This document shows positions 1 to 64,000 of a DNA stretch of 64,000 nt, piece by piece. The notes beneath the pieces are model-generated. The model was given only the letters and a program-made list of their open reading frames with translations. It was not told the DNA's origin and ran no database searches. Each line of letters starts with the position of its first letter. Position 1 is the first letter of the stretch. Position numbers and translations under genes: made by a program. This stretch comes from Moheibacter sediminis (GTDB lineage: Bacteria; Bacteroidota; Bacteroidia; Flavobacteriales; Weeksellaceae). The stretch lies in contig NZ_FWXS01000002.1 in NCBI RefSeq assembly GCF_900176425.1, positions 62,001 to 126,000 on the forward strand. Reading direction: 5' to 3'.

Positions 1-1112
1 TATCTAACCAAAGTAAATTTGGTATTGATTACTTCTGCACCGTTTTGGTTTACTGCTTTCAATATGTAAATTCCTGGTTGTAATGAACCGTTTAAATTTA
101 CTTTGAAATCACCTACAGACTGGACTGCAACTGAGTTAGAATAAACCATTTTGTTATTTAAATTCCAAACTGTGATGTCTAATTTTGTAGATTCATTTAC
201 TTTAGAAACGATGTTCAGCTCGCTTGCTTTCACGATTGTAGGATACAAGCTGTAGCTTGAATTGCTTAAATTATCAGCCACATTTTGTTTCAACAAATAA
301 GGACTTGAAAGATCATAAACAGGAACATCATAATTCGAAGCAAATTTAGCTTCCAAAGAATCGAAATTCAAAGTATAAAATCCTGATTCAGAAGTCGTAG
401 CCAATACAACGCTTCCATCTTTTGCAACAGCCGCACCGTTTACAGTATAATTTTCAGGCAAACCTTTGATTTTACCAACGAAAGAAGCATTTTGATTATT
501 TGGATTCAGCTTAAAAACGTTTCCTGCCGCACTGATTACATATAAATTACCAAAAGCGTCAGCAATCATATCTCCTCCGAAAGCATGTGTTTCATTGCTG
601 AGCTTTTTCATTTCAGCGATGAATCCACTTGAAGCCCCTAAATTCTGAACATTTCCGCTTGGAGAAATTTTCAGCAATTCAGTTCCGTTGTTGTTCAAAG
701 CATACATGAAACCGTCAGCCGCAGTCGTCATACGTGCGAAATAAGTTCCCTGATCTTTTGTATCTAATGAAGATTTTTCAATTTCTTTGAAAGTTCCGCT
801 TTTCGAAGTTGTATTTACAGTCATCAAACGGCTTTGTGTCATCGGGATGAAGAAAATATCCCCTGCAGTATTTGTGGTCATCGCCGCAATGTATTTCCCG
901 CAATTGCAAGATTTTCCAGCTTCTGAAATCAAATTCAGGTTATCTGCTTTTGAAAGTAAGATGTTTGATGAATTCAGATTATTCAGATCAATTTTTCTGA
1001 AATCATTGAATTCAATTTTTCCTTTTGTCAAGCCGGTTACAGCAGTGATGTCTTGTGCGCTCACAAAGGTTCCGGCGATTAAAATAGAACTAAGAAGTAA
1101 AGTTTTTTTCAT
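1..1112 (-). CDS. Secreted protein with T9SS C-terminal sorting domain, 3' end cut by window
   Basis: The frame opens at an ATG at 1112 with a signal peptide (MKKTLLLSSILIAGTFVSAQ) and runs about 370 codons to the window edge, where the last two bases read TA, probably the first two bases of the stop codon. The middle has repeated short segments such as GDIFFIPMT, GFMYALN, GNLYVISAAGNVFKLNP and GSVVLATTSESGFYTLNF, resembling the strands of an NHL/SMP-30-like beta-propeller. The last ~80 residues match a type A T9SS sorting domain (YPTIVKASELNIVS, then LNGSLQPGIYILKAV, ending FTLVR), so the protein is expected to be exported across the outer membrane and anchored at the surface or released. 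Binding target unknown. It is divergent from hsp20, with inverted repeats in the shared region. Confidence 0.85.
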   Translation of the reverse strand, partial: MKKTLLLSSILIAGTFVSAQDITAVTGLTKGKIEFNDFRKIDLNNLNSSNILLSKADNLNLISEAGKSCNCGKYIAAMTTNTAGDIFFIPMTQSRLMTVNTTSKSGTFKEIEKSSLDTKDQGTYFARMTTAADGFMYALNNNGTELLKISPSGNVQNLGASSGFIAEMKKLSNETHAFGGDMIADAFGNLYVISAAGNVFKLNPNNQNASFVGKIKGLPENYTVNGAAVAKDGSVVLATTSESGFYTLNFDSLEAKFASNYDVPVYDLSSPYLLKQNVADNLSNSSYSLYPTIVKASELNIVSKVNESTKLDITVWNLNNKMVYSNSVAVQSVGDFKVNLNGSLQPGIYILKAVNQNGAEVINTKFTLVR

Positions 1113-1195
1113 AATTAAATGGTATTTAATGATTAGCCGAACCGAAGTTAGGAATTAATTGTCAGACTTTAAAATTAAATTTCAATACAAATTCA

Positions 1196-1247
1196 GACAA
1201 AATGTCTTAATTATTTTAACATATAATTAAAATTAAGACAAAAAGTC
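1196..1247. promoter_or_regulatory. Inverted-repeat cluster between divergent genes (candidate operator)
   Basis: GACAAAATGTC (1196-1206) and GACAAAAAGTC (1237-1247) are two copies of one near-palindromic site 41 bp apart, about four helical turns. Between them TGTCTTAATT (1203-1212) and AATTAAGACA (1231-1240) form a perfect 10-bp inverted repeat with an 18-nt spacer. The position between the T9SS gene and hsp20 suits a regulator of either gene. The regulator is unknown, and the arrangement could be chance in AT-rich DNA. Confidence 0.35.
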
Positions 1248-1322
1248 AGTTGTTTTCATTGTTTTTCCAATCGGAATGCTAATTGATTTTAAGGAAGTAT
1301 AACAAATTAAAAAAAATAGAAT

Positions 1323-1754
1323 ATGAATACTTTAATGAGAAAAAATCCTGATTTATTTGGTGGGTTGATGGAAAATCTTTGGAACGAAAACAATTGGAAC
1401 AGACCTGCAGAATTTAAAAGACATTTTTCAACGCCTGCTGTCAACATCAAAGAAAACGAGACTGAATACCAATTGGAATTGGCTGCACCGGGATTGAACA
1501 AAGAAGATTTTAACCTGGAAATCAAAGAAGGAATTTTGAAATTGAGCGTTTCGAAAACTAAACAAGAAGAAGAAAAAACTGAAAATTACACTAGAAAAGA
1601 ATTTGGTTTTCAAAAGTTTGAAAGAAATTTTGCATTACCGAAAAACACCATTCAACTCGAAAACATACAGGCAAATTACGAACAAGGAATCTTAACTGTA
1701 ACCTTGCCTAAACAAGAAATCAAAGAGACTGTAACGAAAGTTACGGTGCAATAG
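1323..1754 (+). CDS. Small heat shock protein, Hsp20/alpha-crystallin family
   Basis: This is a 143-residue cytoplasmic chaperone that would hold unfolding proteins in a refoldable state without using ATP. After a ~30-residue N-terminal arm containing NLWNENNWNRP, the alpha-crystallin domain starts at TPAVNIKENETEYQLELAAPG and runs through FNLEIKEGILKLSVSK. The hallmark C-terminal strand is ANYEQGILTVTLPK, and a short tail follows. Length and domain order are normal for the family. The ATG at 1323 follows an A-rich stretch with no clear Shine-Dalgarno sequence, as is usual in this phylum. A strong intrinsic terminator follows, so the gene is probably monocistronic. No CIRCE element was seen; the repeats at 1196-1247 could regulate it, but this is unproven. 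Confidence 0.95.
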   Translation: MNTLMRKNPDLFGGLMENLWNENNWNRPAEFKRHFSTPAVNIKENETEYQLELAAPGLNKEDFNLEIKEGILKLSVSKTKQEEEKTENYTRKEFGFQKFERNFALPKNTIQLENIQANYEQGILTVTLPKQEIKETVTKVTVQ

Positions 1755-1785
1755 ATTACTTTTTCATTATCATTTATTGTTAAGG

Positions 1786-1818
1786 TCCTGCAGATGAGAG
1801 TCTGCAGGATTTTATTTT
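1786..1818 (+). terminator. Intrinsic terminator after hsp20
   Basis: A perfect 9-bp stem, TCCTGCAGA (1786-1794) with TCTGCAGGA (1801-1809), closes a 6-nt loop and is followed by TTTTATTTT. It lies 32 nt past the hsp20 stop. Confidence 0.85.
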
Positions 1819-1857
1819 AAAATAACTCAGCAAAAATCTGTAAAATCCACGGGAGAA

Positions 1858-2766
1858 TTATGTAGATTTTATAAATCTTTTCTTCAGATTTCCCTGTAAA
1901 GCATCCAGATTAAATAACAAAACCGAAAAGAAAATCAAAGTATAAGCAATTCCTTGAACTAAGTTTACCTTTTCGTGGAAATACAAAACAGCCAGTAAAA
2001 AACTTAAAATCGGATTGATGTTGATGAAAATTCCAACCACCGAAGAATTCAATTTCTTCAATGCAAAAACATTTAAGTACATCGGAATGATGGTAAAGAC
2101 AATCGCAATTACAATTACTAAAATGTAAAACAAATTAGATTTTTCAATCGAACTTTCATTTCCGGTAAAAAACAATGGTGAAAGCAAGATTGAGCCAAAA
2201 ACGATTTGTGCGGTAAGTGTGAAAAATTTATCCAATTGGTTGTTGCGTTTCTGTAAAATCAAATAAATTGCATACGAAAGCGCGATGATCATGCTGTAAA
2301 CCAAATCCATCAAATGTCCTATAGAAAGCATTAAACAGCTTACAATACTGATGCTGATGGCGAGTTTTTGTTTGACCGATAAATTTTCTTTCAATATGAA
2401 AAATGCAAGTACCGTCGTCAAAATCGGACAGATAAGATAGGCGAGGGAAGTGGCATTTACACTGATATGGTTCATAACATAGATGAACAAAAACCAGTTC
2501 AGCGCAAGCAAACCTGCACTTGAAAGATTTGTCAAAACAATATCAAAACGCTCTTTGAAGCTAAAGCTTTTAAAAAGTATAATGTTTGCTTTCGTGATTT
2601 TCCATCTTACGACAAAGCTTACAAACAAAATAAAAATCGAAGCCAGGCACATCCTGTAAAGCAAGATATCAACCGATGAATAAGCACTCAACGGTTTCAG
2701 GACTAAACTAAAAAGTCCCCAAATCGTGAAAGCCACGACGACTGATAAATAGTATTTTGAATTCAC
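1858..2766 (-). CDS. RarD-like EamA/DMT-superfamily transporter
   Basis: This is a 302-residue inner-membrane protein with about ten hydrophobic helices, the usual size and layout of drug/metabolite transporters with two EamA repeats. The segment ALNWFLFIYVMNHISVNATSLAYLICP followed by LAFFILKE is typical of the RarD subgroup; substrate unknown. The start codon is GTG at 2766: an in-frame TGA lies upstream and the first helix starts within ten residues, so no better start exists. It is transcribed toward the hsp20 terminator. A second EamA protein at 14981-15961 is only distantly similar. Confidence 0.88.
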   Translation of the reverse strand: MNSKYYLSVVVAFTIWGLFSLVLKPLSAYSSVDILLYRMCLASIFILFVSFVVRWKITKANIILFKSFSFKERFDIVLTNLSSAGLLALNWFLFIYVMNHISVNATSLAYLICPILTTVLAFFILKENLSVKQKLAISISIVSCLMLSIGHLMDLVYSMIIALSYAIYLILQKRNNQLDKFFTLTAQIVFGSILLSPLFFTGNESSIEKSNLFYILVIVIAIVFTIIPMYLNVFALKKLNSSVVGIFININPILSFLLAVLYFHEKVNLVQGIAYTLIFFSVLLFNLDALQGNLKKRFIKST

Positions 2767-2842
2767 TTGTTTTTGTATCGAGTATCAAGTAGTAAGAATC
2801 AAGAACAAAAAAATCTTGATACTTGCGTCTTGTATCCTTTGT

Positions 2843-4144
2843 CTAAATCAACTTCCCAAAAAGATCAAACTCCTCCGCGCTTTCAATTTCGACTTGTACA
2901 AATTCCCCTATAGAAAGATAAACGTCTTGCGCTGCGATCAAAACCTCATTATCCACATCAGGAGAATCAAATTCTGTTCTTCCTACAAAATAATTACCTT
3001 CTTTGCGGTCAATCAAAACCTTAAATTGTTTCCCAATTTTTTCCTGGTTCAATTCCCAAGAAATCTGAGATTGAACTTCCATGATTTCATCGACACGGCG
3101 TTGTTTCACTTCCTGTGGCACATTGTCTTCCAAATCGTAAGCGTGTGTATTTTCTTCGTGCGAATATGTAAAACAGCCCAATCGGTCAAAACGCTGCGTG
3201 CGCACCCATTCTTTCATTTCCTGAAAATGTTCCTCCGTTTCGCCCGGGTATCCGCAAATCAAAGTCGTACGAATAGCCATATTCGGCACATTCTCACGGA
3301 ATTTATCCAGCAAAGCATTTGTTTTTTCGAAAGTAGTTCCGCGGCGCATAGATTTCAACAAATCGGTAGAAATGTGCTGCAAAGGAATATCGATGTAATT
3401 ACAAACTTTAGGTTCTGAATTAATCACATCCAGAACATCCTCCGGAAATCCGCTCGGGAAAGCATAATGCAGACGTATCCACGCAATTCCTTCTACTTTT
3501 ACCAATTCATTTAACAAATCAGCAAGTGCACGTTTTTTATAGATATCAAGACCGTAATAAGTCAAGTCTTGGGCAATTAAAATCAATTCTTTCGTTCCGT
3601 TTTTGGCAAGATGTTTTGCTTCTTTTACCAAATCTTCGATAGGTGTAGATTTGTGTGCACCACGCATCAGCGGTATTGCACAAAACGAACAAGGACGGTC
3701 GCAGCCTTCCGAAATTTTCAGATAAGCATAGTGGCGTGGAGTAGTAGTCAGCCTTTCGCCAACCAACTCATGTTTGTAATCTGCACCCAAAGCTTTCAAA
3801 AGTAGAGGCAAATCACGTGTCCCGAAATATTGATCCACATCGGGAATTTCTCTTTCCAAATCTGGTTTGTAACGCTCAGAAAGACATCCTGTCACGAAAA
3901 CTTTTTCCACAATCCCGTCTTCTTTTTGCTGTACATAGTCCAGGATGGTATTCACAGATTCCTCCTTTGCATTGTCGATAAAACCGCAGGTGTTGATCAC
4001 CACGATTTCTCCCTTTTTTTCATGTACCGCCTCTTTGCCGTTGGCTTTGAGCTGGCTCATCAAAACTTCAGAGTCATAAACATTTTTAGAACAGCCAAGC
4101 GTGACGATGTTGATTCGTTTTCTTCCCGTGGATTTTGTACGCAT
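2843..4144 (-). CDS. rimO: Ribosomal protein S12 methylthiotransferase RimO
   Basis: RimO is a radical SAM enzyme that adds a methylthio group to an aspartate of ribosomal protein S12. The 433-residue protein has the three-part family layout: an N-terminal UPF0004 domain with three cluster-binding Cys (C18 in LGCSKN, C53 in NTCGF, C87 in VTGC), a radical SAM core with CDRPCSFC (C148, C152, C155), and a C-terminal TRAM domain from about residue 370. LGCSKNVYDSE and the shorter TRAM region separate it from MtaB, which is encoded at 41485. The start is ATG 4144, 23 nt downstream of a TAAATTTG promoter box. Confidence 0.96.
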   Translation of the reverse strand: MRTKSTGRKRINIVTLGCSKNVYDSEVLMSQLKANGKEAVHEKKGEIVVINTCGFIDNAKEESVNTILDYVQQKEDGIVEKVFVTGCLSERYKPDLEREIPDVDQYFGTRDLPLLLKALGADYKHELVGERLTTTPRHYAYLKISEGCDRPCSFCAIPLMRGAHKSTPIEDLVKEAKHLAKNGTKELILIAQDLTYYGLDIYKKRALADLLNELVKVEGIAWIRLHYAFPSGFPEDVLDVINSEPKVCNYIDIPLQHISTDLLKSMRRGTTFEKTNALLDKFRENVPNMAIRTTLICGYPGETEEHFQEMKEWVRTQRFDRLGCFTYSHEENTHAYDLEDNVPQEVKQRRVDEIMEVQSQISWELNQEKIGKQFKVLIDRKEGNYFVGRTEFDSPDVDNEVLIAAQDVYLSIGEFVQVEIESAEEFDLFGKLI

Positions 4145-4167
4145 AATTAAATTGAAAATTCGAAGTG

Positions 4168-4175
4168 CAAATTTA
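4168..4175 (-). promoter_or_regulatory. -7 box (TAAATTTG) for rimO
   Basis: On the minus strand this reads TAAATTTG, matching the Bacteroidota -7 consensus TAnnTTTG, and lies 23 nt upstream of the rimO ATG. I see no clear -33 TTG at the expected spacing. Confidence 0.55.
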
Positions 4176-4242
4176 CGGTAAGTAATCTAGAAAATGGATT
4201 TTAGAGAAAGAATTGTCTTAATTAAAATATAAAGTATAAATT

Positions 4243-4782
4243 TTATTTAATTTGTTTTAAAACCTCTAAAAGATTTGGAATTTTATTTACTTGCGTTTCT
4301 GTCCAGAAATAATAATTAGGAACACCTGTTCCATCATAATTATTTAATGTAATAGAAATTCTTTTTCTTTTTTCATCAACTAAATAAGAGAAAGTCATTT
4401 CTTTAGACTTAAATATATATTCTGTTGATTGCTTTTTAAATTTTAAGTCAAGATTTGGAATAACATTTTTTTCTATAAAGAATATAAATTCATCTATCTC
4501 ATCTAAGCCAACCCAAGCAGTTTTGTATACTTCAGGTTTCTTAATATACATATCAAGTTGGAGTGCTTTTACCTTTTCATTAGATTTAAGATTAATAACT
4601 TCTATTGGGAAAAAATTGACATATTCACCAATACCTGACTGAAATTCGGCCATGGTATTCCAATCCTTGTTTATTTGTGTAAATTGAGCTTCATCAATAA
4701 ATTTTCTTGTTGAAGATTCTACATTTTGTGAAAAGGAATAAAAAGAAAGAATTAAAAATAATATCAAAAATAATTTTTTCAT
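4243..4782 (-). CDS. Hypothetical secreted protein
   Basis: I do not recognise a named family. The 179-residue product starts with a clear Sec signal peptide (MKKLFLILFLILSFYSFSQ), so the mature protein is periplasmic or secreted. It is rich in Lys, Glu and aromatic residues and lacks Cys, membrane helices or a lipobox. The frame extends 12 codons upstream to 4818, but ATG 4782 gives the signal peptide and sits 23 nt after a TATATTTG promoter box that the longer version would overlap. It lies downstream of, and on the same strand as, the DUF6438 lipoprotein gene, probably as a separate transcript. Confidence 0.75.
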   Translation of the reverse strand: MKKLFLILFLILSFYSFSQNVESSTRKFIDEAQFTQINKDWNTMAEFQSGIGEYVNFFPIEVINLKSNEKVKALQLDMYIKKPEVYKTAWVGLDEIDEFIFFIEKNVIPNLDLKFKKQSTEYIFKSKEMTFSYLVDEKRKRISITLNNYDGTGVPNYYFWTETQVNKIPNLLEVLKQIK

Positions 4783-4805
4783 GATTATATTTAGTTTTAG
4801 AAACC

Positions 4806-4813
4806 CAAATATA
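4806..4813 (-). promoter_or_regulatory. -7 box (TATATTTG) for the secreted protein gene
   Basis: The minus strand reads TATATTTG, an exact TAnnTTTG match, 23 nt upstream of the chosen ATG at 4782. It supports the shorter start. Confidence 0.5.
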
Positions 4814-4840
4814 ATCAACTTCGCAAAATGTTAAGAAAAT

Positions 4841-5344
4841 TTATTTATTCACCCAATCCTGACTTTCTCTTAATTCTAAAAACAGCTCATAAACCTCCTG
4901 CAATTCAGGCGTTCCGCGCATCCCATAATCCGTGATAGATTTTACTTGACCGCCATTGTATGTGATTTTGAGATTTCCTGTTTGGGCATCTGTATAATCT
5001 ACTTTATAGCGATCCTGAAGTACAGGGAAATCCATATCATTCAGTTTTTTTAAGATTAAATTATAATCCTGTTCATTGATTTTACCTGTAAAAATGCCTT
5101 CCGGGCTTTGGGAATCAAAATCCTGACTAAAATTAAAACGTACAGCCGTGTAAACAGCTTTTCTGTCTTTTTCTATCTCGATTTTAAATTGCGGGCAAGT
5201 CCCAAAACAAGCTGAGGTAAAATATTCGATTCGCTCAATTTTGTACTTATTTTCGGCATTTGAATCATTAGTTTTATTTGTTCCGCATGAAATGAATGTC
5301 CCAAAGGTCATCATATAAATCAATAAAGTCACATACCTTTTCAT
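4841..5344 (-). CDS. DUF6438 domain lipoprotein
   Basis: This is a 167-residue predicted lipoprotein. The signal peptide ends in a lipobox, TFISCG, so Cys20 would be lipidated. The body carries the pattern I associate with DUF6438: EYFTSACFGTCPQFKIEIEKDR with paired Cys, then a Glu/Asp-rich segment, DYGMRGTPELQEVYELFLEL and a Trp near the end. Function is unknown; such proteins are common as single-domain lipoproteins in this phylum. The start is ATG 5344. The upstream gene at 5450 is divergent. Confidence 0.8.
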   Translation of the reverse strand: MKRYVTLLIYMMTFGTFISCGTNKTNDSNAENKYKIERIEYFTSACFGTCPQFKIEIEKDRKAVYTAVRFNFSQDFDSQSPEGIFTGKINEQDYNLILKKLNDMDFPVLQDRYKVDYTDAQTGNLKITYNGGQVKSITDYGMRGTPELQEVYELFLELRESQDWVNK

Positions 5345-5449
5345 AGTCTCTTATTTAAAATAATTTACATCAAATAACCAAAAATCAATCCAATTAATTA
5401 TGGAATTGAGATTTATTGATAATGCCCGATTTTTATTTATTTTTATATA

Positions 5450-5962
5450 ATGAAATCACTCATTATCACTTTTCTATTCATTAGCTCAATTTCTTTTGCA
5501 CAAACTTTCCCCCAATCACATGAAGGTATCTGGAAAGGAGAACTTAATATCTATACAGCTCAGTCCGATCAACCGGTTCAGACTTTAGAAATGCAGCTGA
5601 AAATTTTTCCAATCGATGATAAAACCTGGTCATGGGAAATCGGTTATCTAATAGGTGATGGCGATATCAGAAAATATGAACTGAAACCTGTAAATTCTGA
5701 GAAAAATGAATGGCAAATCGATGAAAAGAATGGCATTGTACTTTTTCAAATGCTTTTAGGAAACAGGCTTGTAGGTTCTTTTTCAATTGAAAATTCGCTA
5801 ATCATCAATTCTTATGAATTCAATCAAGATAACATTTTGGTAGAATTTTATTCAACACAATTGAAATCCGAAGATAAAACAGGTAAAGGGACTGAAGATT
5901 CTCCTTTTGTGTTAAATCATAAAGTTGGAAATTATCAAAAGGCTGTATTGAAGAAACAATAG
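5450..5962 (+). CDS. Hypothetical secreted protein, lipocalin-like size
   Basis: This is a 170-residue protein with a signal peptide (MKSLIITFLFISSISFAQ). The mature part begins FPQSHEGIWKGELNIY and has alternating hydrophobic strands (MQLKIFPIDDKTWSWEIGY, EWQIDEKNGIVLFQMLLGNRLVGSF), the kind of sequence seen in small beta-barrel secreted proteins of Bacteroidota. There are no Cys or catalytic motifs that I recognise. A barrel fold is inference from strand pattern only. It ends convergently with the DUF4625 gene; the 152-nt gap contains an A-run and only weak hairpins. Confidence 0.75.
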   Translation: MKSLIITFLFISSISFAQTFPQSHEGIWKGELNIYTAQSDQPVQTLEMQLKIFPIDDKTWSWEIGYLIGDGDIRKYELKPVNSEKNEWQIDEKNGIVLFQMLLGNRLVGSFSIENSLIINSYEFNQDNILVEFYSTQLKSEDKTGKGTEDSPFVLNHKVGNYQKAVLKKQ

Positions 5963-6114
5963 TGAGTTTCTAAATCTCCTAAAAATTAAAAAAAAAAAAT
6001 TATATCCCACCAATTTTTTTATCCTCTTCGAAGGGTTAAATTTTAACTTTAAAGCAAAAAATGAGGCTCATCACTAAAGACAAACCTCTTTTAATTCCAT
6101 AAAATCCTAAAATT

Positions 6115-6582
6115 TTAGTGATCATGGTCTTCTCCCACAACGATTTCGATGAAATGCTGTTGTTCATTACCTGCTTTATCAGTTAAGAAAATCCCTAAAT
6201 GATAATGACCTTCAACGATCGGCAAACCATCTACCGTAGTCGGAACCGCGATGTGTTTATGAATGTGTGTATTTCTTAAACCTGCTTCGATTTGATTCGT
6301 TTCACTGTAAAACCATTCACCGACAGCATTTGCACCTTTATGTTCGTGTCCATCCGCCGCACTGTGGATTTCAATCTTATACGAACCTAATTCCACATTG
6401 TCAGAGAAATCTGCATCCAGATGAATTTCACTTCCAGGTAAAAATGCTTCGTGATCAGTCGGCTCATTCAAAACGATTACCGGCTTTTCAGTATCTACAG
6501 ATCCATTGTCGTCATCACTTGAACAAGATTGAAACGTAATTGCTGAAACGATTGCCAAAGATGCTATGATGTATTTTTTCAT
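6115..6582 (-). CDS. DUF4625 lipoprotein, His-rich
   Basis: This is a 155-residue lipoprotein with lipobox FQSCS (Cys20) followed by an acidic SSDDDNG linker. The body matches DUF4625: DTEKPVIVLNEPTDHEAFLPG, then FSDNVELGSYKIEIHSAADGHEH and a GHYHLGIFLTDKAGNEQQHFIEIVV strand pair, an Ig-like fold. Histidines are numerous (HEH, HIHKHI, HYH, EDHDH at the C-terminus), which suggests metal binding. It is last in a minus-strand run after a TonB-dependent receptor and two RxPP-tailed small proteins, so a role in metal acquisition is likely but inferred. Confidence 0.85.
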   Translation of the reverse strand: MKKYIIASLAIVSAITFQSCSSDDDNGSVDTEKPVIVLNEPTDHEAFLPGSEIHLDADFSDNVELGSYKIEIHSAADGHEHKGANAVGEWFYSETNQIEAGLRNTHIHKHIAVPTTVDGLPIVEGHYHLGIFLTDKAGNEQQHFIEIVVGEDHDH

Positions 6583-6639
6583 TTTATTTATATTAATTTA
6601 AAAATTGATTTATAATTTTGATTTAAGTTGATTCCAATT

Positions 6640-6975
6640 TTAAATTAATTTAGGAGGACCTCTTTTGTGATGATGGTTATTTATTTTTTGAATGAGGATT
6701 TTTTCTTCTTTCGGGAAAATTTCTCTAAAATTAAAATCCACTAAAATAATTCTCTCCTGAAATAAATTCACTTCCGTTACGGGTGGAACTTTAAATAAAT
6801 ATTGTTCACAATTGTGAAATTTATCCTGAGCATGAAACGATTTTTCTTTAGAAATTTCAAATTCCCAACGATGTTCGTGCGAAACCAACGCAAAATGCAG
6901 GTTATTGAAAATGTGTGGCTGAAGGAAAACCCCAACCAAAATATAAATCCATATATTTTTCTTCAATAAGTTCAT
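6640..6975 (-). CDS. Small His-rich membrane-anchored protein ending in RGPP
   Basis: This 111-residue protein starts at ATG 6975, one nucleotide past the TonB receptor stop; the frame also has a TTG at 6987, but ATG fits better. One N-terminal hydrophobic segment (IWIYILVGVFLQPHIF) is followed by a His-containing region (LHFALVSHEHRW, SFHAQDKFHNC) and a basic tail NNHHHKRGPPKLI. It shares a pattern with the protein at 9403-9732: an LxQPxH motif at the end of the hydrophobic segment, clustered His, an HxxC element and an R[GA]PP tail. Family name unknown to me; metal handling is inferred from His content and its TonB receptor neighbour. Confidence 0.75.
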   Translation of the reverse strand: MNLLKKNIWIYILVGVFLQPHIFNNLHFALVSHEHRWEFEISKEKSFHAQDKFHNCEQYLFKVPPVTEVNLFQERIILVDFNFREIFPKEEKILIQKINNHHHKRGPPKLI

Positions 6976-6976
6976 T

Positions 6977-9346
6977 TTATTTTCCAAAAGGAATTCTCAC
7001 AATCAATTGAATGTTTCTGCCCATTTCAGGAATTTCCAACGCACGGTAAAAACTCATGTGGTTGAAATATTTTTCATTGGTCAAATTATCTGCTGTCAAA
7101 AGAATATTAGCTCTGAATTGATTAAAATTCAATTCAGATTTAATGCCTGCACCGAAAATGGTGTAGCCATTGGTGATTTCTTCATTTTGTGCAATTCGTT
7201 CTTGTTTTGAAGCAATTTTCGCATCTGCAGAAATCTCCAGGCTTTTTACAAATCCTTTGTTTTTAACCAGTTCATAACTCCATTCCGTAAAGAAAACCAT
7301 CGGCGGACTGAACGGCAACGGATAATCGGTAGAATTGCTCGAAGTAATTTGTCGGTTGTACAGATATTCCACGGAAACAAAAGCATTCAGTCTGTCCCAG
7401 AATTTCTTTTCGATTTTTAATTCTGCACCTGTTAACATCGCTTCACTTTGGCTGTATTTGTAAATCTGTCCGCCATGTGGAAGCGGGGAGAAGATGCCAG
7501 AAGGTTGTAAGAAAATGTAATTGCTGAAATAATAAAAATATGGATTCAACTCAAGATTCCAACTTTGAGGGTGATAAGAAATCTTCAAATCACTTGTCCA
7601 TCCTTGCTCTGTATCGAGATTTGGATTTCCTTGTTCGTGACGGAATGAACCGTGATGAATCCCGTTGGAAGCCAATTCAATTGCAGTTGGCATGCGGAAA
7701 CTGCTTCCTAAGTTCAAATTAAAATCTAAATTAGAATTAGGCTGAAATAAAATTCCGGCAGAACCATTGATATTATTAAACGATTTTTCTAAATGTTGGC
7801 TTCGCTGCGCAAATTCATCGGCTTGCTCATTTCCATTTTGTGATAGAAATTCATACAAGTAATTGTCATAAAAAGGTTGAATTTCAATTTCTGTATGATC
7901 GAATCGAACCCCATAATTTACATTCCATTTCGGATTGATTTCCCATTCGTTGGTGATGTAAGAAGCGATATTAAACCTTGTAAATTCTGGCAAAAGAAAA
8001 TTGTATCCCTTGATTGAATTCTTTTGAGATTGGGATTGAACACCGATGTTTAATTTATTTTTTCGGTTGAATTGATGTTGATATTTAACTTGTGCATCAA
8101 AAGTTGAAAGGTTAAAATCCAATTCTAAATCCGGATCAATTTCTGGCAATGTTTGACTGTTTCCATAATGCGTATGAAACAAACTCCATTCCTGACGTTG
8201 GTTATTCTGAAATCCAAAACTGAATTTCAAAGAATTCGGATGAAATCTTAGAGTGCTTTCACTCAAAACTTTGAAGTGATTTACATTTTGATAAGGAAAT
8301 TCAACATTGCGTCGGTCGCCGTCGTCCTGCACACGATCTAACGTTGGAATTCCGTGCGCACCAGGAAAGAATCCGATTTTCTGATAAAAATTACTCACCG
8401 TCAAAACCGATTCAAAATCAGTGGATGTGTAGCCAACCTGTGCCGAAACCGAATGTTCATTTCCTGCTGTATTTTTCAATCTTTCATTGAAAATCGGAAT
8501 TTGTCGAGTCAGATAAACAATATGGTCAGTCGGAATATTGTAATCTGCAAAATCTGTGTAACTCGCAGAGAATTTGTAAAAGAAATTTTCTTTGCGGTGA
8601 CGTAAATTTAACGAGGAACCAATAGCCTGATTGGCAATTCTTCCAAACAAAATCCAATCTCCTGAAAAAGAATTAGGCAAAGGTTTTGAATCATTGTTGA
8701 GTGCAATTACCCCGCTGATTGCATCGCTTCCGTATTCCAAAGTCCCAGCGCCTTTGATGACTTTGACTTCTTCCACACTCCAAGGATTTACTTCGAGTCC
8801 ATGGTCGGCGCCCCATTGCTGCCCTTCTTGTTTGATTCCGTTTTCGGCAACCAAAACGCGGTTAAATCCTAATCCGCGAATGACGGGTTTTGAAGTTCCG
8901 GAACCGATTTCCATGGCTTGGATTCCAGGAATTTTTTCTAAAGACTTGGCGAGCGAACCTGAATATTCAGCTTGTAGAAATTCTTGATTGACTGTTTCTA
9001 CGTTATTGACATTTTTTTGATGTATATGCGTAATGACAGACTCTTCCAAAACCATTACAGATTTCGAAAGTGTGAAATTAAGTGTTTGATTTTGAGTTAA
9101 ATTAATTTCTTTAATTAATTCATTAAATCCATCCAGAAAAATATGAATTTCGTAATTCCCTTTTTCTAATGAATGGATTTGATAATATCCATTTGCATCA
9201 GAAATGGTTTCTGATTCTCCAATATGAATTTGAACTCCGGACAATGGATTTTTTTGTTCATCCGTGATTTTACCGGAAATTTTTATTTGTGAATAAGCAT
9301 TGATTCCCACAAAAATGGAAATAAATACTAAATACAGCGTGCGCAT
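6977..9346 (-). CDS. TonB-dependent receptor with carboxypeptidase-like N-terminal domain, probably metal uptake
   Basis: This is a 789-residue outer-membrane transporter driven by TonB. In order: signal peptide (to ~residue 19), CarboxypepD_reg-like domain (KISGKITDEQKNPLSGVQIHIGES, about 20-100), plug domain (SLAKSLEKIPGIQAMEIG, KPVIRGLGFNRVLV, VEEVKVIKGAGTLEYGSDAISGVI), then a 22-strand type barrel to ENLTNEKYFNHMSFYRALEIPEMGR and terminal RIPFGK. The NPWSVEEVKVIKGAGTLEYG form and a His-containing linker (VITHIHQKN) resemble receptors linked to metals such as zinc or copper. Substrate is inferred only from the His-rich proteins on both sides. The start is ATG 9346. Confidence 0.92.
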   Translation of the reverse strand: MRTLYLVFISIFVGINAYSQIKISGKITDEQKNPLSGVQIHIGESETISDANGYYQIHSLEKGNYEIHIFLDGFNELIKEINLTQNQTLNFTLSKSVMVLEESVITHIHQKNVNNVETVNQEFLQAEYSGSLAKSLEKIPGIQAMEIGSGTSKPVIRGLGFNRVLVAENGIKQEGQQWGADHGLEVNPWSVEEVKVIKGAGTLEYGSDAISGVIALNNDSKPLPNSFSGDWILFGRIANQAIGSSLNLRHRKENFFYKFSASYTDFADYNIPTDHIVYLTRQIPIFNERLKNTAGNEHSVSAQVGYTSTDFESVLTVSNFYQKIGFFPGAHGIPTLDRVQDDGDRRNVEFPYQNVNHFKVLSESTLRFHPNSLKFSFGFQNNQRQEWSLFHTHYGNSQTLPEIDPDLELDFNLSTFDAQVKYQHQFNRKNKLNIGVQSQSQKNSIKGYNFLLPEFTRFNIASYITNEWEINPKWNVNYGVRFDHTEIEIQPFYDNYLYEFLSQNGNEQADEFAQRSQHLEKSFNNINGSAGILFQPNSNLDFNLNLGSSFRMPTAIELASNGIHHGSFRHEQGNPNLDTEQGWTSDLKISYHPQSWNLELNPYFYYFSNYIFLQPSGIFSPLPHGGQIYKYSQSEAMLTGAELKIEKKFWDRLNAFVSVEYLYNRQITSSNSTDYPLPFSPPMVFFTEWSYELVKNKGFVKSLEISADAKIASKQERIAQNEEITNGYTIFGAGIKSELNFNQFRANILLTADNLTNEKYFNHMSFYRALEIPEMGRNIQLIVRIPFGK

Positions 9347-9402
9347 AATTTTGACTCGTATAAATTCTAAAAAATTGCCAAAGGCAATCGGTTAAGCTGG
9401 AA

Positions 9403-9732
9403 TTATACGTTGTATGGCGGTGCGCGGAGCTGTTTGTGGAAATTTAATTCAGATTTATAGAAACTTGAAATCGTAAATTCAGGTTTTAATTCAGAGGAAC
9501 TAAACACCAAAGGAATTTCAATAGTTTCAATTTTTAATTCTAAAGTAGGCGTGAAATTGAAGTCACAAAGGTTGCAATGTGCTTCGTGGTAATTGATAAA
9601 TGAGATTTCAGCTTTGTCAGTATGTGCATGGTTATGCGTTAAATGTTCCAGCTGGTGAATGGGTTGCAGCAAAATCGCCAGCAAAAAAAGAATTGCTGAG
9701 CAAGAATTTGTGATCTGTTCCCGTAAACTCAT
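9403..9732 (-). CDS. Small His-rich membrane-anchored protein ending in RAPP
   Basis: This 109-residue protein has an N-terminal hydrophobic helix (CSAILFLLAILLQPIHQL) running directly into a His cluster (EHLTHNHAHTD), then YHEAHCNLCDFNF with a possible H-x2-H-C-x2-C metal site, a beta-rich middle and the tail HKQLRAPPYNV. It is paralogous in layout to the gene at 6640-6975, on the other side of the TonB receptor. The start is ATG 9732; a TATCTTTG box ends only four bases upstream, so the mRNA may be nearly leaderless. It heads the four-gene putative metal operon (9732 down to 6115). Function is inferred. Confidence 0.75.
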   Translation of the reverse strand: MSLREQITNSCSAILFLLAILLQPIHQLEHLTHNHAHTDKAEISFINYHEAHCNLCDFNFTPTLELKIETIEIPLVFSSSELKPEFTISSFYKSELNFHKQLRAPPYNV

Positions 9733-9736
9733 TTGG

Positions 9737-9744
9737 CAAAGATA
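9737..9744 (-). promoter_or_regulatory. -7 box (TATCTTTG) four bases before the RAPP gene start
   Basis: The minus strand reads TATCTTTG, CCAA, then ATG. This exact TAnnTTTG match implies the operon has its own promoter, separate from the sigma-factor genes whose last stop is only 20 nt upstream, and a very short or absent 5' leader. Confidence 0.55.
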
Positions 9745-9756
9745 GGTATTTAGGTA

Positions 9757-10440
9757 TTAAGGTTCTATTTTTTTCAATTCTTTCAGATTTTTGCCTAATC
9801 GTCTCAAGAAAATCCCATATATGATTCCGTAATAAAGTACTGAAAATAAAATAATTAAAAAAGATGAAATGGCAGCCAAACCGATTCCTACGCCTTTTGC
9901 GGTTTGTTCGATTTCTTGTGGAGACATATTTCCTTTGTCATAATCATGCATAAAAACCTGTTGTCCCATTTCGACATACATCGGGAAAATAAAAGCCAGG
10001 CTGAGCACTACCCAAAGAATAATTAACCAGGAGAGTACTTTTCTAAATTCTATAATTTTATCAATCAATGCTTTGACTGATAATTGTGCTGATATTTTTC
10101 TGAAATAAATAAATGTAATGGCGACGAAAATACAAGAACCTACTAAACTGATGTGTGAAATATAATCATAGCTTTTCAGCGTCTCCTCATTCATCACTTC
10201 TTTGAGATGTTCACTAATCATGTTAGTTCCCGAGACGATTGCCCAAATTGAAAATACGATTGCAAGTGCGAGCTCAGCAAGGGTGATGTAAAATAACCAT
10301 TGCACAGAATTCTTAGATTTTCGATGAATCATCTTGAAAATCTGATTTTTATCGTAGGATTTTTCGTCCGTTTGATTTTGCCAGAGTGATTTCAAATCAT
10401 TTAGCTCGTCGTCGTGTATGTTGGATTCGTTGTTGATCAT
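9757..10440 (-). CDS. Four-helix membrane protein, probable partner of the ECF sigma factor
   Basis: This is a 227-residue protein. A ~45-residue hydrophilic N-terminus (HDDELNDLKSLWQNQTDEKSYDKNQIFKMIHRKSKN) precedes four predicted transmembrane helices near residues 48-70, 97-120, 132-152 and 180-207. The start ATG overlaps the sigma-factor stop in an ATGA, so translation is coupled. A cytoplasmic N-terminal segment, membrane helices and coupling to an ECF sigma gene are the usual arrangement for an anti-sigma factor. I see no zinc-binding HxxxCxxC motif and do not recognise a named anti-sigma domain. Anti-sigma function is therefore inference from context. Confidence 0.75.
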   Translation of the reverse strand: MINNESNIHDDELNDLKSLWQNQTDEKSYDKNQIFKMIHRKSKNSVQWLFYITLAELALAIVFSIWAIVSGTNMISEHLKEVMNEETLKSYDYISHISLVGSCIFVAITFIYFRKISAQLSVKALIDKIIEFRKVLSWLIILWVVLSLAFIFPMYVEMGQQVFMHDYDKGNMSPQEIEQTAKGVGIGLAAISSFLIILFSVLYYGIIYGIFLRRLGKNLKELKKIEP

Positions 10441-10940
10441 TTCGGTTGAGGATTCATCATTTCTTTTAGTTTAGTTTTGGCCCTGTTCATTTTTACACGT
10501 GCATTTACCTCAGTAATTCCTATCGTACTTGCGATGTCTTTGTAGGGCAAATCTTCCAGATAAAGTAAAATAAGCGCTCTTTCCACATCGTTTAGTTTTT
10601 TTATGCAGGCATAAAGGAACTTTAACTTTTCTTCATAATCTTCGTCATAATCATTGGATTTGATGTTGAAAAAACTTCCATCGTCCAATGAAGTTGTGTT
10701 GACCGTTCTGTTTTTTTGTCTAAATAATGTTATGGCTGTGTTCAGTCCTACGCGGTACATCCACGTACTGAATTTAGAATCACCCTTAAATGAATCAAAT
10801 GATTTCCAGAGCTGTAATACGATTTCCTGAAACAAGTCTTCGCGTGCTTCGGGTGTATCACAGTAAATCCTACACACTTTGTGTACGATCCCCTGATTTG
10901 ATTCTATTAATTGTGTAAACTCAGTTTCTTTGGATTTCAC
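10437..10940 (-). CDS. ECF-type RNA polymerase sigma factor
   Basis: This 167-residue sigma-70 family protein has region 2 (GIVHKVCRIYCDTPEAREDLFQEIVLQLWKS, FSTWMYRVGLNTAITLFR) and region 4 (LNDVERALILLYLEDLPYKDIASTIGITEVNARVKMNRAKTKL). There is no region 1 or 3, as expected for ECF sigmas. The start is GTG 10940: an in-frame stop lies 12 bases upstream and region 2 begins soon after, so it is probably correct. A TATTTTTG -7 box lies 20 nt upstream. The downstream membrane gene overlaps by 4 nt and is the likely regulator. Target genes cannot be read from this window. Confidence 0.93.
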   Translation of the reverse strand: MKSKETEFTQLIESNQGIVHKVCRIYCDTPEAREDLFQEIVLQLWKSFDSFKGDSKFSTWMYRVGLNTAITLFRQKNRTVNTTSLDDGSFFNIKSNDYDEDYEEKLKFLYACIKKLNDVERALILLYLEDLPYKDIASTIGITEVNARVKMNRAKTKLKEMMNPQPK

Positions 10941-10960
10941 AACGCTGGATAATTAGTAAG

Positions 10961-10968
10961 CAAAAATA
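10961..10968 (-). promoter_or_regulatory. -7 box (TATTTTTG) for the ECF sigma operon
   Basis: The minus strand reads TATTTTTG 20 nt upstream of the GTG start. An exact housekeeping-type match suggests expression does not depend only on the ECF sigma itself. Confidence 0.55.
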
Positions 10969-11009
10969 GGAGAGTTGTTACAAAAAACAATAATTATTTT
11001 ACGAATTTA

Positions 11010-11097
11010 TATAAACGAAGAAACCCTCGCTCAAAAAGAACGAGGGTATTCCCCCTAACCAACTTAAACCTAATGAAAATAGTATTTTTGCTATTTC
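11010..11097 (-). ncRNA. Candidate small RNA with its own promoter and terminator
   Basis: On the minus strand a TTG (11129-11131), an 18-nt spacer and TATCTTTG (11103-11110) form a complete Bacteroidota promoter. The transcript would start near 11097. It contains a 5' hairpin (AAATAG with CTATTT), a single-stranded stretch including GTTTAAGTTGGTTAGGGGG, and a 7-bp terminator stem ACCCTCG/CGAGGGT (bases 11023-11047) followed by a U-rich tail. There is no convincing reading frame. It lies between pabA, which ends at 11203, and the sigma factor gene. I recall similar GGTTTAAGTTGGTTAGGGG text from other Flavobacteriia but cannot confirm a named family. Confidence 0.5.
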
Positions 11098-11102
11098 CGG
11101 TT

Positions 11103-11131
11103 CAAAGATACACGAAGATTTTGAATTACAA
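11103..11131 (-). promoter_or_regulatory. Full -33/-7 promoter for the candidate sRNA
   Basis: TTG at 11129-11131, 18 nt, then TATCTTTG at 11103-11110 on the minus strand. It is the best complete promoter that I found in the window, and no protein gene starts downstream of it. Confidence 0.6.
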
Positions 11132-11202
11132 AAAATAAATTAAAAAATATTTTAATTATTCTCTTTAAAGTTTAATCGATTGCATTAATAAATAATAGCA
11201 TT

Positions 11203-11769
11203 TTATGACTCATTAAGCCAATTAATTATTAATTTTGAGCCAATTAGAGTCATGTAGCTTTCCGGATGAAATTGTACACCGCGAACATCAAATATTTTAT
11301 GGCGAAGCGACATGATATTTCCAAATTCATCCAAAGAAGTAATTTCTAGACAATCGGGAAGGGGAGAATCGACAATCCAAGAATGGTATCTGCCAACCCT
11401 AATTTCAGAATTTATTCCTTTATATAAATATTCATCATTTACCGTCAGTTTTATTTGAGAAGTCATTCCATGGTAAACCTGATTGAGATTTTTCAAAGTT
11501 CCGCCGAAAACTTCTCCGATTGCCTGCATTCCCAGACAAATCCCTAAAATACTTTTTGTCGGAGCATATTTTTCAATTATTTCATTTATCAATCCGGCAT
11601 CTTGGGGAAGTCCAGGACCGGGAGAAAGCAAAATTTTGTGAAATTCATTCACTTCATCTAATTCAAATTCATCATTAAATTTCACAACCACTTCAAAATT
11701 TAATTCTTCCAAAAGATGAACCAAATTGTATGTAAAGCTGTCGTAATTATCGATTAATAAAACTCTCAA
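11203..11769 (-). CDS. pabA: Glutamine amidotransferase subunit PabA/TrpG
   Basis: This 188-residue class I glutamine amidotransferase would supply ammonia to aminodeoxychorismate or anthranilate synthase. It begins with the family signature LLIDNYDSFTYNLVHLL and has LLSPGPGLPQDAG, the nucleophile Cys78 in GICLGMQ, and His168 and Glu170 in VQFHPES. Length is normal. The start is TTG 11769, overlapping the TGA stop of the upstream permease gene as TTGA, and is supported by the N-terminal signature. No pabB or trpE is nearby, so sequence alone does not separate PabA from TrpG; the lone context favours PabA or a dual-use subunit. Confidence 0.9.
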   Translation of the reverse strand: MRVLLIDNYDSFTYNLVHLLEELNFEVVVKFNDEFELDEVNEFHKILLSPGPGLPQDAGLINEIIEKYAPTKSILGICLGMQAIGEVFGGTLKNLNQVYHGMTSQIKLTVNDEYLYKGINSEIRVGRYHSWIVDSPLPDCLEITSLDEFGNIMSLRHKIFDVRGVQFHPESYMTLIGSKLIINWLNES

Positions 11770-12998
11770 CTTTGGTTGATTTTCATTGCCTGGTTGGGCG
11801 TGATTTTAGAAATTAAATAAGATGGAAGAATCAAAACTATTGCAGAAATAATGATCGCACAGATATTTAAAATTAAAATATAACCTATGTCCAAATAAAC
11901 CGGCGCATAAGAGAGGTAATAATTCTCTGCGGGTAATTTGATGATTTTGAAATATTTCTGAATTAATAACAATCCAATTCCTAATACATTTCCGACAACC
12001 AATCCCGGAATCATGATGAAAACTGCGTAATAGATAAAAATCTTTCGTACGCGCCAGTTTGTAGCACCCAAAGTTTTCAAAAGCCCAATAGAATGTGTTC
12101 TTTCGAGAATTAAAATTAACAATACCATGACCATATTGATCACAACGACAATCATCATGATAAATAATACGACAAAAATATTGGTGTCGAAAATTGCAAT
12201 CCAGTCATTGATTTGTGTAAAAGAAGTAGAAGCAGATTGCGCATACAATTGAAAATTGATATTTTCGTTGACTTTCAGTGCAACTTCATCCAGTTTTTCT
12301 ATGTCTGTAAATAATTCAAATCCGCCTACAGTCAGGCTGTCCCACTTATTCAAACGCTGAACTTGTTTGATGTCACCGATGATATAGATGTCATCAAAAT
12401 CTTTTATGTCTGTAGAAAACAAACCGGAAACCTGAAATCTTCTGTAAATCGGTTTTCCATTATTTTGAGAAAAATAAATGACAAAAGAACTATCTACATC
12501 GAGGTGTAATTCTTTTGCAATTTTTTCGGGAATAACCACATCATTTGAAACCTGAGTTTTACCGATGATTGGAAATTTCCCCTTGGTTATGTAATTATGA
12601 AAACGAACTCTATCGAAATCCGTTCCGACACCTTTCAAAAATACCCCGCTGAAATTGTCTTTTGTACGAATAATTCCGCCTTTCACGGCAATTGCCTGAA
12701 TGTGATTTATTTCAGGAACGGCACGGAAATTGGGATAAAAGTCCTGCTTCAGAGAAAGCGAATCCGAATTAAATGAAAGGTTACTGTTATAAGGTTTTAT
12801 AGTGATGTGTCCGTTGAAATCAGCCAGTTTTTGCTTGATGCCTTTGCGCGCTCCGATTCCGGTAGAAAGCGTAATCAACGCCACCATAATGCCTATTGCA
12901 ACTGCAATCTGTCCTATGCGGATGATGGTAGTAGAAAGGTTATTTTTACTACTTTTACCAAACGCAATTTTATTAGCAAACCACCAGGAGAAATTCAA
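11766..12998 (-). CDS. LolC/LolE-like ABC transporter permease (FtsX family)
   Basis: This is a 410-residue inner-membrane permease. It has one N-terminal helix (IRIGQIAVAIGIMVALITLS), a large periplasmic domain of ~230 residues, then three C-terminal helices in the FtsX domain, with TFVVLFIMMIVVVINMVMVLLILILERTHSIGLLKTLGATNWRV containing the family core. This is the layout of LolC/LolE, which extract lipoproteins from the inner membrane. The ATPase gene is not in the window. The start is TTG 12998 with an in-frame stop just upstream; its start lies only 18 bp from the divergent namZ start, so its promoter must sit inside namZ coding sequence (TATATTTG at 13034-13041). Confidence 0.88.
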   Translation of the reverse strand: MNFSWWFANKIAFGKSSKNNLSTTIIRIGQIAVAIGIMVALITLSTGIGARKGIKQKLADFNGHITIKPYNSNLSFNSDSLSLKQDFYPNFRAVPEINHIQAIAVKGGIIRTKDNFSGVFLKGVGTDFDRVRFHNYITKGKFPIIGKTQVSNDVVIPEKIAKELHLDVDSSFVIYFSQNNGKPIYRRFQVSGLFSTDIKDFDDIYIIGDIKQVQRLNKWDSLTVGGFELFTDIEKLDEVALKVNENINFQLYAQSASTSFTQINDWIAIFDTNIFVVLFIMMIVVVINMVMVLLILILERTHSIGLLKTLGATNWRVRKIFIYYAVFIMIPGLVVGNVLGIGLLLIQKYFKIIKLPAENYYLSYAPVYLDIGYILILNICAIIISAIVLILPSYLISKITPNQAMKINQS

Positions 12999-13016
12999 AC
13001 TGATTAAAATTTAAAT

Positions 13017-14246
13017 ATGATTCAAAAACTTTTCAAATATACATTAATTGCTGTATTCCTCTTTGCAAATCAGATTTCATTTGCACAAAATGACGATTAC
13101 GAAAGAATTTATGCCGGAGCAGAAAATCCGGAGCTTTATCTTACACTCATGCTCAATAAAAGAGTTGGAGTAGTTACAAATCAAACAGGAGTCTTATTTG
13201 CCGGTACTCAGCTTTATTCCATGAGTGCTGAAAAGTTAAAACAGGATGTGCACTTGGTTGACTTTTTGGTAAGCCGGAAAGTAGATGTGAAAAAAATATT
13301 TTCGCCTGAGCATGGTTTCCGTGGTGATGTTGATGCAGGGGAAACCGTAAAATCAGGAAAAGATGTAAAAACGGGATTGCCTATCGTTTCACTTTATGGA
13401 AACAATAAAAAACCAACGAAAGCGCAAATCGAAGATTTAGATGTGATTCTTTTTGATATTCAGGATGTTGGCGTGAGATTTTATACTTATATCTCGACTT
13501 TGCATTACATCATGGAAGCCGCCGCTGAAAACGGTAAAAAAGTAATTGTGCTCGACAGAGCCAATCCAAACGGGCATTACATAGATGGCCCGGTGATGAA
13601 AGACAAATTCAAAACTTTTGTGGGAATGCACAATGTTCCGGTCGTTTACGGAATGACAATCGGCGAATATGCCAAAATGATCAATGGCGAAAAATGGCTT
13701 GCAAATGGTGTTCAGACGGATTTGACGGTGATTCCTTTGAAAAATTATACGCACCAGAGACATTACATTTTACCGATTCCGCCATCGCCTAATTTACCTA
13801 ATGACAAATCCATTAATTTGTATCCGTCAACCTGTTTTTTTGAAGCATTTCATGGGAGTGAAGGACGCGGAACGGATAAACCGTTTCAGGTTTACGGTTC
13901 GCCTTTTCTAAAAAATATGTCGTATGAATTTACTCCGAAACCCAATGCAGGAGCGAAATCACCGAGATTCAACGGAGAAGTTTGTTATGGAGAAGATTTG
14001 ACAGAAACGCCTTTTTTATCTGAAATTAAATTGGAATGGTTAATCAAAGCATTTAAAAATTACGAAGGAAAAGAACCGTTTTGGATTAAGCAATCAGGGA
14101 AATTCTGGATTGATACGCTTGCCGGAACCGATGAATTGAGGAAACAAATCGAACAAGGAATGAGTGAAGAGCAAATCAAAGCTACTTGGCAAAAGGATTT
14201 AGTAGAATTTAAAAAAATCAGGGAAAAATATCTGATTTACAAATAG
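13017..14246 (+). CDS. namZ: Exo-beta-N-acetylmuramidase NamZ (DUF1343)
   Basis: NamZ removes terminal N-acetylmuramic acid from peptidoglycan fragments for cell-wall recycling. The 409-residue protein has a signal peptide (LIAVFLFANQISFAQ) and the DUF1343 domain. Conserved stretches include VGVVTNQTGV, KKIFSPEHGFRG, LPIVSLYG, DLDVILFDIQDVGVRFYTYISTLHYIMEA, LDRANPNG and LPPSPNLPN-like text (IPPSPNLPNDKS), followed by EGRGTDKPFQ. Length is normal. A HAD-family phosphatase gene follows after 9 nt, in the same operon. The start ATG 13017 is 18 bp from the divergent permease start. Confidence 0.92.
   Translation: MIQKLFKYTLIAVFLFANQISFAQNDDYERIYAGAENPELYLTLMLNKRVGVVTNQTGVLFAGTQLYSMSAEKLKQDVHLVDFLVSRKVDVKKIFSPEHGFRGDVDAGETVKSGKDVKTGLPIVSLYGNNKKPTKAQIEDLDVILFDIQDVGVRFYTYISTLHYIMEAAAENGKKVIVLDRANPNGHYIDGPVMKDKFKTFVGMHNVPVVYGMTIGEYAKMINGEKWLANGVQTDLTVIPLKNYTHQRHYILPIPPSPNLPNDKSINLYPSTCFFEAFHGSEGRGTDKPFQVYGSPFLKNMSYEFTPKPNAGAKSPRFNGEVCYGEDLTETPFLSEIKLEWLIKAFKNYEGKEPFWIKQSGKFWIDTLAGTDELRKQIEQGMSEEQIKATWQKDLVEFKKIREKYLIYK
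13034..13041 (-). promoter_or_regulatory. Possible -7 box (TATATTTG) for the permease-pabA operon, inside namZ
   Basis: The minus strand reads TATATTTG 35 nt upstream of the TTG start at 12998 and lies within the namZ signal-peptide codons. The 18-bp gap between the divergent starts leaves no room for promoters outside coding sequence. Weak evidence alone. Confidence 0.35.
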
Positions 14247-14255
14247 AAAAGATAA

Positions 14256-14912
14256 ATGATGAAGAATATAATTTTTGATTTAGACGGAACGCTTTGGGAT
14301 TCCCGCTCTACTTTGATTGAAGCCTGGAATTCTGTTCTGGATAAGCATCAATTGATTGAAAAACCTTTAGTAGAAGATGATTTGACTAAATTCATGGGGT
14401 TGCTTTTACCTGATATTTTACCGATTTTATTTCCAAATGGAACACCGGAACAATTTGATTTAATCCTCAAAGAAATCATCGAACATGAATGCAAAACTCT
14501 TTCTACAAAAGGCGGAATCATTTACGAAAAAGTAGAACATACTTTGAATGTATTGTCTAAAAACCATGATCTGTATATTGTGAGTAATTGTCAGGACGGA
14601 TACATCGAAGCATTTTTGGAATTTTCAAAATTCAGCCATTTTTTCAAAGATTATGAATCTGCAGGGAGAACAGGAAAAAATAAACAAGAAAATATCCGAC
14701 TGGTCTTAGAAAGAAATGAATTGAATCCGGAACAAACAATTTACGTCGGCGACACGCAAACCGATTACAGTTCCTCAACAGCAAACGATTTGAATTTCGT
14801 TTTTTGTAATTATGGATTTGGAGAATTGGACGAAAATTCAAAAGTATTTGCTGAAATCAATTCTTTTGATGAACTGGCAAAACTTTCTGTGACTTCTCAA
14901 AATTTAGTCTAA
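14256..14912 (+). CDS. HAD-superfamily phosphatase
   Basis: This is a 218-residue cytoplasmic hydrolase with the four HAD motifs: nucleophile and acid/base Asp in IIFDLDGTLWDS (motif I), Ser in YIVSNCQ (motif II), Lys near SAGRTGKNKQENI (motif III) and YVGDTQTDYSS (motif IV). The helical cap between motifs I and II is of the phosphoglycolate phosphatase/beta-phosphoglucomutase type (subfamily IA). Substrate unknown. It follows namZ by 9 nt; a role in sugar phosphate salvage is possible but not shown. Two ATGs are adjacent at the start. Confidence 0.88.
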   Translation: MMKNIIFDLDGTLWDSRSTLIEAWNSVLDKHQLIEKPLVEDDLTKFMGLLLPDILPILFPNGTPEQFDLILKEIIEHECKTLSTKGGIIYEKVEHTLNVLSKNHDLYIVSNCQDGYIEAFLEFSKFSHFFKDYESAGRTGKNKQENIRLVLERNELNPEQTIYVGDTQTDYSSSTANDLNFVFCNYGFGELDENSKVFAEINSFDELAKLSVTSQNLV

Positions 14913-14980
14913 AATTTTAGCAGAATATTCGTTTGGCTGTCTTGCAAAAATGTAAGACTTTTGCAGGCTTGTTTTGAATT

Positions 14981-15961
14981 ATGGGAAAGAATGATTTGCT
15001 GAAAGGCGTTTTGCTGGTAGGGTTTGGCGCAAGTATTTACGGAATGCTCGCCACCATTGTGAAAATCGCATACAAAGAAGGGTTTACAACGGCGGAAGTA
15101 ACCACTTCTCAATTTTCAATTGGGTTGATTGCACTTTTGATTTTGAATTTAATTCAAACCAAAACCACTAAAAAACCTTTGCCGAAACCACAGAAATCAG
15201 ACATTTGGAAATTGATGCTGGCAGGAACTTCATTGGGTTTTACGAGTTTATTCTATTATTTATCGGTACAATTTATCAACGTTTCCATTGCTATCGTTTT
15301 GCTCATGCAGTCGGTTTGGATTGGGGTTGTAGTGGAAAGTATTTTGAATCGAAAACTTCCTGCTGCGCGAAAAATCATAGCAACTTTCATCATTCTAGTA
15401 GGAACTTTATTGGCTACCAATGTCATCAATTCTGAAATAAATCTCGACTGGAGAGGAATTATGTTTGGAATGTTGGCTGCGATGTCATTCGCCACTACTA
15501 TGTTTACTTCCAATAAAATTGCATTAAATTTACCCGTGCTTCGCAAAAGTTTTTTGATGCTCAGCGGTGGAGCAATTGTGGTTTTCTTATTTTCATTTTT
15601 GACGCAAATCGGGCCTTATTTTTCAGAAGGGATTTCACATTTTTATGATGAAATGGGATTTACTTTTTACCAGGCAAAAGCCTTTGATTTCAATATTTTA
15701 TGGAAATACGGTTTGTTTCTTTCACTTTTCGGAACGGTTTTGCCACCGATTTTATTTAATCTTGGATTTCCTAAAACCGGATTGGGATTGGGAAGCATCA
15801 TTTCTTCGATGGAATTGCCCGTTTCCGTTTTGATGGCTTACATATTGTTGAGTGAACAGGTTTTAGCAATTCAATGGTTGGGAATCTTCATCATTTTATT
15901 TGCAATAATTTTCATGAATTTAAATCATAAAGGAAAAAATAGCTTAGATATTTACAATTAA
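14981..15961 (+). CDS. EamA/DMT-superfamily transporter
   Basis: This is a 326-residue inner-membrane protein with about ten predicted helices in two EamA repeats. Recognisable segments include LLVGFGASIYGMLATIVKIAYKEG, the first-repeat core VQFINVSIAIVLLMQSVWIGVVVESIL and the second-repeat core TGLGLGSIISSMELPVSVLMAYILLSEQVLAIQWLGIFIILFAIIFM. A hydrophilic loop near residues 215-240 is slightly long. Substrate unknown. ATG 14981 starts 68 nt after the HAD gene. A bidirectional terminator follows immediately. Confidence 0.88.
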   Translation: MGKNDLLKGVLLVGFGASIYGMLATIVKIAYKEGFTTAEVTTSQFSIGLIALLILNLIQTKTTKKPLPKPQKSDIWKLMLAGTSLGFTSLFYYLSVQFINVSIAIVLLMQSVWIGVVVESILNRKLPAARKIIATFIILVGTLLATNVINSEINLDWRGIMFGMLAAMSFATTMFTSNKIALNLPVLRKSFLMLSGGAIVVFLFSFLTQIGPYFSEGISHFYDEMGFTFYQAKAFDFNILWKYGLFLSLFGTVLPPILFNLGFPKTGLGLGSIISSMELPVSVLMAYILLSEQVLAIQWLGIFIILFAIIFMNLNHKGKNSLDIYN

Positions 15962-15972
15962 GGGTAATTAAA

Positions 15973-16011
15973 AAGCCAAAGAAATATTTCCTTTGGCTTC
16001 TTGCTTTTTTG
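15973..16011. terminator. Bidirectional intrinsic terminator
   Basis: AAGCCAAAG (15973-15981) pairs with CTTTGGCTT (15991-15999) across a 9-nt loop, with a T-rich tail on both strands. It separates the convergent EamA and cupredoxin genes. Confidence 0.85.
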
Positions 16012-16025
16012 TTGAAATAAATAAT

Positions 16026-16613
16026 TTATTCTTTCACAATTTTGAAAGAAGTTTTCAATTTATCCTTTGAAATAACACTTACAAAATAAACTCCCTGAGA
16101 TAAAGAAGAGGTATTGATCACAGAATGATTCGCATTTGCAAACTTACCTTCTAAAACCTTTCTTCCCTGCGCGTCATAAATTTCATAAGAAGCTGCAGGA
16201 ACGAGAGAAGTGATATTCAAAGACTCTTTTACAATACTTGGATAATACTTAAGATTTTTTACAAATTTATCTTCTACACTCATTCCTGGTTCAACTGTAA
16301 TCGTTCCGGTCATCATTGTAGTATGAACCCCGCATCTGTAATCAATAACAGCTGAATCTGTAAAAGTGTATTGATAGGTTTGTCCGACACCGCTCATAAT
16401 TTCGCTTCCAAAATCATCAGGAGCATCTGCATCCAGACTTTCCACGCTGTGTGGGGTTCCATCACCCCACGTCCAAATAACTGTGTCACCCGCACTGATT
16501 GTCAGACTGGCATCTTCATTGCTGATGCCCATCATCCATGTAATGTTAAATGTCTCTTGTGCTTGAGAAAAAAAGCCTAAAACAAGCATTGAAATAGATA
16601 AAATTGTTTTCAT
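16026..16613 (-). CDS. Cupredoxin (plastocyanin-like) protein with T9SS sorting domain
   Basis: This 195-residue exported protein combines a blue-copper fold with a surface-export tail. After the signal peptide (to ~residue 19), the cupredoxin domain covers about 21-108: AGDTVIWTWGDGTPHSV carries ligand His55, and YRCGVHTTMM supplies Cys94, His97 and Met100 or Met101, the expected type 1 copper set. Residues ~118-195 are a type A T9SS sorting domain (YYPSIVKESLNI, LSQGVYFVSVISKD, ending FKIVKE). It would act as an electron carrier outside the outer membrane; its partner is unknown. Confidence 0.9.
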   Translation of the reverse strand: MKTILSISMLVLGFFSQAQETFNITWMMGISNEDASLTISAGDTVIWTWGDGTPHSVESLDADAPDDFGSEIMSGVGQTYQYTFTDSAVIDYRCGVHTTMMTGTITVEPGMSVEDKFVKNLKYYPSIVKESLNITSLVPAASYEIYDAQGRKVLEGKFANANHSVINTSSLSQGVYFVSVISKDKLKTSFKIVKE

Positions 16614-16827
16614 AAAAATCGGTTATTTTTAAATTAGTACAATAAAGGTATTTAAAAATTAAATACGATTAATAAAATTGTTTTACTAATCTAATAATTT
16701 TTTTCAAAATTTTTTAAACAATTTTGTTTCAGTTGTTTAAATTGCTATAGCTGGGAAGTGTATTGCGTAGAATTACCCTTTCTGGATGAGGTTTTTAATG
16801 CTTATGATATGAGTATATTCGTATTCT

Positions 16828-17202
16828 TTACTTCTTGAAAATATAATTACAACTGTTACATTTATAATATACATTTTCATTTTTAGATATTATATTTGGA
16901 AGAAACACTTTCAGAAGTTGCAATGCATTTTTCTTTAAATTTTCTATGAGAGCTTCAGATAAATCTTTGGAATCGCATTTAGGGCAAGAAGAAAAATACT
17001 CATTTTGTTTGATTATCTGAACAGCCTTGTCAAAATTTTCTTCATCTACCCAAACCTCTAAAGATTCGCTGTAGTTCGTTTGACCATCTTGCTCAATTCC
17101 CATTCCGGAAAGATAATAAAGGATTTTATCTTGCTCCAACAATTCCAAATATTGGTCAGATTCTGCTAAAAACTGGAAACGGGCGAGGAGCTTGCGAGAC
17201 AT
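16828..17202 (-). CDS. DUF2007-like protein with C-terminal zinc ribbon
   Basis: This 124-residue cytoplasmic protein has an N-terminal segment (LARFQFLAESDQYLELLEQDKILYYLSGMGIE through LEVWVDEENFDKAVQIIKQ) that resembles DUF2007, a ferredoxin-like fold described as putative signal transducing. It continues into two Cys pairs, SSCPKCDSKDL and YYKCNSCNYIF, forming a likely four-Cys zinc ribbon. Its start (ATG 17202) is 4 nt after the stop of the upstream membrane gene, and both follow lysS in one operon. Function unknown. Confidence 0.75.
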   Translation of the reverse strand: MSRKLLARFQFLAESDQYLELLEQDKILYYLSGMGIEQDGQTNYSESLEVWVDEENFDKAVQIIKQNEYFSSCPKCDSKDLSEALIENLKKNALQLLKVFLPNIISKNENVYYKCNSCNYIFKK

Positions 17203-17206
17203 AGAT

Positions 17207-17752
17207 TTATGGGATTTCTCCGATTTGGTTTATTTCATCATCAATTGATGAAGTGTCAATTTTATAAACTAAAAATGCTAAAATTAAAAATGATAATGCT
17301 CCTGAAAAAAAGGCAATGTATGGTACGTAACCCGATTGAATAAATATATTGTAGCCGGAAAATAAAATAAACAAAAAGAAAAGTAAATTCATTATAATGC
17401 TTATTAAAAGCAAATCACTCTTATTTCTTTTAAAATAAACAAAAAGTAGTATATAAGATAGAAATATATTCAAAGGAGGAAATATAAAGTAGATTGTTTG
17501 AAGTTTGTATAGTTTTTTCGATTTATTAAACTTATACCAAAAAACATTTTTAAGGATATAGTAAATGAGCAGGCCAAGTAAAAAGATTATTGCAGACATA
17601 CCTCCTATTGTAGTTATGTTTTCTGAATAATTCTCCCGATATTCAATTTCATTGGAAAATTTTTCTTCAACATAAAAAAACATAGCCATAAGGCCTAAAG
17701 ACAGCCCTATGACTATGAGATTTGCTATTTTAATTACTTGTAATTGTTTCAT
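17207..17752 (-). CDS. Hypothetical membrane protein, lysS operon
   Basis: I do not recognise this 181-residue protein. It has about five predicted transmembrane helices (starting VIKIANLIVIGLSLGLMAMFFYV, then GGMSAIIFLLGLLIYYIL, TIYFIFPPLNIFLSYILLFVYF, LLISIIMNLLFFLFILF and VPYIAFFSGALSFLILAFLVY) and an acidic C-terminus. The chosen start, ATG 17752, shares one base with the lysS stop (TGATG), so translation is likely coupled; the frame also contains a TTG one codon earlier. Confidence 0.75.
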   Translation of the reverse strand: MKQLQVIKIANLIVIGLSLGLMAMFFYVEEKFSNEIEYRENYSENITTIGGMSAIIFLLGLLIYYILKNVFWYKFNKSKKLYKLQTIYFIFPPLNIFLSYILLFVYFKRNKSDLLLISIIMNLLFFLFILFSGYNIFIQSGYVPYIAFFSGALSFLILAFLVYKIDTSSIDDEINQIGEIP

Positions 17753-19443
17753 CAATTTGAAGGCTCTATAAAAAGCCCTTCATCATTTTTCTCAACTTTT
17801 GCAAGTTTAGAAGCCGTGATTTCTTTGATGGCTTTATCCCATTTTTTTCCTGATAAACCTGATTGGTTTTTCAGGTTGTTCAAATCAGTTTTACCAATCT
17901 TATTTAAAAGCTCAAATACACCTTTCGCTTCTTCACTCAAAGCAACAGCTTTTTTCTCCGGCTTCATTTGAGGGAAAAACAAAACTTCCTGTATCGACGG
18001 ATTATTCGTCAAGAACATGATCAATCTGTCCATTCCGATTCCCAATCCCGAAGTAGGAGGCATACCATATTCCAAAGCACGCAAGAAGTCATGGTCGATG
18101 AACATCGCTTCGTCATCACCTTTTTCAGACAATTTCATTTGTTCTTCAAAACGCTCTCTTTGGTCAATTGGATCATTTAATTCCGAATAAGCATTTGCGA
18201 TCTCTTTGCCACAAACCATTAATTCAAAACGCTCCGTCAAACCTTCTTCGCTTCGATGTTTTTTTGTCAATGGAGACATTTCTATCGGATAGTCTGTAAT
18301 GAAAGTTGGTTGTATGAAATTTCCTTCACATTTTTCTCCAAAGATTTCATCGATGAGTTTTCCTTTGCCCATCGTATCATTTACATCGATGCCCATTCCC
18401 AAAGCTGCCGTTCTCAATTCCTCTTCCGACTTTCCTTTGATATCAAAATCAGTGAATTTCAAAATAGCTTCACGCATTGAAATGCGTGGATAAGGTGCTT
18501 TCCATTCGATTTCATGTTCACCAAAAGTAGATTTCGAAGTACCATTCACAGCAATTGCACATTGTTCAAGCAATTGTTCCGTGAAATCCATCATCCAGTT
18601 ATAATCCTTATACGCAACATAGATTTCCATTGCCGTAAATTCCGGATTATGCGTTCTGTCCATCCCTTCATTTCTGAAGTTTTTAGAGAATTCATAAACC
18701 CCGTCAAATCCACCTACGATTAACCTTTTAAGGTACAATTCATTCGCAATTCTCATGTAAAGCGGAATGTCCAAAGCATTGTGATGCGTCATGAATGGAC
18801 GTGCCGCAGCACCACCCGGAATCGCTTGCAAAATGGGCGTTTCCACTTCGAAATAACCTCTTTTATTGAAGAAATTACGCATTGCATTGTACAACTTAGT
18901 TCTTTTTACAAAGATTTCTTTTACCTGCGGATTCACTACCAGATCTACATAACGCATTCTGTACCTCAATTCAGGATCCGTAAACGCATCATGCACATTT
19001 CCCCCCTCATCCGTTTTCACAACAGGCAAAGGACGAAGCGTTTTCGCAAGCAAAGTCAATTTAGTTACATGTACCGAAATTTCTCCCACTTTGGTTTTGA
19101 ATTCATACCCTTCAATCCCGATAAAATCCCCGATGTCCAACAGCTTTTTAAATAACACATTATAAGCCGTTCCTTCCTCATCGGTCGAAATATCATCACG
19201 CGAAACATAAATCTGAATTCTCCCGGTACTGTCCTGCAATTCCGCAAAAGAAGCCTTTCCCATCACACGAACACTCATCAGACGCCCCGCGATCTTCACC
19301 TGCTTCTTCTCTTCATAGTTTTTATGAATGTCTTCTGCAGTAGAAGTTACCTCAAATTCCGCAGCCGGATAAGGCTCTATGCCCATCTCCTGTAGCTGCG
19401 TCAATTTCTCACGACGAATGATTTCTTGTTCTGTTAATTGCAT
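17752..19443 (-). CDS. lysS: Lysyl-tRNA synthetase, class II, with C-terminal extension
   Basis: LysS charges tRNA-Lys with lysine. The protein (563 residues) has the N-terminal OB-fold anticodon domain ([31 protein letters not shown]) and class II motifs 1-3: motif 2 [26 protein letters not shown] and motif 3 [15 protein letters not shown]. The enzyme normally stops near [10 protein letters not shown], but this one continues about 65 residues (499-563). That tail looks like a winged helix: [38 protein letters not shown], then NDEGLFIEP. It heads an operon with a membrane protein and a zinc-ribbon protein. ATG 19443 lies 19 nt downstream of a TACTTTTG box. Confidence 0.97.
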
Positions 19444-19462
19444 TTTTTTTAATTTTCAAGCG

Positions 19463-19470
19463 CAAAAGTA
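19463..19470 (-). promoter_or_regulatory. -7 box (TACTTTTG) for lysS
   Basis: The minus strand reads TACTTTTG 19 nt upstream of the lysS ATG, an exact TAnnTTTG match. Confidence 0.6.
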
Positions 19471-19535
19471 CGCAATTTCAAAAACTTCTTTAAACCTAAA
19501 TCTAAATTCAAAATTCTAAAATCCAAAATTAATTA

Positions 19536-19664
19536 GGCGAGTCCCCCATGCTGCCCTTTAGTCGGGCATCCCGGCGGTCGGGCTATACGCTCATACTCCT
19601 CGGTCTGGCGGTTCTCCGCACCATCAGCCCTGCGGGGTAACCGCTGCTATCCCTTTCGCAATCC
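19536..19664. repeat. GC-rich structured intergenic element, probable dispersed repeat
   Basis: About 130 bp whose G+C is well above half, inside AT-rich intergenic DNA. It folds strongly: GCGGTT (19608-19613) pairs with AACCGC (19639-19644), enclosing a second stem CCGCA (19616-19620) with TGCGG (19631-19635), and CCCG/CGGG pairs at 19570-19582; GTCGGGC occurs twice. The text GGGCTATACGCT and CGCTGCTATCCCTTTCGC resembles intergenic repeats that I recall from many Flavobacteriia genomes. It carries no reading frame. It could be a dispersed non-autonomous element or part of an RNA. Confidence 0.5.
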
Positions 19665-19850
19665 AACCCTAAAACCATAGAAGGACCAGAAATATTTTTC
19701 AAATTTCAATAATATTACGCCATAACCCGAGAGCGTTAGTCCCTATGTCGAGAGAGTTGTATCGTATGCAAGTAGCGTTGAACCATATGCCAAAAAGTGT
19801 AAAATCTGATTTTTAAAAACTAAAAGGAAGACTTTAATTCTCCAATATCT

Positions 19851-19874
19851 GTCACACTGAGCCTGTCGAAGTGC
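19851..19874. repeat. Short palindromic repeat (CACTGAGCCTGTCGAAGTG)
   Basis: GTCACACTGAGCCTGTCGAAGTGC can fold with CACT (19855-19858) pairing AGTG (19870-19873). I recall this sequence as a common interspersed repeat in several bacterial phyla. It lies just upstream of the tex promoter. Confidence 0.4.
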
Positions 19875-19901
19875 ATTTTCCAGTTTTCCACCAAAAACCC
19901 G

Positions 19902-19909
19902 TACTTTTG
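19902..19909 (+). promoter_or_regulatory. -7 box (TACTTTTG) for tex
   Basis: TACTTTTG lies 21 nt upstream of ATG 19931. The longer open frame from 19871 would include this box, so the internal ATG is the better start. Confidence 0.6.
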
Positions 19910-19930
19910 ACTCCTTTTCAAAACAACAAA

Positions 19931-22060
19931 ATGACGATTACCGATTATATCCAGCAGCAGATATCCATATCTCCAAAACAAATTGACAATACCATTCAAT
20001 TACTCAATGAAGACTGTACAATACCTTTCATTTCCCGCTACCGAAAGGAAATGACAGGTAATTTGGATGAAGTGCAGATATCCACCATCGCCAAACTCAA
20101 ATTAAATTTCGAAGAAATTGAAAAAAGAAAAATCACTATCCTTAAAGCAATCGATGAACAAGGTCAATTAACCATCGAACTCCAGCAAAAAATCCAAAAT
20201 TGCTACGACGAAAACCTGTTGGAAGATTACTATTTACCTTACAAAAAGAAAAAGAAAACCAAAGCGACCATAGCCAAAGAACAAGGTCTCGAGCCTCTGG
20301 CAAAAATCATCATGAAACAAAATCCGATTCGTGATTTAGATGAATTGGCTAACCGATATTTAAATGATGAAGTCCATTCCATCGAAGAAGCCCTCCAAGG
20401 CGCCAAACACATCATGGCTGAATGGATCAACGAAAACGAACGCGTCAGAAATCAACTCAGAAGAAAATTCAATTATGAAACGGTCATTGCTTCTAAAATA
20501 GTAAAATCCAAAAAAGACGAAGAAAACGCACAGAAATTTACTCAATATTTTGACTTTTCAGAACCTTTGAAACGATGCGCCCCACATAGACTATTGGCAA
20601 TCCTTCGAGGAGAAAACGAAGGCTTCCTAAAAGTTTCAGTGGGCATCGAAAAACAAGATGCACTTCAAATCATAGAAAATACAATCATCAAATCCAACCA
20701 ACCCGAATTGGTAGAAATCATGGAAGATGCTATCAAAGATTCCTATTCAAGATTGCTCGAACCTTCACTTTCCACCGAACGTTTGAACGAAGCAAAATTA
20801 TTGGCAGATAAAAATTCTATCCAAGTTTTTTCCAATAATTTGAAACAACTTTTATTGGCTGCGCCTTTGGGTGAAAAACGAATTTTGGCGATAGATCCCG
20901 GTTACCGTTCGGGTTGTAAAATCGTTTGTCTGGATGAAAAAGGAGATTTAATTCACAACGAAACCGTTTATCCGCATGCACCACAAAATGAGAAACAACA
21001 AGCGTCCAACAAAATAAAATCCTTGGTCAATGCCTATCAAATCGAGGCTATTTCCATCGGAAACGGGACAGCTTCACGTGAAACGGAGAACTGGATTCAA
21101 AATATTCCATTCGATAGAAATCTGAAAGTTTTTGTGGTCAACGAAGCAGGAGCATCTATTTATTCGGCTTCCAAAATTGCGCGTGATGAGTTTCCGCAGT
21201 ATGATGTGACGGTTCGTGGCGCAGTTTCCATAGGTCGTCGTTTGGCAGATCCTTTGGCTGAATTGGTAAAAATCGAACCCAAATCCATCGGAGTAGGGCA
21301 ATACCAGCACGATGTCGACCAGAAATTGCTCAAAGATGAATTGGACGAAACAGTCATGCTTTGCGTAAACAAAGTCGGCGTAAACCTAAATACTGCGAGT
21401 AAACATTTGTTGAATTATGTTTCTGGTATCGGTGAAAAAATGGCAGAAAACATTGTGAATTACCGTTCAGAAAATGGACAATTCAGTTCTCGAGAAGATT
21501 TGAAAAATGTGCCAAGATTGGGTGGAAAAGCTTTTCAGCAGGCATCTGCATTTTTAAGAATTCCGAATGGAGAAAATCCTTTGGATAATTCAGCCGTGCA
21601 TCCCGAATCGTATAAATTAGTCGAAAAAATGGCGAAAGATTTGAAAATTTCGACCCAAGAATTAATCGGAAATGAAAGTCTGATTTCTCAGATTAATTTA
21701 GAAAAATATGTTTCAGAAAAAGTTGGATTACCTACGTTGAAAGACATTTTGGAAGAATTAAAGAAACCCGGATTAGATCCGCGAAAGAAAGCAGTCATGG
21801 TTCAATTTGATAAAAACATCAAAAAAATTGAAGACCTGAAAACTGGAATGAAGTTACAAGGTATTATCAACAACATTACCAATTTCGGATGTTTTGTGGA
21901 CATCGGCATCAAACAAAGCGGACTCGTTCATATTTCAAAAATCACCAAAGAATTTATTTCTGATGTCAATCAAGTCGTTCAATTGAATCAAATTGTGGAA
22001 GTTACCGTAACTGAAATCGACATCGAACGAAATAGAATTCAGTTGTCGATGGTTGACTAG
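19931..22060 (+). CDS. tex: Tex family RNA-binding transcription accessory protein
   Basis: Tex is a cytoplasmic nucleic-acid-binding protein that affects transcription and RNA turnover. The 709-residue protein has the full layout: Tex N-terminal helical domain (ITDYIQQQISISPKQIDNTIQLLNEDCTIPFISRYRKEMTGNLDEVQI), YqgF/RNase H-like domain (RILAIDPGYRSGCKIVCLDEKGDLI), helix-hairpin-helix region (LNTASKHLLNYVSGIGEKMAENIVNYR) and a C-terminal S1 domain (GMKLQGIINNITNFGCFVDIGIKQSGLVHISKI). The frame is open from 19871, but the start at ATG 19931 matches the family N-terminus and the promoter. No operon partner follows. Confidence 0.96.
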   Translation: MTITDYIQQQISISPKQIDNTIQLLNEDCTIPFISRYRKEMTGNLDEVQISTIAKLKLNFEEIEKRKITILKAIDEQGQLTIELQQKIQNCYDENLLEDYYLPYKKKKKTKATIAKEQGLEPLAKIIMKQNPIRDLDELANRYLNDEVHSIEEALQGAKHIMAEWINENERVRNQLRRKFNYETVIASKIVKSKKDEENAQKFTQYFDFSEPLKRCAPHRLLAILRGENEGFLKVSVGIEKQDALQIIENTIIKSNQPELVEIMEDAIKDSYSRLLEPSLSTERLNEAKLLADKNSIQVFSNNLKQLLLAAPLGEKRILAIDPGYRSGCKIVCLDEKGDLIHNETVYPHAPQNEKQQASNKIKSLVNAYQIEAISIGNGTASRETENWIQNIPFDRNLKVFVVNEAGASIYSASKIARDEFPQYDVTVRGAVSIGRRLADPLAELVKIEPKSIGVGQYQHDVDQKLLKDELDETVMLCVNKVGVNLNTASKHLLNYVSGIGEKMAENIVNYRSENGQFSSREDLKNVPRLGGKAFQQASAFLRIPNGENPLDNSAVHPESYKLVEKMAKDLKISTQELIGNESLISQINLEKYVSEKVGLPTLKDILEELKKPGLDPRKKAVMVQFDKNIKKIEDLKTGMKLQGIINNITNFGCFVDIGIKQSGLVHISKITKEFISDVNQVVQLNQIVEVTVTEIDIERNRIQLSMVD

Positions 22061-22261
22061 AAAGATTTCAATATTTTTTCTTATTGATCTTCAAATTTGA
22101 GAGATGTAAATGAAAAATATAATTCTCTTTCTCTTGCTTTGATCCTATTTTTGAGAATTCTCAATCTTATTACAGTTAATAAAAAAAAAGGGAAGCTATT
22201 GAAATAAAAATTATCTTATTCATGGCGTAGATTATTTATATAAATATACAAGATAAATAAA

Positions 22262-23029
22262 TCAAACCTGCTTCTCCGTCAAATAACGCCAATACCTTTT
22301 CGGAACGTGTTGGATATGGAGTTTTGTGTTTTTTCTTTCAATGATGTTGGTGCTTTTGAAATAATCTTTCCAAAGTTGTTGGTAAAGATTTTCGTTTTCA
22401 TCGATGAAAATTTCATCTGATTTCGTCAAAGCGGTTTTCGCATCGATTTGATGAATGGTGATTTCATGAACGGAATTCAAATCATAATGAATTCCATATT
22501 TTCTTTTTTCATCATAAATAACCCAAGACTGGTCTGTGTAACGGTTTTTGAAATGTCTTGTGAGCAATGGAATCACATTATAATCTGGATGGATGATCGC
22601 GAAGAACATCCCGTCAGCGCTTTTTTGAAAACGAATGAAAGCTTCCATTCGGTGTTTCTCCCGATGCACTTTTTGCGACATTTGCGCCAAAGCAAGCACG
22701 TGTTCATTTCCGTAATTTCCATCAAAACCTTCAGGATTGTCAAAAATATAATGTGCATAATCTAATAAATGCTGGAAAATTTCCGGTTTTTCCGAAAGAA
22801 GCGAATCGTAAAAATGTTTCTGATGCGTTTTCGAAATTTTATTTTGAATTCCTTTCCAAACCCTCTTCGCTTTATCGGAATCAGTAATGACTTCAATTTG
22901 TTCATCAAACATATTCAATGAAGAATTGTCTTTTGAAATCAATTGAATTGGATATTCTTTCCGAAAATACGAATCAAAAATCGCCGTCAAAATCCCATAA
23001 AATGAACCATCAAAAACATAAATTTTCAT
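22262..23029 (-). CDS. TIGR03915/DUF4130-type probable DNA metabolism protein
   Basis: This is a 255-residue cytoplasmic protein of the family described as SAM-associated probable DNA metabolism protein. It begins KIYVFDGSFYGILTAIFDSY, the family signature, and has LLDYAHYIFDNPEGFDGNYGNEHVLALAQMSQKVHREKHRMEAFIRF, then FFAIIHPDYNVIPLLTRHFKNRYTDQSWVIYDEKRKYGI. The tail ends HVPKRYWRYLTEKQ. It starts at ATG 23029, four nt after the stop of the radical SAM gene; the pair always co-occurs as far as I recall. In some bacteria DUF4130 is fused to a uracil-DNA glycosylase, hence the DNA-repair label. The biochemical role is not established. Confidence 0.88.
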   Translation of the reverse strand: MKIYVFDGSFYGILTAIFDSYFRKEYPIQLISKDNSSLNMFDEQIEVITDSDKAKRVWKGIQNKISKTHQKHFYDSLLSEKPEIFQHLLDYAHYIFDNPEGFDGNYGNEHVLALAQMSQKVHREKHRMEAFIRFQKSADGMFFAIIHPDYNVIPLLTRHFKNRYTDQSWVIYDEKRKYGIHYDLNSVHEITIHQIDAKTALTKSDEIFIDENENLYQQLWKDYFKSTNIIERKNTKLHIQHVPKRYWRYLTEKQV

Positions 23030-23033
23030 CAAT

Positions 23034-24287
23034 TTAAAATAAAGTCAATTGATTCTGAGCGTTTTTTAAATATTTGCTTTGGCTTTCTTTCAGGATTGTA
23101 TTTTTAATTTTAAATGCTTCTTGATCCCGTAATTGATAAGGAGAATCCTGACATCGAATAAAATGTTGCGCACGGTTGTATGCAATTCCTATTTTTTTCA
23201 ATTGATAAATATGAAGTTTCCCAAATTTCCTCGCTGCCACAATCTTCTGTGCCGAACGCATGCCAATTCCAGGAACTCGCAAAATCATTTTATAATCCGC
23301 CGTGTTAATATCAATCGGAAAATGATGCAGATTTCGCAAAGCCCAACTTAATTTAGGATCTACATCGACATCAAGATTCGGATTTTGTTCATTTAAAATT
23401 TCCTTGATGTCAAAATCATAAAAACGCATCAGCCAATCGGTTTGATACAATCTATTTTCACGCAAAAGTGGTGGTTGAGTACCAATCATAGGCATTCGAG
23501 AATCTTCGCTTATGGGAATGTAACCGCTGTAATACACGCGTTTAAGAGAAAATTTTTTATAATATTCATCTGCTGTGTACATGATGTCTTTATCGGTTTC
23601 AGGTGTTGCACCGATGACCATTTGGGTACTTTGTCCAGCAGGTACGAATTTCGGTGTATTTTTTATGATCTTCCTTTCGGAATTGTATTGAACAGAGCGA
23701 TTTCTGATAATTCCCAATTCTCGTTTTACTTCTTGGTGTGATTTTTCTGGAGCGAGTAATTTTAATCCCGATTCGGTTGGCATTTCAAGGTTAATGCTCA
23801 TACGATCCGCATACAATCCGGCTTCCGTTACCATATCTTCACTTGCTCCGGGAATCGTTTTCAAATGAATGTAACCATTGAACCTTTCTTCCAAACGCAA
23901 TCTTTTTACGATGCGAAGCATTCGTTCCATTGTATAGTCTGCATCTTTAAAAATTCCAGAACTCAAGAATAATCCTTCGATGTAATTTCTCCTGTAAAAA
24001 TTCATGGTCAATTCTACAACTTCATCCACCGTGAAAGCAGCACGTTTGATGTCATTGCTGCTTCGCGAAACACAAAATGCACAATCGTAAATGCAATAAT
24101 TGGTGAGTAAAATTTTCAAAAGAGAAACGCATCGACCGTCTTCTGTATAGGTATGACAAATTCCGGAACCGGTATCGCCGATTCCTTTATTGGTATTTTT
24201 TCGATTGCTTCCGCTCGATGAGCAAGACACATCGTACTTTGCCGCGTCGGCTAAAATTTGTAGTTTTTCCCTGATTCTATCGGACAT
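23034..24287 (-). CDS. TIGR03916-type radical SAM protein, putative DNA modification/repair
   Basis: This is a 417-residue cytoplasmic radical SAM enzyme. The cluster motif is CIYDCAFC (C65, C69, C72). N-terminal conserved text is ADAAKYDVSCSSSGSNR, with extra Cys at 22, 44 and 53 that could hold another cluster or metal. The middle is a TIM-barrel core (FLSSGIFKDADYTMERMLRIV, INLEMPTESGLKLLAPEKSH). The C-terminus has a helix-hairpin-helix, ADYKMILRVPGIGMRSAQKIVAARK, suggesting DNA binding. It is the first gene of a two-gene operon with the DUF4130 protein. The substrate is unknown; repair of a modified base is the usual guess. Confidence 0.9.
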   Translation of the reverse strand: MSDRIREKLQILADAAKYDVSCSSSGSNRKNTNKGIGDTGSGICHTYTEDGRCVSLLKILLTNYCIYDCAFCVSRSSNDIKRAAFTVDEVVELTMNFYRRNYIEGLFLSSGIFKDADYTMERMLRIVKRLRLEERFNGYIHLKTIPGASEDMVTEAGLYADRMSINLEMPTESGLKLLAPEKSHQEVKRELGIIRNRSVQYNSERKIIKNTPKFVPAGQSTQMVIGATPETDKDIMYTADEYYKKFSLKRVYYSGYIPISEDSRMPMIGTQPPLLRENRLYQTDWLMRFYDFDIKEILNEQNPNLDVDVDPKLSWALRNLHHFPIDINTADYKMILRVPGIGMRSAQKIVAARKFGKLHIYQLKKIGIAYNRAQHFIRCQDSPYQLRDQEAFKIKNTILKESQSKYLKNAQNQLTLF

Positions 24288-24395
24288 TTTTTATTTGAAG
24301 TTACCGTAGCAAATTAGGGAGAATTAATTCAATTATAGAATTTGATTTCTTAAAATTATGTTTGAATTAGTGTTAAAATTGAAATGAAAAATCAA

Positions 24396-25022
24396 TTAAT
24401 TCGATTCTGATTTTAAACGCATCCAATCAAAAATAAATTTAATCAGAATAAAAGGAAGAATTATAAATTTATCTGCATTTTCACCGATTCCTTCAAAAAT
24501 TTTAAACTGACCGGAAGCAAGCGCCCAAAGCAAAATACCCAAAATAATTGAAACATGAAGTACAATCAAAGCGCCAAATGAAAGATTTTTGTCGGTAATT
24601 TTTTCTGTGGATTTTTTCATTTTATAATTGAAAATTTCTCGTAGAATAATGAATAGTAGACTCAGGTTAAATCCCCAGTTTCTAAAAAGTAAGACTTCAA
24701 ATGTGATGTAATTATTTTCTAAATTTTTGGATGAAAATGTCAATACAAATGCAAATATTACAACAATAAATATGAAATAAATAAACAACATGAAAAATCG
24801 TTCTTTGAGCATTTTAAGATAAGAAGTCAGATTTTCGATTTGACTTTTTCGGAAAATACGATTGAAAATTCCGAAAATTGATTGGATGAATTCATCCCAC
24901 CAGAAAATGTAAATCAAAAAAAACATATTAGCTTTTCCGGTAAAGACCCAAAAAGTCGTGAATGCAGCAAAAATAAAAATGCTGAAAACGGAGTTTCGGT
25001 GGTGCGGAATCGATAAAGACAT
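24396..25022 (-). CDS. Hypothetical multi-pass membrane protein
   Basis: This 208-residue protein has about five or six predicted helices: FSIFIFAAFTTFWVFTG, MFFLIYIFWWDEFIQSIF, ERFFMLFIYFIFIVVIFAFVLTF, TFEVLLFRNWGFNLSLLFIIL, SFGALIVLHVSIILGILLWALASG and FIILPFILIKFIFDW. The early FWWDEFIQSIFG motif and late IFDWM resemble DUF6498-like membrane proteins, but I am not certain. Start ATG 25022. A 12-bp terminator stem separates it from the small gene upstream, so it is probably transcribed separately. Function unknown. Confidence 0.7.
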   Translation of the reverse strand: MSLSIPHHRNSVFSIFIFAAFTTFWVFTGKANMFFLIYIFWWDEFIQSIFGIFNRIFRKSQIENLTSYLKMLKERFFMLFIYFIFIVVIFAFVLTFSSKNLENNYITFEVLLFRNWGFNLSLLFIILREIFNYKMKKSTEKITDKNLSFGALIVLHVSIILGILLWALASGQFKIFEGIGENADKFIILPFILIKFIFDWMRLKSESN

Positions 25023-25037
25023 TACCCAAAATTAAAA

Positions 25038-25069
25038 AACTTTGACAAATTTTCAGCTTTGTCAAAGTT
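25038..25069 (-). terminator. Intrinsic terminator with AACTTTGACAAA stem
   Basis: AACTTTGACAAA (25038-25049) and TTTGTCAAAGTT (25058-25069) form a perfect 12-bp stem with an 8-nt loop. On the minus strand it is followed by TTTTTTAATTTT, so it ends the fabG-linked transcript. The same palindrome motif recurs at 44271-44287. Confidence 0.8.
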
Positions 25070-25087
25070 TAGTTTGAAATTATAGAA

Positions 25088-25288
25088 TTATTTCTTCTTT
25101 ACCCATTTTAATCCAAATTTAAAGAAAAAGAAAATAAGAGCAATCATGAAAATTCCACCTAATAATTTTCTTTCTGGATTGTTTGATTTTATTAACTGAT
25201 TTGGTACATATTCAAAAATAAATGCCAGAAAGAAAAACAATCCAACAAGTAAACAAATGACACCTAAAATAAATTTAATAGATTTCAT
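25088..25288 (-). CDS. Small two-helix membrane protein
   Basis: This 66-residue protein has two hydrophobic helices: FILGVICLLVGLFFFLAFIFEYVP, then GGIFMIALIFFFFKFGLKWV, linked by NQLIKSNNPERKLL and ending in KKK. Such small proteins are common next to other genes in this group but I know no function. Its start (ATG 25288) is 3 nt after the fabG stop, so they are co-transcribed, and a terminator follows. Confidence 0.7.
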   Translation of the reverse strand: MKSIKFILGVICLLVGLFFFLAFIFEYVPNQLIKSNNPERKLLGGIFMIALIFFFFKFGLKWVKKK

Positions 25289-25291
25289 TAA

Positions 25292-26038
25292 TTAAGTATA
25301 CATCCCGCCATCCACGCTCAAAACCTGACCGGTAATGTAATCTGATAAATCAGAGCCTAAAAATAAACAAGCGTTTGCAATATCTTCAGGCGTTCCGCCT
25401 CGTTTTAGTGGAATTCCCGCTCTCCATTCTTCAACTACTTTTGCGTCTAATTTCTCGGTCATTTCAGTTTCGATGAATCCCGGTGCGATGACATTACAGC
25501 GGATATTTCTGGAACCCAATTCCAAAGCTACTGATTTTGAAAACCCTATTAATCCTGCTTTAGATGCTGCATAATTTGCTTGTCCAGCATTTCCTTTTCT
25601 TCCCACGATGGAACTCATGTTGATGATAGAACCTTTGCGTTGTTTCATCATCGGTTTTACAACTGCTTTTGTAAGGTTGAATGCGGAATTCAGATTGACA
25701 CGGATCACTTCTTCATAATCTTCTAAACTCATGCGCATCAATAAATTATCTTTGGTAATTCCAGCATTGTTCACTACAATATCGACTTGCCCAAATTCAG
25801 CCAATACATCATCGACCAATTTTTGAGCCGCATCGAAATCTGATGCATCCGACTGATATCCTTTGGCTTTTATTCCTAAACTTTCCCATTCATTTTCAAG
25901 TTGTTTTGCTTTTTCAACCGAAGAAGCATATGTAAATGCGATGTTGCATCCATTCTTAGCAAAAATTTCTGCAATTCCTTTTCCTATTCCTCTTGTAGCT
26001 CCCGTTATGATAGCGGTTTTCCCTTTGAGTAATTCCAT
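25292..26038 (-). CDS. fabG: 3-oxoacyl-ACP reductase FabG
   Basis: FabG reduces 3-oxoacyl-ACP with NADPH in fatty-acid synthesis. The 248-residue SDR protein has the cofactor loop GATRGIGKG, NNAG in VVNNAGITKDNLLMRM, catalytic Ser in INMSSIVGRKGNAGQ, YAASKAG with catalytic Tyr and Lys, and FIETEMTEKL and LSVDGGMYT at the end. This spacing is diagnostic of FabG rather than other SDRs. The frame is open to 26092, but ATG 26038 (MELLKGKTAIITG) matches the family N-terminus. A small membrane gene follows. Confidence 0.95.
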   Translation of the reverse strand: MELLKGKTAIITGATRGIGKGIAEIFAKNGCNIAFTYASSVEKAKQLENEWESLGIKAKGYQSDASDFDAAQKLVDDVLAEFGQVDIVVNNAGITKDNLLMRMSLEDYEEVIRVNLNSAFNLTKAVVKPMMKQRKGSIINMSSIVGRKGNAGQANYAASKAGLIGFSKSVALELGSRNIRCNVIAPGFIETEMTEKLDAKVVEEWRAGIPLKRGGTPEDIANACLFLGSDLSDYITGQVLSVDGGMYT

Positions 26039-26159
26039 ACTTTTGTTTATTATGGTTGCTAAATTATGAAATAATTTGGTATCAGGTAACAAGTATCATT
26101 TATCGTGGAAATTTGATTTTAAAATGAATTCATTAAATTCGAATTTAATTCAATAAAAA

Positions 26160-26495
26160 ATGAATGCTTTAAGTTGGGATGATTTTGAAAAAGTAGATAT
26201 GCGCGTGGGAACTATTTTGGAAGTAAATGATTTTCCAAAAGCCAGAAAACCTGCGTATCAATTGACTATGGATTTTGGAGAATTGGGAATCAAAAAGTCA
26301 AGCGCACAAATCGTTTCGCTTTACAATAGAGAAGAATTGATCGGAAAACAAGTGATTGCAGTCGTGAATTTTCCTCCAAAACAAATTGCAAACTTCATTT
26401 CAGAGTGTTTGGTGTTAGGTGTTTACAATGAAAATAGTGATGTGGTTTTGTTAACTCCTGATAAAAAAACGGATAACGGATGTAAAATAGGTTGA
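26160..26495 (+). CDS. csaA: CsaA tRNA-binding domain protein
   Basis: This 111-residue single-domain protein has the OB-fold tRNA-binding domain also found in EMAP II and the MetRS tail. CsaA-specific stretches are DFEKVDMRVGTILEVNDFPKARKPAYQL, FGELGIKKSSAQI and VNFPPKQIANFISECLVLG, with VVLLTPD near the end. In Bacillus CsaA was described as a secretion-associated chaperone; the role in this group is unclear. ATG start, full length. Probably monocistronic. Confidence 0.93.
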   Translation: MNALSWDDFEKVDMRVGTILEVNDFPKARKPAYQLTMDFGELGIKKSSAQIVSLYNREELIGKQVIAVVNFPPKQIANFISECLVLGVYNENSDVVLLTPDKKTDNGCKIG

Positions 26496-26529
26496 TTATT
26501 TAAAGAATGAGCAATTAAATTAAGTAATT

Positions 26530-27024
26530 ATGGATGAAAGAATTAATCGCTTAAAAGATTTAGATGATTATAAATTATTAGATGTAATTAAAAATTACAA
26601 ACGTTATAATTATCCCGAATCATTTAAGGAAGAGGCATTGAAAATTCTTGAAGAAAGAGGATTTGGAGATGAAGCCATAAAATTATCAGGTGGATATTCC
26701 AATAATATGTATAGGGAAGCTGAACATATTTTTAAACAATTTAAAAAGAATGGAATCAGCGCTTTAGTAATTCATTTATTGGCTGCTATTACGTATTATT
26801 CGCAAATGGTTATAGGGTATACAATTTTCGCTGTATTATTTATTTTCTTTTTAATTTTAACATTGAACAATCGTAAAAATTTCTTTCACACCATAAAAGA
26901 AACAGAATCAGATAGATCCTTATTAGGTTATGTAATTATATTTATAATTTCGATACCTTTATATTTTGTCATTTTCATTATGGACAGAAATGAACTTAAA
27001 AGCAAATTAGAAAATTTACCTTAA
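26530..27024 (+). CDS. Hypothetical protein with two membrane helices
   Basis: This 164-residue protein has a hydrophilic N-terminal half (RLKDLDDYKLLDVIKNYKRYNYPESFKEEALKILEERGF) that recalls short helical motifs found before membrane parts in other Bacteroidota proteins, then hydrophobic helices (ALVIHLLAAITYYSQMVIGYTIFAVLFIFFLILTL and SLLGYVIIFIISIPLYFVIFIM). It overlaps the convergent miaA end by 9 bp. Function unknown. Confidence 0.7.
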   Translation: MDERINRLKDLDDYKLLDVIKNYKRYNYPESFKEEALKILEERGFGDEAIKLSGGYSNNMYREAEHIFKQFKKNGISALVIHLLAAITYYSQMVIGYTIFAVLFIFFLILTLNNRKNFFHTIKETESDRSLLGYVIIFIISIPLYFVIFIMDRNELKSKLENLP

Positions 27025-27927
27025 AGAAGCTTTGATGAATTCAAGTATTTTAGCCTTTTCAAAAGGCGAAAACCATTTGATATTTTCATCTTTTCGGTAC
27101 CAGGTCAATTGTCTTTTGGCATAGCGACGTGTATTTTTTTTGATTTCTTCGACAGCAAAGTCAAAACTTATTTTTTCATCTAAATAATCAAATAACTCAC
27201 GGTACCCAACAGTTTGTAAGCTGTTTAAGTTTTTGAATTTATACAAAGATTTTACTTCATCAAGCAATTCTGAATTCATCATGACATCGACACGCTGATT
27301 GATTCTCTCATAGATTTCTTGGCGGGGAAGTTCCAAACCGATTTTGATGACTTTGAAATTTCGTGGCTGAAGATTATTTCTTCTAAATGAAGAAAAAGTT
27401 TTTCCGGTTCCACGACAGATTTCCAAAGCGCGAATGACGCGATGTGAATTTTGAATATCTACTTTTTCAAAATATTCAGGATCTGAAATTTTCAATTCTT
27501 CCTGCAATTTTGCAATTCCGAATTCATTTAATTCTGAAATCAATTCTTCACGAATCGACACATCCACTTCCGGAAAAACATCCAAACCTTCCGTAACTGC
27601 TTTTTCATACAATCCGGAACCGCCGACCATTACTATTGAATTATACTTTTGGAACAATTCTTCAATTTTTTGCAATGCATCTCTTTCGAAATCGCCTACG
27701 GAATATTCATCATGAATACTTAAATTTTGAATAAAATGATGCGGAACTTCGGCTAATTCCTCATCGGTCGGAACTGCGGTTCCGATTTTCATTTCTTTGT
27801 AGAACTGACGGGAATCAAAAGAAATGATTTCTGTCTGCAATTGATTTGCTATAAAAACAGCAAGCCCCGTCTTGCCAATGGCAGTGGGGCCTGTGATGAT
27901 AATTAAGCTCCTGTAAAATTTATTCAT
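27016..27927 (-). CDS. miaA: tRNA dimethylallyltransferase MiaA
   Basis: MiaA transfers a dimethylallyl group to A37 of tRNAs reading UNN codons, the first step of ms2i6A. The 303-residue protein has the P-loop GPTAIGKT, SFDSRQFYKEMKIGTAVPTDEE with the catalytic Asp, HHFIQNLSIHDEYSVGDFE, VGGSGLYEKAV, RALEICRGTGKTFSSFR and the tail RRYAKRQLTWYRKD. Length is normal. The start is ATG 27927, overlapping the stop of the YkvA gene by 8 nt; both are co-transcribed. Confidence 0.96.
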   Translation of the reverse strand: MNKFYRSLIIITGPTAIGKTGLAVFIANQLQTEIISFDSRQFYKEMKIGTAVPTDEELAEVPHHFIQNLSIHDEYSVGDFERDALQKIEELFQKYNSIVMVGGSGLYEKAVTEGLDVFPEVDVSIREELISELNEFGIAKLQEELKISDPEYFEKVDIQNSHRVIRALEICRGTGKTFSSFRRNNLQPRNFKVIKIGLELPRQEIYERINQRVDVMMNSELLDEVKSLYKFKNLNSLQTVGYRELFDYLDEKISFDFAVEEIKKNTRRYAKRQLTWYRKDENIKWFSPFEKAKILEFIKASLR

Positions 27928-28267
27928 CTATAATCTCAGCGTCTGTGTAAACGACTTGGACACTTTCTTTTTGCCGTTTTTCCCATGCCAAATATCGGTC
28001 AATTTCACGAGAAAAATATTTCATGGCAATCAGAACTATCGCAGCATCATCCAAAATAAACATCGGAATCAAATCAATAGGAGATAAGACATACGCTATA
28101 ACCGCAGTTCCAATCAATAAATTGCGGGTTCTGGGTTTATATTTTCCGGTCACAGTATCAATCACCAATCTGGAAAAAGCTTTTGCTTTGTCTCCGATTG
28201 AGCCATCTGCAGATTTTGCCTGCATGGCTACAACACCTGCCAGTTTCATTAATTTTAATTTGTTCAT
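27920..28267 (-). CDS. YkvA family protein (DUF1232)
   Basis: This 115-residue membrane-associated protein carries the DUF1232 signature in its centre: LLIGTAVIAYVLSPIDLIPMFILDDAAIVLIAMKYF, in which YxLSPIDLIP and a following Asp pair are conserved. The N-terminus is hydrophilic and helical (AKSADGSIGDKAKAFSRLVIDTVTGKY), and the C-terminus is charged (RYLAWEKRQKES). Function of the family is unknown. First gene of a pair with miaA. Confidence 0.88.
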   Translation of the reverse strand: MNKLKLMKLAGVVAMQAKSADGSIGDKAKAFSRLVIDTVTGKYKPRTRNLLIGTAVIAYVLSPIDLIPMFILDDAAIVLIAMKYFSREIDRYLAWEKRQKESVQVVYTDAEIIDE

Positions 28268-28385
28268 TGTATTGGTTTTAAGTTCGGTTTATGATTATTA
28301 CAAAAAACATTCCAATTAAATCTTATGTCAAGATTTACTTTGCTTCCGGATTGAATTTTATAGAATAAAATTGAGCTGAAAGCCT

Positions 28386-28393
28386 TAAATTTG
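28386..28393 (+). promoter_or_regulatory. -7 box (TAAATTTG) for the lipoprotein-lipB operon
   Basis: TAAATTTG lies 17 nt upstream of ATG 28411, an exact TAnnTTTG match. Confidence 0.5.
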
Positions 28394-28410
28394 TTGAAAT
28401 TAAATTTTAA

Positions 28411-29157
28411 ATGAAAAAACTATTCTACCTTTTTAGTATTGCAATTTTATTAGTTTCTTGTCAGATAACAGAACGTGTTTATATACAGGAAAACGGTGGT
28501 GTGAAATATGAAACTGAAATGAATTTCACCGAAATGATGGGAATGATGTTTTCGCAGGAAAGCAAAGATTCACTCAGGCTAATTGGCCAATTCCCCATTG
28601 ATTCTGTAATGACTTTCTCTGATTTGGAAAAAATGGATCCCAAATTGAACCCTGATAAAACCGGAGATGCTGAACGTGAGTTTTTAAACGTGATGGATAA
28701 AATGAAAGTACGCATGGTGATGAATGACAATGAAGGGAAAATCAGTTTCGGTGTTGAGGAAAAAGATGTGAAAAGTTTTAATTCTTACATGAAAGAAATA
28801 AAAACGGCAGGTGAGAAGCTGGCGAAAGAAGACAAAGCAGCAGCAGATAATTTGGCACAATCCGGAATGTTGAATTTTATGGAATTTAAATATGACGGGA
28901 AATCTTTCCAAAGAATTGCTTCCAGTGAAACTTCAAAAATGTTAGGTGAAATGAATGACAGCACCGCAGAATCGACCCGTCAAATGATGGGAATGTTTCA
29001 ATACAAGATAGAATATCATTTCCCGAAAAAGATCAAAAAATCAAATATCGAAAATGCTACTTACAGCCTAGATGGCAAAACGATGACGGTGGATGTTCCC
29101 ATGATTGAATTGATGGAAGATCCGGAAAAATATAATTTTAAAATTGAGTTTGAGTAA
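28411..29157 (+). CDS. Hypothetical lipoprotein
   Basis: This 248-residue predicted lipoprotein has lipobox LLVSCQ (Cys17) and then a conserved-looking start, [28 protein letters not shown]. The rest alternates strand-like and helical segments; the last part ([42 protein letters not shown]) is typical of a group of Bacteroidota lipoproteins without an assigned role. There are no catalytic motifs. The lipB start is one nt after its stop, so the two are co-transcribed. Confidence 0.75.
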
Positions 29158-29158
29158 A

Positions 29159-29869
29159 ATGAATAAAGTTTTTTTCAAAGATTTAGGAATTCATCAGAAT
29201 TACCAGCAAACTTGGGATTTTCAGGAAAATCTGCTGGCAGAAACGGTTGTAATCAAATCCAGAAATCGTGAGAAAGAAAAAAACGGACAATCTGATTTTG
29301 AATTAACTCAAAATCATCTTTTGTTTGTCGAGCACCCGCACGTTTATACTTTAGGTAAAAGTGGTCATATCGAAAACATGCTGGCGAATGAAGATTTGCT
29401 CAAACAAATAGACGCAACTTTTGTGAAAACGAATCGGGGAGGAGATATTACGTATCACGGTCCCGGTCAATTGGTTGGTTATCCGATATTTGATTTGGAT
29501 AATTTCAAGCCGGACATTCATTTGTACATGAGAAATTTGGAGGAAGTTATCATCAAAACCATTGCGCATTATGGATTAAAGGGCGAGCGTTCTTCCGGAG
29601 AAACAGGTGTTTGGTTAGATGTTGGGAAACCTTATGCAAGAAAGATTTGTGCGATGGGCGTGAAAGCTTCACGTTGGGTGACGATGCATGGGTTTGCATT
29701 GAATGTAAATACTGATTTGAAATATTTCGAATATATCATTCCTTGCGGAATAAAAGACAAAGCCGTAACTTCAATTGAACGCGAAATAGACAAAAAACTT
29801 TCAATGGAACATATAAAAGAAAAAACTAAATCAGCTTTTGAAGAAGTTTTTGAAATTGAAATCGTTTAA
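29159..29869 (+). CDS. lipB: Lipoyl(octanoyl) transferase LipB
   Basis: LipB moves octanoate from ACP to lipoyl domains of enzyme complexes such as pyruvate dehydrogenase. The 236-residue protein shows the family text [12 protein letters not shown], the [21 protein letters not shown] signature, [25 protein letters not shown] and the catalytic Cys in [12 protein letters not shown]. The frame also has a TTG start at 29144, but ATG 29159 fits the family N-terminus and follows the lipoprotein stop by one nucleotide. No lipA in the window. Confidence 0.95.
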
Positions 29870-29998
29870 ACCGAATTTATAAAGCATTAAATTTCAATTA
29901 ATTAAATATCATGTATATATGATGTTTATATATGTGTTAATGTCAATTTCGATATAAACATCTAAAATTGTTCTCAAAAATAATTCTAAAATAACATT

Positions 29999-32900
29999 AT
30001 GAGAACAAATTTATTTAAGTGGTTTTGCGTGACCGTTTCACTTATTGGTTCGTGTTGTATTTCAGCACAATGTCCAACGATTGATGGTTATCTTCAATTT
30101 AATTCCCAAGCAGAAGTTAATCAGTTTCTGGTTGATTATCCCAATTGTACTTCGTTAGATGGAAGACTGATCATCGGATCTAACAATACAAGTGATATAA
30201 CCGACCTTACACCTTTCGAAAATCTTACTTCAGTAAAAGGTCTTTTAATTCAAAGCACATCGTTAACAAATCTAGTAGGACTTGAAAATCTAATTGACGA
30301 CGACGGAGAATTGGCTATCAGATATAATAATAGTCTTACAGATTTATCTGCATTAGGCGGAATTACAGAAGTCTCAACTCTTGATATTGATGGAAACGCA
30401 GTTTTGGTTTCCCTTGAAGGTTTGAATATAGGAACTGTTCAATCTTCCGTTGAAATTACACAAAATCCCGCTTTGGTAAATCTTCATGGTTTGGAAAATT
30501 TAACCGAAATATCAGATTTGTTAGAAATTCGTCTGAACAACTCTTTGGTAACTGTTGACGGCTTAAATAACATAACCAAAATAGGTTCTTTAAGTATTGT
30601 TTTTAACAATAGTTTGACCAATTTAGATGGATTAAATGCTCTTGAATCTTTTACTGGTTCTGCCATTACACCTGGTCTAAATATTTCCTTTAATGCCTCA
30701 CTTACAAGTTTAGAAGGACTTTCACAATTGACGACGATTCTAAATTCAACATTACAAATCAACTCAAATAACTTATTGACTTCGCTTTCAGGTCTTGATA
30801 ATATAGATCCTAGCTCAATTACGCATTTGTATTTGACTTCTTCTCAGCAACTTTCAACTTGTAATGTGCAAAGCATTTGCGATTATTTAAGTGGAAATGG
30901 ACAAGCCACGATTTCCGGAAATTCTGTAGGTTGTAATTCAATTGATGAAATTGAATATTTCTGCGAAGAAGCGACCAATTGCCCAACTGGTGACGTGATT
31001 TTGACAACACAAGCTGAAGTAGATTTATTTCATACAACATACCCGGATTGCACTACTATTTTTGGAAATTTATACATTGGAATCGCTGAAGGAACCTCCA
31101 ATATCAATGACATTTCAGGCTTAGAAAATATTGAAAGAATTGTAGGTGGATTGACCATCGAAAATACTTCTTTGACCAATTTGACCGGATTAAATGCTTT
31201 GGTTCAGATGGGTGACGATTTTGTAATTGCAGGAAATGATTTATTGCAAAATTTACAAGCATTCAATAGCTTAACCTCTATAAATTATTCAGCATTAATT
31301 ATTTATGAAAACAATTCTTTGACAAGTTTGTCTGGATTAGATAACATTGATCCAGGATCTATTACAGACCTTACTTTATCCTCTTCTCAAAATCTATCTA
31401 CTTGTGATGTAAACAGTATTTGCACATATATTTCTACGTTCGGAGCGACATACTCAATCTCGGGAAATGCAACCGGATGTAATTCTTTTGATGAGGTTTT
31501 GGAAGCTTGTCAGGATACATTGCCGACTTGTCCTTCTCAAGATATTCAGTTTTTAAGTCAGGCAGAATTAGATCATTTTGTTGTTCAATATCCTGATTGT
31601 TCAATTCTAAATGCAAGTATAAAAATCGGAGGAACAAGTGTTACAGATATTTACAATTTAGAACCTTTGAGTAACTTAACTCGTATAAATGGTTCATTGT
31701 CAGTTGATAAAACATCTCTTGTAAATCTAAATGGTCTTGAGAATTTAACACAAACAGGAAATTTTCAGGCATTATTAAATGACCAATTACAAAGTCTTGA
31801 AGGATTAGATAATTTAACAACTGTAATTGGAGGCTTTACAATTCAGTCAAACCCTTTGATAGTGAATCTTCAAGGAATAAATTCTTTGTTAGTAGTGGGA
31901 GATTTAGGCATTACTTCAAATGAAAGCCTAAGCAGTTTAGAAGGATTAAATAATTTAATAGCTGTAAATAGTCCAGGAGGTGCAACAGCTTCTATTTCAC
32001 AGAATCCTGCTTTGATTGATTTGACAGGACTTGAAAATTTACAGGCGGTTAATGGTACGCTGAGAGTTGATTCAAATGCGAGTTTGATTTCACTCGATGG
32101 ATTGGAAAATTTAGCGACTCTCGCTGATAATTTAGAAATCAAAAGCAATCCAAATTTGCAATCAATAGAATCATTGACCGGTTTAACTGAAGTTCCATTT
32201 CTTTTGCAAATATCTTCCAATCCTGAATTGGAAAGCCTGCAAGGTCTTCAAAATTTAGTTTCAACCTACGTTCTCAATATTGGCACGAACCACTCCTTGA
32301 CAAATTTAGAAGGATTGAATTCATTGGAATCAGTACTTGACATCGTGATTTATGACAACGATGCTATGGTAAGTTTGGAAGGATTGAACAGCCTTTCAAA
32401 CGTTATGGGGCAAATTGAATTGTCTCAAAATCAGTTATTAAACAACATTGAGAAACTAAGCAATATCTCAATTGCAGAAGGATTGATCATTCAAGAAAAT
32501 CCATCTCTTGTATCATTGGAAGGGGTAAATAATATTTCTAGGCTCGGAATTGAGTGGCCGGGATTATTAGGGATCGCAAACAATGGGTTGGTAAACAGCT
32601 TAGAGCCACTGAGTAACCTTATAAACTTAAATACAGGATATCTTTTCGTTTATGGAAATCCTGCTTTGACAACTTTGAGTGGTGTAGATAACATCATTCC
32701 TTCTTCGATGAGTTATGTTGAAATTACGGCTTCTCCAGGTCTTTCAGTTTGTAATGTTCCTAGCATTTGCGGTTATCTTTCCAATGGTGGCGAACACATA
32801 ATCAATGGAAACACAACGGGTTGTAATTCATCAGAAGAAATTCTTGAATTGTGCGAATTGAGTATGCAAGAAATGAATGATGCTGATCAAATCACCTTTT

Positions 32901-33112
32901 ATCCGGTTCCAACAAAGCAAATTCTAAATATTTCAATCAAGAATTCAACGAAAATTGAAAGCGTAAATGTTTTTGACCTGACAGGAAAATTGGTTTTGAA
33001 TTCTAATAATTCAGATTCTAAAATTAATCTTTCTCATTTAAATTCAGGCACTTATTTAATTTCAGTGAAAACCAACAAAGGAATTCATACTGAGAAAATT
33101 ATCAAAAAATAA
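29999..33112 (+). CDS. Large T9SS surface protein with three leucine-rich modules
   Basis: This 1037-residue exported protein has a signal peptide (to ~residue 24) and three modules. Each opens with a line of the type CPT/SxxxxxxxSQAEVxxFxxxYPxCxxxxGxLxIG, at about residues 25, 329 and 508. Modules 1 and 2 each close with LSGLDNIDPxSIT, LSTCxVxSIC and GNxxGCNSxDE, near residues 265-320 and 440-500, and module 3 closes likewise near 900-960. In between are many receptor-L/LRR-like repeats (NxSLxxLxGLxNLxxxxG). The last ~75 residues are a T9SS type A sorting domain (FYPVPTKQILNI, LNSGTYLISVKTNKG, ending KIIKK). Adhesion or glycan/protein binding at the surface is inferred. Confidence 0.9.
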   Translation: MRTNLFKWFCVTVSLIGSCCISAQCPTIDGYLQFNSQAEVNQFLVDYPNCTSLDGRLIIGSNNTSDITDLTPFENLTSVKGLLIQSTSLTNLVGLENLIDDDGELAIRYNNSLTDLSALGGITEVSTLDIDGNAVLVSLEGLNIGTVQSSVEITQNPALVNLHGLENLTEISDLLEIRLNNSLVTVDGLNNITKIGSLSIVFNNSLTNLDGLNALESFTGSAITPGLNISFNASLTSLEGLSQLTTILNSTLQINSNNLLTSLSGLDNIDPSSITHLYLTSSQQLSTCNVQSICDYLSGNGQATISGNSVGCNSIDEIEYFCEEATNCPTGDVILTTQAEVDLFHTTYPDCTTIFGNLYIGIAEGTSNINDISGLENIERIVGGLTIENTSLTNLTGLNALVQMGDDFVIAGNDLLQNLQAFNSLTSINYSALIIYENNSLTSLSGLDNIDPGSITDLTLSSSQNLSTCDVNSICTYISTFGATYSISGNATGCNSFDEVLEACQDTLPTCPSQDIQFLSQAELDHFVVQYPDCSILNASIKIGGTSVTDIYNLEPLSNLTRINGSLSVDKTSLVNLNGLENLTQTGNFQALLNDQLQSLEGLDNLTTVIGGFTIQSNPLIVNLQGINSLLVVGDLGITSNESLSSLEGLNNLIAVNSPGGATASISQNPALIDLTGLENLQAVNGTLRVDSNASLISLDGLENLATLADNLEIKSNPNLQSIESLTGLTEVPFLLQISSNPELESLQGLQNLVSTYVLNIGTNHSLTNLEGLNSLESVLDIVIYDNDAMVSLEGLNSLSNVMGQIELSQNQLLNNIEKLSNISIAEGLIIQENPSLVSLEGVNNISRLGIEWPGLLGIANNGLVNSLEPLSNLINLNTGYLFVYGNPALTTLSGVDNIIPSSMSYVEITASPGLSVCNVPSICGYLSNGGEHIINGNTTGCNSSEEILELCELSMQEMNDADQITFYPVPTKQILNISIKNSTKIESVNVFDLTGKLVLNSNNSDSKINLSHLNSGTYLISVKTNKGIHTEKIIKK

Positions 33113-33139
33113 TTCATTTCATATTTTAAATTGTTAATT

Positions 33140-33186
33140 AAGACAAGAGGCAGCATGCGAGTGTGTGCCTTTTGTCTTTATATTTA
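33140..33186 (+). terminator. Intrinsic terminator after the leucine-rich surface protein
   Basis: AAGACAAGAGGCA (33140-33152) pairs with TGCCTTTTGTCTT (33166-33178), 13 bp with one G-U, loop 13 nt, followed by TATATTTAT. The reading frame of the next gene is open through this hairpin, which is one reason to start it at 33194. Confidence 0.75.
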
Positions 33187-33193
33187 TCCAAAG

Positions 33194-34882
33194 ATGAAAA
33201 CTACTTTCTCCATATTTCTGACATTTTTTTTGCTTTCAAATTTTCTGTTGGGACAGCAAAATGATGCAGAATTACTCAAATCTAAAATCGAAATATTATA
33301 TAAAAATGGAGAAATTAAAGCCATCAACAAAGTCCTGAAAGATGATAAACCATTTGAACCTGAGTATATTCTCGAGAAATTAAATCGAAATATTCAATAT
33401 TCTAAAAAGAAAAATGACCAGTCAACTTTAGGGATGACTTATTTAATTCTTGGAAATTTCTGGCACAGACAAGCCAATAAAATAAAAGCTTTTGAAAATT
33501 ACCTGCAAACCGAAACTATTGCCCGTCAAATCAATGATCAAAAATTATTAGCAAATAGTTTGATGAACAAATCTACATTGTTCGATAATTCAGTTGAAAA
33601 AATAAATACTTTACAGGAAGCTTCTGAAATCTTTGAAGCTGTCAAGGATTCTTTGAATTTAATTAAAGTAAGTATGAATATTGGTGCTGCTTATGGCGTC
33701 TTGTACGAAGCAGAAAACCGGATGATGGACTCCAATTATTCCGTAAATGAAATTGCCCAATTCAAAAAAAAATCATTTCAATGTTATAAAAAAGCAGAGC
33801 AAATAAATAAGCATCTGAAAAACACAGAGTTGGAAGCTTTTTTGTACATATATTACGGTGAATGGTACAAATATGAAAAAGACTATGAAAACGCAATTTC
33901 ATATTTTAACAAAGCGAAAGAAATTTTAATTAATCTAAAAAATTCCAAAGCAAATACTTACTGCATTTTGAAATTGGCGCAAATTGCCAATGAACAAACC
34001 TACTACTCTCAATCTTTAGATCTATTGAAAGAGTCGGAAATGCTCGCAGAAAAATACCAGTTCAATGATTATCTGGCTTTGATTTATGATGAATATATAA
34101 AAGTTTATTCCAGTATTAATGATTATAAATCAGCACTTGAATTCAGTAAAAAACACAATCTGAAAAATATTGAATTGACTGAACAAAGTAACAACGACAA
34201 AATGCAGATTTTGGAATTGGAAAAAAATATTACTGAAAATAAATTGCAATTAAATAAATACGAAGCCAATTCTAAAATAAATAAAATATTGATTTTTAGT
34301 AGTTTATTGATTGCGTTATTTATTGGTGGAATTTCATATTTGATCATCAAAAACAAAAAACGCAAAATTGACAGCATCGAAAAAAGTCAAATTATTACAG
34401 AAATCAAACTCAAAAATCAACAATTAGAAGATGAATTATTGAAAGAAAAAATAAAATTCAGCCAGGAACATTTGATTTCTTTTGCCAATCAGATTCAGAA
34501 AATTGAAAATTTTTTGGATGAAACCAAATCAAAATTCAAAAATATTCCGGGCAGCCGAGAAGAAATAAATTCCTTGAAAATGTCTTTTTCCGAATTGTTG
34601 AACGGACAAACCCAAATCAAACAAATCAACTCTCTGACTTCCGAGCTCAATCAGGATTTTTTCTTTTACATCCGCCAAAATTATCCCGGAATTTCAAAAG
34701 GCGATGAACAATTATTGGCGTATATTATATTAAATGTCAGCTCCAAAGAGATCAGCCGTATTCTAAATATTTCAGATAAAAGCATCTATATCAAACGGTA
34801 TCGATTACGCAAGAAGCTCAATCTGGAAAACGAAGAAACTTTTGATGATTTCTACCAAAGAATTATTTCAAATCTGAATTAA
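33194..34882 (+). CDS. TPR-repeat membrane regulator with C-terminal helix-turn-helix
   Basis: This 562-residue protein has a signal peptide (MKTTFSIFLTFFLLSNFLLGQ), a periplasmic region of tetratricopeptide-like helical pairs (for example LGMTYLILGNFWHRQANKIKAFENYL, EAFLYIYYGEWYKYEKDYENAISYFNKAKEI), one membrane helix near residue 370 (ILIFSSLLIALFIGGISYLII), a coiled coil and a C-terminal LuxR-like HTH (DEQLLAYIILNVSSKEISRILNISDKSIYIKRYRLRKKL). It would sense a signal outside the inner membrane and act on DNA. The frame is open upstream to 33131, but ATG 33194 gives the signal peptide. GH92 follows 38 nt later. Confidence 0.85.
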   Translation: MKTTFSIFLTFFLLSNFLLGQQNDAELLKSKIEILYKNGEIKAINKVLKDDKPFEPEYILEKLNRNIQYSKKKNDQSTLGMTYLILGNFWHRQANKIKAFENYLQTETIARQINDQKLLANSLMNKSTLFDNSVEKINTLQEASEIFEAVKDSLNLIKVSMNIGAAYGVLYEAENRMMDSNYSVNEIAQFKKKSFQCYKKAEQINKHLKNTELEAFLYIYYGEWYKYEKDYENAISYFNKAKEILINLKNSKANTYCILKLAQIANEQTYYSQSLDLLKESEMLAEKYQFNDYLALIYDEYIKVYSSINDYKSALEFSKKHNLKNIELTEQSNNDKMQILELEKNITENKLQLNKYEANSKINKILIFSSLLIALFIGGISYLIIKNKKRKIDSIEKSQIITEIKLKNQQLEDELLKEKIKFSQEHLISFANQIQKIENFLDETKSKFKNIPGSREEINSLKMSFSELLNGQTQIKQINSLTSELNQDFFFYIRQNYPGISKGDEQLLAYIILNVSSKEISRILNISDKSIYIKRYRLRKKLNLENEETFDDFYQRIISNLN

Positions 34883-34920
34883 AACTTTTTTTGTAGCTTT
34901 CGATTTATAAAACTGAACGA

Positions 34921-37191
34921 ATGCGAATTCTTTTACTATTCATTATAATTCTTTCCCAAACCTCTTTTTCCCAAACTGAAATTTCTTATGTCGATTACGT
35001 AAATCCCTTGATGGGAACGCAGTCAACTTATGAATTGTCCAACGGAAACACGTATCCGGCAATCGGTGTTCCTTGGGGGATGAATTATTGGTCTCCGCAA
35101 ACCGGAAAAATGGGCGATGGCTGGATGTACACTTACACAGCTAATAAAATTAAAGGTTTCAAACAAACACATCAGCCCTCTCCTTGGATGAACGATTATG
35201 GTCAGTTTTCCATCATGCCGACAAAAGGATTAAAAATTTCTGAAACCGAGCGCGAAAGCTGGTTTTCACACAAAGCCGAAATATCAAAACCTTATTATTA
35301 CAGCGTTTATTTGGCAGACCATGACATCACGACTGAAATCACGCCTACAGAAAGAGCAGCACAATTTCGTTTTACATTTCCCGAAACTGATGACGGATGG
35401 ATAGTTGTTGATGCCTTTGATAAAGGTTCTTATGTGAAAATTATTCCCGAAGAAAAGAAAATTATAGGTTACAGTATGCGTTACAGCCGTGGTGAATTAA
35501 TCAATTTTAAAAATTATTTTGTAATTGAATTTGATGAAAAAATTGAAGATTTCAGAGTTTGGGACGGTAATAAAATCCGATCTGGAAAGACAGAAATGAA
35601 TTCAAATCATTCAATCGCAGCAGTTAAATTTAAAACTAAAAAAGGCGAAATTATTCATGCAAAAGTTGCTTCATCTTTTATCAGCTTTGAACAAGCAGAA
35701 TTAAACCTGAAAAGAGAAATTGGCAGAGATTCATTTGATAAAACGAAAGAAAATGCGCGGACTATTTGGAATGAAAAATTAGGGAAAATAAAAGTCGAAG
35801 GTGGAACGGAGGAACAAATGAAGACTTTTTATTCATGTTTATACCGCACTTTGATGTTTCCGAATAAATTGTATGAAATTAATTCCAAAAATGAAATTGT
35901 CCATTGGAGCCCATATAACGGGCAGATTCTTCCGGGAAAAATGTTTGCCGGAACTGGATTTTGGGATACTTTTCGAGCACTTTATCCTTTGCTGAATTTA
36001 ATTTATCCGTCCATCAATCAGGAAATGCAGGAAGGATTGGCGAACACATTTTTAGAAGGTGGGTTTTTGCCTGAGTGGTCGAGTCCTGGTTTTGCCAACA
36101 TCATGATTGGAAATAATTCTGCTTCGGTTGCTGCAGATGCATACATCAAAGGAATCAGAGAATATGATATTGAAACTTTGTGGAAAGCGGTTGTTCACGG
36201 CGCGAATCATGAAGGCCCGATGACTGCGGTAGGAAGGGCAGGAGTAGACTATTACAACTCCTTAGGTTATGTACCTTATGATGTTGGAATCAATGAAAAT
36301 GCAGCGCGAACTTTGGAATATGCTTACGATGATTTTTGCATCTGGCAATTGGGGAAAACTTTAGGGAAACCTGATTCTGAGATTGATATTTATCGTCAGC
36401 GCAGTTTAAATTATAAAAATTTGTTTGACAAACAAGTCGGTTTGATGCGCGGTAAAAACAAAGACGGAACTTTTCAAATCCCTTTCAATCCATTCAAATG
36501 GGGAGATGCATTTACGGAAGGTAACAGTTGGCATTACACTTGGTCAGTTTTTCATGATGTGCAGGGGTTGATTGATCTGATGGGGGGAAGGAAGAAATTC
36601 ACTCAAAAATTAGATGAAGTTTTTGAGTTGCCTCCGGTTTTTGATGATTCTTATTACGGTTCTGTCATTCATGAAATTCGTGAAATGCAGATTGTCAATA
36701 TGGGACAGTATGCTCATGGAAACCAGCCGATTCAGCACATGATTTATTTGTACAATTATGCAGGTGAGCCTTATAAGACCCAATATTGGGTAAGGGAAGT
36801 GATGAATAAATTATACAGTTCTGCTCCAGATGGCTATTGTGGTGATGAAGACAATGGACAAACTTCGGCTTGGTACGTTTTTAGTGCGCTGGGATTTTAT
36901 CCCGTAACGCCGGCGGTCAATCAATATGTGATAGGTGCACCTTTGTTTGAGAAAGCCACCATTGAATTGGAAAATGGAAAGTCTTTCGTCATTCAGCAAA
37001 ATAAAATATCTCCTGAAAATATCTATATAAACAAAACCACTCTTAACAATAAAACATTTGAAAAAGCATATATTAATTTTGATGAAATTATGAAAGGCGG
37101 ACTTTTCTATTTTGAAATGAATGATAAACCTAACAAAAACTGGGCTTCGAAAAAGGAACATGCTCCTTATTCGATGTCGAATGAAAATTAA
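34921..37191 (+). CDS. GH92 alpha-mannosidase, secreted
   Basis: This 756-residue glycoside hydrolase of family 92, usually a calcium-dependent exo-alpha-mannosidase, has a signal peptide (LLLFIIILSQTSFS). Family text runs throughout: VDYVNPLMGTQSTYELSNGNTYPAIGVPWGMNYWSPQTG, FAGTGFWDTFRALYPLLNLIYP, GFLPEWSSPG, NSASVAADAYIKGIREYDIETLW, NENAARTLEYAYDDFCIWQL, EGNSWHYTWSVFHDVQGLI, GNQPIQHMIYLYNYAGEPYKTQYWVREVM and GYCGDEDNGQTSAWYVFSALGFYPVTP. It would trim mannose from glycans in the periplasm or at the surface. A methyltransferase gene follows after 5 nt. No SusC/SusD pair is present, so this is not a typical polysaccharide locus. Confidence 0.94.
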   Translation: MRILLLFIIILSQTSFSQTEISYVDYVNPLMGTQSTYELSNGNTYPAIGVPWGMNYWSPQTGKMGDGWMYTYTANKIKGFKQTHQPSPWMNDYGQFSIMPTKGLKISETERESWFSHKAEISKPYYYSVYLADHDITTEITPTERAAQFRFTFPETDDGWIVVDAFDKGSYVKIIPEEKKIIGYSMRYSRGELINFKNYFVIEFDEKIEDFRVWDGNKIRSGKTEMNSNHSIAAVKFKTKKGEIIHAKVASSFISFEQAELNLKREIGRDSFDKTKENARTIWNEKLGKIKVEGGTEEQMKTFYSCLYRTLMFPNKLYEINSKNEIVHWSPYNGQILPGKMFAGTGFWDTFRALYPLLNLIYPSINQEMQEGLANTFLEGGFLPEWSSPGFANIMIGNNSASVAADAYIKGIREYDIETLWKAVVHGANHEGPMTAVGRAGVDYYNSLGYVPYDVGINENAARTLEYAYDDFCIWQLGKTLGKPDSEIDIYRQRSLNYKNLFDKQVGLMRGKNKDGTFQIPFNPFKWGDAFTEGNSWHYTWSVFHDVQGLIDLMGGRKKFTQKLDEVFELPPVFDDSYYGSVIHEIREMQIVNMGQYAHGNQPIQHMIYLYNYAGEPYKTQYWVREVMNKLYSSAPDGYCGDEDNGQTSAWYVFSALGFYPVTPAVNQYVIGAPLFEKATIELENGKSFVIQQNKISPENIYINKTTLNNKTFEKAYINFDEIMKGGLFYFEMNDKPNKNWASKKEHAPYSMSNEN

Positions 37192-37196
37192 TTTAA

Positions 37197-37982
37197 ATGA
37201 AAAATTATTTAGAAATCAATAAAAAATCCTGGAACAACAGAACTTCAGTTCATCTCGAGTCTGAATTTTATGACGTTAAAAGTTTTCTTGAAGGGAAATC
37301 ATCTCTGAATTCAATCGAGTTGGAGTTATTGGGAAATGTTGAAGGAAAAAGCATTTTGCATTTGCAGTGTCATTTTGGTCAGGATACGATTTCGTTGAGC
37401 CGTTTGGGCGCAAAATCAGTTGGAGTAGATTTGTCTGACAAAGCGATTGAAGCAGCCAGAAATTTAGCTGAAAAAGATAATTCTGATGCGAGATTTATTT
37501 GTTCAGATATTTACGATTTATCCAATCATTTAAACGAAAAATTTGATATTGTTTTTACGAGTTATGGAACGATTGGCTGGCTTCCAGATTTGGACAAATG
37601 GGCAAAAGTTGTTTCATACTTTTTAAAACCTCAAGGAAAATTTGTGATTGTTGAATTTCATCCGCTTGTTTGGATGTTTGATGATGATTTTCAACGGATT
37701 GAATACACTTATTTTAAATCAGAAGCAATCGAAACTGTGGAAAGTACTTACACCGAAAACGCAGAAGAAAAAGATGAATTCGTCAGTTGGAACCATGGTT
37801 TGGGAGAAGTTATAAACAGTTTGATTTCAAATAGTTTGGAAATTAATTCGTTGGATGAATATGATTATTCACCTTATAATTGTTTCAACAAAACTGAAGA
37901 ATTCGAAGCTGGAAAATTCAGAATCAAACATTTAGAAAATAAAATTCCGATGGTTTACAGTATTTCTGCAACTAAGATTTAA
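37197..37982 (+). CDS. Class I SAM-dependent methyltransferase
   Basis: This 261-residue cytoplasmic protein has the SAM-binding core: motif I region VEGKSILHLQCHFGQDTISLSRLGAKSVGVDLSDKAIEAAR, then FICSDIYDLSNHL and FDIVFTSYGTIGWLPDLDKWAKVVSYFLKPQGKFVIVEFHP. The N-terminus NYLEINKKSWNNRTSVHL is typical of a Bacteroidota group whose substrates are unknown. It starts 5 nt after the GH92 stop and overlaps the convergent peptidase stop by 4 nt. Confidence 0.9.
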   Translation: MKNYLEINKKSWNNRTSVHLESEFYDVKSFLEGKSSLNSIELELLGNVEGKSILHLQCHFGQDTISLSRLGAKSVGVDLSDKAIEAARNLAEKDNSDARFICSDIYDLSNHLNEKFDIVFTSYGTIGWLPDLDKWAKVVSYFLKPQGKFVIVEFHPLVWMFDDDFQRIEYTYFKSEAIETVESTYTENAEEKDEFVSWNHGLGEVINSLISNSLEINSLDEYDYSPYNCFNKTEEFEAGKFRIKHLENKIPMVYSISATKI

Positions 37983-39268
37983 AGTTTATTTATAAACTCT
38001 ACAAACAAATCCCGAATGTTCTGAAATTCAGATAAATTCAAAGTTTCTCCTTTGTCAAATGGGTCGTGGTAATGTCCTGCGCCGCCCAAAGTATAAGTGA
38101 AAAATGAAGGAATACCTTTTTCATAAAATGGGCAATGGTCCGAATTACAAGCCTCGCCGCGTTTCTTGATTTGTTTGAGATAATTATTTTTTGAATTAAT
38201 TTGATTCAGCAGTTCATATTCTTTCGTGAAAATAGAACTATTGACGATTTGAATACCATCTTCACCAGCACCCATAATATCAAAATTCAAAAGAAATTTT
38301 ATCCTTTTCAAATCAATTAATGGATTTTCTACGAAATGATAGGATCCGATTAATCCGGCTTCTTCGGCTCCAAAAGCAATGAAAATTAATGTGTATTTTG
38401 GTTTGTTTTTGGAATAATATTTTGCCAGATTGAGCAAAAAAGCAGTACCGCTTGCATTGTCATTTGCTCCTGGAAAATATACATTTCCGACTTTCCCCAA
38501 ATGGTCATAATGCGCCGTAATTACTATTAAAGAATCTTTATTTTCACCTTCAATTTTACCAATTACGTTTTTTGATTTAAAATTATTAATGAATTCACTT
38601 TCAATTCCATAATCATCAATATTTAAATTTTTACTGTAATATTTTTCATTGACGATAAATTCTGCAATACTGTCCTGAACTTGCGAGAGCGAAGCCGTTA
38701 ATTTGTCTTTTGTAAAATAGAAAATCGAACGGTTTTGGTTTTCTTCGGGCTTATAAAAATTTGCCCAATGTTTATAATATTGGTTGAGTGAATCGACTTC
38801 AAATTGATACGGAGGAAAAACTACATGTTTTCCTTTTTGTGCCAACATATCTTTTTGAATGAAATCTATAAACGATGATTCATATTTTAACGAAATTGCA
38901 AAATATTCAGGTTCGAAATGATAAATCTCTTTTTGATGAAAGTTTTGACTATATGAGCTTGGCTTTACTATAAAATCTTCACCATATTTCAATTCTTTGT
39001 CATTCAGTTTCAATTTCGCATTTTTGATGACATTGATGGGCATAGTAAAATCCTGAAAATAAGAATCATTTATTTTTTTTAAACCTAGTTTTTCAAATTC
39101 ATTAGCGATAAATTCTGCAGATTTTTCCATTCCATCATCAACATATCCACGTCCTGCAAATTCTTCAGAAGTTAAAGTTGTAATGACGGAACGTGCATAA
39201 TTCGTTTCAGCATTTTGAGCGAAACAAATCGTTGAAAATAAGAAGGATATGAAAAATTTAAAGTTCAA
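37979..39268 (-). CDS. M28-family zinc aminopeptidase, secreted
   Basis: This metallopeptidase has a signal peptide (NFKFFISFLFSTICFAQ). The zinc ligands are visible: His in ITAHYDHLG, Asp in FPGANDNASGTAF, Glu pair in AFGAEEAGLIGS, Asp in NFDIMGAG and His in the C-terminal GGAGHYHDPFDKGET. Substrates are probably short peptides in the periplasm. I placed the start at TTG 39268 because the signal peptide begins there. The frame is open to ATG 39352, which would add 28 residues and overlap the Nfu stop by 8 nt; that start is the main alternative. It follows nfu on the same strand. Confidence 0.85.
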   Translation of the reverse strand: MNFKFFISFLFSTICFAQNAETNYARSVITTLTSEEFAGRGYVDDGMEKSAEFIANEFEKLGLKKINDSYFQDFTMPINVIKNAKLKLNDKELKYGEDFIVKPSSYSQNFHQKEIYHFEPEYFAISLKYESSFIDFIQKDMLAQKGKHVVFPPYQFEVDSLNQYYKHWANFYKPEENQNRSIFYFTKDKLTASLSQVQDSIAEFIVNEKYYSKNLNIDDYGIESEFINNFKSKNVIGKIEGENKDSLIVITAHYDHLGKVGNVYFPGANDNASGTAFLLNLAKYYSKNKPKYTLIFIAFGAEEAGLIGSYHFVENPLIDLKRIKFLLNFDIMGAGEDGIQIVNSSIFTKEYELLNQINSKNNYLKQIKKRGEACNSDHCPFYEKGIPSFFTYTLGGAGHYHDPFDKGETLNLSEFQNIRDLFVEFINKL

Positions 39269-39344
39269 TGTTAAACGTTTCGAGTCAACAACATTGAAAA
39301 CATATTTGCACTTCAATTTTCCAACATCCATCATCCATCTAAAT

Positions 39345-40226
39345 TTACCCATTGACCGCTTCCACGTGCTCCACTTTTCCGGGCATCATTTCTTTTAACA
39401 TCGCTTCGATACCGTTTTTCAAAGTGAAAGTCGAAGAAGGACAACCCGAACAAGCACCTTGTAAAAGCATTTTAGCAGTTTTTGTATCTTCCTCAAATTC
39501 AATCAATTCAATATTTCCACCATCACCAGCAACTGCGGGTTGTACGTATTCTTGCAAAATATCTTTTATTTGCTGTTCGATGTCCGAATATTCCACTTTG
39601 GCATAAGTATTTTCAAACGAAGGATAAGACGGAGTGTAAACGTAATCCGCTTGAACGATTTCTTTTCCTGACTGCAAATAATCCAAAAGAAAATAACGCA
39701 ATTCCAAAGCCAATCCATTCCAGTCAGCATCTTCCGTTTTGGTTACCGAAATGTAATTTTCCGAGACAAAAACTTCTTTTACATAGTCAAACTGAAATAA
39801 TTCTTTGGCAACCGGAACTTTCTCAGAGTCTTCAACAGATTTTACTTCCGCGATTCCTGCATAAATTAATTTATTGGAAACGAATTTCATCACCGCCGGA
39901 TTGGGCGTTACTTCAGCATACAATGTAAAAGGGTCTGCTTGTTGGCGCGCGATGATTGTACCTTCGTTCAAATGGCGGTTGACGATTTCTTTCAAATCTT
40001 CTATAACCATTTCCCAGTCTATGTTTTCCGTTTTTTGAATCGCTACGAAATTAGCCGTTATGTAAACTTTTGTGACAAAAGGAAATTGTAATAATTCTTG
40101 TGCCAAAAGAGATTCACTTGCCTGATCATTTTTTTCAAGCTCCATGCTTCCGTTGGTCAATGTTTCGTCGCACACAAATTTCATGATTTGCGGGCTGTGT
40201 GTTGTTTCTACGTAAACTCTATCCAT
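39345..40226 (-). CDS. Nfu iron-sulfur carrier with two N-terminal domains
   Basis: This 293-residue protein delivers Fe-S clusters to apo-proteins. Two Nfu_N domains are in tandem: VETTHSPQIMKFVCDETL at ~7 and AEVTPNPAVMKFVSNKLI at ~107, each followed by QFPFVTKVYITANFVAIQKT or QFDYVKEVFVSENYISVTKT. The C-terminal NifU domain has the cluster motif GACSGCPSST (about residues 257-266) after VAGDGGNIELIEF. Most Nfu proteins have one N domain, so the duplication is a variation, which I recall as usual in Flavobacteriia. ATG 40226 lies four bases after a TAATTTTG box. Confidence 0.93.
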   Translation of the reverse strand: MDRVYVETTHSPQIMKFVCDETLTNGSMELEKNDQASESLLAQELLQFPFVTKVYITANFVAIQKTENIDWEMVIEDLKEIVNRHLNEGTIIARQQADPFTLYAEVTPNPAVMKFVSNKLIYAGIAEVKSVEDSEKVPVAKELFQFDYVKEVFVSENYISVTKTEDADWNGLALELRYFLLDYLQSGKEIVQADYVYTPSYPSFENTYAKVEYSDIEQQIKDILQEYVQPAVAGDGGNIELIEFEEDTKTAKMLLQGACSGCPSSTFTLKNGIEAMLKEMMPGKVEHVEAVNG

Positions 40227-40230
40227 AAGG

Positions 40231-40238
40231 CAAAATTA
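40231..40238 (-). promoter_or_regulatory. -7 box (TAATTTTG) four bases before nfu start
   Basis: The minus strand reads TAATTTTG, CCTT, then ATG. The spacing leaves almost no 5' leader, as at 9737 and 42839. Confidence 0.55.
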
Positions 40239-40283
40239 AATCAACTTCCTTATATTTAAACCATAAATTGATAGTTAAATTTT

Positions 40284-40796
40284 ATGGCTTTAGTTAGAGA
40301 ATTATTGGGCAAAAATCCTCAGTTCGGAGAAAATTGTTTTTTGGCAGAAACTGCAGTGATTATCGGCGATGTAGAAATGGGAAATGATTGCAGCATTTGG
40401 TACAATGCGGTTTTACGAGGCGATGTGAATTTCATCAAAATGGGAAATAAAGTAAACATCCAAGACAATGCGATGGTACACTGTACTTATCAGAAATTCC
40501 CGATGACAATTGGAAATAACGTTTCGGTTGGGCATAACGCAACCGTTCATGGATGTACGATTCATGATAATGTTTTGATAGGAATGGGCTCAATCGTGAT
40601 GGATGATTGTGTGGTGGAATCTTATAGTATCGTTGCTGCAGGAGCGGTTGTGACACAAGGAACACATATAAAGGAAGGCGAGCTTTGGGCGGGAATTCCT
40701 GCAAAAAAAATCGGAATGGTTTCACAAGGCCTGAAGGAAGGAGAAATCGAAAGAATTGCCAATAATTATGTAAAATACAGTGGTTGGTATAAGTAA
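40284..40796 (+). CDS. Gamma-carbonic anhydrase family protein (left-handed beta-helix)
   Basis: This 170-residue hexapeptide-repeat protein has GNDCSIWYNAVLRGDVNFIKMGNKVNIQDNAMVHCTYQ, NNVSVGHNATVHGCTIHDNVLIGMGSIVMDDCVVES and AAGAVVTQGTHIKEGELWAGIPAKKIG, ending with a C-terminal helix. The three zinc-ligand His positions are met by His in MVHCTY, VGHNAT and TVHGC. It forms trimers in the family. It may act as carbonic anhydrase or be an inactive relative (YrdA/PaaY type); sequence alone does not decide. Convergent with the hydrolase gene after 3 nt. Confidence 0.92.
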   Translation: MALVRELLGKNPQFGENCFLAETAVIIGDVEMGNDCSIWYNAVLRGDVNFIKMGNKVNIQDNAMVHCTYQKFPMTIGNNVSVGHNATVHGCTIHDNVLIGMGSIVMDDCVVESYSIVAAGAVVTQGTHIKEGELWAGIPAKKIGMVSQGLKEGEIERIANNYVKYSGWYK

Positions 40797-40799
40797 TTT

Positions 40800-41450
40800 T
40801 TAAATTTCTTCTAATTTTTTATTGATCAAATCACTCAATTTTCTGGCTTTTTGCATAATCATTAAATGGGTTCCTCCTGAAATCCTTTCAACATGATGTA
40901 GTTTTGAAAAAGGAAAAACAACATCTTTGTCCCCGTGAAAATGAATGAATTCTCCCATGTCAACATGGTTTTTCCACTTCACAATTTTATCAATTGACCA
41001 TCTCAAATAATAAGGATCTCTGAATTCAAAAAATTCATTCATATCCGGCATTTTTGAACTGTAGAGTTTTCTGAACATCGCATAAGAAAATCCTTTTTCA
41101 GATGAAATAAAGCTTGGCGGAATCAGTTTATGGACATTTGTACTCGCAGAAAATTTCATGAATTGTGGCAGTTCATTTCTGTCCTTTACGGTTGAAATCA
41201 AAATGTTTAATTTCGGATTCAGAAAACGATTCATTTCCTGCACGATAATTCCACCAAATGAAAGTCCCATTAAAATAAAATCTTCCGAAGTATCAATTTT
41301 TTCAGCCATTCTTTCGGCATAATGCTCCAAAGATTCATCTGTTTCCGGCAAAAGCCAGGGAATGTAAACACGCTCAAAATCAGGATTGATTTTCAAATAA
41401 TCAAATGCTTTCTGATTGGCGCCTAATCCGCTTACCTGGTAGATTTTCAT
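40800..41450 (-). CDS. Alpha/beta hydrolase
   Basis: This 216-residue cytoplasmic protein has the nucleophile elbow LMGLSFGGIIVQEMNRFLN, an acid region and a catalytic His near the C-terminus in VERISGGTHLMIMQKARKLSDLIN. HFHGDKDVVFPFSKL is the loop that usually carries the acid residue. N-terminal text KIYQVSGLGANQKAFDYLKI is typical of small Bacteroidota esterase-like proteins. Substrate unknown. No signal peptide. Confidence 0.88.
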   Translation of the reverse strand: MKIYQVSGLGANQKAFDYLKINPDFERVYIPWLLPETDESLEHYAERMAEKIDTSEDFILMGLSFGGIIVQEMNRFLNPKLNILISTVKDRNELPQFMKFSASTNVHKLIPPSFISSEKGFSYAMFRKLYSSKMPDMNEFFEFRDPYYLRWSIDKIVKWKNHVDMGEFIHFHGDKDVVFPFSKLHHVERISGGTHLMIMQKARKLSDLINKKLEEI

Positions 41451-41484
41451 GATGAAATTTGAAAATTAGTTAATTTGAAAATAA

Positions 41485-42834
41485 TTATTCATAAACTTCT
41501 TCAAATTTTCGAGAAGGTCTTCTTGAAATTTCGACACAGCCATTTACATTCATAAAAGCCAGATCAACCGTTTCGGTTTTATTGATTAATTCTTCAGAAA
41601 AATCAGTTTCAACTTTTACGTAATTCTCTGTAAATCCGTGGATTTTTCCGTTTTTATTATCCGATTCCCAAAGAACTTTTTGGGTAGTACCTAATTGAGA
41701 TTGGTAAAAAGCTAAACGTTTTTTCTCAGAAAGAATTCTGAGCATTTTGTTGCGTTGTTTACGAACATTTTGTGGAACAATTCCTTCAAAATTTGTGGCT
41801 TCTGTATTGTCTCTTTCTGAATAGGTAAATACATGCAAATAACTGATTGGCAGACCGTTTAAGAAATTATAAGTTTCTAAAAAATGTTCATCTGTTTCGC
41901 CCGGGAAACCAACAATCACATCGACTCCGACACAGGAATGAGGCAAAACTTCACGGATTTTTGAAATTCTTTCATGATATAATTTTGTCAGGTAACGGCG
42001 TTTCATTTTTTTCAAAATAGCATCGCTCCCTGATTGTAGTGGAATGTGAAAATGTGGAACAAATCTTTCACTTTTGGAAACAAATTCTATCGTTTCATTT
42101 CTTAGTAAGTTGGGTTCGATAGACGAAATTCTGACGCGCTCAATGTTTTCTACCTGATCCAGTTCCTGAACCAATTCAAGGAAAGTATGTTCGTGTTTCT
42201 TATTTCCGAATTCGCCTTTTCCGTAATCACCGATATTTACTCCTGTAAGAACAATTTCTTTGATTCCTCTATCAGCAATTTCTCTTGCATTTTTCAAAAC
42301 ATTTTCAACCGTATCTGAGCGGGAAATTCCACGTGCTAAAGGAATAGTGCAATAAGTACATTTGTAATCGCATCCATCTTGAACTTTCAGAAAAGCACGG
42401 GTTCTGTCACCAATCGAATACGAGCCAACATAAAAATCGGCTTCGCTGATCTCGCAAGAGTGAATCAAAGTATCTTCTTGTTTGTTTAAATCCTCAAGAT
42501 AATCTGCAATATTAAATTTTTCAGTAGCACCCAAAACCAAATCTACACCATCCATTTCAGCAATTTCCTGCGGTTTCAATTGCGCATAACATCCAACAAT
42601 AGCCACAAATCCCTTTGGATTTACTTTCATTGCATTTTTGACGATGGTACGACATTCCTTATCGGCATTTGCTGTTACAGAACAGGTATTAATCACATAA
42701 ACATCTGCAGGCTGGTTGAATTCTACGCGCTTATAACCGTTGTCCAAAAGGTTTCTGGCAATGGTGGAAGTTTCGGAGAAATTTAATTTGCACCCGAGCG
42801 TGTGAAAAGCAACCGTTTTATTAGTTGAAAACAT
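41485..42834 (-). CDS. mtaB: tRNA t6A37 methylthiotransferase MtaB
   Basis: MtaB converts t6A to ms2t6A at position 37 of tRNAs by radical SAM chemistry. The 449-residue protein has an N-terminal UPF0004 domain (FHTLGCKLNFSETSTIARNL, VINTCSVTANADKECRT, VAIVGCYAQLKP), a radical SAM core (DGCDYKCTYCTIPLARGISRS) and a C-terminal TRAM domain (residues ~380-440). TLGCKLN and CSVT identify MtaB rather than RimO (encoded at 2843). I start at ATG 42834; an ATG at 42849 overlaps the TATTTTTG promoter box and is unlikely. Confidence 0.94.
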   Translation of the reverse strand: MFSTNKTVAFHTLGCKLNFSETSTIARNLLDNGYKRVEFNQPADVYVINTCSVTANADKECRTIVKNAMKVNPKGFVAIVGCYAQLKPQEIAEMDGVDLVLGATEKFNIADYLEDLNKQEDTLIHSCEISEADFYVGSYSIGDRTRAFLKVQDGCDYKCTYCTIPLARGISRSDTVENVLKNAREIADRGIKEIVLTGVNIGDYGKGEFGNKKHEHTFLELVQELDQVENIERVRISSIEPNLLRNETIEFVSKSERFVPHFHIPLQSGSDAILKKMKRRYLTKLYHERISKIREVLPHSCVGVDVIVGFPGETDEHFLETYNFLNGLPISYLHVFTYSERDNTEATNFEGIVPQNVRKQRNKMLRILSEKKRLAFYQSQLGTTQKVLWESDNKNGKIHGFTENYVKVETDFSEELINKTETVDLAFMNVNGCVEISRRPSRKFEEVYE

Positions 42835-42838
42835 TTTG

Positions 42839-42846
42839 CAAAAATA
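42839..42846 (-). promoter_or_regulatory. -7 box (TATTTTTG) four bases before mtaB start
   Basis: The minus strand reads TATTTTTG, CAAA, then ATG. It rules against the longer ATG start at 42849, whose codon is directly upstream of the box. Confidence 0.55.
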
Positions 42847-43002
42847 CATATTTTGGTTGATAGTTGTAGGTTGATGGTTTTTTGTTTAGGAATATTAGAG
42901 ATGGTGTTTATTTAATTTGATTTTTCAAAATAATTTTCCAACCAACCAACCTTTTTCAAGTCGTTTGCATCAATGTATATAGAAACCAAAAAAATATTCA
43001 AA

Positions 43003-44178
43003 ATGAAAACGATATTATTTACAGTAGGAACTACAATTGCATTGTCAACTACATTTAATCCCGGAATTAAAAAAAATATTCAAGATGAAACTTATTTAGC
43101 TTCAAATTCAATTCAAGCGGAAGAAAATTTAGCAGAAACTAAAATCCAGGTTGCTTTGTTATTAGATACTTCAAGCAGCATGGATGGATTGATAGACCAA
43201 GCGAAATCTCGCCTTTGGAACATTGTCAATACTTTGACCACTTTAAGATATGACGGAAAAATGCCTGTGATTGAAATTAGTTTGTATGAATATGGAAACG
43301 ATGGATTATCAGCAGAAAGTGGTTTCATCCGACAAGTAACAGCATTGACGACTGATTTAGATTTATTATCAGAAAAATTATTTGCTTTGCGAACCAATGG
43401 TGGGGCAGAATTTTGCGGTCAAGTCATCAAAACATCTTTGGATGAACTGAAATGGGACAGTAACAAAAAAAGCATGAAACTCATTTACATCGCGGGAAAT
43501 GAGCCGTTTAATCAAGAAGGAAGCATTAATTATACAGAAGCAATTTCTGAAGCGGTTTCAAAAAATGTGTTTGTCAATACGATTCATTGTGGAGATGACC
43601 AGTCCGGACAGATGGGATTTTGGAAAGATGGTGCAGTAAAAGGGAAAGGCGAATATTTCTTTATCGACCAAAACCAAAAAGTCAGATACATTTCCACGCC
43701 TTATGATGTGAAAATTGATGATTGTAATACGAGGTTAAATGCCACTTATATGTATTATGGACGTGAAGGAAACATGATGAAAGAGCGTCAGGAACAACAA
43801 GATAAGGCCGCAGAATCTATCAGCTATGAAAATAAAGCGAGCCGTGCAGAAGCAAAGGCCGGTAGCAATTATTCAAATGCAGGTTGGGATTTGGTAGATG
43901 CATTTAACCAAAAACAAATCAAATTGGAAGATTTGGATAAATCTACATTACCTGAAAAGTATAAAAATATGACCACCAAACAGCTTCAAACTGAAATCGA
44001 AAAGCTAAACAAACAGCGCTCTGAAATCCAAAAAGAAATAATTGATTTGTCTTCACAAAGAGAAAAATTCATCCAAACTGAATTGGAAAAAACAGGAGAA
44101 GGCGAAACTGATTTAGGAAAAGCAATTACCGATGCGGTTTTGAAATTTGCGAATCAGCAAGGATATACGCAGAAATAA
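43003..44178 (+). CDS. Secreted von Willebrand factor A domain protein
   Basis: This 391-residue protein starts at ATG 43003 with a signal-like segment (KTILFTVGTTIALSTTFNPG). The vWA domain has the MIDAS motif DTSSS (Asp55, Ser57, Ser59), with KLIYIAGNEPFNQEG and VFVNTIHCGDDQSG later. A helical, charged C-terminal region (TKQLQTEIEKLNKQRSEIQKEIIDLSSQREKFIQTELEK) follows, probably coiled coil. It would bind a metal ion and a partner outside the cytoplasm. The frame is open upstream to 42973, but the internal ATG gives the signal peptide. Confidence 0.87.
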   Translation: MKTILFTVGTTIALSTTFNPGIKKNIQDETYLASNSIQAEENLAETKIQVALLLDTSSSMDGLIDQAKSRLWNIVNTLTTLRYDGKMPVIEISLYEYGNDGLSAESGFIRQVTALTTDLDLLSEKLFALRTNGGAEFCGQVIKTSLDELKWDSNKKSMKLIYIAGNEPFNQEGSINYTEAISEAVSKNVFVNTIHCGDDQSGQMGFWKDGAVKGKGEYFFIDQNQKVRYISTPYDVKIDDCNTRLNATYMYYGREGNMMKERQEQQDKAAESISYENKASRAEAKAGSNYSNAGWDLVDAFNQKQIKLEDLDKSTLPEKYKNMTTKQLQTEIEKLNKQRSEIQKEIIDLSSQREKFIQTELEKTGEGETDLGKAITDAVLKFANQQGYTQK

Positions 44179-44225
44179 AATAAAAGGGTAATCTGAGCTA
44201 CCTTTAAAATTCCACTTTTTTCTTT

Positions 44226-44267
44226 AAACCTCGGTGAAAATTTAGTTTGCCGGGGTTTTCTTTTTTG
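44226..44267 (+). terminator. Intrinsic terminator after the vWA gene
   Basis: AAACCTCGG (44226-44234) pairs with CCGGGGTTT (44250-44258), with one T-G wobble and a 15-nt loop, followed by TCTTTTTTG. Confidence 0.75.
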
Positions 44268-44270
44268 TTC

Positions 44271-44287
44271 AAACTTTGACAAAGTTT
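44271..44287. repeat. 17-bp palindrome AAACTTTGACAAAGTTT
   Basis: Perfect 8+1+8 palindrome between the vWA terminator and the response regulator stop, overlapping that stop by two bases. Related sequence forms the terminator stem at 25038-25069 and an imperfect copy is at 46870-46884, so this is a recurring element. Confidence 0.5.
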
Positions 44288-44966
44288 AATTAGTGATTTT
44301 AAATTTAAACCCAATTCCATGCAGGTTTTCGATAGAAACAGAATCATCATCCACAAAAATTTTACGCAATCGGGAAATGAAAACATCTAAACTTCTTCCC
44401 ATGAAATAATCATCGTCGCCCCAAAGTGCTTTCAAAATTTCTTCGCGCTTGAGGACGGAATTTTTATTTTCTAAGAAAAATTTGAGAAGTTCAGATTCGC
44501 GCTGAGTTAACGTAATGACTTCACTTTCATGTGAAAGCCTATAATTTTTCGAATCAAAAACATATTTTCCGACTTTAGGTAAATAAGTTTTAAAATTGTT
44601 TTTCTGTGTTCGTTTCAGGAAAATTTCAATTTTCAGAACTAATTCCTCGATGCTGAAAGGTTTTATCAAATAATCATCCGCACCGATTTTCAGACCTTTG
44701 ATGCGGTCTTCTTTCAGTGTTTTGGCTGAAATAAAAATAATTGGAATTTCAGAATTCAAATTCCTGATTTCCTGCGCCAATTCAAATCCGTCCAATTTCG
44801 GCATCATGATGTCAAATAAACAAATGTCAAACGAATCTGATTTGAACATTTCCAGAGCAGATTTCCCGTCTGCACAATGCACAACTTCGTAATTGGGTTC
44901 CAAATTGTCCTGCGTCAAAAAAGCAATCGTTTCGTCATCTTCTGCGTATAAAATTCTGTATTTCAT
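44286..44966 (-). CDS. OmpR-family response regulator (RprY-like)
   Basis: This 226-residue regulator has an N-terminal receiver (YRILYAEDDETIAFLTQDNL, phosphoacceptor Asp52 in FDIMMPKLDG, Thr/Ser in IFISAKT, Lys in YLIKPFS) and a C-terminal winged helix (ITLTQRESELLKFFLENKNSVLKREEIL, SRLRKIFVDDDSVSIENLHGIGFKF). It is encoded 3 nt after its histidine kinase, transcribed together from 46226. The pair resembles RprXY of Bacteroidota, but I cannot confirm orthology. Likely targets include the divergent DUF1573 gene through the repeats at 46270-46308. Confidence 0.92.
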   Translation of the reverse strand: MKYRILYAEDDETIAFLTQDNLEPNYEVVHCADGKSALEMFKSDSFDICLFDIMMPKLDGFELAQEIRNLNSEIPIIFISAKTLKEDRIKGLKIGADDYLIKPFSIEELVLKIEIFLKRTQKNNFKTYLPKVGKYVFDSKNYRLSHESEVITLTQRESELLKFFLENKNSVLKREEILKALWGDDDYFMGRSLDVFISRLRKIFVDDDSVSIENLHGIGFKFKITN

Positions 44967-44969
44967 GAT

Positions 44970-46226
44970 TTAAGAATTTGGAAAAATAATGGAAATCGTC
45001 AAGCCTTTGTCTGAATTATTTTTGGCAGAAATCTTCCAATGATGCTGCTGAATTATTTTTTTTACATAAAATAAACCCAATCCGAAACCATTTACTTCTG
45101 TACTTTTTTTGTTGGAAACACGGTAAAATTTATCAAATATAAATGAAATATTTTTCGATGGAATTCCAATTCCATTGTCAGAAAAATCTAGCCTTAATTC
45201 TTTGTTTTTTCTTGTCGAAGTAATTTTTATTTCAGGATTTTCATCGCTGTACTTTATGGAATTGTCGAATAAATTATGCACAACATTGGTAAAGTGAAAT
45301 TCATCCGCTTTTATAGTTTCATCAGGATTTACCTCAATTTCAACTTTTAAATTTTCATGTTTCATCAGCATTGGTTCAACAATTTCATTCAATAAAGAAA
45401 ACAAATGAATTTTTATAGGATTGATTGCTAATGCAGATTCGTCATTTCGGGCGATGTTTAGAATTTTCTCAATGTGGTTATTGAGCTTTTTTCCTTGTGT
45501 TGTAATGATCGAAGTATAATTATTTAATTTTGAATCATTTTGAATCAAATCCTGATTGCTCAAATAATTGGAAGCGAGTAGGATAGAGGAGAGGGGAGTT
45601 TTGAATTCGTGCGTCATATTGTTGATGAAATCACGCTGCAATTCCGAATATTTTTTATGTTGAATGATCGTATAAATGGAATAAACATATACCAAAAGTA
45701 TCACAATCAGCGCAAAAGAAAGCACAAACCAAAACTGCAAAGAACTGATCAGATACGAGGTTTCTTGCGGAAATCGAATCGCAAAATAATAAACCAAATC
45801 ATTTGATTTCGGAAATTCAATCGTTCTTTTCGGCGTTAAATCATCATCAATCGAAATGTATTTTCCATACATCATATCATCACTTTCGCAATTGTAAATC
45901 GCATATTCATAATCAGTTACGATATTAAATTTTGAAAATTCTGTTTTGAGGTAATGTTCCAGAACTTTGGGCTCGATGTTGTCATTTACGTTGACGATGT
46001 AGTAATCGTTTGAAATTCTTTGGATTAAATCTTTGGTGGAAAATTCATGACCGTTGTTTTCGTACAATTCTCGCGCAACTTCGAGCAAAGCGATATGAAC
46101 CTTTTGAGAGAATTTTTTTTCTTCCAAAGTAAATGCTTTGTACGTCCAAATCAATTGCGCAATCAGAATCCCGATGGTCGCAATCAAGCCGAGAACGATG
46201 ATGATATTTAGTTTTTTGATGTTCAT
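44970..46226 (-). CDS. Sensor histidine kinase (RprX-like)
   Basis: This 418-residue inner-membrane kinase has one helix near residues 7-30, a periplasmic sensor of ~130 residues, a second helix near 165-190 (SLQFWFVLSFALIVILLVYVYSIY), then the kinase core: H box NNMTHEFKTPLSSI, N box VVHNLFDNSIKYS, G1 LDFSDNGIGIP and G2 NGFGLGLFYVKKI. No HAMP or PAS domain that I recognise. First gene of the two-component operon. Upstream is the shared control region with the DUF1573 gene. Confidence 0.93.
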   Translation of the reverse strand: MNIKKLNIIIVLGLIATIGILIAQLIWTYKAFTLEEKKFSQKVHIALLEVARELYENNGHEFSTKDLIQRISNDYYIVNVNDNIEPKVLEHYLKTEFSKFNIVTDYEYAIYNCESDDMMYGKYISIDDDLTPKRTIEFPKSNDLVYYFAIRFPQETSYLISSLQFWFVLSFALIVILLVYVYSIYTIIQHKKYSELQRDFINNMTHEFKTPLSSILLASNYLSNQDLIQNDSKLNNYTSIITTQGKKLNNHIEKILNIARNDESALAINPIKIHLFSLLNEIVEPMLMKHENLKVEIEVNPDETIKADEFHFTNVVHNLFDNSIKYSDENPEIKITSTRKNKELRLDFSDNGIGIPSKNISFIFDKFYRVSNKKSTEVNGFGLGLFYVKKIIQQHHWKISAKNNSDKGLTISIIFPNS

Positions 46227-46269
46227 TTTCAGAGCAATATTACTTAAAAAGAACCGAGTTCATTTGCGA

Positions 46270-46308
46270 TTAACAACTCATTAACAAAAGATTGAAAACG
46301 GTTAACAA
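46270..46308 (+). promoter_or_regulatory. Phased TTAACAA direct repeats upstream of the DUF1573 gene
   Basis: TTAACAA occurs at 46270-46276, 46281-46287 and 46302-46308, spaced 11 and 21 bp, so all copies face the same side of the helix. The last copy lies 20 nt before the -7 box, in the -33 position where a TTG would normally be. This is the expected layout for an activator of the OmpR type; the adjacent response regulator is the first candidate. Confidence 0.5.
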
Positions 46309-46328
46309 GAGGCAATTAATTCTCAACT

Positions 46329-46336
46329 TACTTTTG
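46329..46336 (+). promoter_or_regulatory. -7 box (TACTTTTG) for the DUF1573 gene
   Basis: TACTTTTG lies 45 nt upstream of ATG 46382. No TTG exists at -33; the third TTAACAA repeat occupies that position. Confidence 0.6.
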
Positions 46337-46381
46337 TCATGTAACAAATCAAAATTAGTTTAATCTTAAAAATTATTTATT

Positions 46382-46792
46382 ATGAAAATTCTAAAAACGA
46401 CTTTAATTGCACTTTCATTGGCAGTAATTCCGGTTTCTGCTTCAGTTGTAAATGTAAACACAATCATCGAAAATCTTGTTGATGCGGTGATTTCTTGGAA
46501 ATCTGAAACGATTGACGTTGGACAAATTCCACAAGGAACTCCCAAAACCATCAAATTTGAATTTACAAACGCGACTGCAAAACCGGTTTTGGTAACGAAT
46601 GTGAAAGCTGCTTGTGGTTGTACTGCAACGGATTATAGCAAAGAACCAATCGCTCCGGGAAAAACGGGATATGTAAATGCAATTTATAATGCAGCGAATG
46701 CGGGTGCGTTTACCAAAAGTGTAACCGTAACTACAAGTGACAGCGATGCTCCTAAAAAATTGACCTTCAAAGGAACAGTTGTCGCAAAATAA
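46382..46792 (+). CDS. DUF1573 secreted protein
   Basis: This 136-residue protein has a signal peptide (MKILKTTLIALSLAVIPVSAS) and the DUF1573 domain, an Ig-like/ASPM-type fold: SETIDVGQIPQGTPKTIKFEFTNATAKPVLVTNVKAACGCTATDYSKEPIAPGKTGYVNAIYN and KSVTVTTSDSDAPKKLTFKGTV. The CGC motif is conserved. Such proteins are common periplasmic or surface proteins of Bacteroidota without a known enzyme activity. It is divergent from the two-component operon and ends at a strong terminator. Confidence 0.92.
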   Translation: MKILKTTLIALSLAVIPVSASVVNVNTIIENLVDAVISWKSETIDVGQIPQGTPKTIKFEFTNATAKPVLVTNVKAACGCTATDYSKEPIAPGKTGYVNAIYNAANAGAFTKSVTVTTSDSDAPKKLTFKGTVVAK

Positions 46793-46830
46793 GAATTCCT
46801 TTATTCATTATATAGTTATTTTTTAACAGA

Positions 46831-46861
46831 AAACGGACACTTTACTTAGTGTCCGTTTTTT
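46831..46861. terminator. Bidirectional intrinsic terminator between DUF1573 and secA
   Basis: AAACGGACACT (46831-46841) and AGTGTCCGTTT (46848-46858) form an 11-bp stem with a 6-nt loop; T-runs lie on both sides. It can end both the DUF1573 transcript and secA. Confidence 0.88.
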
Positions 46862-46927
46862 ATTGCTTCAACTTTCTCAAAGTTTAATCTGTTTGAAATT
46901 TACTTTGACAAATATTTTATTTCAGAA

Positions 46928-49900
46928 TTAATTTTCTTCAACCAAAACCCATTCACCTGCATCGATTAGTGGTTTTGCCTGTTTGAATTTCATTTCTTTC
47001 TTCTCTCCGGTAGCAACATTACGTAAACTTACTTTGTCATTTGGTAAAATTTTTACAACGTTTCTCGGAGCGGTCACTGCAGGTCTTTGCGTAGGCGCAT
47101 CGGCCGAAGTTCTTTGTTGAGGTTGCGTTTCGTCCGCACCACGGTTGGTTTCAACTTTCTCAACTTTTTCCTGACGAGCTTGTTGAATCTGTTGTGGATC
47201 CGGCGTTGGCAATTCTCCTTTGAATAAGAATGAAATGATTTCTTTGTTTACCCGATCTAACATTCTTTGGAATACATAGAAAGATTCTTGTTTGTAAATC
47301 ACCAAAGGATCTTTTTGTTCGTAAACCGCATTCTGAACCGAACGGCGTAAATCATCCACATCACGCAAATGTTCTTTCCAATGGTCATCAATCAGACTCA
47401 AAACGATTCCTTTTTCAAAATCTTTGATCAATCTTTTCCCTTGAGATTCATAAGCTTCTTTCAAATCGGTAACCACCATCAAGGTTTTGATTCCGTCTGT
47501 AAATGGAACCTGAATTCTTGAGAACTGATTTCCAGGATTTTCAAAAACGCTTGCGATGATTGGGAAAGCATTTTGTGCCTGATGTTCAATTCTTAATTTA
47601 TAATCTTCTAAAGCGGCTTGGTAAACCTTTTCAGTTAAATCTTTTGTGGAAGTTGATTTGAATTCACTTTCCTGGATAGGTGTATCCATTGTGAAATATT
47701 TAATCAAATCAAATTCTAACTGTTTGAAATTTTCGTTGTTCTTCGCTTCGCCTACAATCGATGCGGAAGTATCGTAAATCATGTTGGCGATATCGACATC
47801 TAAACGGTCGCCGAACAAAGCATTTTTTCTTCTTCTGTAAATGACTTCACGCTGTTTGTTCATCACGTCATCATATTCTAATAAACGCTTACGAACTCCA
47901 AAGTTATTTTCTTCTACTTTTTTCTGGGCACGTTCGATGGATTTTGAAATCATGGAGTGTTGAATCATGTCGCCATCTTTGTGACCCATTCTGTCCATCA
48001 ATTTTGAAATTCTTTCCGAACCAAACAAACGCATCAAATTGTCTTCCAAAGAAACATAGAAAAGCGAACTTCCCGGATCTCCCTGACGACCGGCACGACC
48101 ACGCAACTGACGGTCAACACGACGCGAATCGTGACGTTCCGTACCGATGATTGCCAAACCACCTGCTTCTTTTACTTCTTGGTTGATTTTAATGTCGGTA
48201 CCACGACCCGCCATATTCGTCGCAATCGTTACAATTCCGGCAGTTCCTGCTTCGGTAACGATGTCTGCTTCTTTTTTATGCAATTTTGCATTCAATACAT
48301 TGTGTTGAATTTTTCTCAATTGCAAAGCACGGCTCAACAATTCCGAAGTTTCAACATTTGTCGTTCCGACCAAAACCGGACGTTTTTGGTTTTGGGATAA
48401 ATCAACGATGTCTTCAATTACCGCGTTGAATTTTTCACGGTTTGTTTTATAAACTTTGTCTTGTAAATCGTTTCTCTGGATCTGACGGTTGGTTGGAATT
48501 ACTACCACATCCAATTTATAGATTTCCCAGAATTCACCTGCTTCCGTTTCTGCCGTTCCCGTCATCCCGGCCAATTTATTGTACATACGGAAATAATTCT
48601 GCAAAGTAACCGTAGCGAAAGTCTGCGTCGCTGCTTCGATTTTTACGTTTTCCTTTGCCTCTATGGCTTGGTGCAATCCGTCTGAATAACGGCGACCATC
48701 CATGATACGACCTGTCTGCTCGTCAACGATTTTTACCTGACCTTCCATTACCACATATTCATTGTCTTTTTCAAACAAAGTATATGCTTTTAACAATTGG
48801 GTAAGCGTATGAATTCTTTCAGATTTAATTGAAAAATCTCTGAAAAATTCTTCTTTTTCTAAATGTTCTTCTTCTTTTGGTAAATTTTTAGCTTCAATTG
48901 TAGCCAATTCAGTTCCAACATCTGGCAAAACAAAGAAATTTGGGTCTTCCATCCCCTGAGACAAATACTCAATTCCTTTGTCAGTCAAATCAACCTGATT
49001 GTTTTTTTCATCAATTACGAAATATAAATGTTGGTCAACTTCAGGCATTTCGCGGTTGTTGTCAGCGATATAATGCGCTTCTGTTTTTTGTAATTGAGTA
49101 CGAATTCCTTCCTGACTTAAAAATTTAATCAAAGGTTTATATTTAGGTAAACCTCTGAAAACTTGGTATAAATGAAATCCTCCGTCTTTTTTATCTCCAC
49201 CTTCGAAACGTTTTTTTGCCTCGTTCAAGGTTTTATTTAATTCATCACGTTGGATGTTGTAAAGTTGATCAACTTTTGGTTTTAAATTATCAAATTCCTG
49301 ACGGTCACCTTGTGGTACCGGACCGGAAATAATCAATGGCGTTCTCGCATCATCTACCAAAACCGAGTCAACCTCATCGACAATTGCAAAGTTTAATTCA
49401 CGCTGAACCAAACTGTCCGGCGAATTTGCCATATTGTCACGTAAATAATCGAAACCAAATTCATTGTTGGTTCCATAAACGATGTCTGCTTTGTAAGCTT
49501 GTCTTCTTCCCGGAGAATTCGGCTGATGGTTATCGATACAATCAATTCTCAACCCGTGGAATTCAAAAACAGGTGCCATCCAAGCCGAGTCACGTTTTGC
49601 AAGGTAATCATTCACGGTCACCAAGTGCACACCGCGACCAGTCAAAGCATTCAGATAAACAGGCAAGGTTGCAACCAAAGTTTTACCTTCACCGGTTTGC
49701 ATCTCCGCAATTTTACCTTGGTGAAGAGCAGTACCACCAATCAACTGGACAGTGTAGTGAACCATGTCCCAGGTAACTTGTTTTCCGGCAGCATCCCAGG
49801 AGTTTTTCCAGATGGCTTTGTCTTCACTTACCAATTCAACATAAGATTTCTGTGCAGAAAGTTCTCTGTCAAAAGGAGTTGCGGTAACTTCCATTGTAGA

Positions 49901-50278
49901 GTTACCGGCAAATCTTTTGGCAGTTTCTTTCATCACCGCAAAAGCTTCGGGAAGAATTTCCAAAAGGATTTTTTCTTCTATTTCGTAAGCTTCTTTGTTG
50001 ATTTTGTCAATTTGATTATAAATTGATTCTTTCTCTTCAAAATTTTCAGTGGTTTCCGCTTTGGATTTCAATTCAGAAATTTCATTTTTCTGAGCTTTCG
50101 TTGCTTCCTGTAATTTATTTTGAAATTCTTTCGTTTTATTTCTTAATTCATCTATCGAAAGACTGCTGATTTGATTTTCGGCTTCAAGGGCTTTATCAGC
50201 ATATTTTTGTAATTCTTTTACGTCTTTTTGATTTTTGTCCCCCAAAAATCCTTTCAACACTTTTTCAATAATACTCAT
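46928..50278 (-). CDS. secA: Preprotein translocase ATPase SecA
   Basis: SecA drives proteins through the SecYEG channel using ATP. The 1116-residue protein has Walker A MQTGEGKT (193-200), VDEVDSVLVDDARTPLIISGP, the preprotein cross-linking region, helicase motifs IATNMAGRGTDI and ERHDSRRVDRQLRGRAGRQGDPG, the scaffold/wing domains and a C-terminal linker rich in Gln and Thr. It is longer than the ~900-residue E. coli protein, with an insert between residues about 330 and 470, as I recall for Bacteroidota. The C-terminus lacks the CxC...CH zinc finger. ATG 50278. Confidence 0.97.
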   Translation of the reverse strand: MSIIEKVLKGFLGDKNQKDVKELQKYADKALEAENQISSLSIDELRNKTKEFQNKLQEATKAQKNEISELKSKAETTENFEEKESIYNQIDKINKEAYEIEEKILLEILPEAFAVMKETAKRFAGNSTMEVTATPFDRELSAQKSYVELVSEDKAIWKNSWDAAGKQVTWDMVHYTVQLIGGTALHQGKIAEMQTGEGKTLVATLPVYLNALTGRGVHLVTVNDYLAKRDSAWMAPVFEFHGLRIDCIDNHQPNSPGRRQAYKADIVYGTNNEFGFDYLRDNMANSPDSLVQRELNFAIVDEVDSVLVDDARTPLIISGPVPQGDRQEFDNLKPKVDQLYNIQRDELNKTLNEAKKRFEGGDKKDGGFHLYQVFRGLPKYKPLIKFLSQEGIRTQLQKTEAHYIADNNREMPEVDQHLYFVIDEKNNQVDLTDKGIEYLSQGMEDPNFFVLPDVGTELATIEAKNLPKEEEHLEKEEFFRDFSIKSERIHTLTQLLKAYTLFEKDNEYVVMEGQVKIVDEQTGRIMDGRRYSDGLHQAIEAKENVKIEAATQTFATVTLQNYFRMYNKLAGMTGTAETEAGEFWEIYKLDVVVIPTNRQIQRNDLQDKVYKTNREKFNAVIEDIVDLSQNQKRPVLVGTTNVETSELLSRALQLRKIQHNVLNAKLHKKEADIVTEAGTAGIVTIATNMAGRGTDIKINQEVKEAGGLAIIGTERHDSRRVDRQLRGRAGRQGDPGSSLFYVSLEDNLMRLFGSERISKLMDRMGHKDGDMIQHSMISKSIERAQKKVEENNFGVRKRLLEYDDVMNKQREVIYRRRKNALFGDRLDVDIANMIYDTSASIVGEAKNNENFKQLEFDLIKYFTMDTPIQESEFKSTSTKDLTEKVYQAALEDYKLRIEHQAQNAFPIIASVFENPGNQFSRIQVPFTDGIKTLMVVTDLKEAYESQGKRLIKDFEKGIVLSLIDDHWKEHLRDVDDLRRSVQNAVYEQKDPLVIYKQESFYVFQRMLDRVNKEIISFLFKGELPTPDPQQIQQARQEKVEKVETNRGADETQPQQRTSADAPTQRPAVTAPRNVVKILPNDKVSLRNVATGEKKEMKFKQAKPLIDAGEWVLVEEN

Positions 50279-50309
50279 AATTCGTTATTTCATAGCCAAT
50301 TCAATTACA

Positions 50310-50326
50310 GTCAGGAAATTCCTGAC
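50310..50326. promoter_or_regulatory. Palindrome GTCAGGAAATTCCTGAC upstream of secA
   Basis: A perfect 8+1+8 palindrome 31 nt upstream of the secA ATG. It has no U-run and does not end any gene, so an operator for secA is possible; no regulator is known to me. Confidence 0.35.
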
Positions 50327-50363
50327 GTACGATAAATCAATCGAACAGGTTAAATTTTATAAA

Positions 50364-50388
50364 TTAAAAAAGCCCTATTTCGGGCTTT
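50364..50388. terminator. Intrinsic terminator after the DUF2795 gene
   Basis: AAAGCCC (50369-50375) pairs with GGGCTTT (50382-50388), 7 bp with a 6-nt loop; on the minus strand a T-run follows. It ends the small DUF2795 gene before the secA promoter region. Confidence 0.8.
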
Positions 50389-50396
50389 GGATTTTT

Positions 50397-50618
50397 TTAA
50401 TATTCGTCTTCATTCCACAAGAAATCATCATCTGTTGGATAATCAGACCAGATTTCTTCTATGCTTTCATAAGAATCTCCTTCATCTTCGATAGATTGTA
50501 GGTTTTCTACAACTTCCAAAGGCGCTCCGGTACGGATTGCGTAATCAATCAATTCATCTTTTGTAGCCGGCCACGGCGCATCACTCAAGTAAGATGCTAA
50601 TTCTAAAGTCCAATACAT
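50397..50618 (-). CDS. DUF2795 protein
   Basis: This 73-residue acidic protein has the pattern MYWTLELASYLSDAPWPATKDELIDYAIRTGAPLEVVENLQSI, which matches the DUF2795 domain, a small helical domain of unknown function. The C-terminus is very acidic (EDEGDSYESIEEIW, YPTDDDFLWNEDEY). ATG start. Its own terminator separates it from secA downstream. Confidence 0.85.
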   Translation of the reverse strand: MYWTLELASYLSDAPWPATKDELIDYAIRTGAPLEVVENLQSIEDEGDSYESIEEIWSDYPTDDDFLWNEDEY

Positions 50619-50740
50619 ATTCTTTTAAATAAAATGGGTAACTTAATTTTTATCATTCATTTATTGTCTCAACCGAGACGTTGTTGCGGTATCAAAAAAT
50701 CTGCCAAATTATACGTGTCAGGTTTCTGATGTTTATTTCC

Positions 50741-50748
50741 TATTTTTG
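50741..50748 (+). promoter_or_regulatory. -7 box (TATTTTTG) for the nitronate monooxygenase-like gene
   Basis: TATTTTTG lies 19 nt upstream of ATG 50768. The open frame runs upstream to 50681, but this box supports the internal start. Confidence 0.6.
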
Positions 50749-50767
50749 GGCAAATTTATCGAAAAAA

Positions 50768-51706
50768 ATGACAAATAATATAACTAATTTATTTAAGATA
50801 AAATACCCGATTGTACAAGGCGGAATGATTTGGAACAGCGGCTGGAGACTAGCTTCAGCAGTGAGTAATTGCGGAGGCCTCGGATTGCTGGGAGCCGGGA
50901 GTATGTATCCTGATGTTTTGAAAGAACATATAAAGAAGTGTAAACTCGCGACTGACAAACCATTTGGTGTCAATCTGCCGATGCTTTATCCTGACATTGA
51001 CCAACATATAAAAACCATAATAGAAGAAAAAATTCCGGTCGTTTTTACATCAGCCGGAAACCCAAAAACATGGACTGAAACCCTGAAAAAAGAAGGAATT
51101 ATAGTGGTTCATGTAGTGAGCAGCGCGAAATTTGCTTTGAAGTCTCAGGAAGCCGGAGTAGATGCAGTTGTGGCAGAAGGTTTTGAAGCAGGCGGACATA
51201 ATGGCAGAGAAGAGACAACGACTTTTTGTCTGATTCCCGATGTAAAACGCAAAATTGAAATTCCATTGATAGCTGCCGGAGGAATCGGAACAGGAAGACA
51301 AATCCTTGCTGCAATGGTTTTAGGAGCAGACGGCGTGCAAATCGGTTCACGTTTTGCGGCAACTTTTGAATCTTCTTCGCATGATTTGTTTAAACAAGAA
51401 ATAGTAAAAGCGGAGGAAGGAGCAACGGTTTTGACTTTGAAGGAATTGGCTCCTGTACGATTGATTAAAAATTCATTTTATGAAGAAATTCAAAATGCAT
51501 ATTCGAATTGTGCAACAAAAGAAGATTTAATCAATTTACTCGGAAGAGCCAGAGCCAAACGTGGGATGTTTGAAGGCGATTTGATAAATGGTGAAATCGA
51601 AATAGGGCAGGTTTCTTCTTTGATTGACGATGTGAAATCTGTGAAATCTGTTTTTGAAGAGTTTGTGAATGAGATTCATAACTTTAATTTCGATTTTAAA
51701 ATTTAA
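50768..51706 (+). CDS. NAD(P)H-dependent flavin oxidoreductase, nitronate monooxygenase family
   Basis: This 312-residue TIM-barrel flavoprotein has ITNLFKIKYPIVQGGMIWNSG at the N-terminus, SNCGGLGLLGAGSM, KPFGVNLPMLYPD, VVFTSAGNP, VVAEGFEAGGHNGREETTTFCLIPDV (catalytic His region), IPLIAAGGIGTGRQILAAMVLGADGVQIGSRFAAT (FMN phosphate site) and a C-terminal helical part. Family members oxidise nitronates or act as enoyl reductases (FabK-like); the actual substrate is not evident. ATG 50768 is chosen from homology and the promoter box. Confidence 0.9.
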   Translation: MTNNITNLFKIKYPIVQGGMIWNSGWRLASAVSNCGGLGLLGAGSMYPDVLKEHIKKCKLATDKPFGVNLPMLYPDIDQHIKTIIEEKIPVVFTSAGNPKTWTETLKKEGIIVVHVVSSAKFALKSQEAGVDAVVAEGFEAGGHNGREETTTFCLIPDVKRKIEIPLIAAGGIGTGRQILAAMVLGADGVQIGSRFAATFESSSHDLFKQEIVKAEEGATVLTLKELAPVRLIKNSFYEEIQNAYSNCATKEDLINLLGRARAKRGMFEGDLINGEIEIGQVSSLIDDVKSVKSVFEEFVNEIHNFNFDFKI

Positions 51707-51717
51707 ATAATAAAATA

Positions 51718-51735
51718 GCAGGATTTCAGTCCTGC
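51718..51735 (+). terminator. Weak hairpin after the flavin oxidoreductase gene
   Basis: GCAGGA (51718-51723) pairs with TCCTGC (51730-51735), loop 6 nt, followed by CATTAAAATATT rather than a clear T-run. A weak terminator at best. Confidence 0.4.
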
Positions 51736-51939
51736 CATTAAAATATTATTTACTAATGGCTCGGGGCTTGAAGATAGTGGCAGTTAAGAAAACAGAGACT
51801 TTCAATTTTCCTCCAATTTTGGCATAAGCTATTTGCTAAATTATCAAAAAAGAGTAAATAAAAAGAGCTTTTGAGACAAAAGGAAACGCTGTATTAGTAT
51901 TTCCTTGTTTTTACCAAACTATTAATTATGACTACTATT

Positions 51940-53037
51940 TTATTCGGAAAAATTTTCAAATCTTTTACCATCGTAACGAAAGAGCCCGCAGTTTCGTGTG
52001 CCAATCCAGAGGTTTCCATTGCGATCTTCAAGCATGTTCCATACTGAATTTTTACTCATATCGTCTTTGGTTGTAAAATTTTCAAAGGTTTTTCCATCGT
52101 AACGCCATAATCCATCTATGCTTTCTATTGAATTGATTTTTTCGCCTCCGTCAAACCAGATATTTCCAATTTTGTCTCTGAAAATGGCGGAACCGATATT
52201 TGTTTTTTCTGTAAACATTTTAAATTCCTGACCATCATAACGGAACACTCCGTTATGTCTGCCGCTGAACCAGATGTGTCCGTTCTTATCTTCCAGCATA
52301 TACCTGATCCACCCGTCATTATTGGGTTTAGTACTCGTTATGGATTTTCCGTCATAACGTATAATACCTTCTTCGGCAATGGGTCCGGAACCTATCCAGA
52401 TTGTTCCATTGTTATCTTCCAATAAGCATTGTATCCATTTAAGCTGAAGATTTTGATGGTTTGCAATGCCAATCTTGTCCAAAAATCGGCTAAACGATCT
52501 TCCATCATAGCAATACAAATCCAGCGAAGTGCCAAACCAGATTGTTCCACTTTTATCCTGCATCATACTCCACACTTCATTCTTGCCTGACTGAGATGTT
52601 GCAATTTCTAAACCATTTAAGCTGGTAATCGTAAACGGAATTTTTGAAATAATCTTTCCATCGTAACGGCTAATGCCATCGTCCGTTCCAAACCAAATAT
52701 TTCCTAAACTATCTTCCAGAATAGACCAAACTTTATTATTACTTAAACCATCTTCTTCTGTAAACTGCGTAAATTCTTTTCCATCATATCGGTAAACACC
52801 TTCGCCCGTTGTACCAAACCAAAGGTTGCCGTCTTTGTCTTGCAAACTACAATGAACGTTTTGATATATATCGGTGCCTTGTGTTTTGGTCAGCTTTATA
52901 TTTTTACTTGTGAATGATAGTCGATCAATGACCACTTTATCTGGTTGTTGTGTTTGGGTTTGTCCGTTGCAGGAGATGAAAAATGTTGACACCAGCAGTA
53001 AAAAGAAAACTGGATTTTTGAATGTAAGCTTCCTCAT
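51940..53037 (-). CDS. Two-component-regulator-type beta-propeller lipoprotein
   Basis: This 365-residue predicted lipoprotein has lipobox FFISCN (Cys23). It is made of propeller repeats of the type DxxGNLWFGTxxxGxYRYDGKxFxxFTxxDGLSNNxVWSILED, about seven in a row. Such propellers normally form the sensor half of hybrid two-component proteins in Bacteroidota; here there is no kinase domain. A second, similar gene (53057) lies upstream and a serine hydrolase upstream of that, all on one strand. It likely sits in the outer leaflet of a membrane and binds a ligand; inference. Confidence 0.87.
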   Translation of the reverse strand: MRKLTFKNPVFFLLLVSTFFISCNGQTQTQQPDKVVIDRLSFTSKNIKLTKTQGTDIYQNVHCSLQDKDGNLWFGTTGEGVYRYDGKEFTQFTEEDGLSNNKVWSILEDSLGNIWFGTDDGISRYDGKIISKIPFTITSLNGLEIATSQSGKNEVWSMMQDKSGTIWFGTSLDLYCYDGRSFSRFLDKIGIANHQNLQLKWIQCLLEDNNGTIWIGSGPIAEEGIIRYDGKSITSTKPNNDGWIRYMLEDKNGHIWFSGRHNGVFRYDGQEFKMFTEKTNIGSAIFRDKIGNIWFDGGEKINSIESIDGLWRYDGKTFENFTTKDDMSKNSVWNMLEDRNGNLWIGTRNCGLFRYDGKRFENFSE

Positions 53038-53056
53038 GTATAATTATTTTTATAGT

Positions 53057-54202
53057 TCATTTTTGTCCAATAGTAACTTTCTCAAATTTTTCTCCGTTGA
53101 ATTTGCGTACACCTTCTCCTTCTGTTATAAACCATAAATCACCTTTACTGTCTTTATAGATGGTGTTCATTTTGTTATTTTCAATGCCATCTTTTGTTGT
53201 GAAATTCCGTAAGTTTCTCCCGCCTGTCGTGAGCGTATCCGAAGTGTTATAACTCCAGACTCCGGCGTCAATTGTACCTATCCAAAGGGTTCCATTCCGG
53301 TCTTCGTTGATGGCCCAGACCCGTGCAAGGTTTTCAGAGTTTTTGGATGTATTTGTTTTTTTCAGGAATTCAGGATTGCTTAATCCTTTTTCTTCGGTGA
53401 AATTTGTCAGCTTTTTCCCATCATAGCGGAATAGCCCGTAACCATTATTGCCAAACCAGAGATTGCCTTTGCTGTCTTGAAATATTGTACGTACCGCAGC
53501 GCCACTTAATCCTTTTTCAGTAAAGTAGGTAAATGCTTCGCCATCGTAGCGGCATACGCCCTTTTGATCCGTACCAAACCAAAGATTACCTGCTTTATCT
53601 TTGAGCATACAATAAATACCATAAGGCCGGTCTAAGTTGGAAGCAGAGGTTTGATAGTGGGAAGGATGAATCGGAAATTTTGTAAATATTACTCCATCGT
53701 ATTGATACACAATCCCTTCGTTTTCAAAAAAGAGATGATCGCTTTTATAGTGCAGGTTTTCTTTCGAGATGGCTTTTAAAGTATGTGCATAATTACTAAA
53801 AAATCCGGTATTAAATTTACAAAGACCTTGGCTGGTACTGAACCACAAATTACCCGCAGCATCTTCTTGAATAGCCGAAACATGGTTACTGCCCAAACCA
53901 TCCTGCTCTGTCAATTGTATTAAAGAAACTCCATCATACTTATAAATACCATCGCCATTGGTTCCAAACCAATAATGGCCGTTTTTATCTTGCAGCATAC
54001 AAAGGATATTTTCGCTTAGTTTGTTAACAACCTTCGTACTAAAATCAATAGTATGTACTTTGTTATCGACTGGTTTCTCTTTCACTGCTATTATATTCTG
54101 AGGATTGCTTTGTCCGTTACACGAATTAAGGAGTAGGAGCAGCAACCATACTCCGGTCGTAATCCATCCGGTATTTTTGTATATCATTTTTAGTTTTATC
54201 AT
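53057..54202 (-). CDS. Second beta-propeller lipoprotein, paralogue of the gene at 51940
   Basis: This ~381-residue lipoprotein has lipobox LLNSCN after a hydrophobic run (GVWLLLLLLNSC). It repeats the same propeller blades: MLQDKNGHYWFGTNGDGIYKYDGVSL, IQEDAAGNLWFSTSQGLCKF, MLKDKAGNLWFGTDQKGVCRYDGEAF, IFQDSKGNLWFGNNGYGLFRYDGKKL, WAINEDRNGTLWIGTIDAGVWSY and IYKDSKGDLWFITEGEGVRKFNGE. The two are adjacent tandem paralogues. The start could be ATG 54202 or 54187; I give 54202. The upstream frame to 54262 is not supported. A serine hydrolase gene precedes it. Confidence 0.85.
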   Translation of the reverse strand: MIKLKMIYKNTGWITTGVWLLLLLLNSCNGQSNPQNIIAVKEKPVDNKVHTIDFSTKVVNKLSENILCMLQDKNGHYWFGTNGDGIYKYDGVSLIQLTEQDGLGSNHVSAIQEDAAGNLWFSTSQGLCKFNTGFFSNYAHTLKAISKENLHYKSDHLFFENEGIVYQYDGVIFTKFPIHPSHYQTSASNLDRPYGIYCMLKDKAGNLWFGTDQKGVCRYDGEAFTYFTEKGLSGAAVRTIFQDSKGNLWFGNNGYGLFRYDGKKLTNFTEEKGLSNPEFLKKTNTSKNSENLARVWAINEDRNGTLWIGTIDAGVWSYNTSDTLTTGGRNLRNFTTKDGIENNKMNTIYKDSKGDLWFITEGEGVRKFNGEKFEKVTIGQK

Positions 54203-54271
54203 GAATGTATTATTAAATCCGGTATTACTAAAATACTTAAAATCATTAATCAATTCTTCCAATAACTCCTT

Positions 54272-55459
54272 TTAGTCTGACTTGCCTTTAATCTGTTGGG
54301 GTTTTGCAAAACCTTCCCAGTCATATACCAGTGCTATGCTGTTGAGCAACTCTAATAAAATAGTACCATCCTCTGAATTGACAAACAAAACTACTCCCTT
54401 TCCATTGGTTAAGCCTGCAATGTAAAAGCCACTGAAACCCTGGTTACGGGCATCATGAAAAAAGTATTTTTCACCATTTCTGTCCTGTAAAAATGTTCCC
54501 ATCGCTGCGCTTTCATCTCCATAAGGTGTCAAATGTAATCCGGCTATTTCCTGATTCAAAACCTTTGATGATAGCCCTTTGTAAGCCAGCTGCATTTCAA
54601 TGATGTATTTACCGATATCCGTTGGTGTCGTCCACAATCCGGCAGCAGCTTTTTCCGGATACACAAAATACTTTCCCGGGACTTCAGCCCCGTTCCTTTC
54701 ATAACCTGTTGCCAGATTTTTCTGTTGGTCGGCTGGAGGTGGCTGGTTGTAAAAACTATTAGACATGCCCAATGGCTTAAGGACATTTTTATACATAAAC
54801 TGCTCATAAGGCTGTTGGGTAATATCGGTAAGTATTTGCTGGGAAATGAGAATACCTCCTCCGGAATAGCTGAATGCTGTGCCAGGTTCTGTCAGAGAAC
54901 GTATCGGTGGTGTGTTTGCGGGATACTTACCGTCTAAAATCTCTGTAATTCCTGGAATGATACTATTCCTTTCATAACCGGGAAAACCATAAACCGATAC
55001 GCCTGCAGTATGGCTTAGCAATTGTGCAGTTGTAATTTTTTTGTTGTTTGACAGTGTGTCATAAGGAAATGTCCATGAGGTTAAATACCGGTTGATGTCC
55101 TCATGGAGATTTAGTTTACCATGTTGCGCCAATTGTAAAACTCCAATTGCATTTAAGGACTTACTAATGGAGCCGGGTTCAAACAAAGTGTTGGTTGTTA
55201 CTTTCCTGTTTTCCTTTTTGTCAGCATAGCCATATCCTTTTGCCCAAACAATCTGGTAGTTGTCAATAACAGCGATACTTAATCCGGTTACATTGTAATG
55301 CTTCATTCTTTCCTGAATATGGTAACCGTCCATGACGACACCTCCCGAAAGATTGTTTTCAACCCGGGTTATTTGTTCCTTTACAGTATTGGAGTATTGT
55401 TGTGCTATGGCTGTCGTCAGACCATGAAAAAGCAGAACAGTAAAACAGAGTTTTCTCAT
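54272..55459 (-). CDS. Serine hydrolase, beta-lactamase/class C PBP-like, secreted
   Basis: This 395-residue protein begins MRKLCFTVLLFHGLTTAIAQ, a signal peptide. The catalytic SxxK is SISK (Ser97, Lys100) in LFEPGSISKSLNAIGVLQLAQHGKL. The second motif is the Tyr of FSYSGGGI. A third His-Gly-like region is EKYFFHDARNQGFSGFYI. These are typical of class C beta-lactamase-type peptidases and esterases; beta-lactam resistance should not be assumed. The frame is open to 55666 but the earlier part has no signal features. First gene of a three-gene operon with the two propeller lipoproteins. Confidence 0.88.
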   Translation of the reverse strand: MRKLCFTVLLFHGLTTAIAQQYSNTVKEQITRVENNLSGGVVMDGYHIQERMKHYNVTGLSIAVIDNYQIVWAKGYGYADKKENRKVTTNTLFEPGSISKSLNAIGVLQLAQHGKLNLHEDINRYLTSWTFPYDTLSNNKKITTAQLLSHTAGVSVYGFPGYERNSIIPGITEILDGKYPANTPPIRSLTEPGTAFSYSGGGILISQQILTDITQQPYEQFMYKNVLKPLGMSNSFYNQPPPADQQKNLATGYERNGAEVPGKYFVYPEKAAAGLWTTPTDIGKYIIEMQLAYKGLSSKVLNQEIAGLHLTPYGDESAAMGTFLQDRNGEKYFFHDARNQGFSGFYIAGLTNGKGVVLFVNSEDGTILLELLNSIALVYDWEGFAKPQQIKGKSD

Positions 55460-55519
55460 ATTGAATTTTATTAGCTTTGTGTATGAATTAAAAAGGGATA
55501 ATTTTTTAGAGAGGTACGT

Positions 55520-55628
55520 TGTAAATAGCGTGTGATATAACAAAGCTATCTGTAATCCTTTCTGTGCATGCGAAAAGAGTGTAAAAAGCTTGTAAAACAT
55601 TGTAAATAATGTGTAAAATGTATTTACA
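55520..55628. promoter_or_regulatory. Helically phased TGTAAA direct repeats in a divergent promoter region
   Basis: TGTAAAA or TGTAAAT occurs at 55520-55526, 55580-55586, 55591-55597, 55601-55607 and 55612-55618: start-to-start spacing 60, 11, 10, 11 bp. A reversed copy TTTACA is at 55623-55628. The region separates the membrane-anchored regulator gene (55658, plus strand) from the hydrolase-propeller operon (55459, minus strand). This is the arrangement expected for an OmpR-type winged-helix protein; the adjacent gene encodes one. Confidence 0.55.
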
Positions 55629-55657
55629 TTGTAGGTTTTAGGGTAATATTGTACTGT

Positions 55658-56572
55658 ATGAAGCATTTTTACTATTTCTTATCGGTTGCCGTTTCATTGA
55701 TGCTATTTGTAGCAGCGATGGCATTTATGAACACAAAAAAAGAGCTTCCCGATAAGCATCTGGAAGTTGTGCTTCGTAATATCGGTCATGAATTATTGCT
55801 TCATTCCAAAGATTCTACCTCAAGGGTATTACCTGTCAAAATGATAAATGAACGTACCTATCAGATTTCTTTTGAGAACGGTTTTGGCTTTACACCCGAT
55901 ACTTTGATGCGTCTTGTACATCAACAATTGACAAAAACGGATATGCCAAAGGATTATATAGTGAGTGTAAATGACTGCCATGGAAATAAAACCATCTTTG
56001 CCTTTGAAATAAATACATTCAATGGCGATTTGAAACCCTGCGGAGGAAGAGAACAGGAAACAGGGTGTTATCTTATCCAGATTGAATTTTTAGCTAATGA
56101 TACATCTTTTAATTACGCCTGGCTTTTAACTGCATTTGTTCCCATAGCTTTTGCAGGTTTTTATCTGAATCGCCAACGAAATAAGCCGGAAACTGATAAA
56201 CCTGAAGTAAAAGAAACTATAGATGAAGAGGCATCTGTATCCGTTAATGATAACATTATTTCGGAGGTTTTGGAATATAAAGAATTAGGAGCATTCCGAT
56301 TTTATGATGTAAAAGGTATGCTTTGCCTTAATGATGCAACCATTGAACTTTCTGAAAAAGAGATTAAAGCTTTGAGCATATTTGCATCCAACCAAAATAT
56401 GGTAGTGGAAAGAGACAGGTTGAGGCAGGAGATATGGGAAGCTGAAGGTGTTTTTGTCATTAATCGAAATGTGGACGTGTTGGTATCCAAGTTACGTAAA
56501 AAATTAAGTGGTGATCCGTCTGTTAAGATTGTAAATGTACACGGTAAAGGGTATAGGTTTATAATAGAATAA
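55658..56572 (+). CDS. Membrane-anchored winged-helix regulator with periplasmic sensor (reverse ToxR-like)
   Basis: This 304-residue protein has an N-terminal helix (FYYFLSVAVSLMLFVAAMAF), a periplasmic region of ~120 residues (about 25-150, with Cys in VSVNDCHGN, LKPCGGREQETGCYLIQIEF), a second helix (YAWLLTAFVPIAFAGFYL) and a cytoplasmic C-terminal OmpR/PhoB-type winged helix (ATIELSEKEIKALSIFASNQNMVVERDRLRQEIWE, SKLRKKLSGDPSVKIVNVHGKGYRF). This puts the DNA-binding part at the C-terminus, opposite to ToxR. It lacks a receiver domain. The start is ATG 55658; a TTG lies nine bases upstream. It likely regulates the divergent operon through the phased repeats. Confidence 0.85.
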   Translation: MKHFYYFLSVAVSLMLFVAAMAFMNTKKELPDKHLEVVLRNIGHELLLHSKDSTSRVLPVKMINERTYQISFENGFGFTPDTLMRLVHQQLTKTDMPKDYIVSVNDCHGNKTIFAFEINTFNGDLKPCGGREQETGCYLIQIEFLANDTSFNYAWLLTAFVPIAFAGFYLNRQRNKPETDKPEVKETIDEEASVSVNDNIISEVLEYKELGAFRFYDVKGMLCLNDATIELSEKEIKALSIFASNQNMVVERDRLRQEIWEAEGVFVINRNVDVLVSKLRKKLSGDPSVKIVNVHGKGYRFIIE

Positions 56573-56692
56573 ATTGAGGGATTGTAGGAGTATCTGTTAA
56601 TATCAACAGCAAAGAGAGTTTAGATTTTAGGGATTCGTTTAATGAAAATAAAGACGAACTTTTGTAACAAATACAGCATGTCATACAGGCTA

Positions 56693-57103
56693 TTAATCGT
56701 TGTGGTTATATTTTTTATCTTGAATTACATAAAATAATAAAGATACATTTACAACTATATTTATCAGGACTATTGAGTTAACCAGTAAATTTCCATCACG
56801 ATTTTTAAAAATTGAAAATGCTAAAAACGCTAGAAATCCTAAACTAAATAAAACCAAAATACAAACCAGAAACTGCATGATAGTTTTATACGTATTCTCA
56901 TTGTCTAAGCTATGAAAAATTGTAATTGCCGGTAAAGTCACGATACTAAATAACAGAAACCATAATCCTGAATTATCATCATCAATTCCAACAACCAAAA
57001 ACTTTATAAGAAAAAATAAAGTAAATAAAACCAGAAGGGTTCTATAGGATATGGAAGCTATTTTATATGATTTAGTCATAGGGTATTTTGATATTTTGAG
57101 CAT
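56693..57103 (-). CDS. Hypothetical four-helix membrane protein
   Basis: This 136-residue protein has four predicted helices: ISYRTLLVLFTLFFLIKFLVVG, SGLWFLLFSIVTLPAITIFH, TIMQFLVCILVLFSLGFLAFLAFSIF and VNSIVLINIVVNVSLLFYVI, with a charged C-terminus. I do not recognise a family. An internal ATG at 57079 is an alternative start. It stands alone between two unrelated genes. Confidence 0.6.
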   Translation of the reverse strand: MLKISKYPMTKSYKIASISYRTLLVLFTLFFLIKFLVVGIDDDNSGLWFLLFSIVTLPAITIFHSLDNENTYKTIMQFLVCILVLFSLGFLAFLAFSIFKNRDGNLLVNSIVLINIVVNVSLLFYVIQDKKYNHND

Positions 57104-57183
57104 TATAACGTTTAGTACCCAAATCTCCTAAGCTCCACTAAATTTTACAATAAATGTTTAATCAGCATTCCTAGAGTTATAAA

Positions 57184-57672
57184 CTACTTCTTATAGCTCG
57201 CTGCATCTAGTGCTTTTGGCGACCAGGATTGCAAGAATTCTAAAACCAATTTTTTGCTGTGTCCTTTACCTTCTTCCAAATAACCCGAGCTTTGGGTATG
57301 GATTCTTTTTCCATTTCCGTCAAGAATTACAAAAACCGGAAAACCAAATCGCTGCGGAAACTCCAATTGTTCCAAAACGTCTAAATTTTGATTTTCTTTG
57401 CTATAATTCAAATGAACTACTTCATAATTTTCTGCGATATAAGTTTTTAATTCTTCGTCCGTTGTGGTCAAATCGTTGAATAATTTGCACCAGCCGCACC
57501 AATTTCCACCTATTTGAATGAAAACGTGTCTGTTTTCTTGTTTTGCTTTTGAAGTTGCGATTGCAATGTCAGATTTTGCATCTGCTTCAGGATTGTATAA
57601 ATTAAATTTTTCTTGAGCGTTTAAAGTTTGTAAACCCAATCCCAGAAAAAGAATAATAAACAAATGTTTCAT
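57184..57672 (-). CDS. Secreted thioredoxin-fold protein with WCGWC
   Basis: This 162-residue periplasmic protein has a signal peptide (MKHLFIILFLGLGLQTLNA) and a thioredoxin domain: RHVFIQIGGNWCGWCKLFND carries the redox pair, followed by YEVVHLNYSKENQNL and FGFPVFVILDGNGKRIHTQSSGYLEEGKGHSKKLVLEFLQSWSP. The cis-Pro is in GFPVF. It resembles thioredoxin_7 or DUF255-type proteins that reduce disulfides or act with other periplasmic proteins. The frame is open to 57705; ATG 57672 gives the signal peptide. Confidence 0.88.
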   Translation of the reverse strand: MKHLFIILFLGLGLQTLNAQEKFNLYNPEADAKSDIAIATSKAKQENRHVFIQIGGNWCGWCKLFNDLTTTDEELKTYIAENYEVVHLNYSKENQNLDVLEQLEFPQRFGFPVFVILDGNGKRIHTQSSGYLEEGKGHSKKLVLEFLQSWSPKALDAASYKK

Positions 57673-57766
57673 GATTGTAAATATATTTTGACTCACAAAT
57701 ATCACAATAATTAATCCAAATTATAAATCTTAAAACTAAAATCTGAGAAACGCTTTTTATTTTATT

Positions 57767-57774
57767 TATATTTG
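57767..57774 (+). promoter_or_regulatory. -7 box (TATATTTG) for speA
   Basis: TATATTTG is an exact TAnnTTTG match and the nearest one upstream of speA. It implies an ~180-nt 5' leader before ATG 57964, unusually long for this window. I see no known riboswitch in the leader. Confidence 0.45.
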
Positions 57775-57963
57775 CTCCTTTAAATAAACTCAGATAAAAT
57801 TATTCATATAATAAGTTAGTTTAGAATTGGTAAAATTATTTTTGAAAGAATGGAATTCTGAAAAGAAAATCCTTCGTAAAGTGATCTGGTCATTGCGGGT
57901 TTAAATTGAAATTTGATGCTAAATCAATTTAAAATTTTAATTTAAATAAACTACAACAAAACA

Positions 57964-59397
57964 ATGAATACAAGATATTTAGACTTAATAGAGCAATCCT
58001 TTTATTTTCCAACAGAAGAGTTCAAGCTTGTAGATGGAAATTTACAGTTTCACGGAATCGATTTGATGGCACTCATCGAAGAACACGGTACACCGTTGAA
58101 ATTTACTTATCTGCCAAAGATTTCTGAAAACATCAACAAAGCTAAAGGCTGGTTTGAATCTGCAAGAAAAAAATTAGGTTACAAAGGAAAATACAATTAT
58201 TGCTACTGTACCAAAAGTTCACATTTCCACCACGTTTTGGAAGAAGCATTGAAAAATGACATCCACATCGAAACTTCATCTGCCTATGACATCAATATCG
58301 TCGAGAATTTGTTGGAAGAAGGGCTTTTGACAAAAGACAAATATGTGATTTGCAACGGATTCAAACGTGCACAGTACATCGAAAACATCGCAAGATTGAT
58401 TAATAACGGTCACAAAAAAGTGATGCCGATCATTGACAATTATGAAGAACTACCGCTTCTTCTGGAAGCAACTGACAAGAAATTTGAAATCGGAATCCGA
58501 ATTGCTTCTGAGGAAGAACCAAAATTTGAGTTTTATACTTCTCGTTTGGGTATTGGCTACAAGGACATCGTTCCGTTTTACAATAATTATGTAAAAGATG
58601 AAAAAAATGTAAAGCTGAAAATGCTTCATTTCTTCATCAATACCGGAATGAAAGACAATTCTTATTATTGGAATGAATTGAACAAATGTTTACAGGTTTA
58701 TGTGAAACTGAAAGAAGTATGTCCGGATTTGGACAGCTTGAACATCGGTGGAGGATTTCCTGTGAAAAATTCACCAAGTTTTGAGTTTGATTATGCTTAT
58801 ATGGTTGAAGAAATTTTAAACCAAATCAAAATTATCTGTGACGATTGGGAAGTTCCGGTTCCGAATATTTTTACGGAATTCGGTAGCTTTACGGTAGGAG
58901 AGAGCGGGGCGATGATTTATAAAGTCCTGCAGCAAAAAAAACAAAATGATCGTGAATCTTGGAACATGATTGATTCTTCCTTTATGACGACTTTACCTGA
59001 CGCATGGGCGATTTCAAAGAGATTTGTCATGTTTGCAGTTAACCGCTGGCAAGACCGTTACGAACGTGTTTTGTTAGGAGGGTTGACTTGTGACAGCGAT
59101 GATTATTATAACTCAGAACAGCATGTCAATGCGATTTATCTGCCGAAATTTAATCCGAATAAACCTTTGTATGTAGGATTTTTCAACACGGGTGCTTACC
59201 AAGATAATATCAGTGGATTTGGCGGAATTCATCACTGTCTGATTCCTCAGCCCAAATACCTTTTAATCGATGAAAATTACGATGTTGAAGTATTTTCAGA
59301 ACAACAGACACACGAAGAAGTTTTGGACATTTTAGGTTACAATACGAGTCATACATCAAAAAAGACAAATAAAACAAGTAAAACAAAATCAAAATGA
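57964..59397 (+). CDS. speA: Arginine decarboxylase-type fold III PLP enzyme
   Basis: This enzyme would convert arginine to agmatine for polyamine synthesis. The 477-residue protein belongs to fold-type III PLP decarboxylases. The PLP Lys is Lys84 in NYCYCTKSSHFHHVL, after LKFTYLPKI. Other family text includes HIETSSAYDINIVENLL, MLHFFINTGMKDNSYYWNELNKCLQVY, LNIGGGFPVKN, IFTEFGSFTVGESGAMIY and VLLGGLTCDSDDYYN. It ends in a Lys/Thr-rich tail. It is shorter than E. coli SpeA (658) and closer to the Bacteroidota form. The next gene overlaps by 4 nt (ATGA). Confidence 0.88.
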   Translation: MNTRYLDLIEQSFYFPTEEFKLVDGNLQFHGIDLMALIEEHGTPLKFTYLPKISENINKAKGWFESARKKLGYKGKYNYCYCTKSSHFHHVLEEALKNDIHIETSSAYDINIVENLLEEGLLTKDKYVICNGFKRAQYIENIARLINNGHKKVMPIIDNYEELPLLLEATDKKFEIGIRIASEEEPKFEFYTSRLGIGYKDIVPFYNNYVKDEKNVKLKMLHFFINTGMKDNSYYWNELNKCLQVYVKLKEVCPDLDSLNIGGGFPVKNSPSFEFDYAYMVEEILNQIKIICDDWEVPVPNIFTEFGSFTVGESGAMIYKVLQQKKQNDRESWNMIDSSFMTTLPDAWAISKRFVMFAVNRWQDRYERVLLGGLTCDSDDYYNSEQHVNAIYLPKFNPNKPLYVGFFNTGAYQDNISGFGGIHHCLIPQPKYLLIDENYDVEVFSEQQTHEEVLDILGYNTSHTSKKTNKTSKTKSK

Positions 59398-60368
59398 ACA
59401 AAGGACCGATCAGCAAGTTTATAGAGCACAATTACAGACATTTCAATGCGGCCGCTTTGGTGGATGCAGCGAAAGGATATGAAACGCACATCAATGAAGG
59501 AGGGAAAATGTTGGTTTCGCTTGCCGGAGCAATGAGTACAGCTGAATTAGGCATTTCGTTGGCAGAGATGATTCGTCAGGGAAAAGTTGATATAATTTCT
59601 TGTACAGGTGCAAATTTGGAAGAAGATGTAATGAATTTGGTTGCACATTCTCATTACAAACGCGTTCCAAATTACCGTGATTTGACGCCTCAGGACGAAT
59701 GGGATTTGTTAGAAAACCATTACAACCGTGTAACCGATACTTGTATTCCTGAGGAAGAAGCATTTCGTCGTTTGCAAAAACATTTGGAAGATGTTTGGAA
59801 TAGTGCAGAGTCAAAAGGAGAAAGATATTTTCCACACGAATTCTTATACCAAGTTGTGAAATCCGGTGTGTTGGAACAATATTATGAAATAGACCCGAAA
59901 GATTCATGGATTGTTGCTGCGGCAGAGAAAAATATTCCGATTGTCGTTCCGGGATGGGAAGATTCGACAACCGGAAATATCTTTGCTTCGAATGTTATCA
60001 AAGGAAAACTAAAAGCTTCAACTGTAAAATCAGGAATTGAATATATGGTTTGGTTGACTGAATGGTACAGAGCCAATTCAGAAGGAAAAGGAGTAGGGTT
60101 TTTCCAAATTGGTGGCGGAATTGCAGGAGATTTCCCAATTTGTGTGGTGCCGATGATGTACCAGGATTTGGAATGGACAGATGTTCCTTTCTGGTCTTAT
60201 TTCTGTCAAATTTCAGATTCGACGACTTCTTACGGATCTTATTCGGGAGCGGTTCCTAACGAGAAAATTACTTGGGGAAAATTAGATATCAACACTCCTA
60301 AATTTATCGTAGAATCAGATGCGACTATTGTTGCACCCTTGATTTTTGCATGGATTTTAGGGCAGTAA
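59394..60368 (+). CDS. Deoxyhypusine-synthase-like protein
   Basis: This 324-residue cytoplasmic enzyme resembles eukaryotic deoxyhypusine synthase. Signature text is LVSLAGAMSTAELGISLAEMIRQGKVDIISCTGANLEEDV, IPIVVPGWEDSTTGNIFAS, GVGFFQIGGGIAGDFPICVVPMMYQDL, SYGSYSGAVPNEKITWGKL and DATIVAPLIFAWILGQ. The Lys in WGK (residue 296) aligns with the catalytic Lys of human DHS. Bacteria lack eIF5A, so a different acceptor is expected; homospermidine synthesis is the usual proposal. It is translationally coupled to speA, which supports a polyamine role. The terminator follows. Confidence 0.9.
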   Translation: MNKGPISKFIEHNYRHFNAAALVDAAKGYETHINEGGKMLVSLAGAMSTAELGISLAEMIRQGKVDIISCTGANLEEDVMNLVAHSHYKRVPNYRDLTPQDEWDLLENHYNRVTDTCIPEEEAFRRLQKHLEDVWNSAESKGERYFPHEFLYQVVKSGVLEQYYEIDPKDSWIVAAAEKNIPIVVPGWEDSTTGNIFASNVIKGKLKASTVKSGIEYMVWLTEWYRANSEGKGVGFFQIGGGIAGDFPICVVPMMYQDLEWTDVPFWSYFCQISDSTTSYGSYSGAVPNEKITWGKLDINTPKFIVESDATIVAPLIFAWILGQ

Positions 60369-60389
60369 ATTCATTAGAAAATAATATTT

Positions 60390-60431
60390 AAACTCTACTT
60401 TTCTTTTCATGATAAGTAGAGTTTCTTATTT
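60390..60431. terminator. Terminator between the polyamine operon and the nuclease gene
   Basis: AAACTCTACTT (60390-60400) and AAGTAGAGTTT (60414-60424) form an 11-bp stem with a 13-nt loop, followed by CTTATTT. It also covers the 3' end of the convergent nuclease gene, so it can serve both strands. Confidence 0.82.
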
Positions 60432-60959
60432 CCTCCAATCCCAAGGAGGAATTGGATTGGATTCCTGCCAAAGTCCGACTTTATTTTTGCGGGCTTCATT
60501 TTCTAATTCTGCATAAGAATTATCCTTAGAATATTTTTTGAAATGCCAGGCCATACCAAGACTAATCATTTTTTTGTTAATATTTGTACCGTCTTCATTA
60601 TAAAGCACACATATATAGCGTCCGTTGCGATCTTTATCGCCATTGAATTCTATTTCGATATTTTGACCAAAACATAATTCAGAAAGGGTTTGTTTTGCTT
60701 TCGTTCCGAAAGGCTGCTTTTTTTCAGGACAGTCGATGTGTTCCAAACGAATGGTCACGGGAAGTTCATGGTACAAGACTTCAATCGTGTCGCCGTCAAT
60801 GATTCTGATGACTTTTGCGGTGAAATTATTTTCAGAATTATTTTTTGCCGAAGTAATTTCCGCATTAGATTCAGTAATTTGAACTTGAGGCGAACTGCAG
60901 CTCACAAATAGAAGTAAGGCAATGTAAATAAGGTTTATAACCATAGGTTTAAAGTTCAT
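60426..60959 (-). CDS. Thermonuclease-like (SNase) lipoprotein
   Basis: This 177-residue predicted lipoprotein has lipobox FVSCSS (about Cys21) and a staphylococcal-nuclease OB fold: TAKVIRIIDGDTIEVLYHELPVTIRLEHIDCPEKKQPFGTKAKQTLSELCFGQNIEIEFNGDKDRNGRYICVLYNEDG, MISLGMAWHFKKYSKDNSYAELENEARKNKVGLWQE. The catalytic Asp, Arg and Glu set (DGDT, RLEHIDCPE, GRYICVLY) is present. It degrades nucleic acids outside the cytoplasm. It starts at ATG 60959 and overlaps the upstream small Cys-rich gene by 11 nt. Confidence 0.9.
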   Translation of the reverse strand: MNFKPMVINLIYIALLLFVSCSSPQVQITESNAEITSAKNNSENNFTAKVIRIIDGDTIEVLYHELPVTIRLEHIDCPEKKQPFGTKAKQTLSELCFGQNIEIEFNGDKDRNGRYICVLYNEDGTNINKKMISLGMAWHFKKYSKDNSYAELENEARKNKVGLWQESNPIPPWDWRK

Positions 60960-61182
60960 AACCGCATAAAGTTCGTCCTTTCTTTTGAGCAGATTCTATT
61001 TCTATTTCAAAAATTTCTGTGGAACAGCTTCTGAGCCCCTGACATTCGGAATCAAAATGATAACTTTTGCTGTAAGCGCCTTTACAGATGTAAACGATTT
61101 TTCCAGTAGAAAATGAGTCATTTAAATTTTTTGAACAAGAAAAAGCAAACAGATAAGCGCATAGAATTATTCCCATCCGCAT
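60949..61182 (-). CDS. Small Cys-rich lipoprotein next to the nuclease
   Basis: This 77-residue predicted lipoprotein has lipobox FAFSCS (Cys16). The mature part YICKGAYSKSYHFDSECQGLRSCSTEIFEIEIESAQKKGRTLCGYEL has the pattern CxSxxSKxYHxxxxCxGLxxC...AxxxGRTLCG. It is a paralogue of the next gene upstream (61167). Both overlap: its start lies inside the end of that gene, and it overlaps the nuclease start. I know no family name. A metal or disulfide role is suggested by the four conserved Cys. ATG 61182; an alternative is ATG 61176. Confidence 0.75.
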   Translation of the reverse strand: MRMGIILCAYLFAFSCSKNLNDSFSTGKIVYICKGAYSKSYHFDSECQGLRSCSTEIFEIEIESAQKKGRTLCGYEL

Positions 61183-61403
61183 AATGTCTTTCCTCTTTTT
61201 TTAGCATCTTCCAAACTTACTTTTATGATTTCGTGTTGACAGTTAGAAAGTCCACGGCATCCTTTACTGTAATGATATTTTTTTCCACCGGAACTGTCGC
61301 AGAGATAGACAGAGGTCTGGGGTGCGTCTTCAATTGGAGTTGAAAATGACATTAATGTCAGAAAGGATAGGAGGGCAAGGGTAGTGAGTGTTTTAGTTTT
61401 CAT
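61167..61403 (-). CDS. Small Cys-rich secreted protein, paralogue of the next gene
   Basis: This 78-residue protein has a signal peptide (MKTKTLTTLALLSFLTLMSFS) without a lipobox. The mature part TSVYLCDSSGGKKYHYSKGCRGLSNCQHEIIKVSLEDAKKRGKTLCGWE shares the C-x-S...KxYH-x4-C-x-GL-x2-C-x2-EI...GxTLCG pattern with the gene at 60949-61182. It is the first gene of the three-gene nuclease operon. A TAGGTTTG box lies 45 nt upstream. Confidence 0.78.
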   Translation of the reverse strand: MKTKTLTTLALLSFLTLMSFSTPIEDAPQTSVYLCDSSGGKKYHYSKGCRGLSNCQHEIIKVSLEDAKKRGKTLCGWE

Positions 61404-61448
61404 TTAGTTTGTTTTAGAAGTTAAAGTAATAATTATTTTAATTTTCCC

Positions 61449-61456
61449 CAAACCTA
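61449..61456 (-). promoter_or_regulatory. -7 box (TAGGTTTG) for the nuclease operon
   Basis: The minus strand reads TAGGTTTG 45 nt upstream of ATG 61403, an exact TAnnTTTG match. Confidence 0.45.
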
Positions 61457-61513
61457 AAAACTACTCATTTCATTTCCATACGGCTTTCCGTAATGAGAAT
61501 GATTTGTTAGAAA

Positions 61514-61548
61514 TAAAAAAACCATCTGAAAATCAGATAGTTTTGGAA
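61514..61548 (-). terminator. Intrinsic terminator after the TerC gene
   Basis: AAAACCATCTGA (61518-61529) pairs with TCAGATAGTTTT (61533-61544), one mismatch; on the minus strand a TTTTTTATTT run follows. It resembles the terminator at 62837-62867 in sequence as well as form. Confidence 0.75.
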
Positions 61549-61569
61549 GATATATATGAATATCAGTTT

Positions 61570-62592
61570 TTAATGATTTGCTATCTCTTCTTTTTTATCA
61601 GGAAATATAATCGAAAGGATTACAGATAATAATAAAACGCCACCTACAATTCCCAATGAAACAGGAGATGAAAAATGGAACCAAGGCGCAATCAACATTT
61701 TTACACCAATAAATACCAAAATAATTGCTAACCCATAAGGTAATTTGCTAAACATATGGATGAAGTTAGACAGTAAAAAATACAATGAACGCAGTCCCAG
61801 AATAGCAAAAATGTTGGATGTATAAAGGATAAATGGATCTTTCGAAATCGCAAATATGGCAGGTATGGAATCGACTGCAAAAATCACATCTGTAAATTCA
61901 ATTACTGCAACGACAACTAATAATGGGGTTGCTATTTTAACGCCATTTTTGACAGTAAAAAACTTATCACCATCATAACTATCACTGACCTTGTAGAATT
62001 TTTTAACCAATTTAGCTCCGGCAGAGTTACTGAAATCTTGTTCTTCGTCGTGGTCTCCGCCTCCCCAGGATTTGATTCCCGCATAGATTAAGAAAAATCC
62101 AAACACAGTAAGAACTACATTGATTTCAACAGGTTTTCCGAATATTTGAAATGCAGGTAAATAAGTAAGATTGATGATTTCCACACCCGCAAAGATAAAT
62201 ATAGCTCTGAAGATCAAAGTACCTAAAATCCCCCAAAACAGAACTTTATGGTGCAGTTCGCGCGGAACTTTAAAATAAGAAAATACTAAAATGAAAACAA
62301 AAAGATTATCGACTGATAATGCTTTTTCGATCCAATAAGCAGCTTGGAATTGTGTGAATTTTTCAATCGCCAGTTTGTGTCCGCCCGCATCTTGGTTAAA
62401 AACCCAATATACAACTCCGGAAAATATCATGGCAAGCGAAATCCATACTGCCGACCAAACGGTCGCTTCTTTGGAAGTCACTACGTGGCTTTTTTTGTTA
62501 AATACACCCAAGTCCAACAGCAACATTATCACTACCGTTACAACAAATCCCCAAACCAGACCGGGATGTAAATCTAAAATACTCGTTTCCAT
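61570..62592 (-). CDS. TerC/Alx family membrane protein
   Basis: This 340-residue inner-membrane protein has about nine helices. The family signature is visible: WVFNQDAGGHKLAIEKFTQFQAAYWIEKALSVDNLFVFILVFSYFKVP, GILGTLIFRAIFIFAG, PLLVVVAVIEFTDVIFAVDSIPAIFAISKDPFILYTSNIFAILGLRSLYFLL and ALIFxGVKM-like text (LAIILVFIGVKMLIAPW). Acidic residues inside helices (EKALSVDN, DVIFAVDS) are typical. TerC proteins take part in tellurium resistance or manganese export; the exact role here is not shown. A hydrophilic stretch KSWGGGDHDEEQDF is a loop. Terminator follows. Confidence 0.93.
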   Translation of the reverse strand: METSILDLHPGLVWGFVVTVVIMLLLDLGVFNKKSHVVTSKEATVWSAVWISLAMIFSGVVYWVFNQDAGGHKLAIEKFTQFQAAYWIEKALSVDNLFVFILVFSYFKVPRELHHKVLFWGILGTLIFRAIFIFAGVEIINLTYLPAFQIFGKPVEINVVLTVFGFFLIYAGIKSWGGGDHDEEQDFSNSAGAKLVKKFYKVSDSYDGDKFFTVKNGVKIATPLLVVVAVIEFTDVIFAVDSIPAIFAISKDPFILYTSNIFAILGLRSLYFLLSNFIHMFSKLPYGLAIILVFIGVKMLIAPWFHFSSPVSLGIVGGVLLLSVILSIIFPDKKEEIANH

Positions 62593-63046
62593 TTTATAAA
62601 TTTATTTTGCTTTTTTGGCTGAATGCACTTGAACTTTTATAAATTTTAAAAAGCAAAAAATCAAGATTGCAAATTGAGAATTTAAAAAGTATAAATGAAT
62701 CGCGTGCAAAATTAACAAAAACTGAAATAGAAAGAGGCATACTTCATTTAATACTGAGAAGAAGAGAAGGAATAAATAATTCAGGGTTTAAAATACTATT
62801 TTTCAATCTTTTAAAATATTTAATTTTTCTTGAAATAAAAAAACCACCTGAAAATCAAGTGGTTTTTAGAGGTATATATTGGTTAGGATAAACAATATAT
62901 ATACTAGCAGAGAATTTGTGTTGACAAACTTAAAAAATGTATAAATCAATTCCTTACGGTTTTCCGTAATCGAAGGAATTTTAAATTTTATTTAATATCC
63001 GTTATTTTTAAAGAGTTTTGAAATCAAATAAATTGATTATAAAAAA
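62593..63046. other. Intergenic region without a supported gene
   Basis: This 454-nt gap holds the upstream region of terC, a TAATTTTG box at 62707-62714 on the minus strand that could be its promoter, and the terminator at 62837-62867. A frame starting at TTG 62667 runs through that terminator and is not accepted. Nothing else was recognised. Confidence 0.6.
62837..62867 (-). terminator. Intrinsic terminator downstream of the NarL-type operon
   Basis: AAAAACCAC (62839-62847) pairs with GTGGTTTTT (62859-62867) around an 11-nt loop containing CTGAAAATCAA; on the minus strand TTTTTTTATTT follows. It lies about 180 nt past the response regulator stop. Confidence 0.7.
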
Positions 63047-63730
63047 TTAAACAAGTCCCAATTCTTTAAAAATCAAAACGAGCTCTATATTGGTTTTTGC
63101 ACTGAAATCTTCTTTCAAATTTTTCAGACGTTTTTCTATTGTGCTTATGCTGTTGGGTTTTATGTCACGTTGCTGAAACAACTGGCTTATTTCGTCCTGC
63201 GTCATTCCTTCACATAATTGGCGTATGATCAGCAAGTCGATTTCTTCAACTTTTGAGATGTTTTTTTTGGAATGGATTTTTTCCCTGATTTCATCAGACA
63301 TATAAGTTTCTCCTAAAATCAAACTTCGGAATGCCTTTGCCAGCTCCACATTGTCGCGGCGACTTTTCAAAACATAACCATCGATGAAATAATCATTAAA
63401 AAAAGATTGGATTTTTACAGGTTTATCTTCAATAGAGAATACAATAATTTTGCACGAAATATTGTCTTTTCGAACGGCGGTGATCAATTCTTCACCACCT
63501 TTAAGTTTTACTTCCCGATGATCTTGCTTAAACGAAAGATCGGTAATCAGCAAGTCAAATTGGTCATTATCTAATTCCGCTTTTTTGAGTTTCAGCCAGG
63601 CATCGTCACAATATCTTGTATGGACAATCTGTTGAGGATTAAATTCTTTTAAAGCCTTTTCAATTCCAGCACTTATACTTTCCACATCTTCGGCGATGAT
63701 AACTTTTCTTATTTTAGGTAATTTGTTCAT
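63047..63730 (-). CDS. NarL/LuxR-type response regulator
   Basis: This 227-residue regulator has a receiver domain (RKVIIAEDVESISAGIEKALKEF, phosphoacceptor Asp64 in LLITDLSF, then CKIIVFSIEDK and DGYVLKSRRD) and a C-terminal HTH (EEIDLLIIRQLCEGMTQDEISQLFQQ, KPNSISTIEKRLKNL). Its ATG overlaps the stop of the upstream histidine kinase gene (ATGA), so the two form a coupled pair. Targets unknown. Confidence 0.9.
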   Translation of the reverse strand: MNKLPKIRKVIIAEDVESISAGIEKALKEFNPQQIVHTRYCDDAWLKLKKAELDNDQFDLLITDLSFKQDHREVKLKGGEELITAVRKDNISCKIIVFSIEDKPVKIQSFFNDYFIDGYVLKSRRDNVELAKAFRSLILGETYMSDEIREKIHSKKNISKVEEIDLLIIRQLCEGMTQDEISQLFQQRDIKPNSISTIEKRLKNLKEDFSAKTNIELVLIFKELGLV

Positions 63731-64000
63731 ATTGGTATCGATATATTCACTTTCAAGCCCTTATTGGGTTCGCTTACAAAGCTAATCGTACCTTTTATCT
63801 TTTCAATACGGTTTTCCGTAATGCGGATGCCATTTTTTGTATTTGGTTGATTTTCAATAAATCCTATCCCATTGTCTGTATAGAAAAAGTTTAATTTATT
63901 TTCATTGAATTCAAATTTGAGCACAACCAAACTGGCTTTGCTGTGTTTTTTCATATTGGTCAACAATTCCTGAATTATTTTGTAAAATTGAATTTTGGGT
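63727..64000 (-). CDS. Sensor histidine kinase, C-terminal part (5' end outside window)
   Basis: The visible ~90 residues are the end of a kinase of the HPK7/NarX type: the N box QFYKIIQELLTNMKKHSKAS, G1 FYTDNGIGF and G2 TKNGIRITENRIEKIKGTISF, ending VNISIPI. The frame is open through the window edge at 64000, so an internal start at 63966 is not believed. The stop overlaps the response regulator start. Sensor domain unseen. Confidence 0.88.
   Translation of the reverse strand, partial: PKIQFYKIIQELLTNMKKHSKASLVVLKFEFNENKLNFFYTDNGIGFIENQPNTKNGIRITENRIEKIKGTISFVSEPNKGLKVNISIPI

Follow-up and report, generated by a model that had tools for sequence, protein, structure and literature searches.

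A helically phased array of four TGTAAA direct half-sites, which start at positions 55580, 55591, 55601 and 55612 (55580..55617, + strand) of the window, the whole 64,000-nucleotide stretch of Moheibacter sediminis DNA that was analysed, is considered with good confidence to be the operator of the adjacent transmembrane one-component transcription factor, which would activate the divergently transcribed operon. The half-sites follow one another in steps of 11, 10 and 11 bp in the window, and they are located in the intergenic region between the start codon of the regulator gene (ATG at 55658, +) and that of a divergent serine-hydrolase gene (ATG at 55459, -). The putative operator is assigned on the basis of sequence and conservation, and the operator interpretation put forward in an earlier note on this DNA is supported by the comparison of related loci, in which conserved repeats accompany a predicted OmpR/PhoB-type winged helix.

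TGTAAA occurs 129 times in the window against a mean of 68.5 in dinucleotide shuffles, which is about twice the expectation on both strands, and lone copies therefore carry little weight. The three-copy pattern TGTAAAN{3,6}TGTAAAN{3,6}TGTAAA is matched in the whole 3.2 Mb genome by the array site only, as two overlapping matches, and the reversed control pattern gave 0 matches in the same genome. The earlier note had listed six hexamers in this region, five on the + strand (55520, 55580, 55591, 55601 and 55612) and a reversed TTTACA at 55623-55628, and all of these positions were confirmed; its spacing of 10-11 bp or a multiple of it holds for the four array copies but not for the fifth one at 55520, which sits 60 bp away from the array, corresponding to about 5.7 turns of 10.5 bp. 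This isolated copy (55520..55525, +) falls within the leader that is predicted for the divergent operon, and TGTAAA at the 60-bp distance was absent from all six nearest named relatives (L046-L051, among the best 80 of 577), so that it probably represents a chance occurrence outside the operator.

Promoters were predicted with one motif, the Bacteroidota -7 box, and an E. coli-type sigma-70 scan was set aside. In the accessible parts of the sources, this box is given as TAnnTTTG at -12 to -5 in Flavobacterium psychrophilum (PMC9723704), with a further source for TAnnTTTG (PMC7366714), and TAnnTTGY is described as a variant of it (PMC9723704). On the - strand, TAGCTTTG at 55541..55548 corresponds to TAnnTTTG and is predicted from the motif to be the -7 box of the divergent operon, whose transcription would start at about 55536; the box of the window reads CAAAGCTA, and its gap to the first half-site is 31 bp. 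On the + strand, TACATTGT at 55625..55632 is a tentative -7 box of the regulator's own promoter, with a transcript start predicted near 55637, proposed from its sequence, its agreement with the TAnnTTGY variant and the conservation of TTTACAT, which is found 22-23 bp past the third repeat in L046-L050. TTTACA itself starts 22-23 bp past the third repeat in the window and in L046-L050, while L051 carries TTTACT, with one mismatch, 22 bp past its last repeat. Because the reversed copy at 55623-55628 overlaps this -7-like box, which includes most of it, the copy is more likely a part of the promoter than an operator half-site. Neither the reversed nor the fifth copy is thus likely to serve as a half-site, in view of the overlap with the promoter box and the missing equivalent of 55520 in L046-L051.

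The regulator gene (55658..56572, +) encodes a membrane protein of 304 aa, for which a first helix at 2-24, a periplasmic sensor at about 28-147, a second helix at 153-174, a linker and a winged helix at about 205-304 were predicted. Its structural model has a mean pLDDT of 87.2, with low confidence in the linker region 183-202. In Pfam, Trans_reg_C was matched with 63 bits (cut-off 26.2) at 227-300 of the 303-residue query, and at E<=0.001 it was the sole family found, with no Response_reg, HisKA or HATPase_c. The modelled winged helix has as its tied best structural matches CadC (Z 15.6, 100 residues, 1.9 A), SaeR and ToxR (Z 15.4, 99 residues, 2.0 A), and PhoB 1gxp_E also matches it (Z 13.8, 100 aligned, 2.4 A). 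By sequence and model, the C-terminal domain is accordingly of the OmpR/PhoB type, in agreement with the earlier claim that the gene beside the repeats encodes an OmpR-type winged helix. The predicted helices and the DNA-binding domain in one chain place the protein in the broad class of transmembrane transcription regulators. The best NCBIfam match of the winged helix is RprY, with 73 bits far under the cut-off of 370, and CpxR reaches only 20 of 341 bits; as the regulator has no receiver, it is not a CpxR equivalog.

The conservation of the array was evaluated in 120 loci, comprising the window, 39 loci from genome searches at the levels of family, order and phylum, and 80 named loci, which are the best 80 of 577 confirmed stretches drawn by similarity with a 23-sequence alignment; an earlier contig scan of the named genomes with the single window protein had found no relatives. 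The 120 loci were reduced to 98 non-redundant ones at 85% protein identity, and an array was called from TGT[ACG]AA pairs spaced 9-12 or 20-23 bp apart between -300 and +60 of the regulator start. Loss of the repeats where the regulator gene is kept had been set as the refuting test in the earlier note; phased direct repeats were found beside the regulator gene in 96 of the 98 loci, window included (the named part being the best 80 of 577), and in 0 of 98 on the opposite strand. With a strict TGTAAA rule, the count was 91 of 98, again with 0 on the opposite strand. The two loci missed under the rule, L085 and L090, are both excluded from the 96 loci used for the phase. Three half-sites are present in 40 of these 96 arrays and four in 36. 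The named hosts among the best 80 of 577 include Chryseobacterium, Flavobacterium, Chitinophaga, Pedobacter, Mucilaginibacter, Emticicia and others, and MAGs with the labels Ignavibacteria and Kapaibacterium also had array loci. A script selected the start codons and ORFs, of which some are wrong (L048, L055, L079); parts of the analysis used subsets of the relatives, namely 22 of 39 (A1), 18 of 23 kinase relatives (A3), 64 of 66 listed named relatives (A4) and 55 of those 64 (A5). A chance or low-complexity origin in AT-rich DNA, to which the twofold excess of TGTAAA in the window might point, has a negligible probability given the sole such site in the genome and its retention beside the regulator on one strand only.

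The spacing of 10-11 bp is not universal: it applies to the window, whereas Chryseobacterium-type loci have half-sites at 12+9 bp. This 12+9 spacing occurs in 30 loci, or 37 when a fourth copy is counted; it deviates from a single turn at each step, which counts against the proposed reading, although its two steps add up to two turns. In such loci, the middle half-site perhaps also contributes to the -7 element of the regulator gene itself. In Chryseobacterium/Flavobacterium-type loci, e.g., L007 and L080, the outer half-sites are exactly 21 bp apart.

Three genes, which presumably form one operon, constitute the candidate target of the array in the window. The first divergent gene (54272..55459, -) encodes a serine hydrolase (Pfam Beta-lactamase, PF00144) with an N-terminal signal-like segment, and the second (53057..54211, -) and third (51940..53037, -) each encode a Reg_prop beta-propeller that is a putative lipoprotein. 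A terminator-like hairpin past the third gene (51714..51739, -) is a weak prediction, as two such sites were found in 51700-56800 against a shuffle mean of 3.9. The two propellers show weak similarity to PorZ, at about 55 bits under a cut-off of 260.

Divergent ORFs in the named loci were defined as those of at least 100 aa within 450 bp, and 13 of the 80 loci had none, owing to a contig end in some and to an upstream gene pointing the opposite way in others. The 67 divergent products (best 80 of 577 loci) were assigned by Pfam to BNR (16), YceI (12), Reg_prop (6) and Beta-lactamase (3), with other families in smaller or overlapping numbers, and 18 of them form one cluster of small proteins that start like MKKVIYALILPLVVVSGLVFANRE. 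An N-terminal hydrophobic segment is present in 64 of the 67, compared with 269 of 533 other ORFs. The putative operator stays while the divergent gene changes, across about ten unrelated protein clusters.

The array keeps a helical phase with the predicted divergent promoter. In 82 of 96 loci, a divergent -7 box (read as CAAANNTA) with at most one mismatch was located at a gap of 20-22 or 31-32 bp to the first half-site, compared with 1 of 96 at control gaps half a turn off, and 300 shuffles gave a mean of 4.4 and a maximum of 11; these 82 are not independent events, because the loci are related by descent. Exact boxes were present at the phased gaps in 37 of 96 loci versus 0 at the half-turn gaps, and none of the 96 arrays had one at gaps 23-30. 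For these gap measurements, the array ends had been extended by a looser half-site rule; before the extension, 38 exact boxes lay within 90 bp, at gaps of 22 (3), 31-32 (28) and 41-44 (7). A phased box was missing in 14 of 96 loci. As related loci are not independent, the phase was also counted per target cluster: among the non-redundant named loci (from the best 80 of 577) that have a divergent gene, 53 of 58 show it, and 10 of the 11 BLAST clusters of divergent proteins include one or more members in phase, the exception being L048, whose ORF is probably wrong.

The start of the array, just upstream of the divergent -7 box and not over it, speaks for activation. OmpR-family proteins can both activate and repress, and the regulator might instead bind the array and repress the divergent operon until its signal comes; this is considered unlikely, since the array begins at about -33 to -35 or at -44/-45, the usual place of an activator, and its start positions fall in two steps one turn apart. 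Less likely still is an array that only autorepresses the regulator gene, with the divergent operon not being a target. The last copy starts 21 bp before the regulator ATG in 27 of 96 loci, where binding should occlude the regulator's own promoter, and the window array overlaps its candidate own promoter; against these points stand the phase with the divergent -7 box in the great majority of loci and target clusters and the presence of operators before target-like genes with no regulator nearby.

Such orphan sites emerged from a search of 21 genomes, which gave 19 three-copy matches, 11 of them beside the regulator and eight for which tblastn found no regulator in the flanking 1.5 kb on each side. 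Five of the eight precede target-like genes (a hydrolase at L126, the MKK family at L132, L139 and L140, and a Reg_prop gene at L138), the families of all eight genes having been read from translations and not by search; of the remaining sites, L129 precedes a TPR/S41-like protein, and L136 and L142 look unrelated. An exact -7 box follows at a gap of 31 or 32 in L126, L129, L139 and L140 and of 23 in L136, and none was found at the sites L132, L138 and L142. Seven of the eight orphan sites are in genomes with the regulator elsewhere, and L136 is in a genus mate without it. The operators at L126, L132, L138, L139 and L140 thus look as if they were controlled in trans, or as if they were remnants after loss of the regulator. 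A tighter pattern, consisting of the -7 box and two repeats, gave seven matches in 10 genomes versus two control matches, and these seven comprise the window site, two regulator loci, three sites already matched by the three-copy pattern and the new site L169. A wide regulon in the window's own genome is not supported, because neither of these two strict patterns occurs elsewhere in it.

The distribution of the regulator is patchy: it was detected in 21 of 320 genomes of the host's taxonomic family at E<=1e-30 and, at E<=1e-40, in 16 of 395 genomes of the order and 11 of 395 of the phylum, and it was absent at E<=1e-30 from the five genus mates searched. The three-copy pattern tracks the gene, occurring in 20 of 21 family genomes with the regulator versus 28 of 299 without (Fisher P 1e-17), and the exact form TGTAAAWAAAAWTGTAAAYTTTGTAAA, which was derived from the regulator loci themselves, occurs in 19 of 21 versus 0 of 299. 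Among the 28 regulator-less genomes with a match, the 12+9 spacing with other letters was found in six and the 10-11 spacing in four, and spacing by itself is therefore no specific mark of the regulator. More distant relatives may be present in some of the 28, since only matches at E<=1e-30 among at most seven scored candidates per genome were counted. Three genomes with no detected regulator (G016, G221 and G253) have three-copy arrays with 10-11 bp spacing, apparently with four copies in G016, and these arrays could belong to more distant relatives, as their operators or as targets.

These 28 genomes also bear on the idea that another factor binds the repeats, e.g., the RprY-like response regulator encoded at 44286-44966 (-), which is of the same winged-helix family and whose kinase has a related sensor. 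Such a binder is regarded as quite improbable, because the three-copy pattern follows the regulator gene across the family and adjoins it in the loci.

In Puia dinghuensis and in MAGs labelled Chitinophagaceae or Bacteroidetes, related proteins share about 58-63% identity with the regulator, compared with 39-43% for the relatives in its own family, Chryseobacterium among them. This higher identity outside the family, together with the absence from five genus mates, suggests horizontal transfer of the gene. One locus, L047, whose regulator is 60% identical to that of the window, comes from a MAG titled Williamsia, the name of an actinobacterium, and this MAG is probably mislabelled or mixed.

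The response regulator mentioned above scores 243 bits against an NCBIfam RprY cut-off of 370 and adjoins a histidine kinase gene (44970-46226, -), and a DUF1573 gene (46382-46792) is divergent to this pair. Direct BLAST of the regulator against this kinase found no homology, while profile comparison of the soluble sensor domain with the sensor of the kinase gave P 6.4e-6 and a probability of 84.9%, compared with P 0.06-0.7 for 21 permuted or reversed controls. The homology rests on the soluble part, as the full-length comparison includes the membrane helices; by this profile evidence, the regulator sensor is distantly homologous to that of the kinase. The regulator seems to be a two-component system that has been condensed into a single membrane protein, a direction of descent that we infer, and the related long form, the kinase/response regulator pair, is found about 9-11 kb away from it. 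If this descent is right, the locus would clearly illustrate how a two-component system has been reduced to one protein while a related long form persists about 9 kb away.

The structure search with the complete model was occupied by winged-helix matches. Modelled alone, the sensor domain reaches a pLDDT of 90.3, and its searches returned no convincing match in the PDB (best Foldseek E 0.07; best Z 6.1, 92 residues, 3.6 A) and no match in Pfam up to E 1, a result that does not by itself establish a new fold. The sensor residues Cys107, Cys128 and Cys137 occur together in 95 of 98 loci; the other three lack both Cys107 and Cys137 and retain Cys128, a pattern from which a Cys107-Cys137 disulfide and a part for Cys128 in sensing may be proposed. 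As a tentative generalization, the locus could represent a widespread, unnamed class in Bacteroidota of collapsed two-component systems, in which a kinase sensor is fused to an RprY-like DNA-binding domain and travels with a portable operator-promoter module in helical phase, which has come to stand in front of roughly ten mutually unrelated clusters of exported proteins, and whose sensor may be a thiol/disulfide switch.

In the mechanism that we favour for the window, the periplasmic domain would sense a signal, which would reach the DNA-binding domain directly by way of the second membrane helix, with no phosphorylation step. The C-terminal winged helices would dock in head-to-tail order on the TGTAAA half-sites, of which each helical turn holds one, so that all of these would share the same side of the double helix. 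Several regulator molecules anchored in the membrane would contribute their winged helices to this row and attract RNA polymerase to the divergent promoter, and binding at about -44 to -81 of this promoter would activate the serine hydrolase and the two propeller lipoproteins. In the candidate promoter of the regulator itself, the array would overlap about -57 to -20, and because of this overlap the regulator probably controls its own gene as well.

Several known systems share parts of this architecture. ToxR and CadC are defined by an N-terminal winged helix, one membrane helix and a C-terminal periplasmic domain, and they resemble the regulator in uniting a sensor, a membrane helix and an OmpR-type winged helix in one protein; the topology here is inverted, with the winged helix C-terminal behind two hydrophobic helices, and the protein does not belong to their family. 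The searches made gave no match between its sensor and those of CadC or ToxR, a result that does not in itself prove them different. The hybrid two-component systems of Bacteroides, in which Reg_prop propellers occur, are likewise Bacteroidota membrane sensors with a DNA-binding output. However, hybrids keep the kinase and receiver, whereas the regulator has no HisKA, HATPase_c or receiver and falls outside this group, and the propellers here are separate candidate target proteins. RprX/RprY is linked to the regulator by RprY as the best NCBIfam match of its winged helix, but the regulator is devoid of receiver and kinase and, at 73 of 370 bits, is not an RprY response regulator.

With respect to the operator, the Pho box consists of direct repeats about one turn apart, which are bound by winged helices of the OmpR/PhoB type. 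The CpxR box is given as GTAAA(N)4-8GTAAA in the accessible part of PMC3158067, and the array resembles both boxes in its direct repeats about one helical turn apart and its predicted OmpR/PhoB-type binder, and shares the core GTAAA with the CpxR box; it differs in having mostly three to four half-sites, another regulator and a Bacteroidota-type promoter box. No binding motif for RprY is given in the accessible part of PMC3646045. Membrane one-component regulators, according to the accessible part of PMC10269533, are enriched in Bacteroidota, and their working is poorly understood. The parts of the present system are already known, membrane one-component regulators being widespread, and no description of this regulator family or operator was found in the open-access literature, most subscription papers being outside its scope. 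As the operator, the promoter phase and the candidate targets can be read from the sequence, operator recognition, regulon and signal can be tested directly in Flavobacterium laboratory strains.

A comparable fusion is Rsp of Neisseria gonorrhoeae, which derives from an NtrC-type pair. In the accessible part of PMC10269533, Rsp is described as the PilS receptor joined to the PilR DNA-binding domain, and the likeness lies in a kinase-type membrane sensor joined directly to the DNA-binding domain of a response regulator. The regulator described here differs from Rsp in its OmpR/PhoB winged helix, its presence in many Bacteroidota genera and its conserved putative operator.
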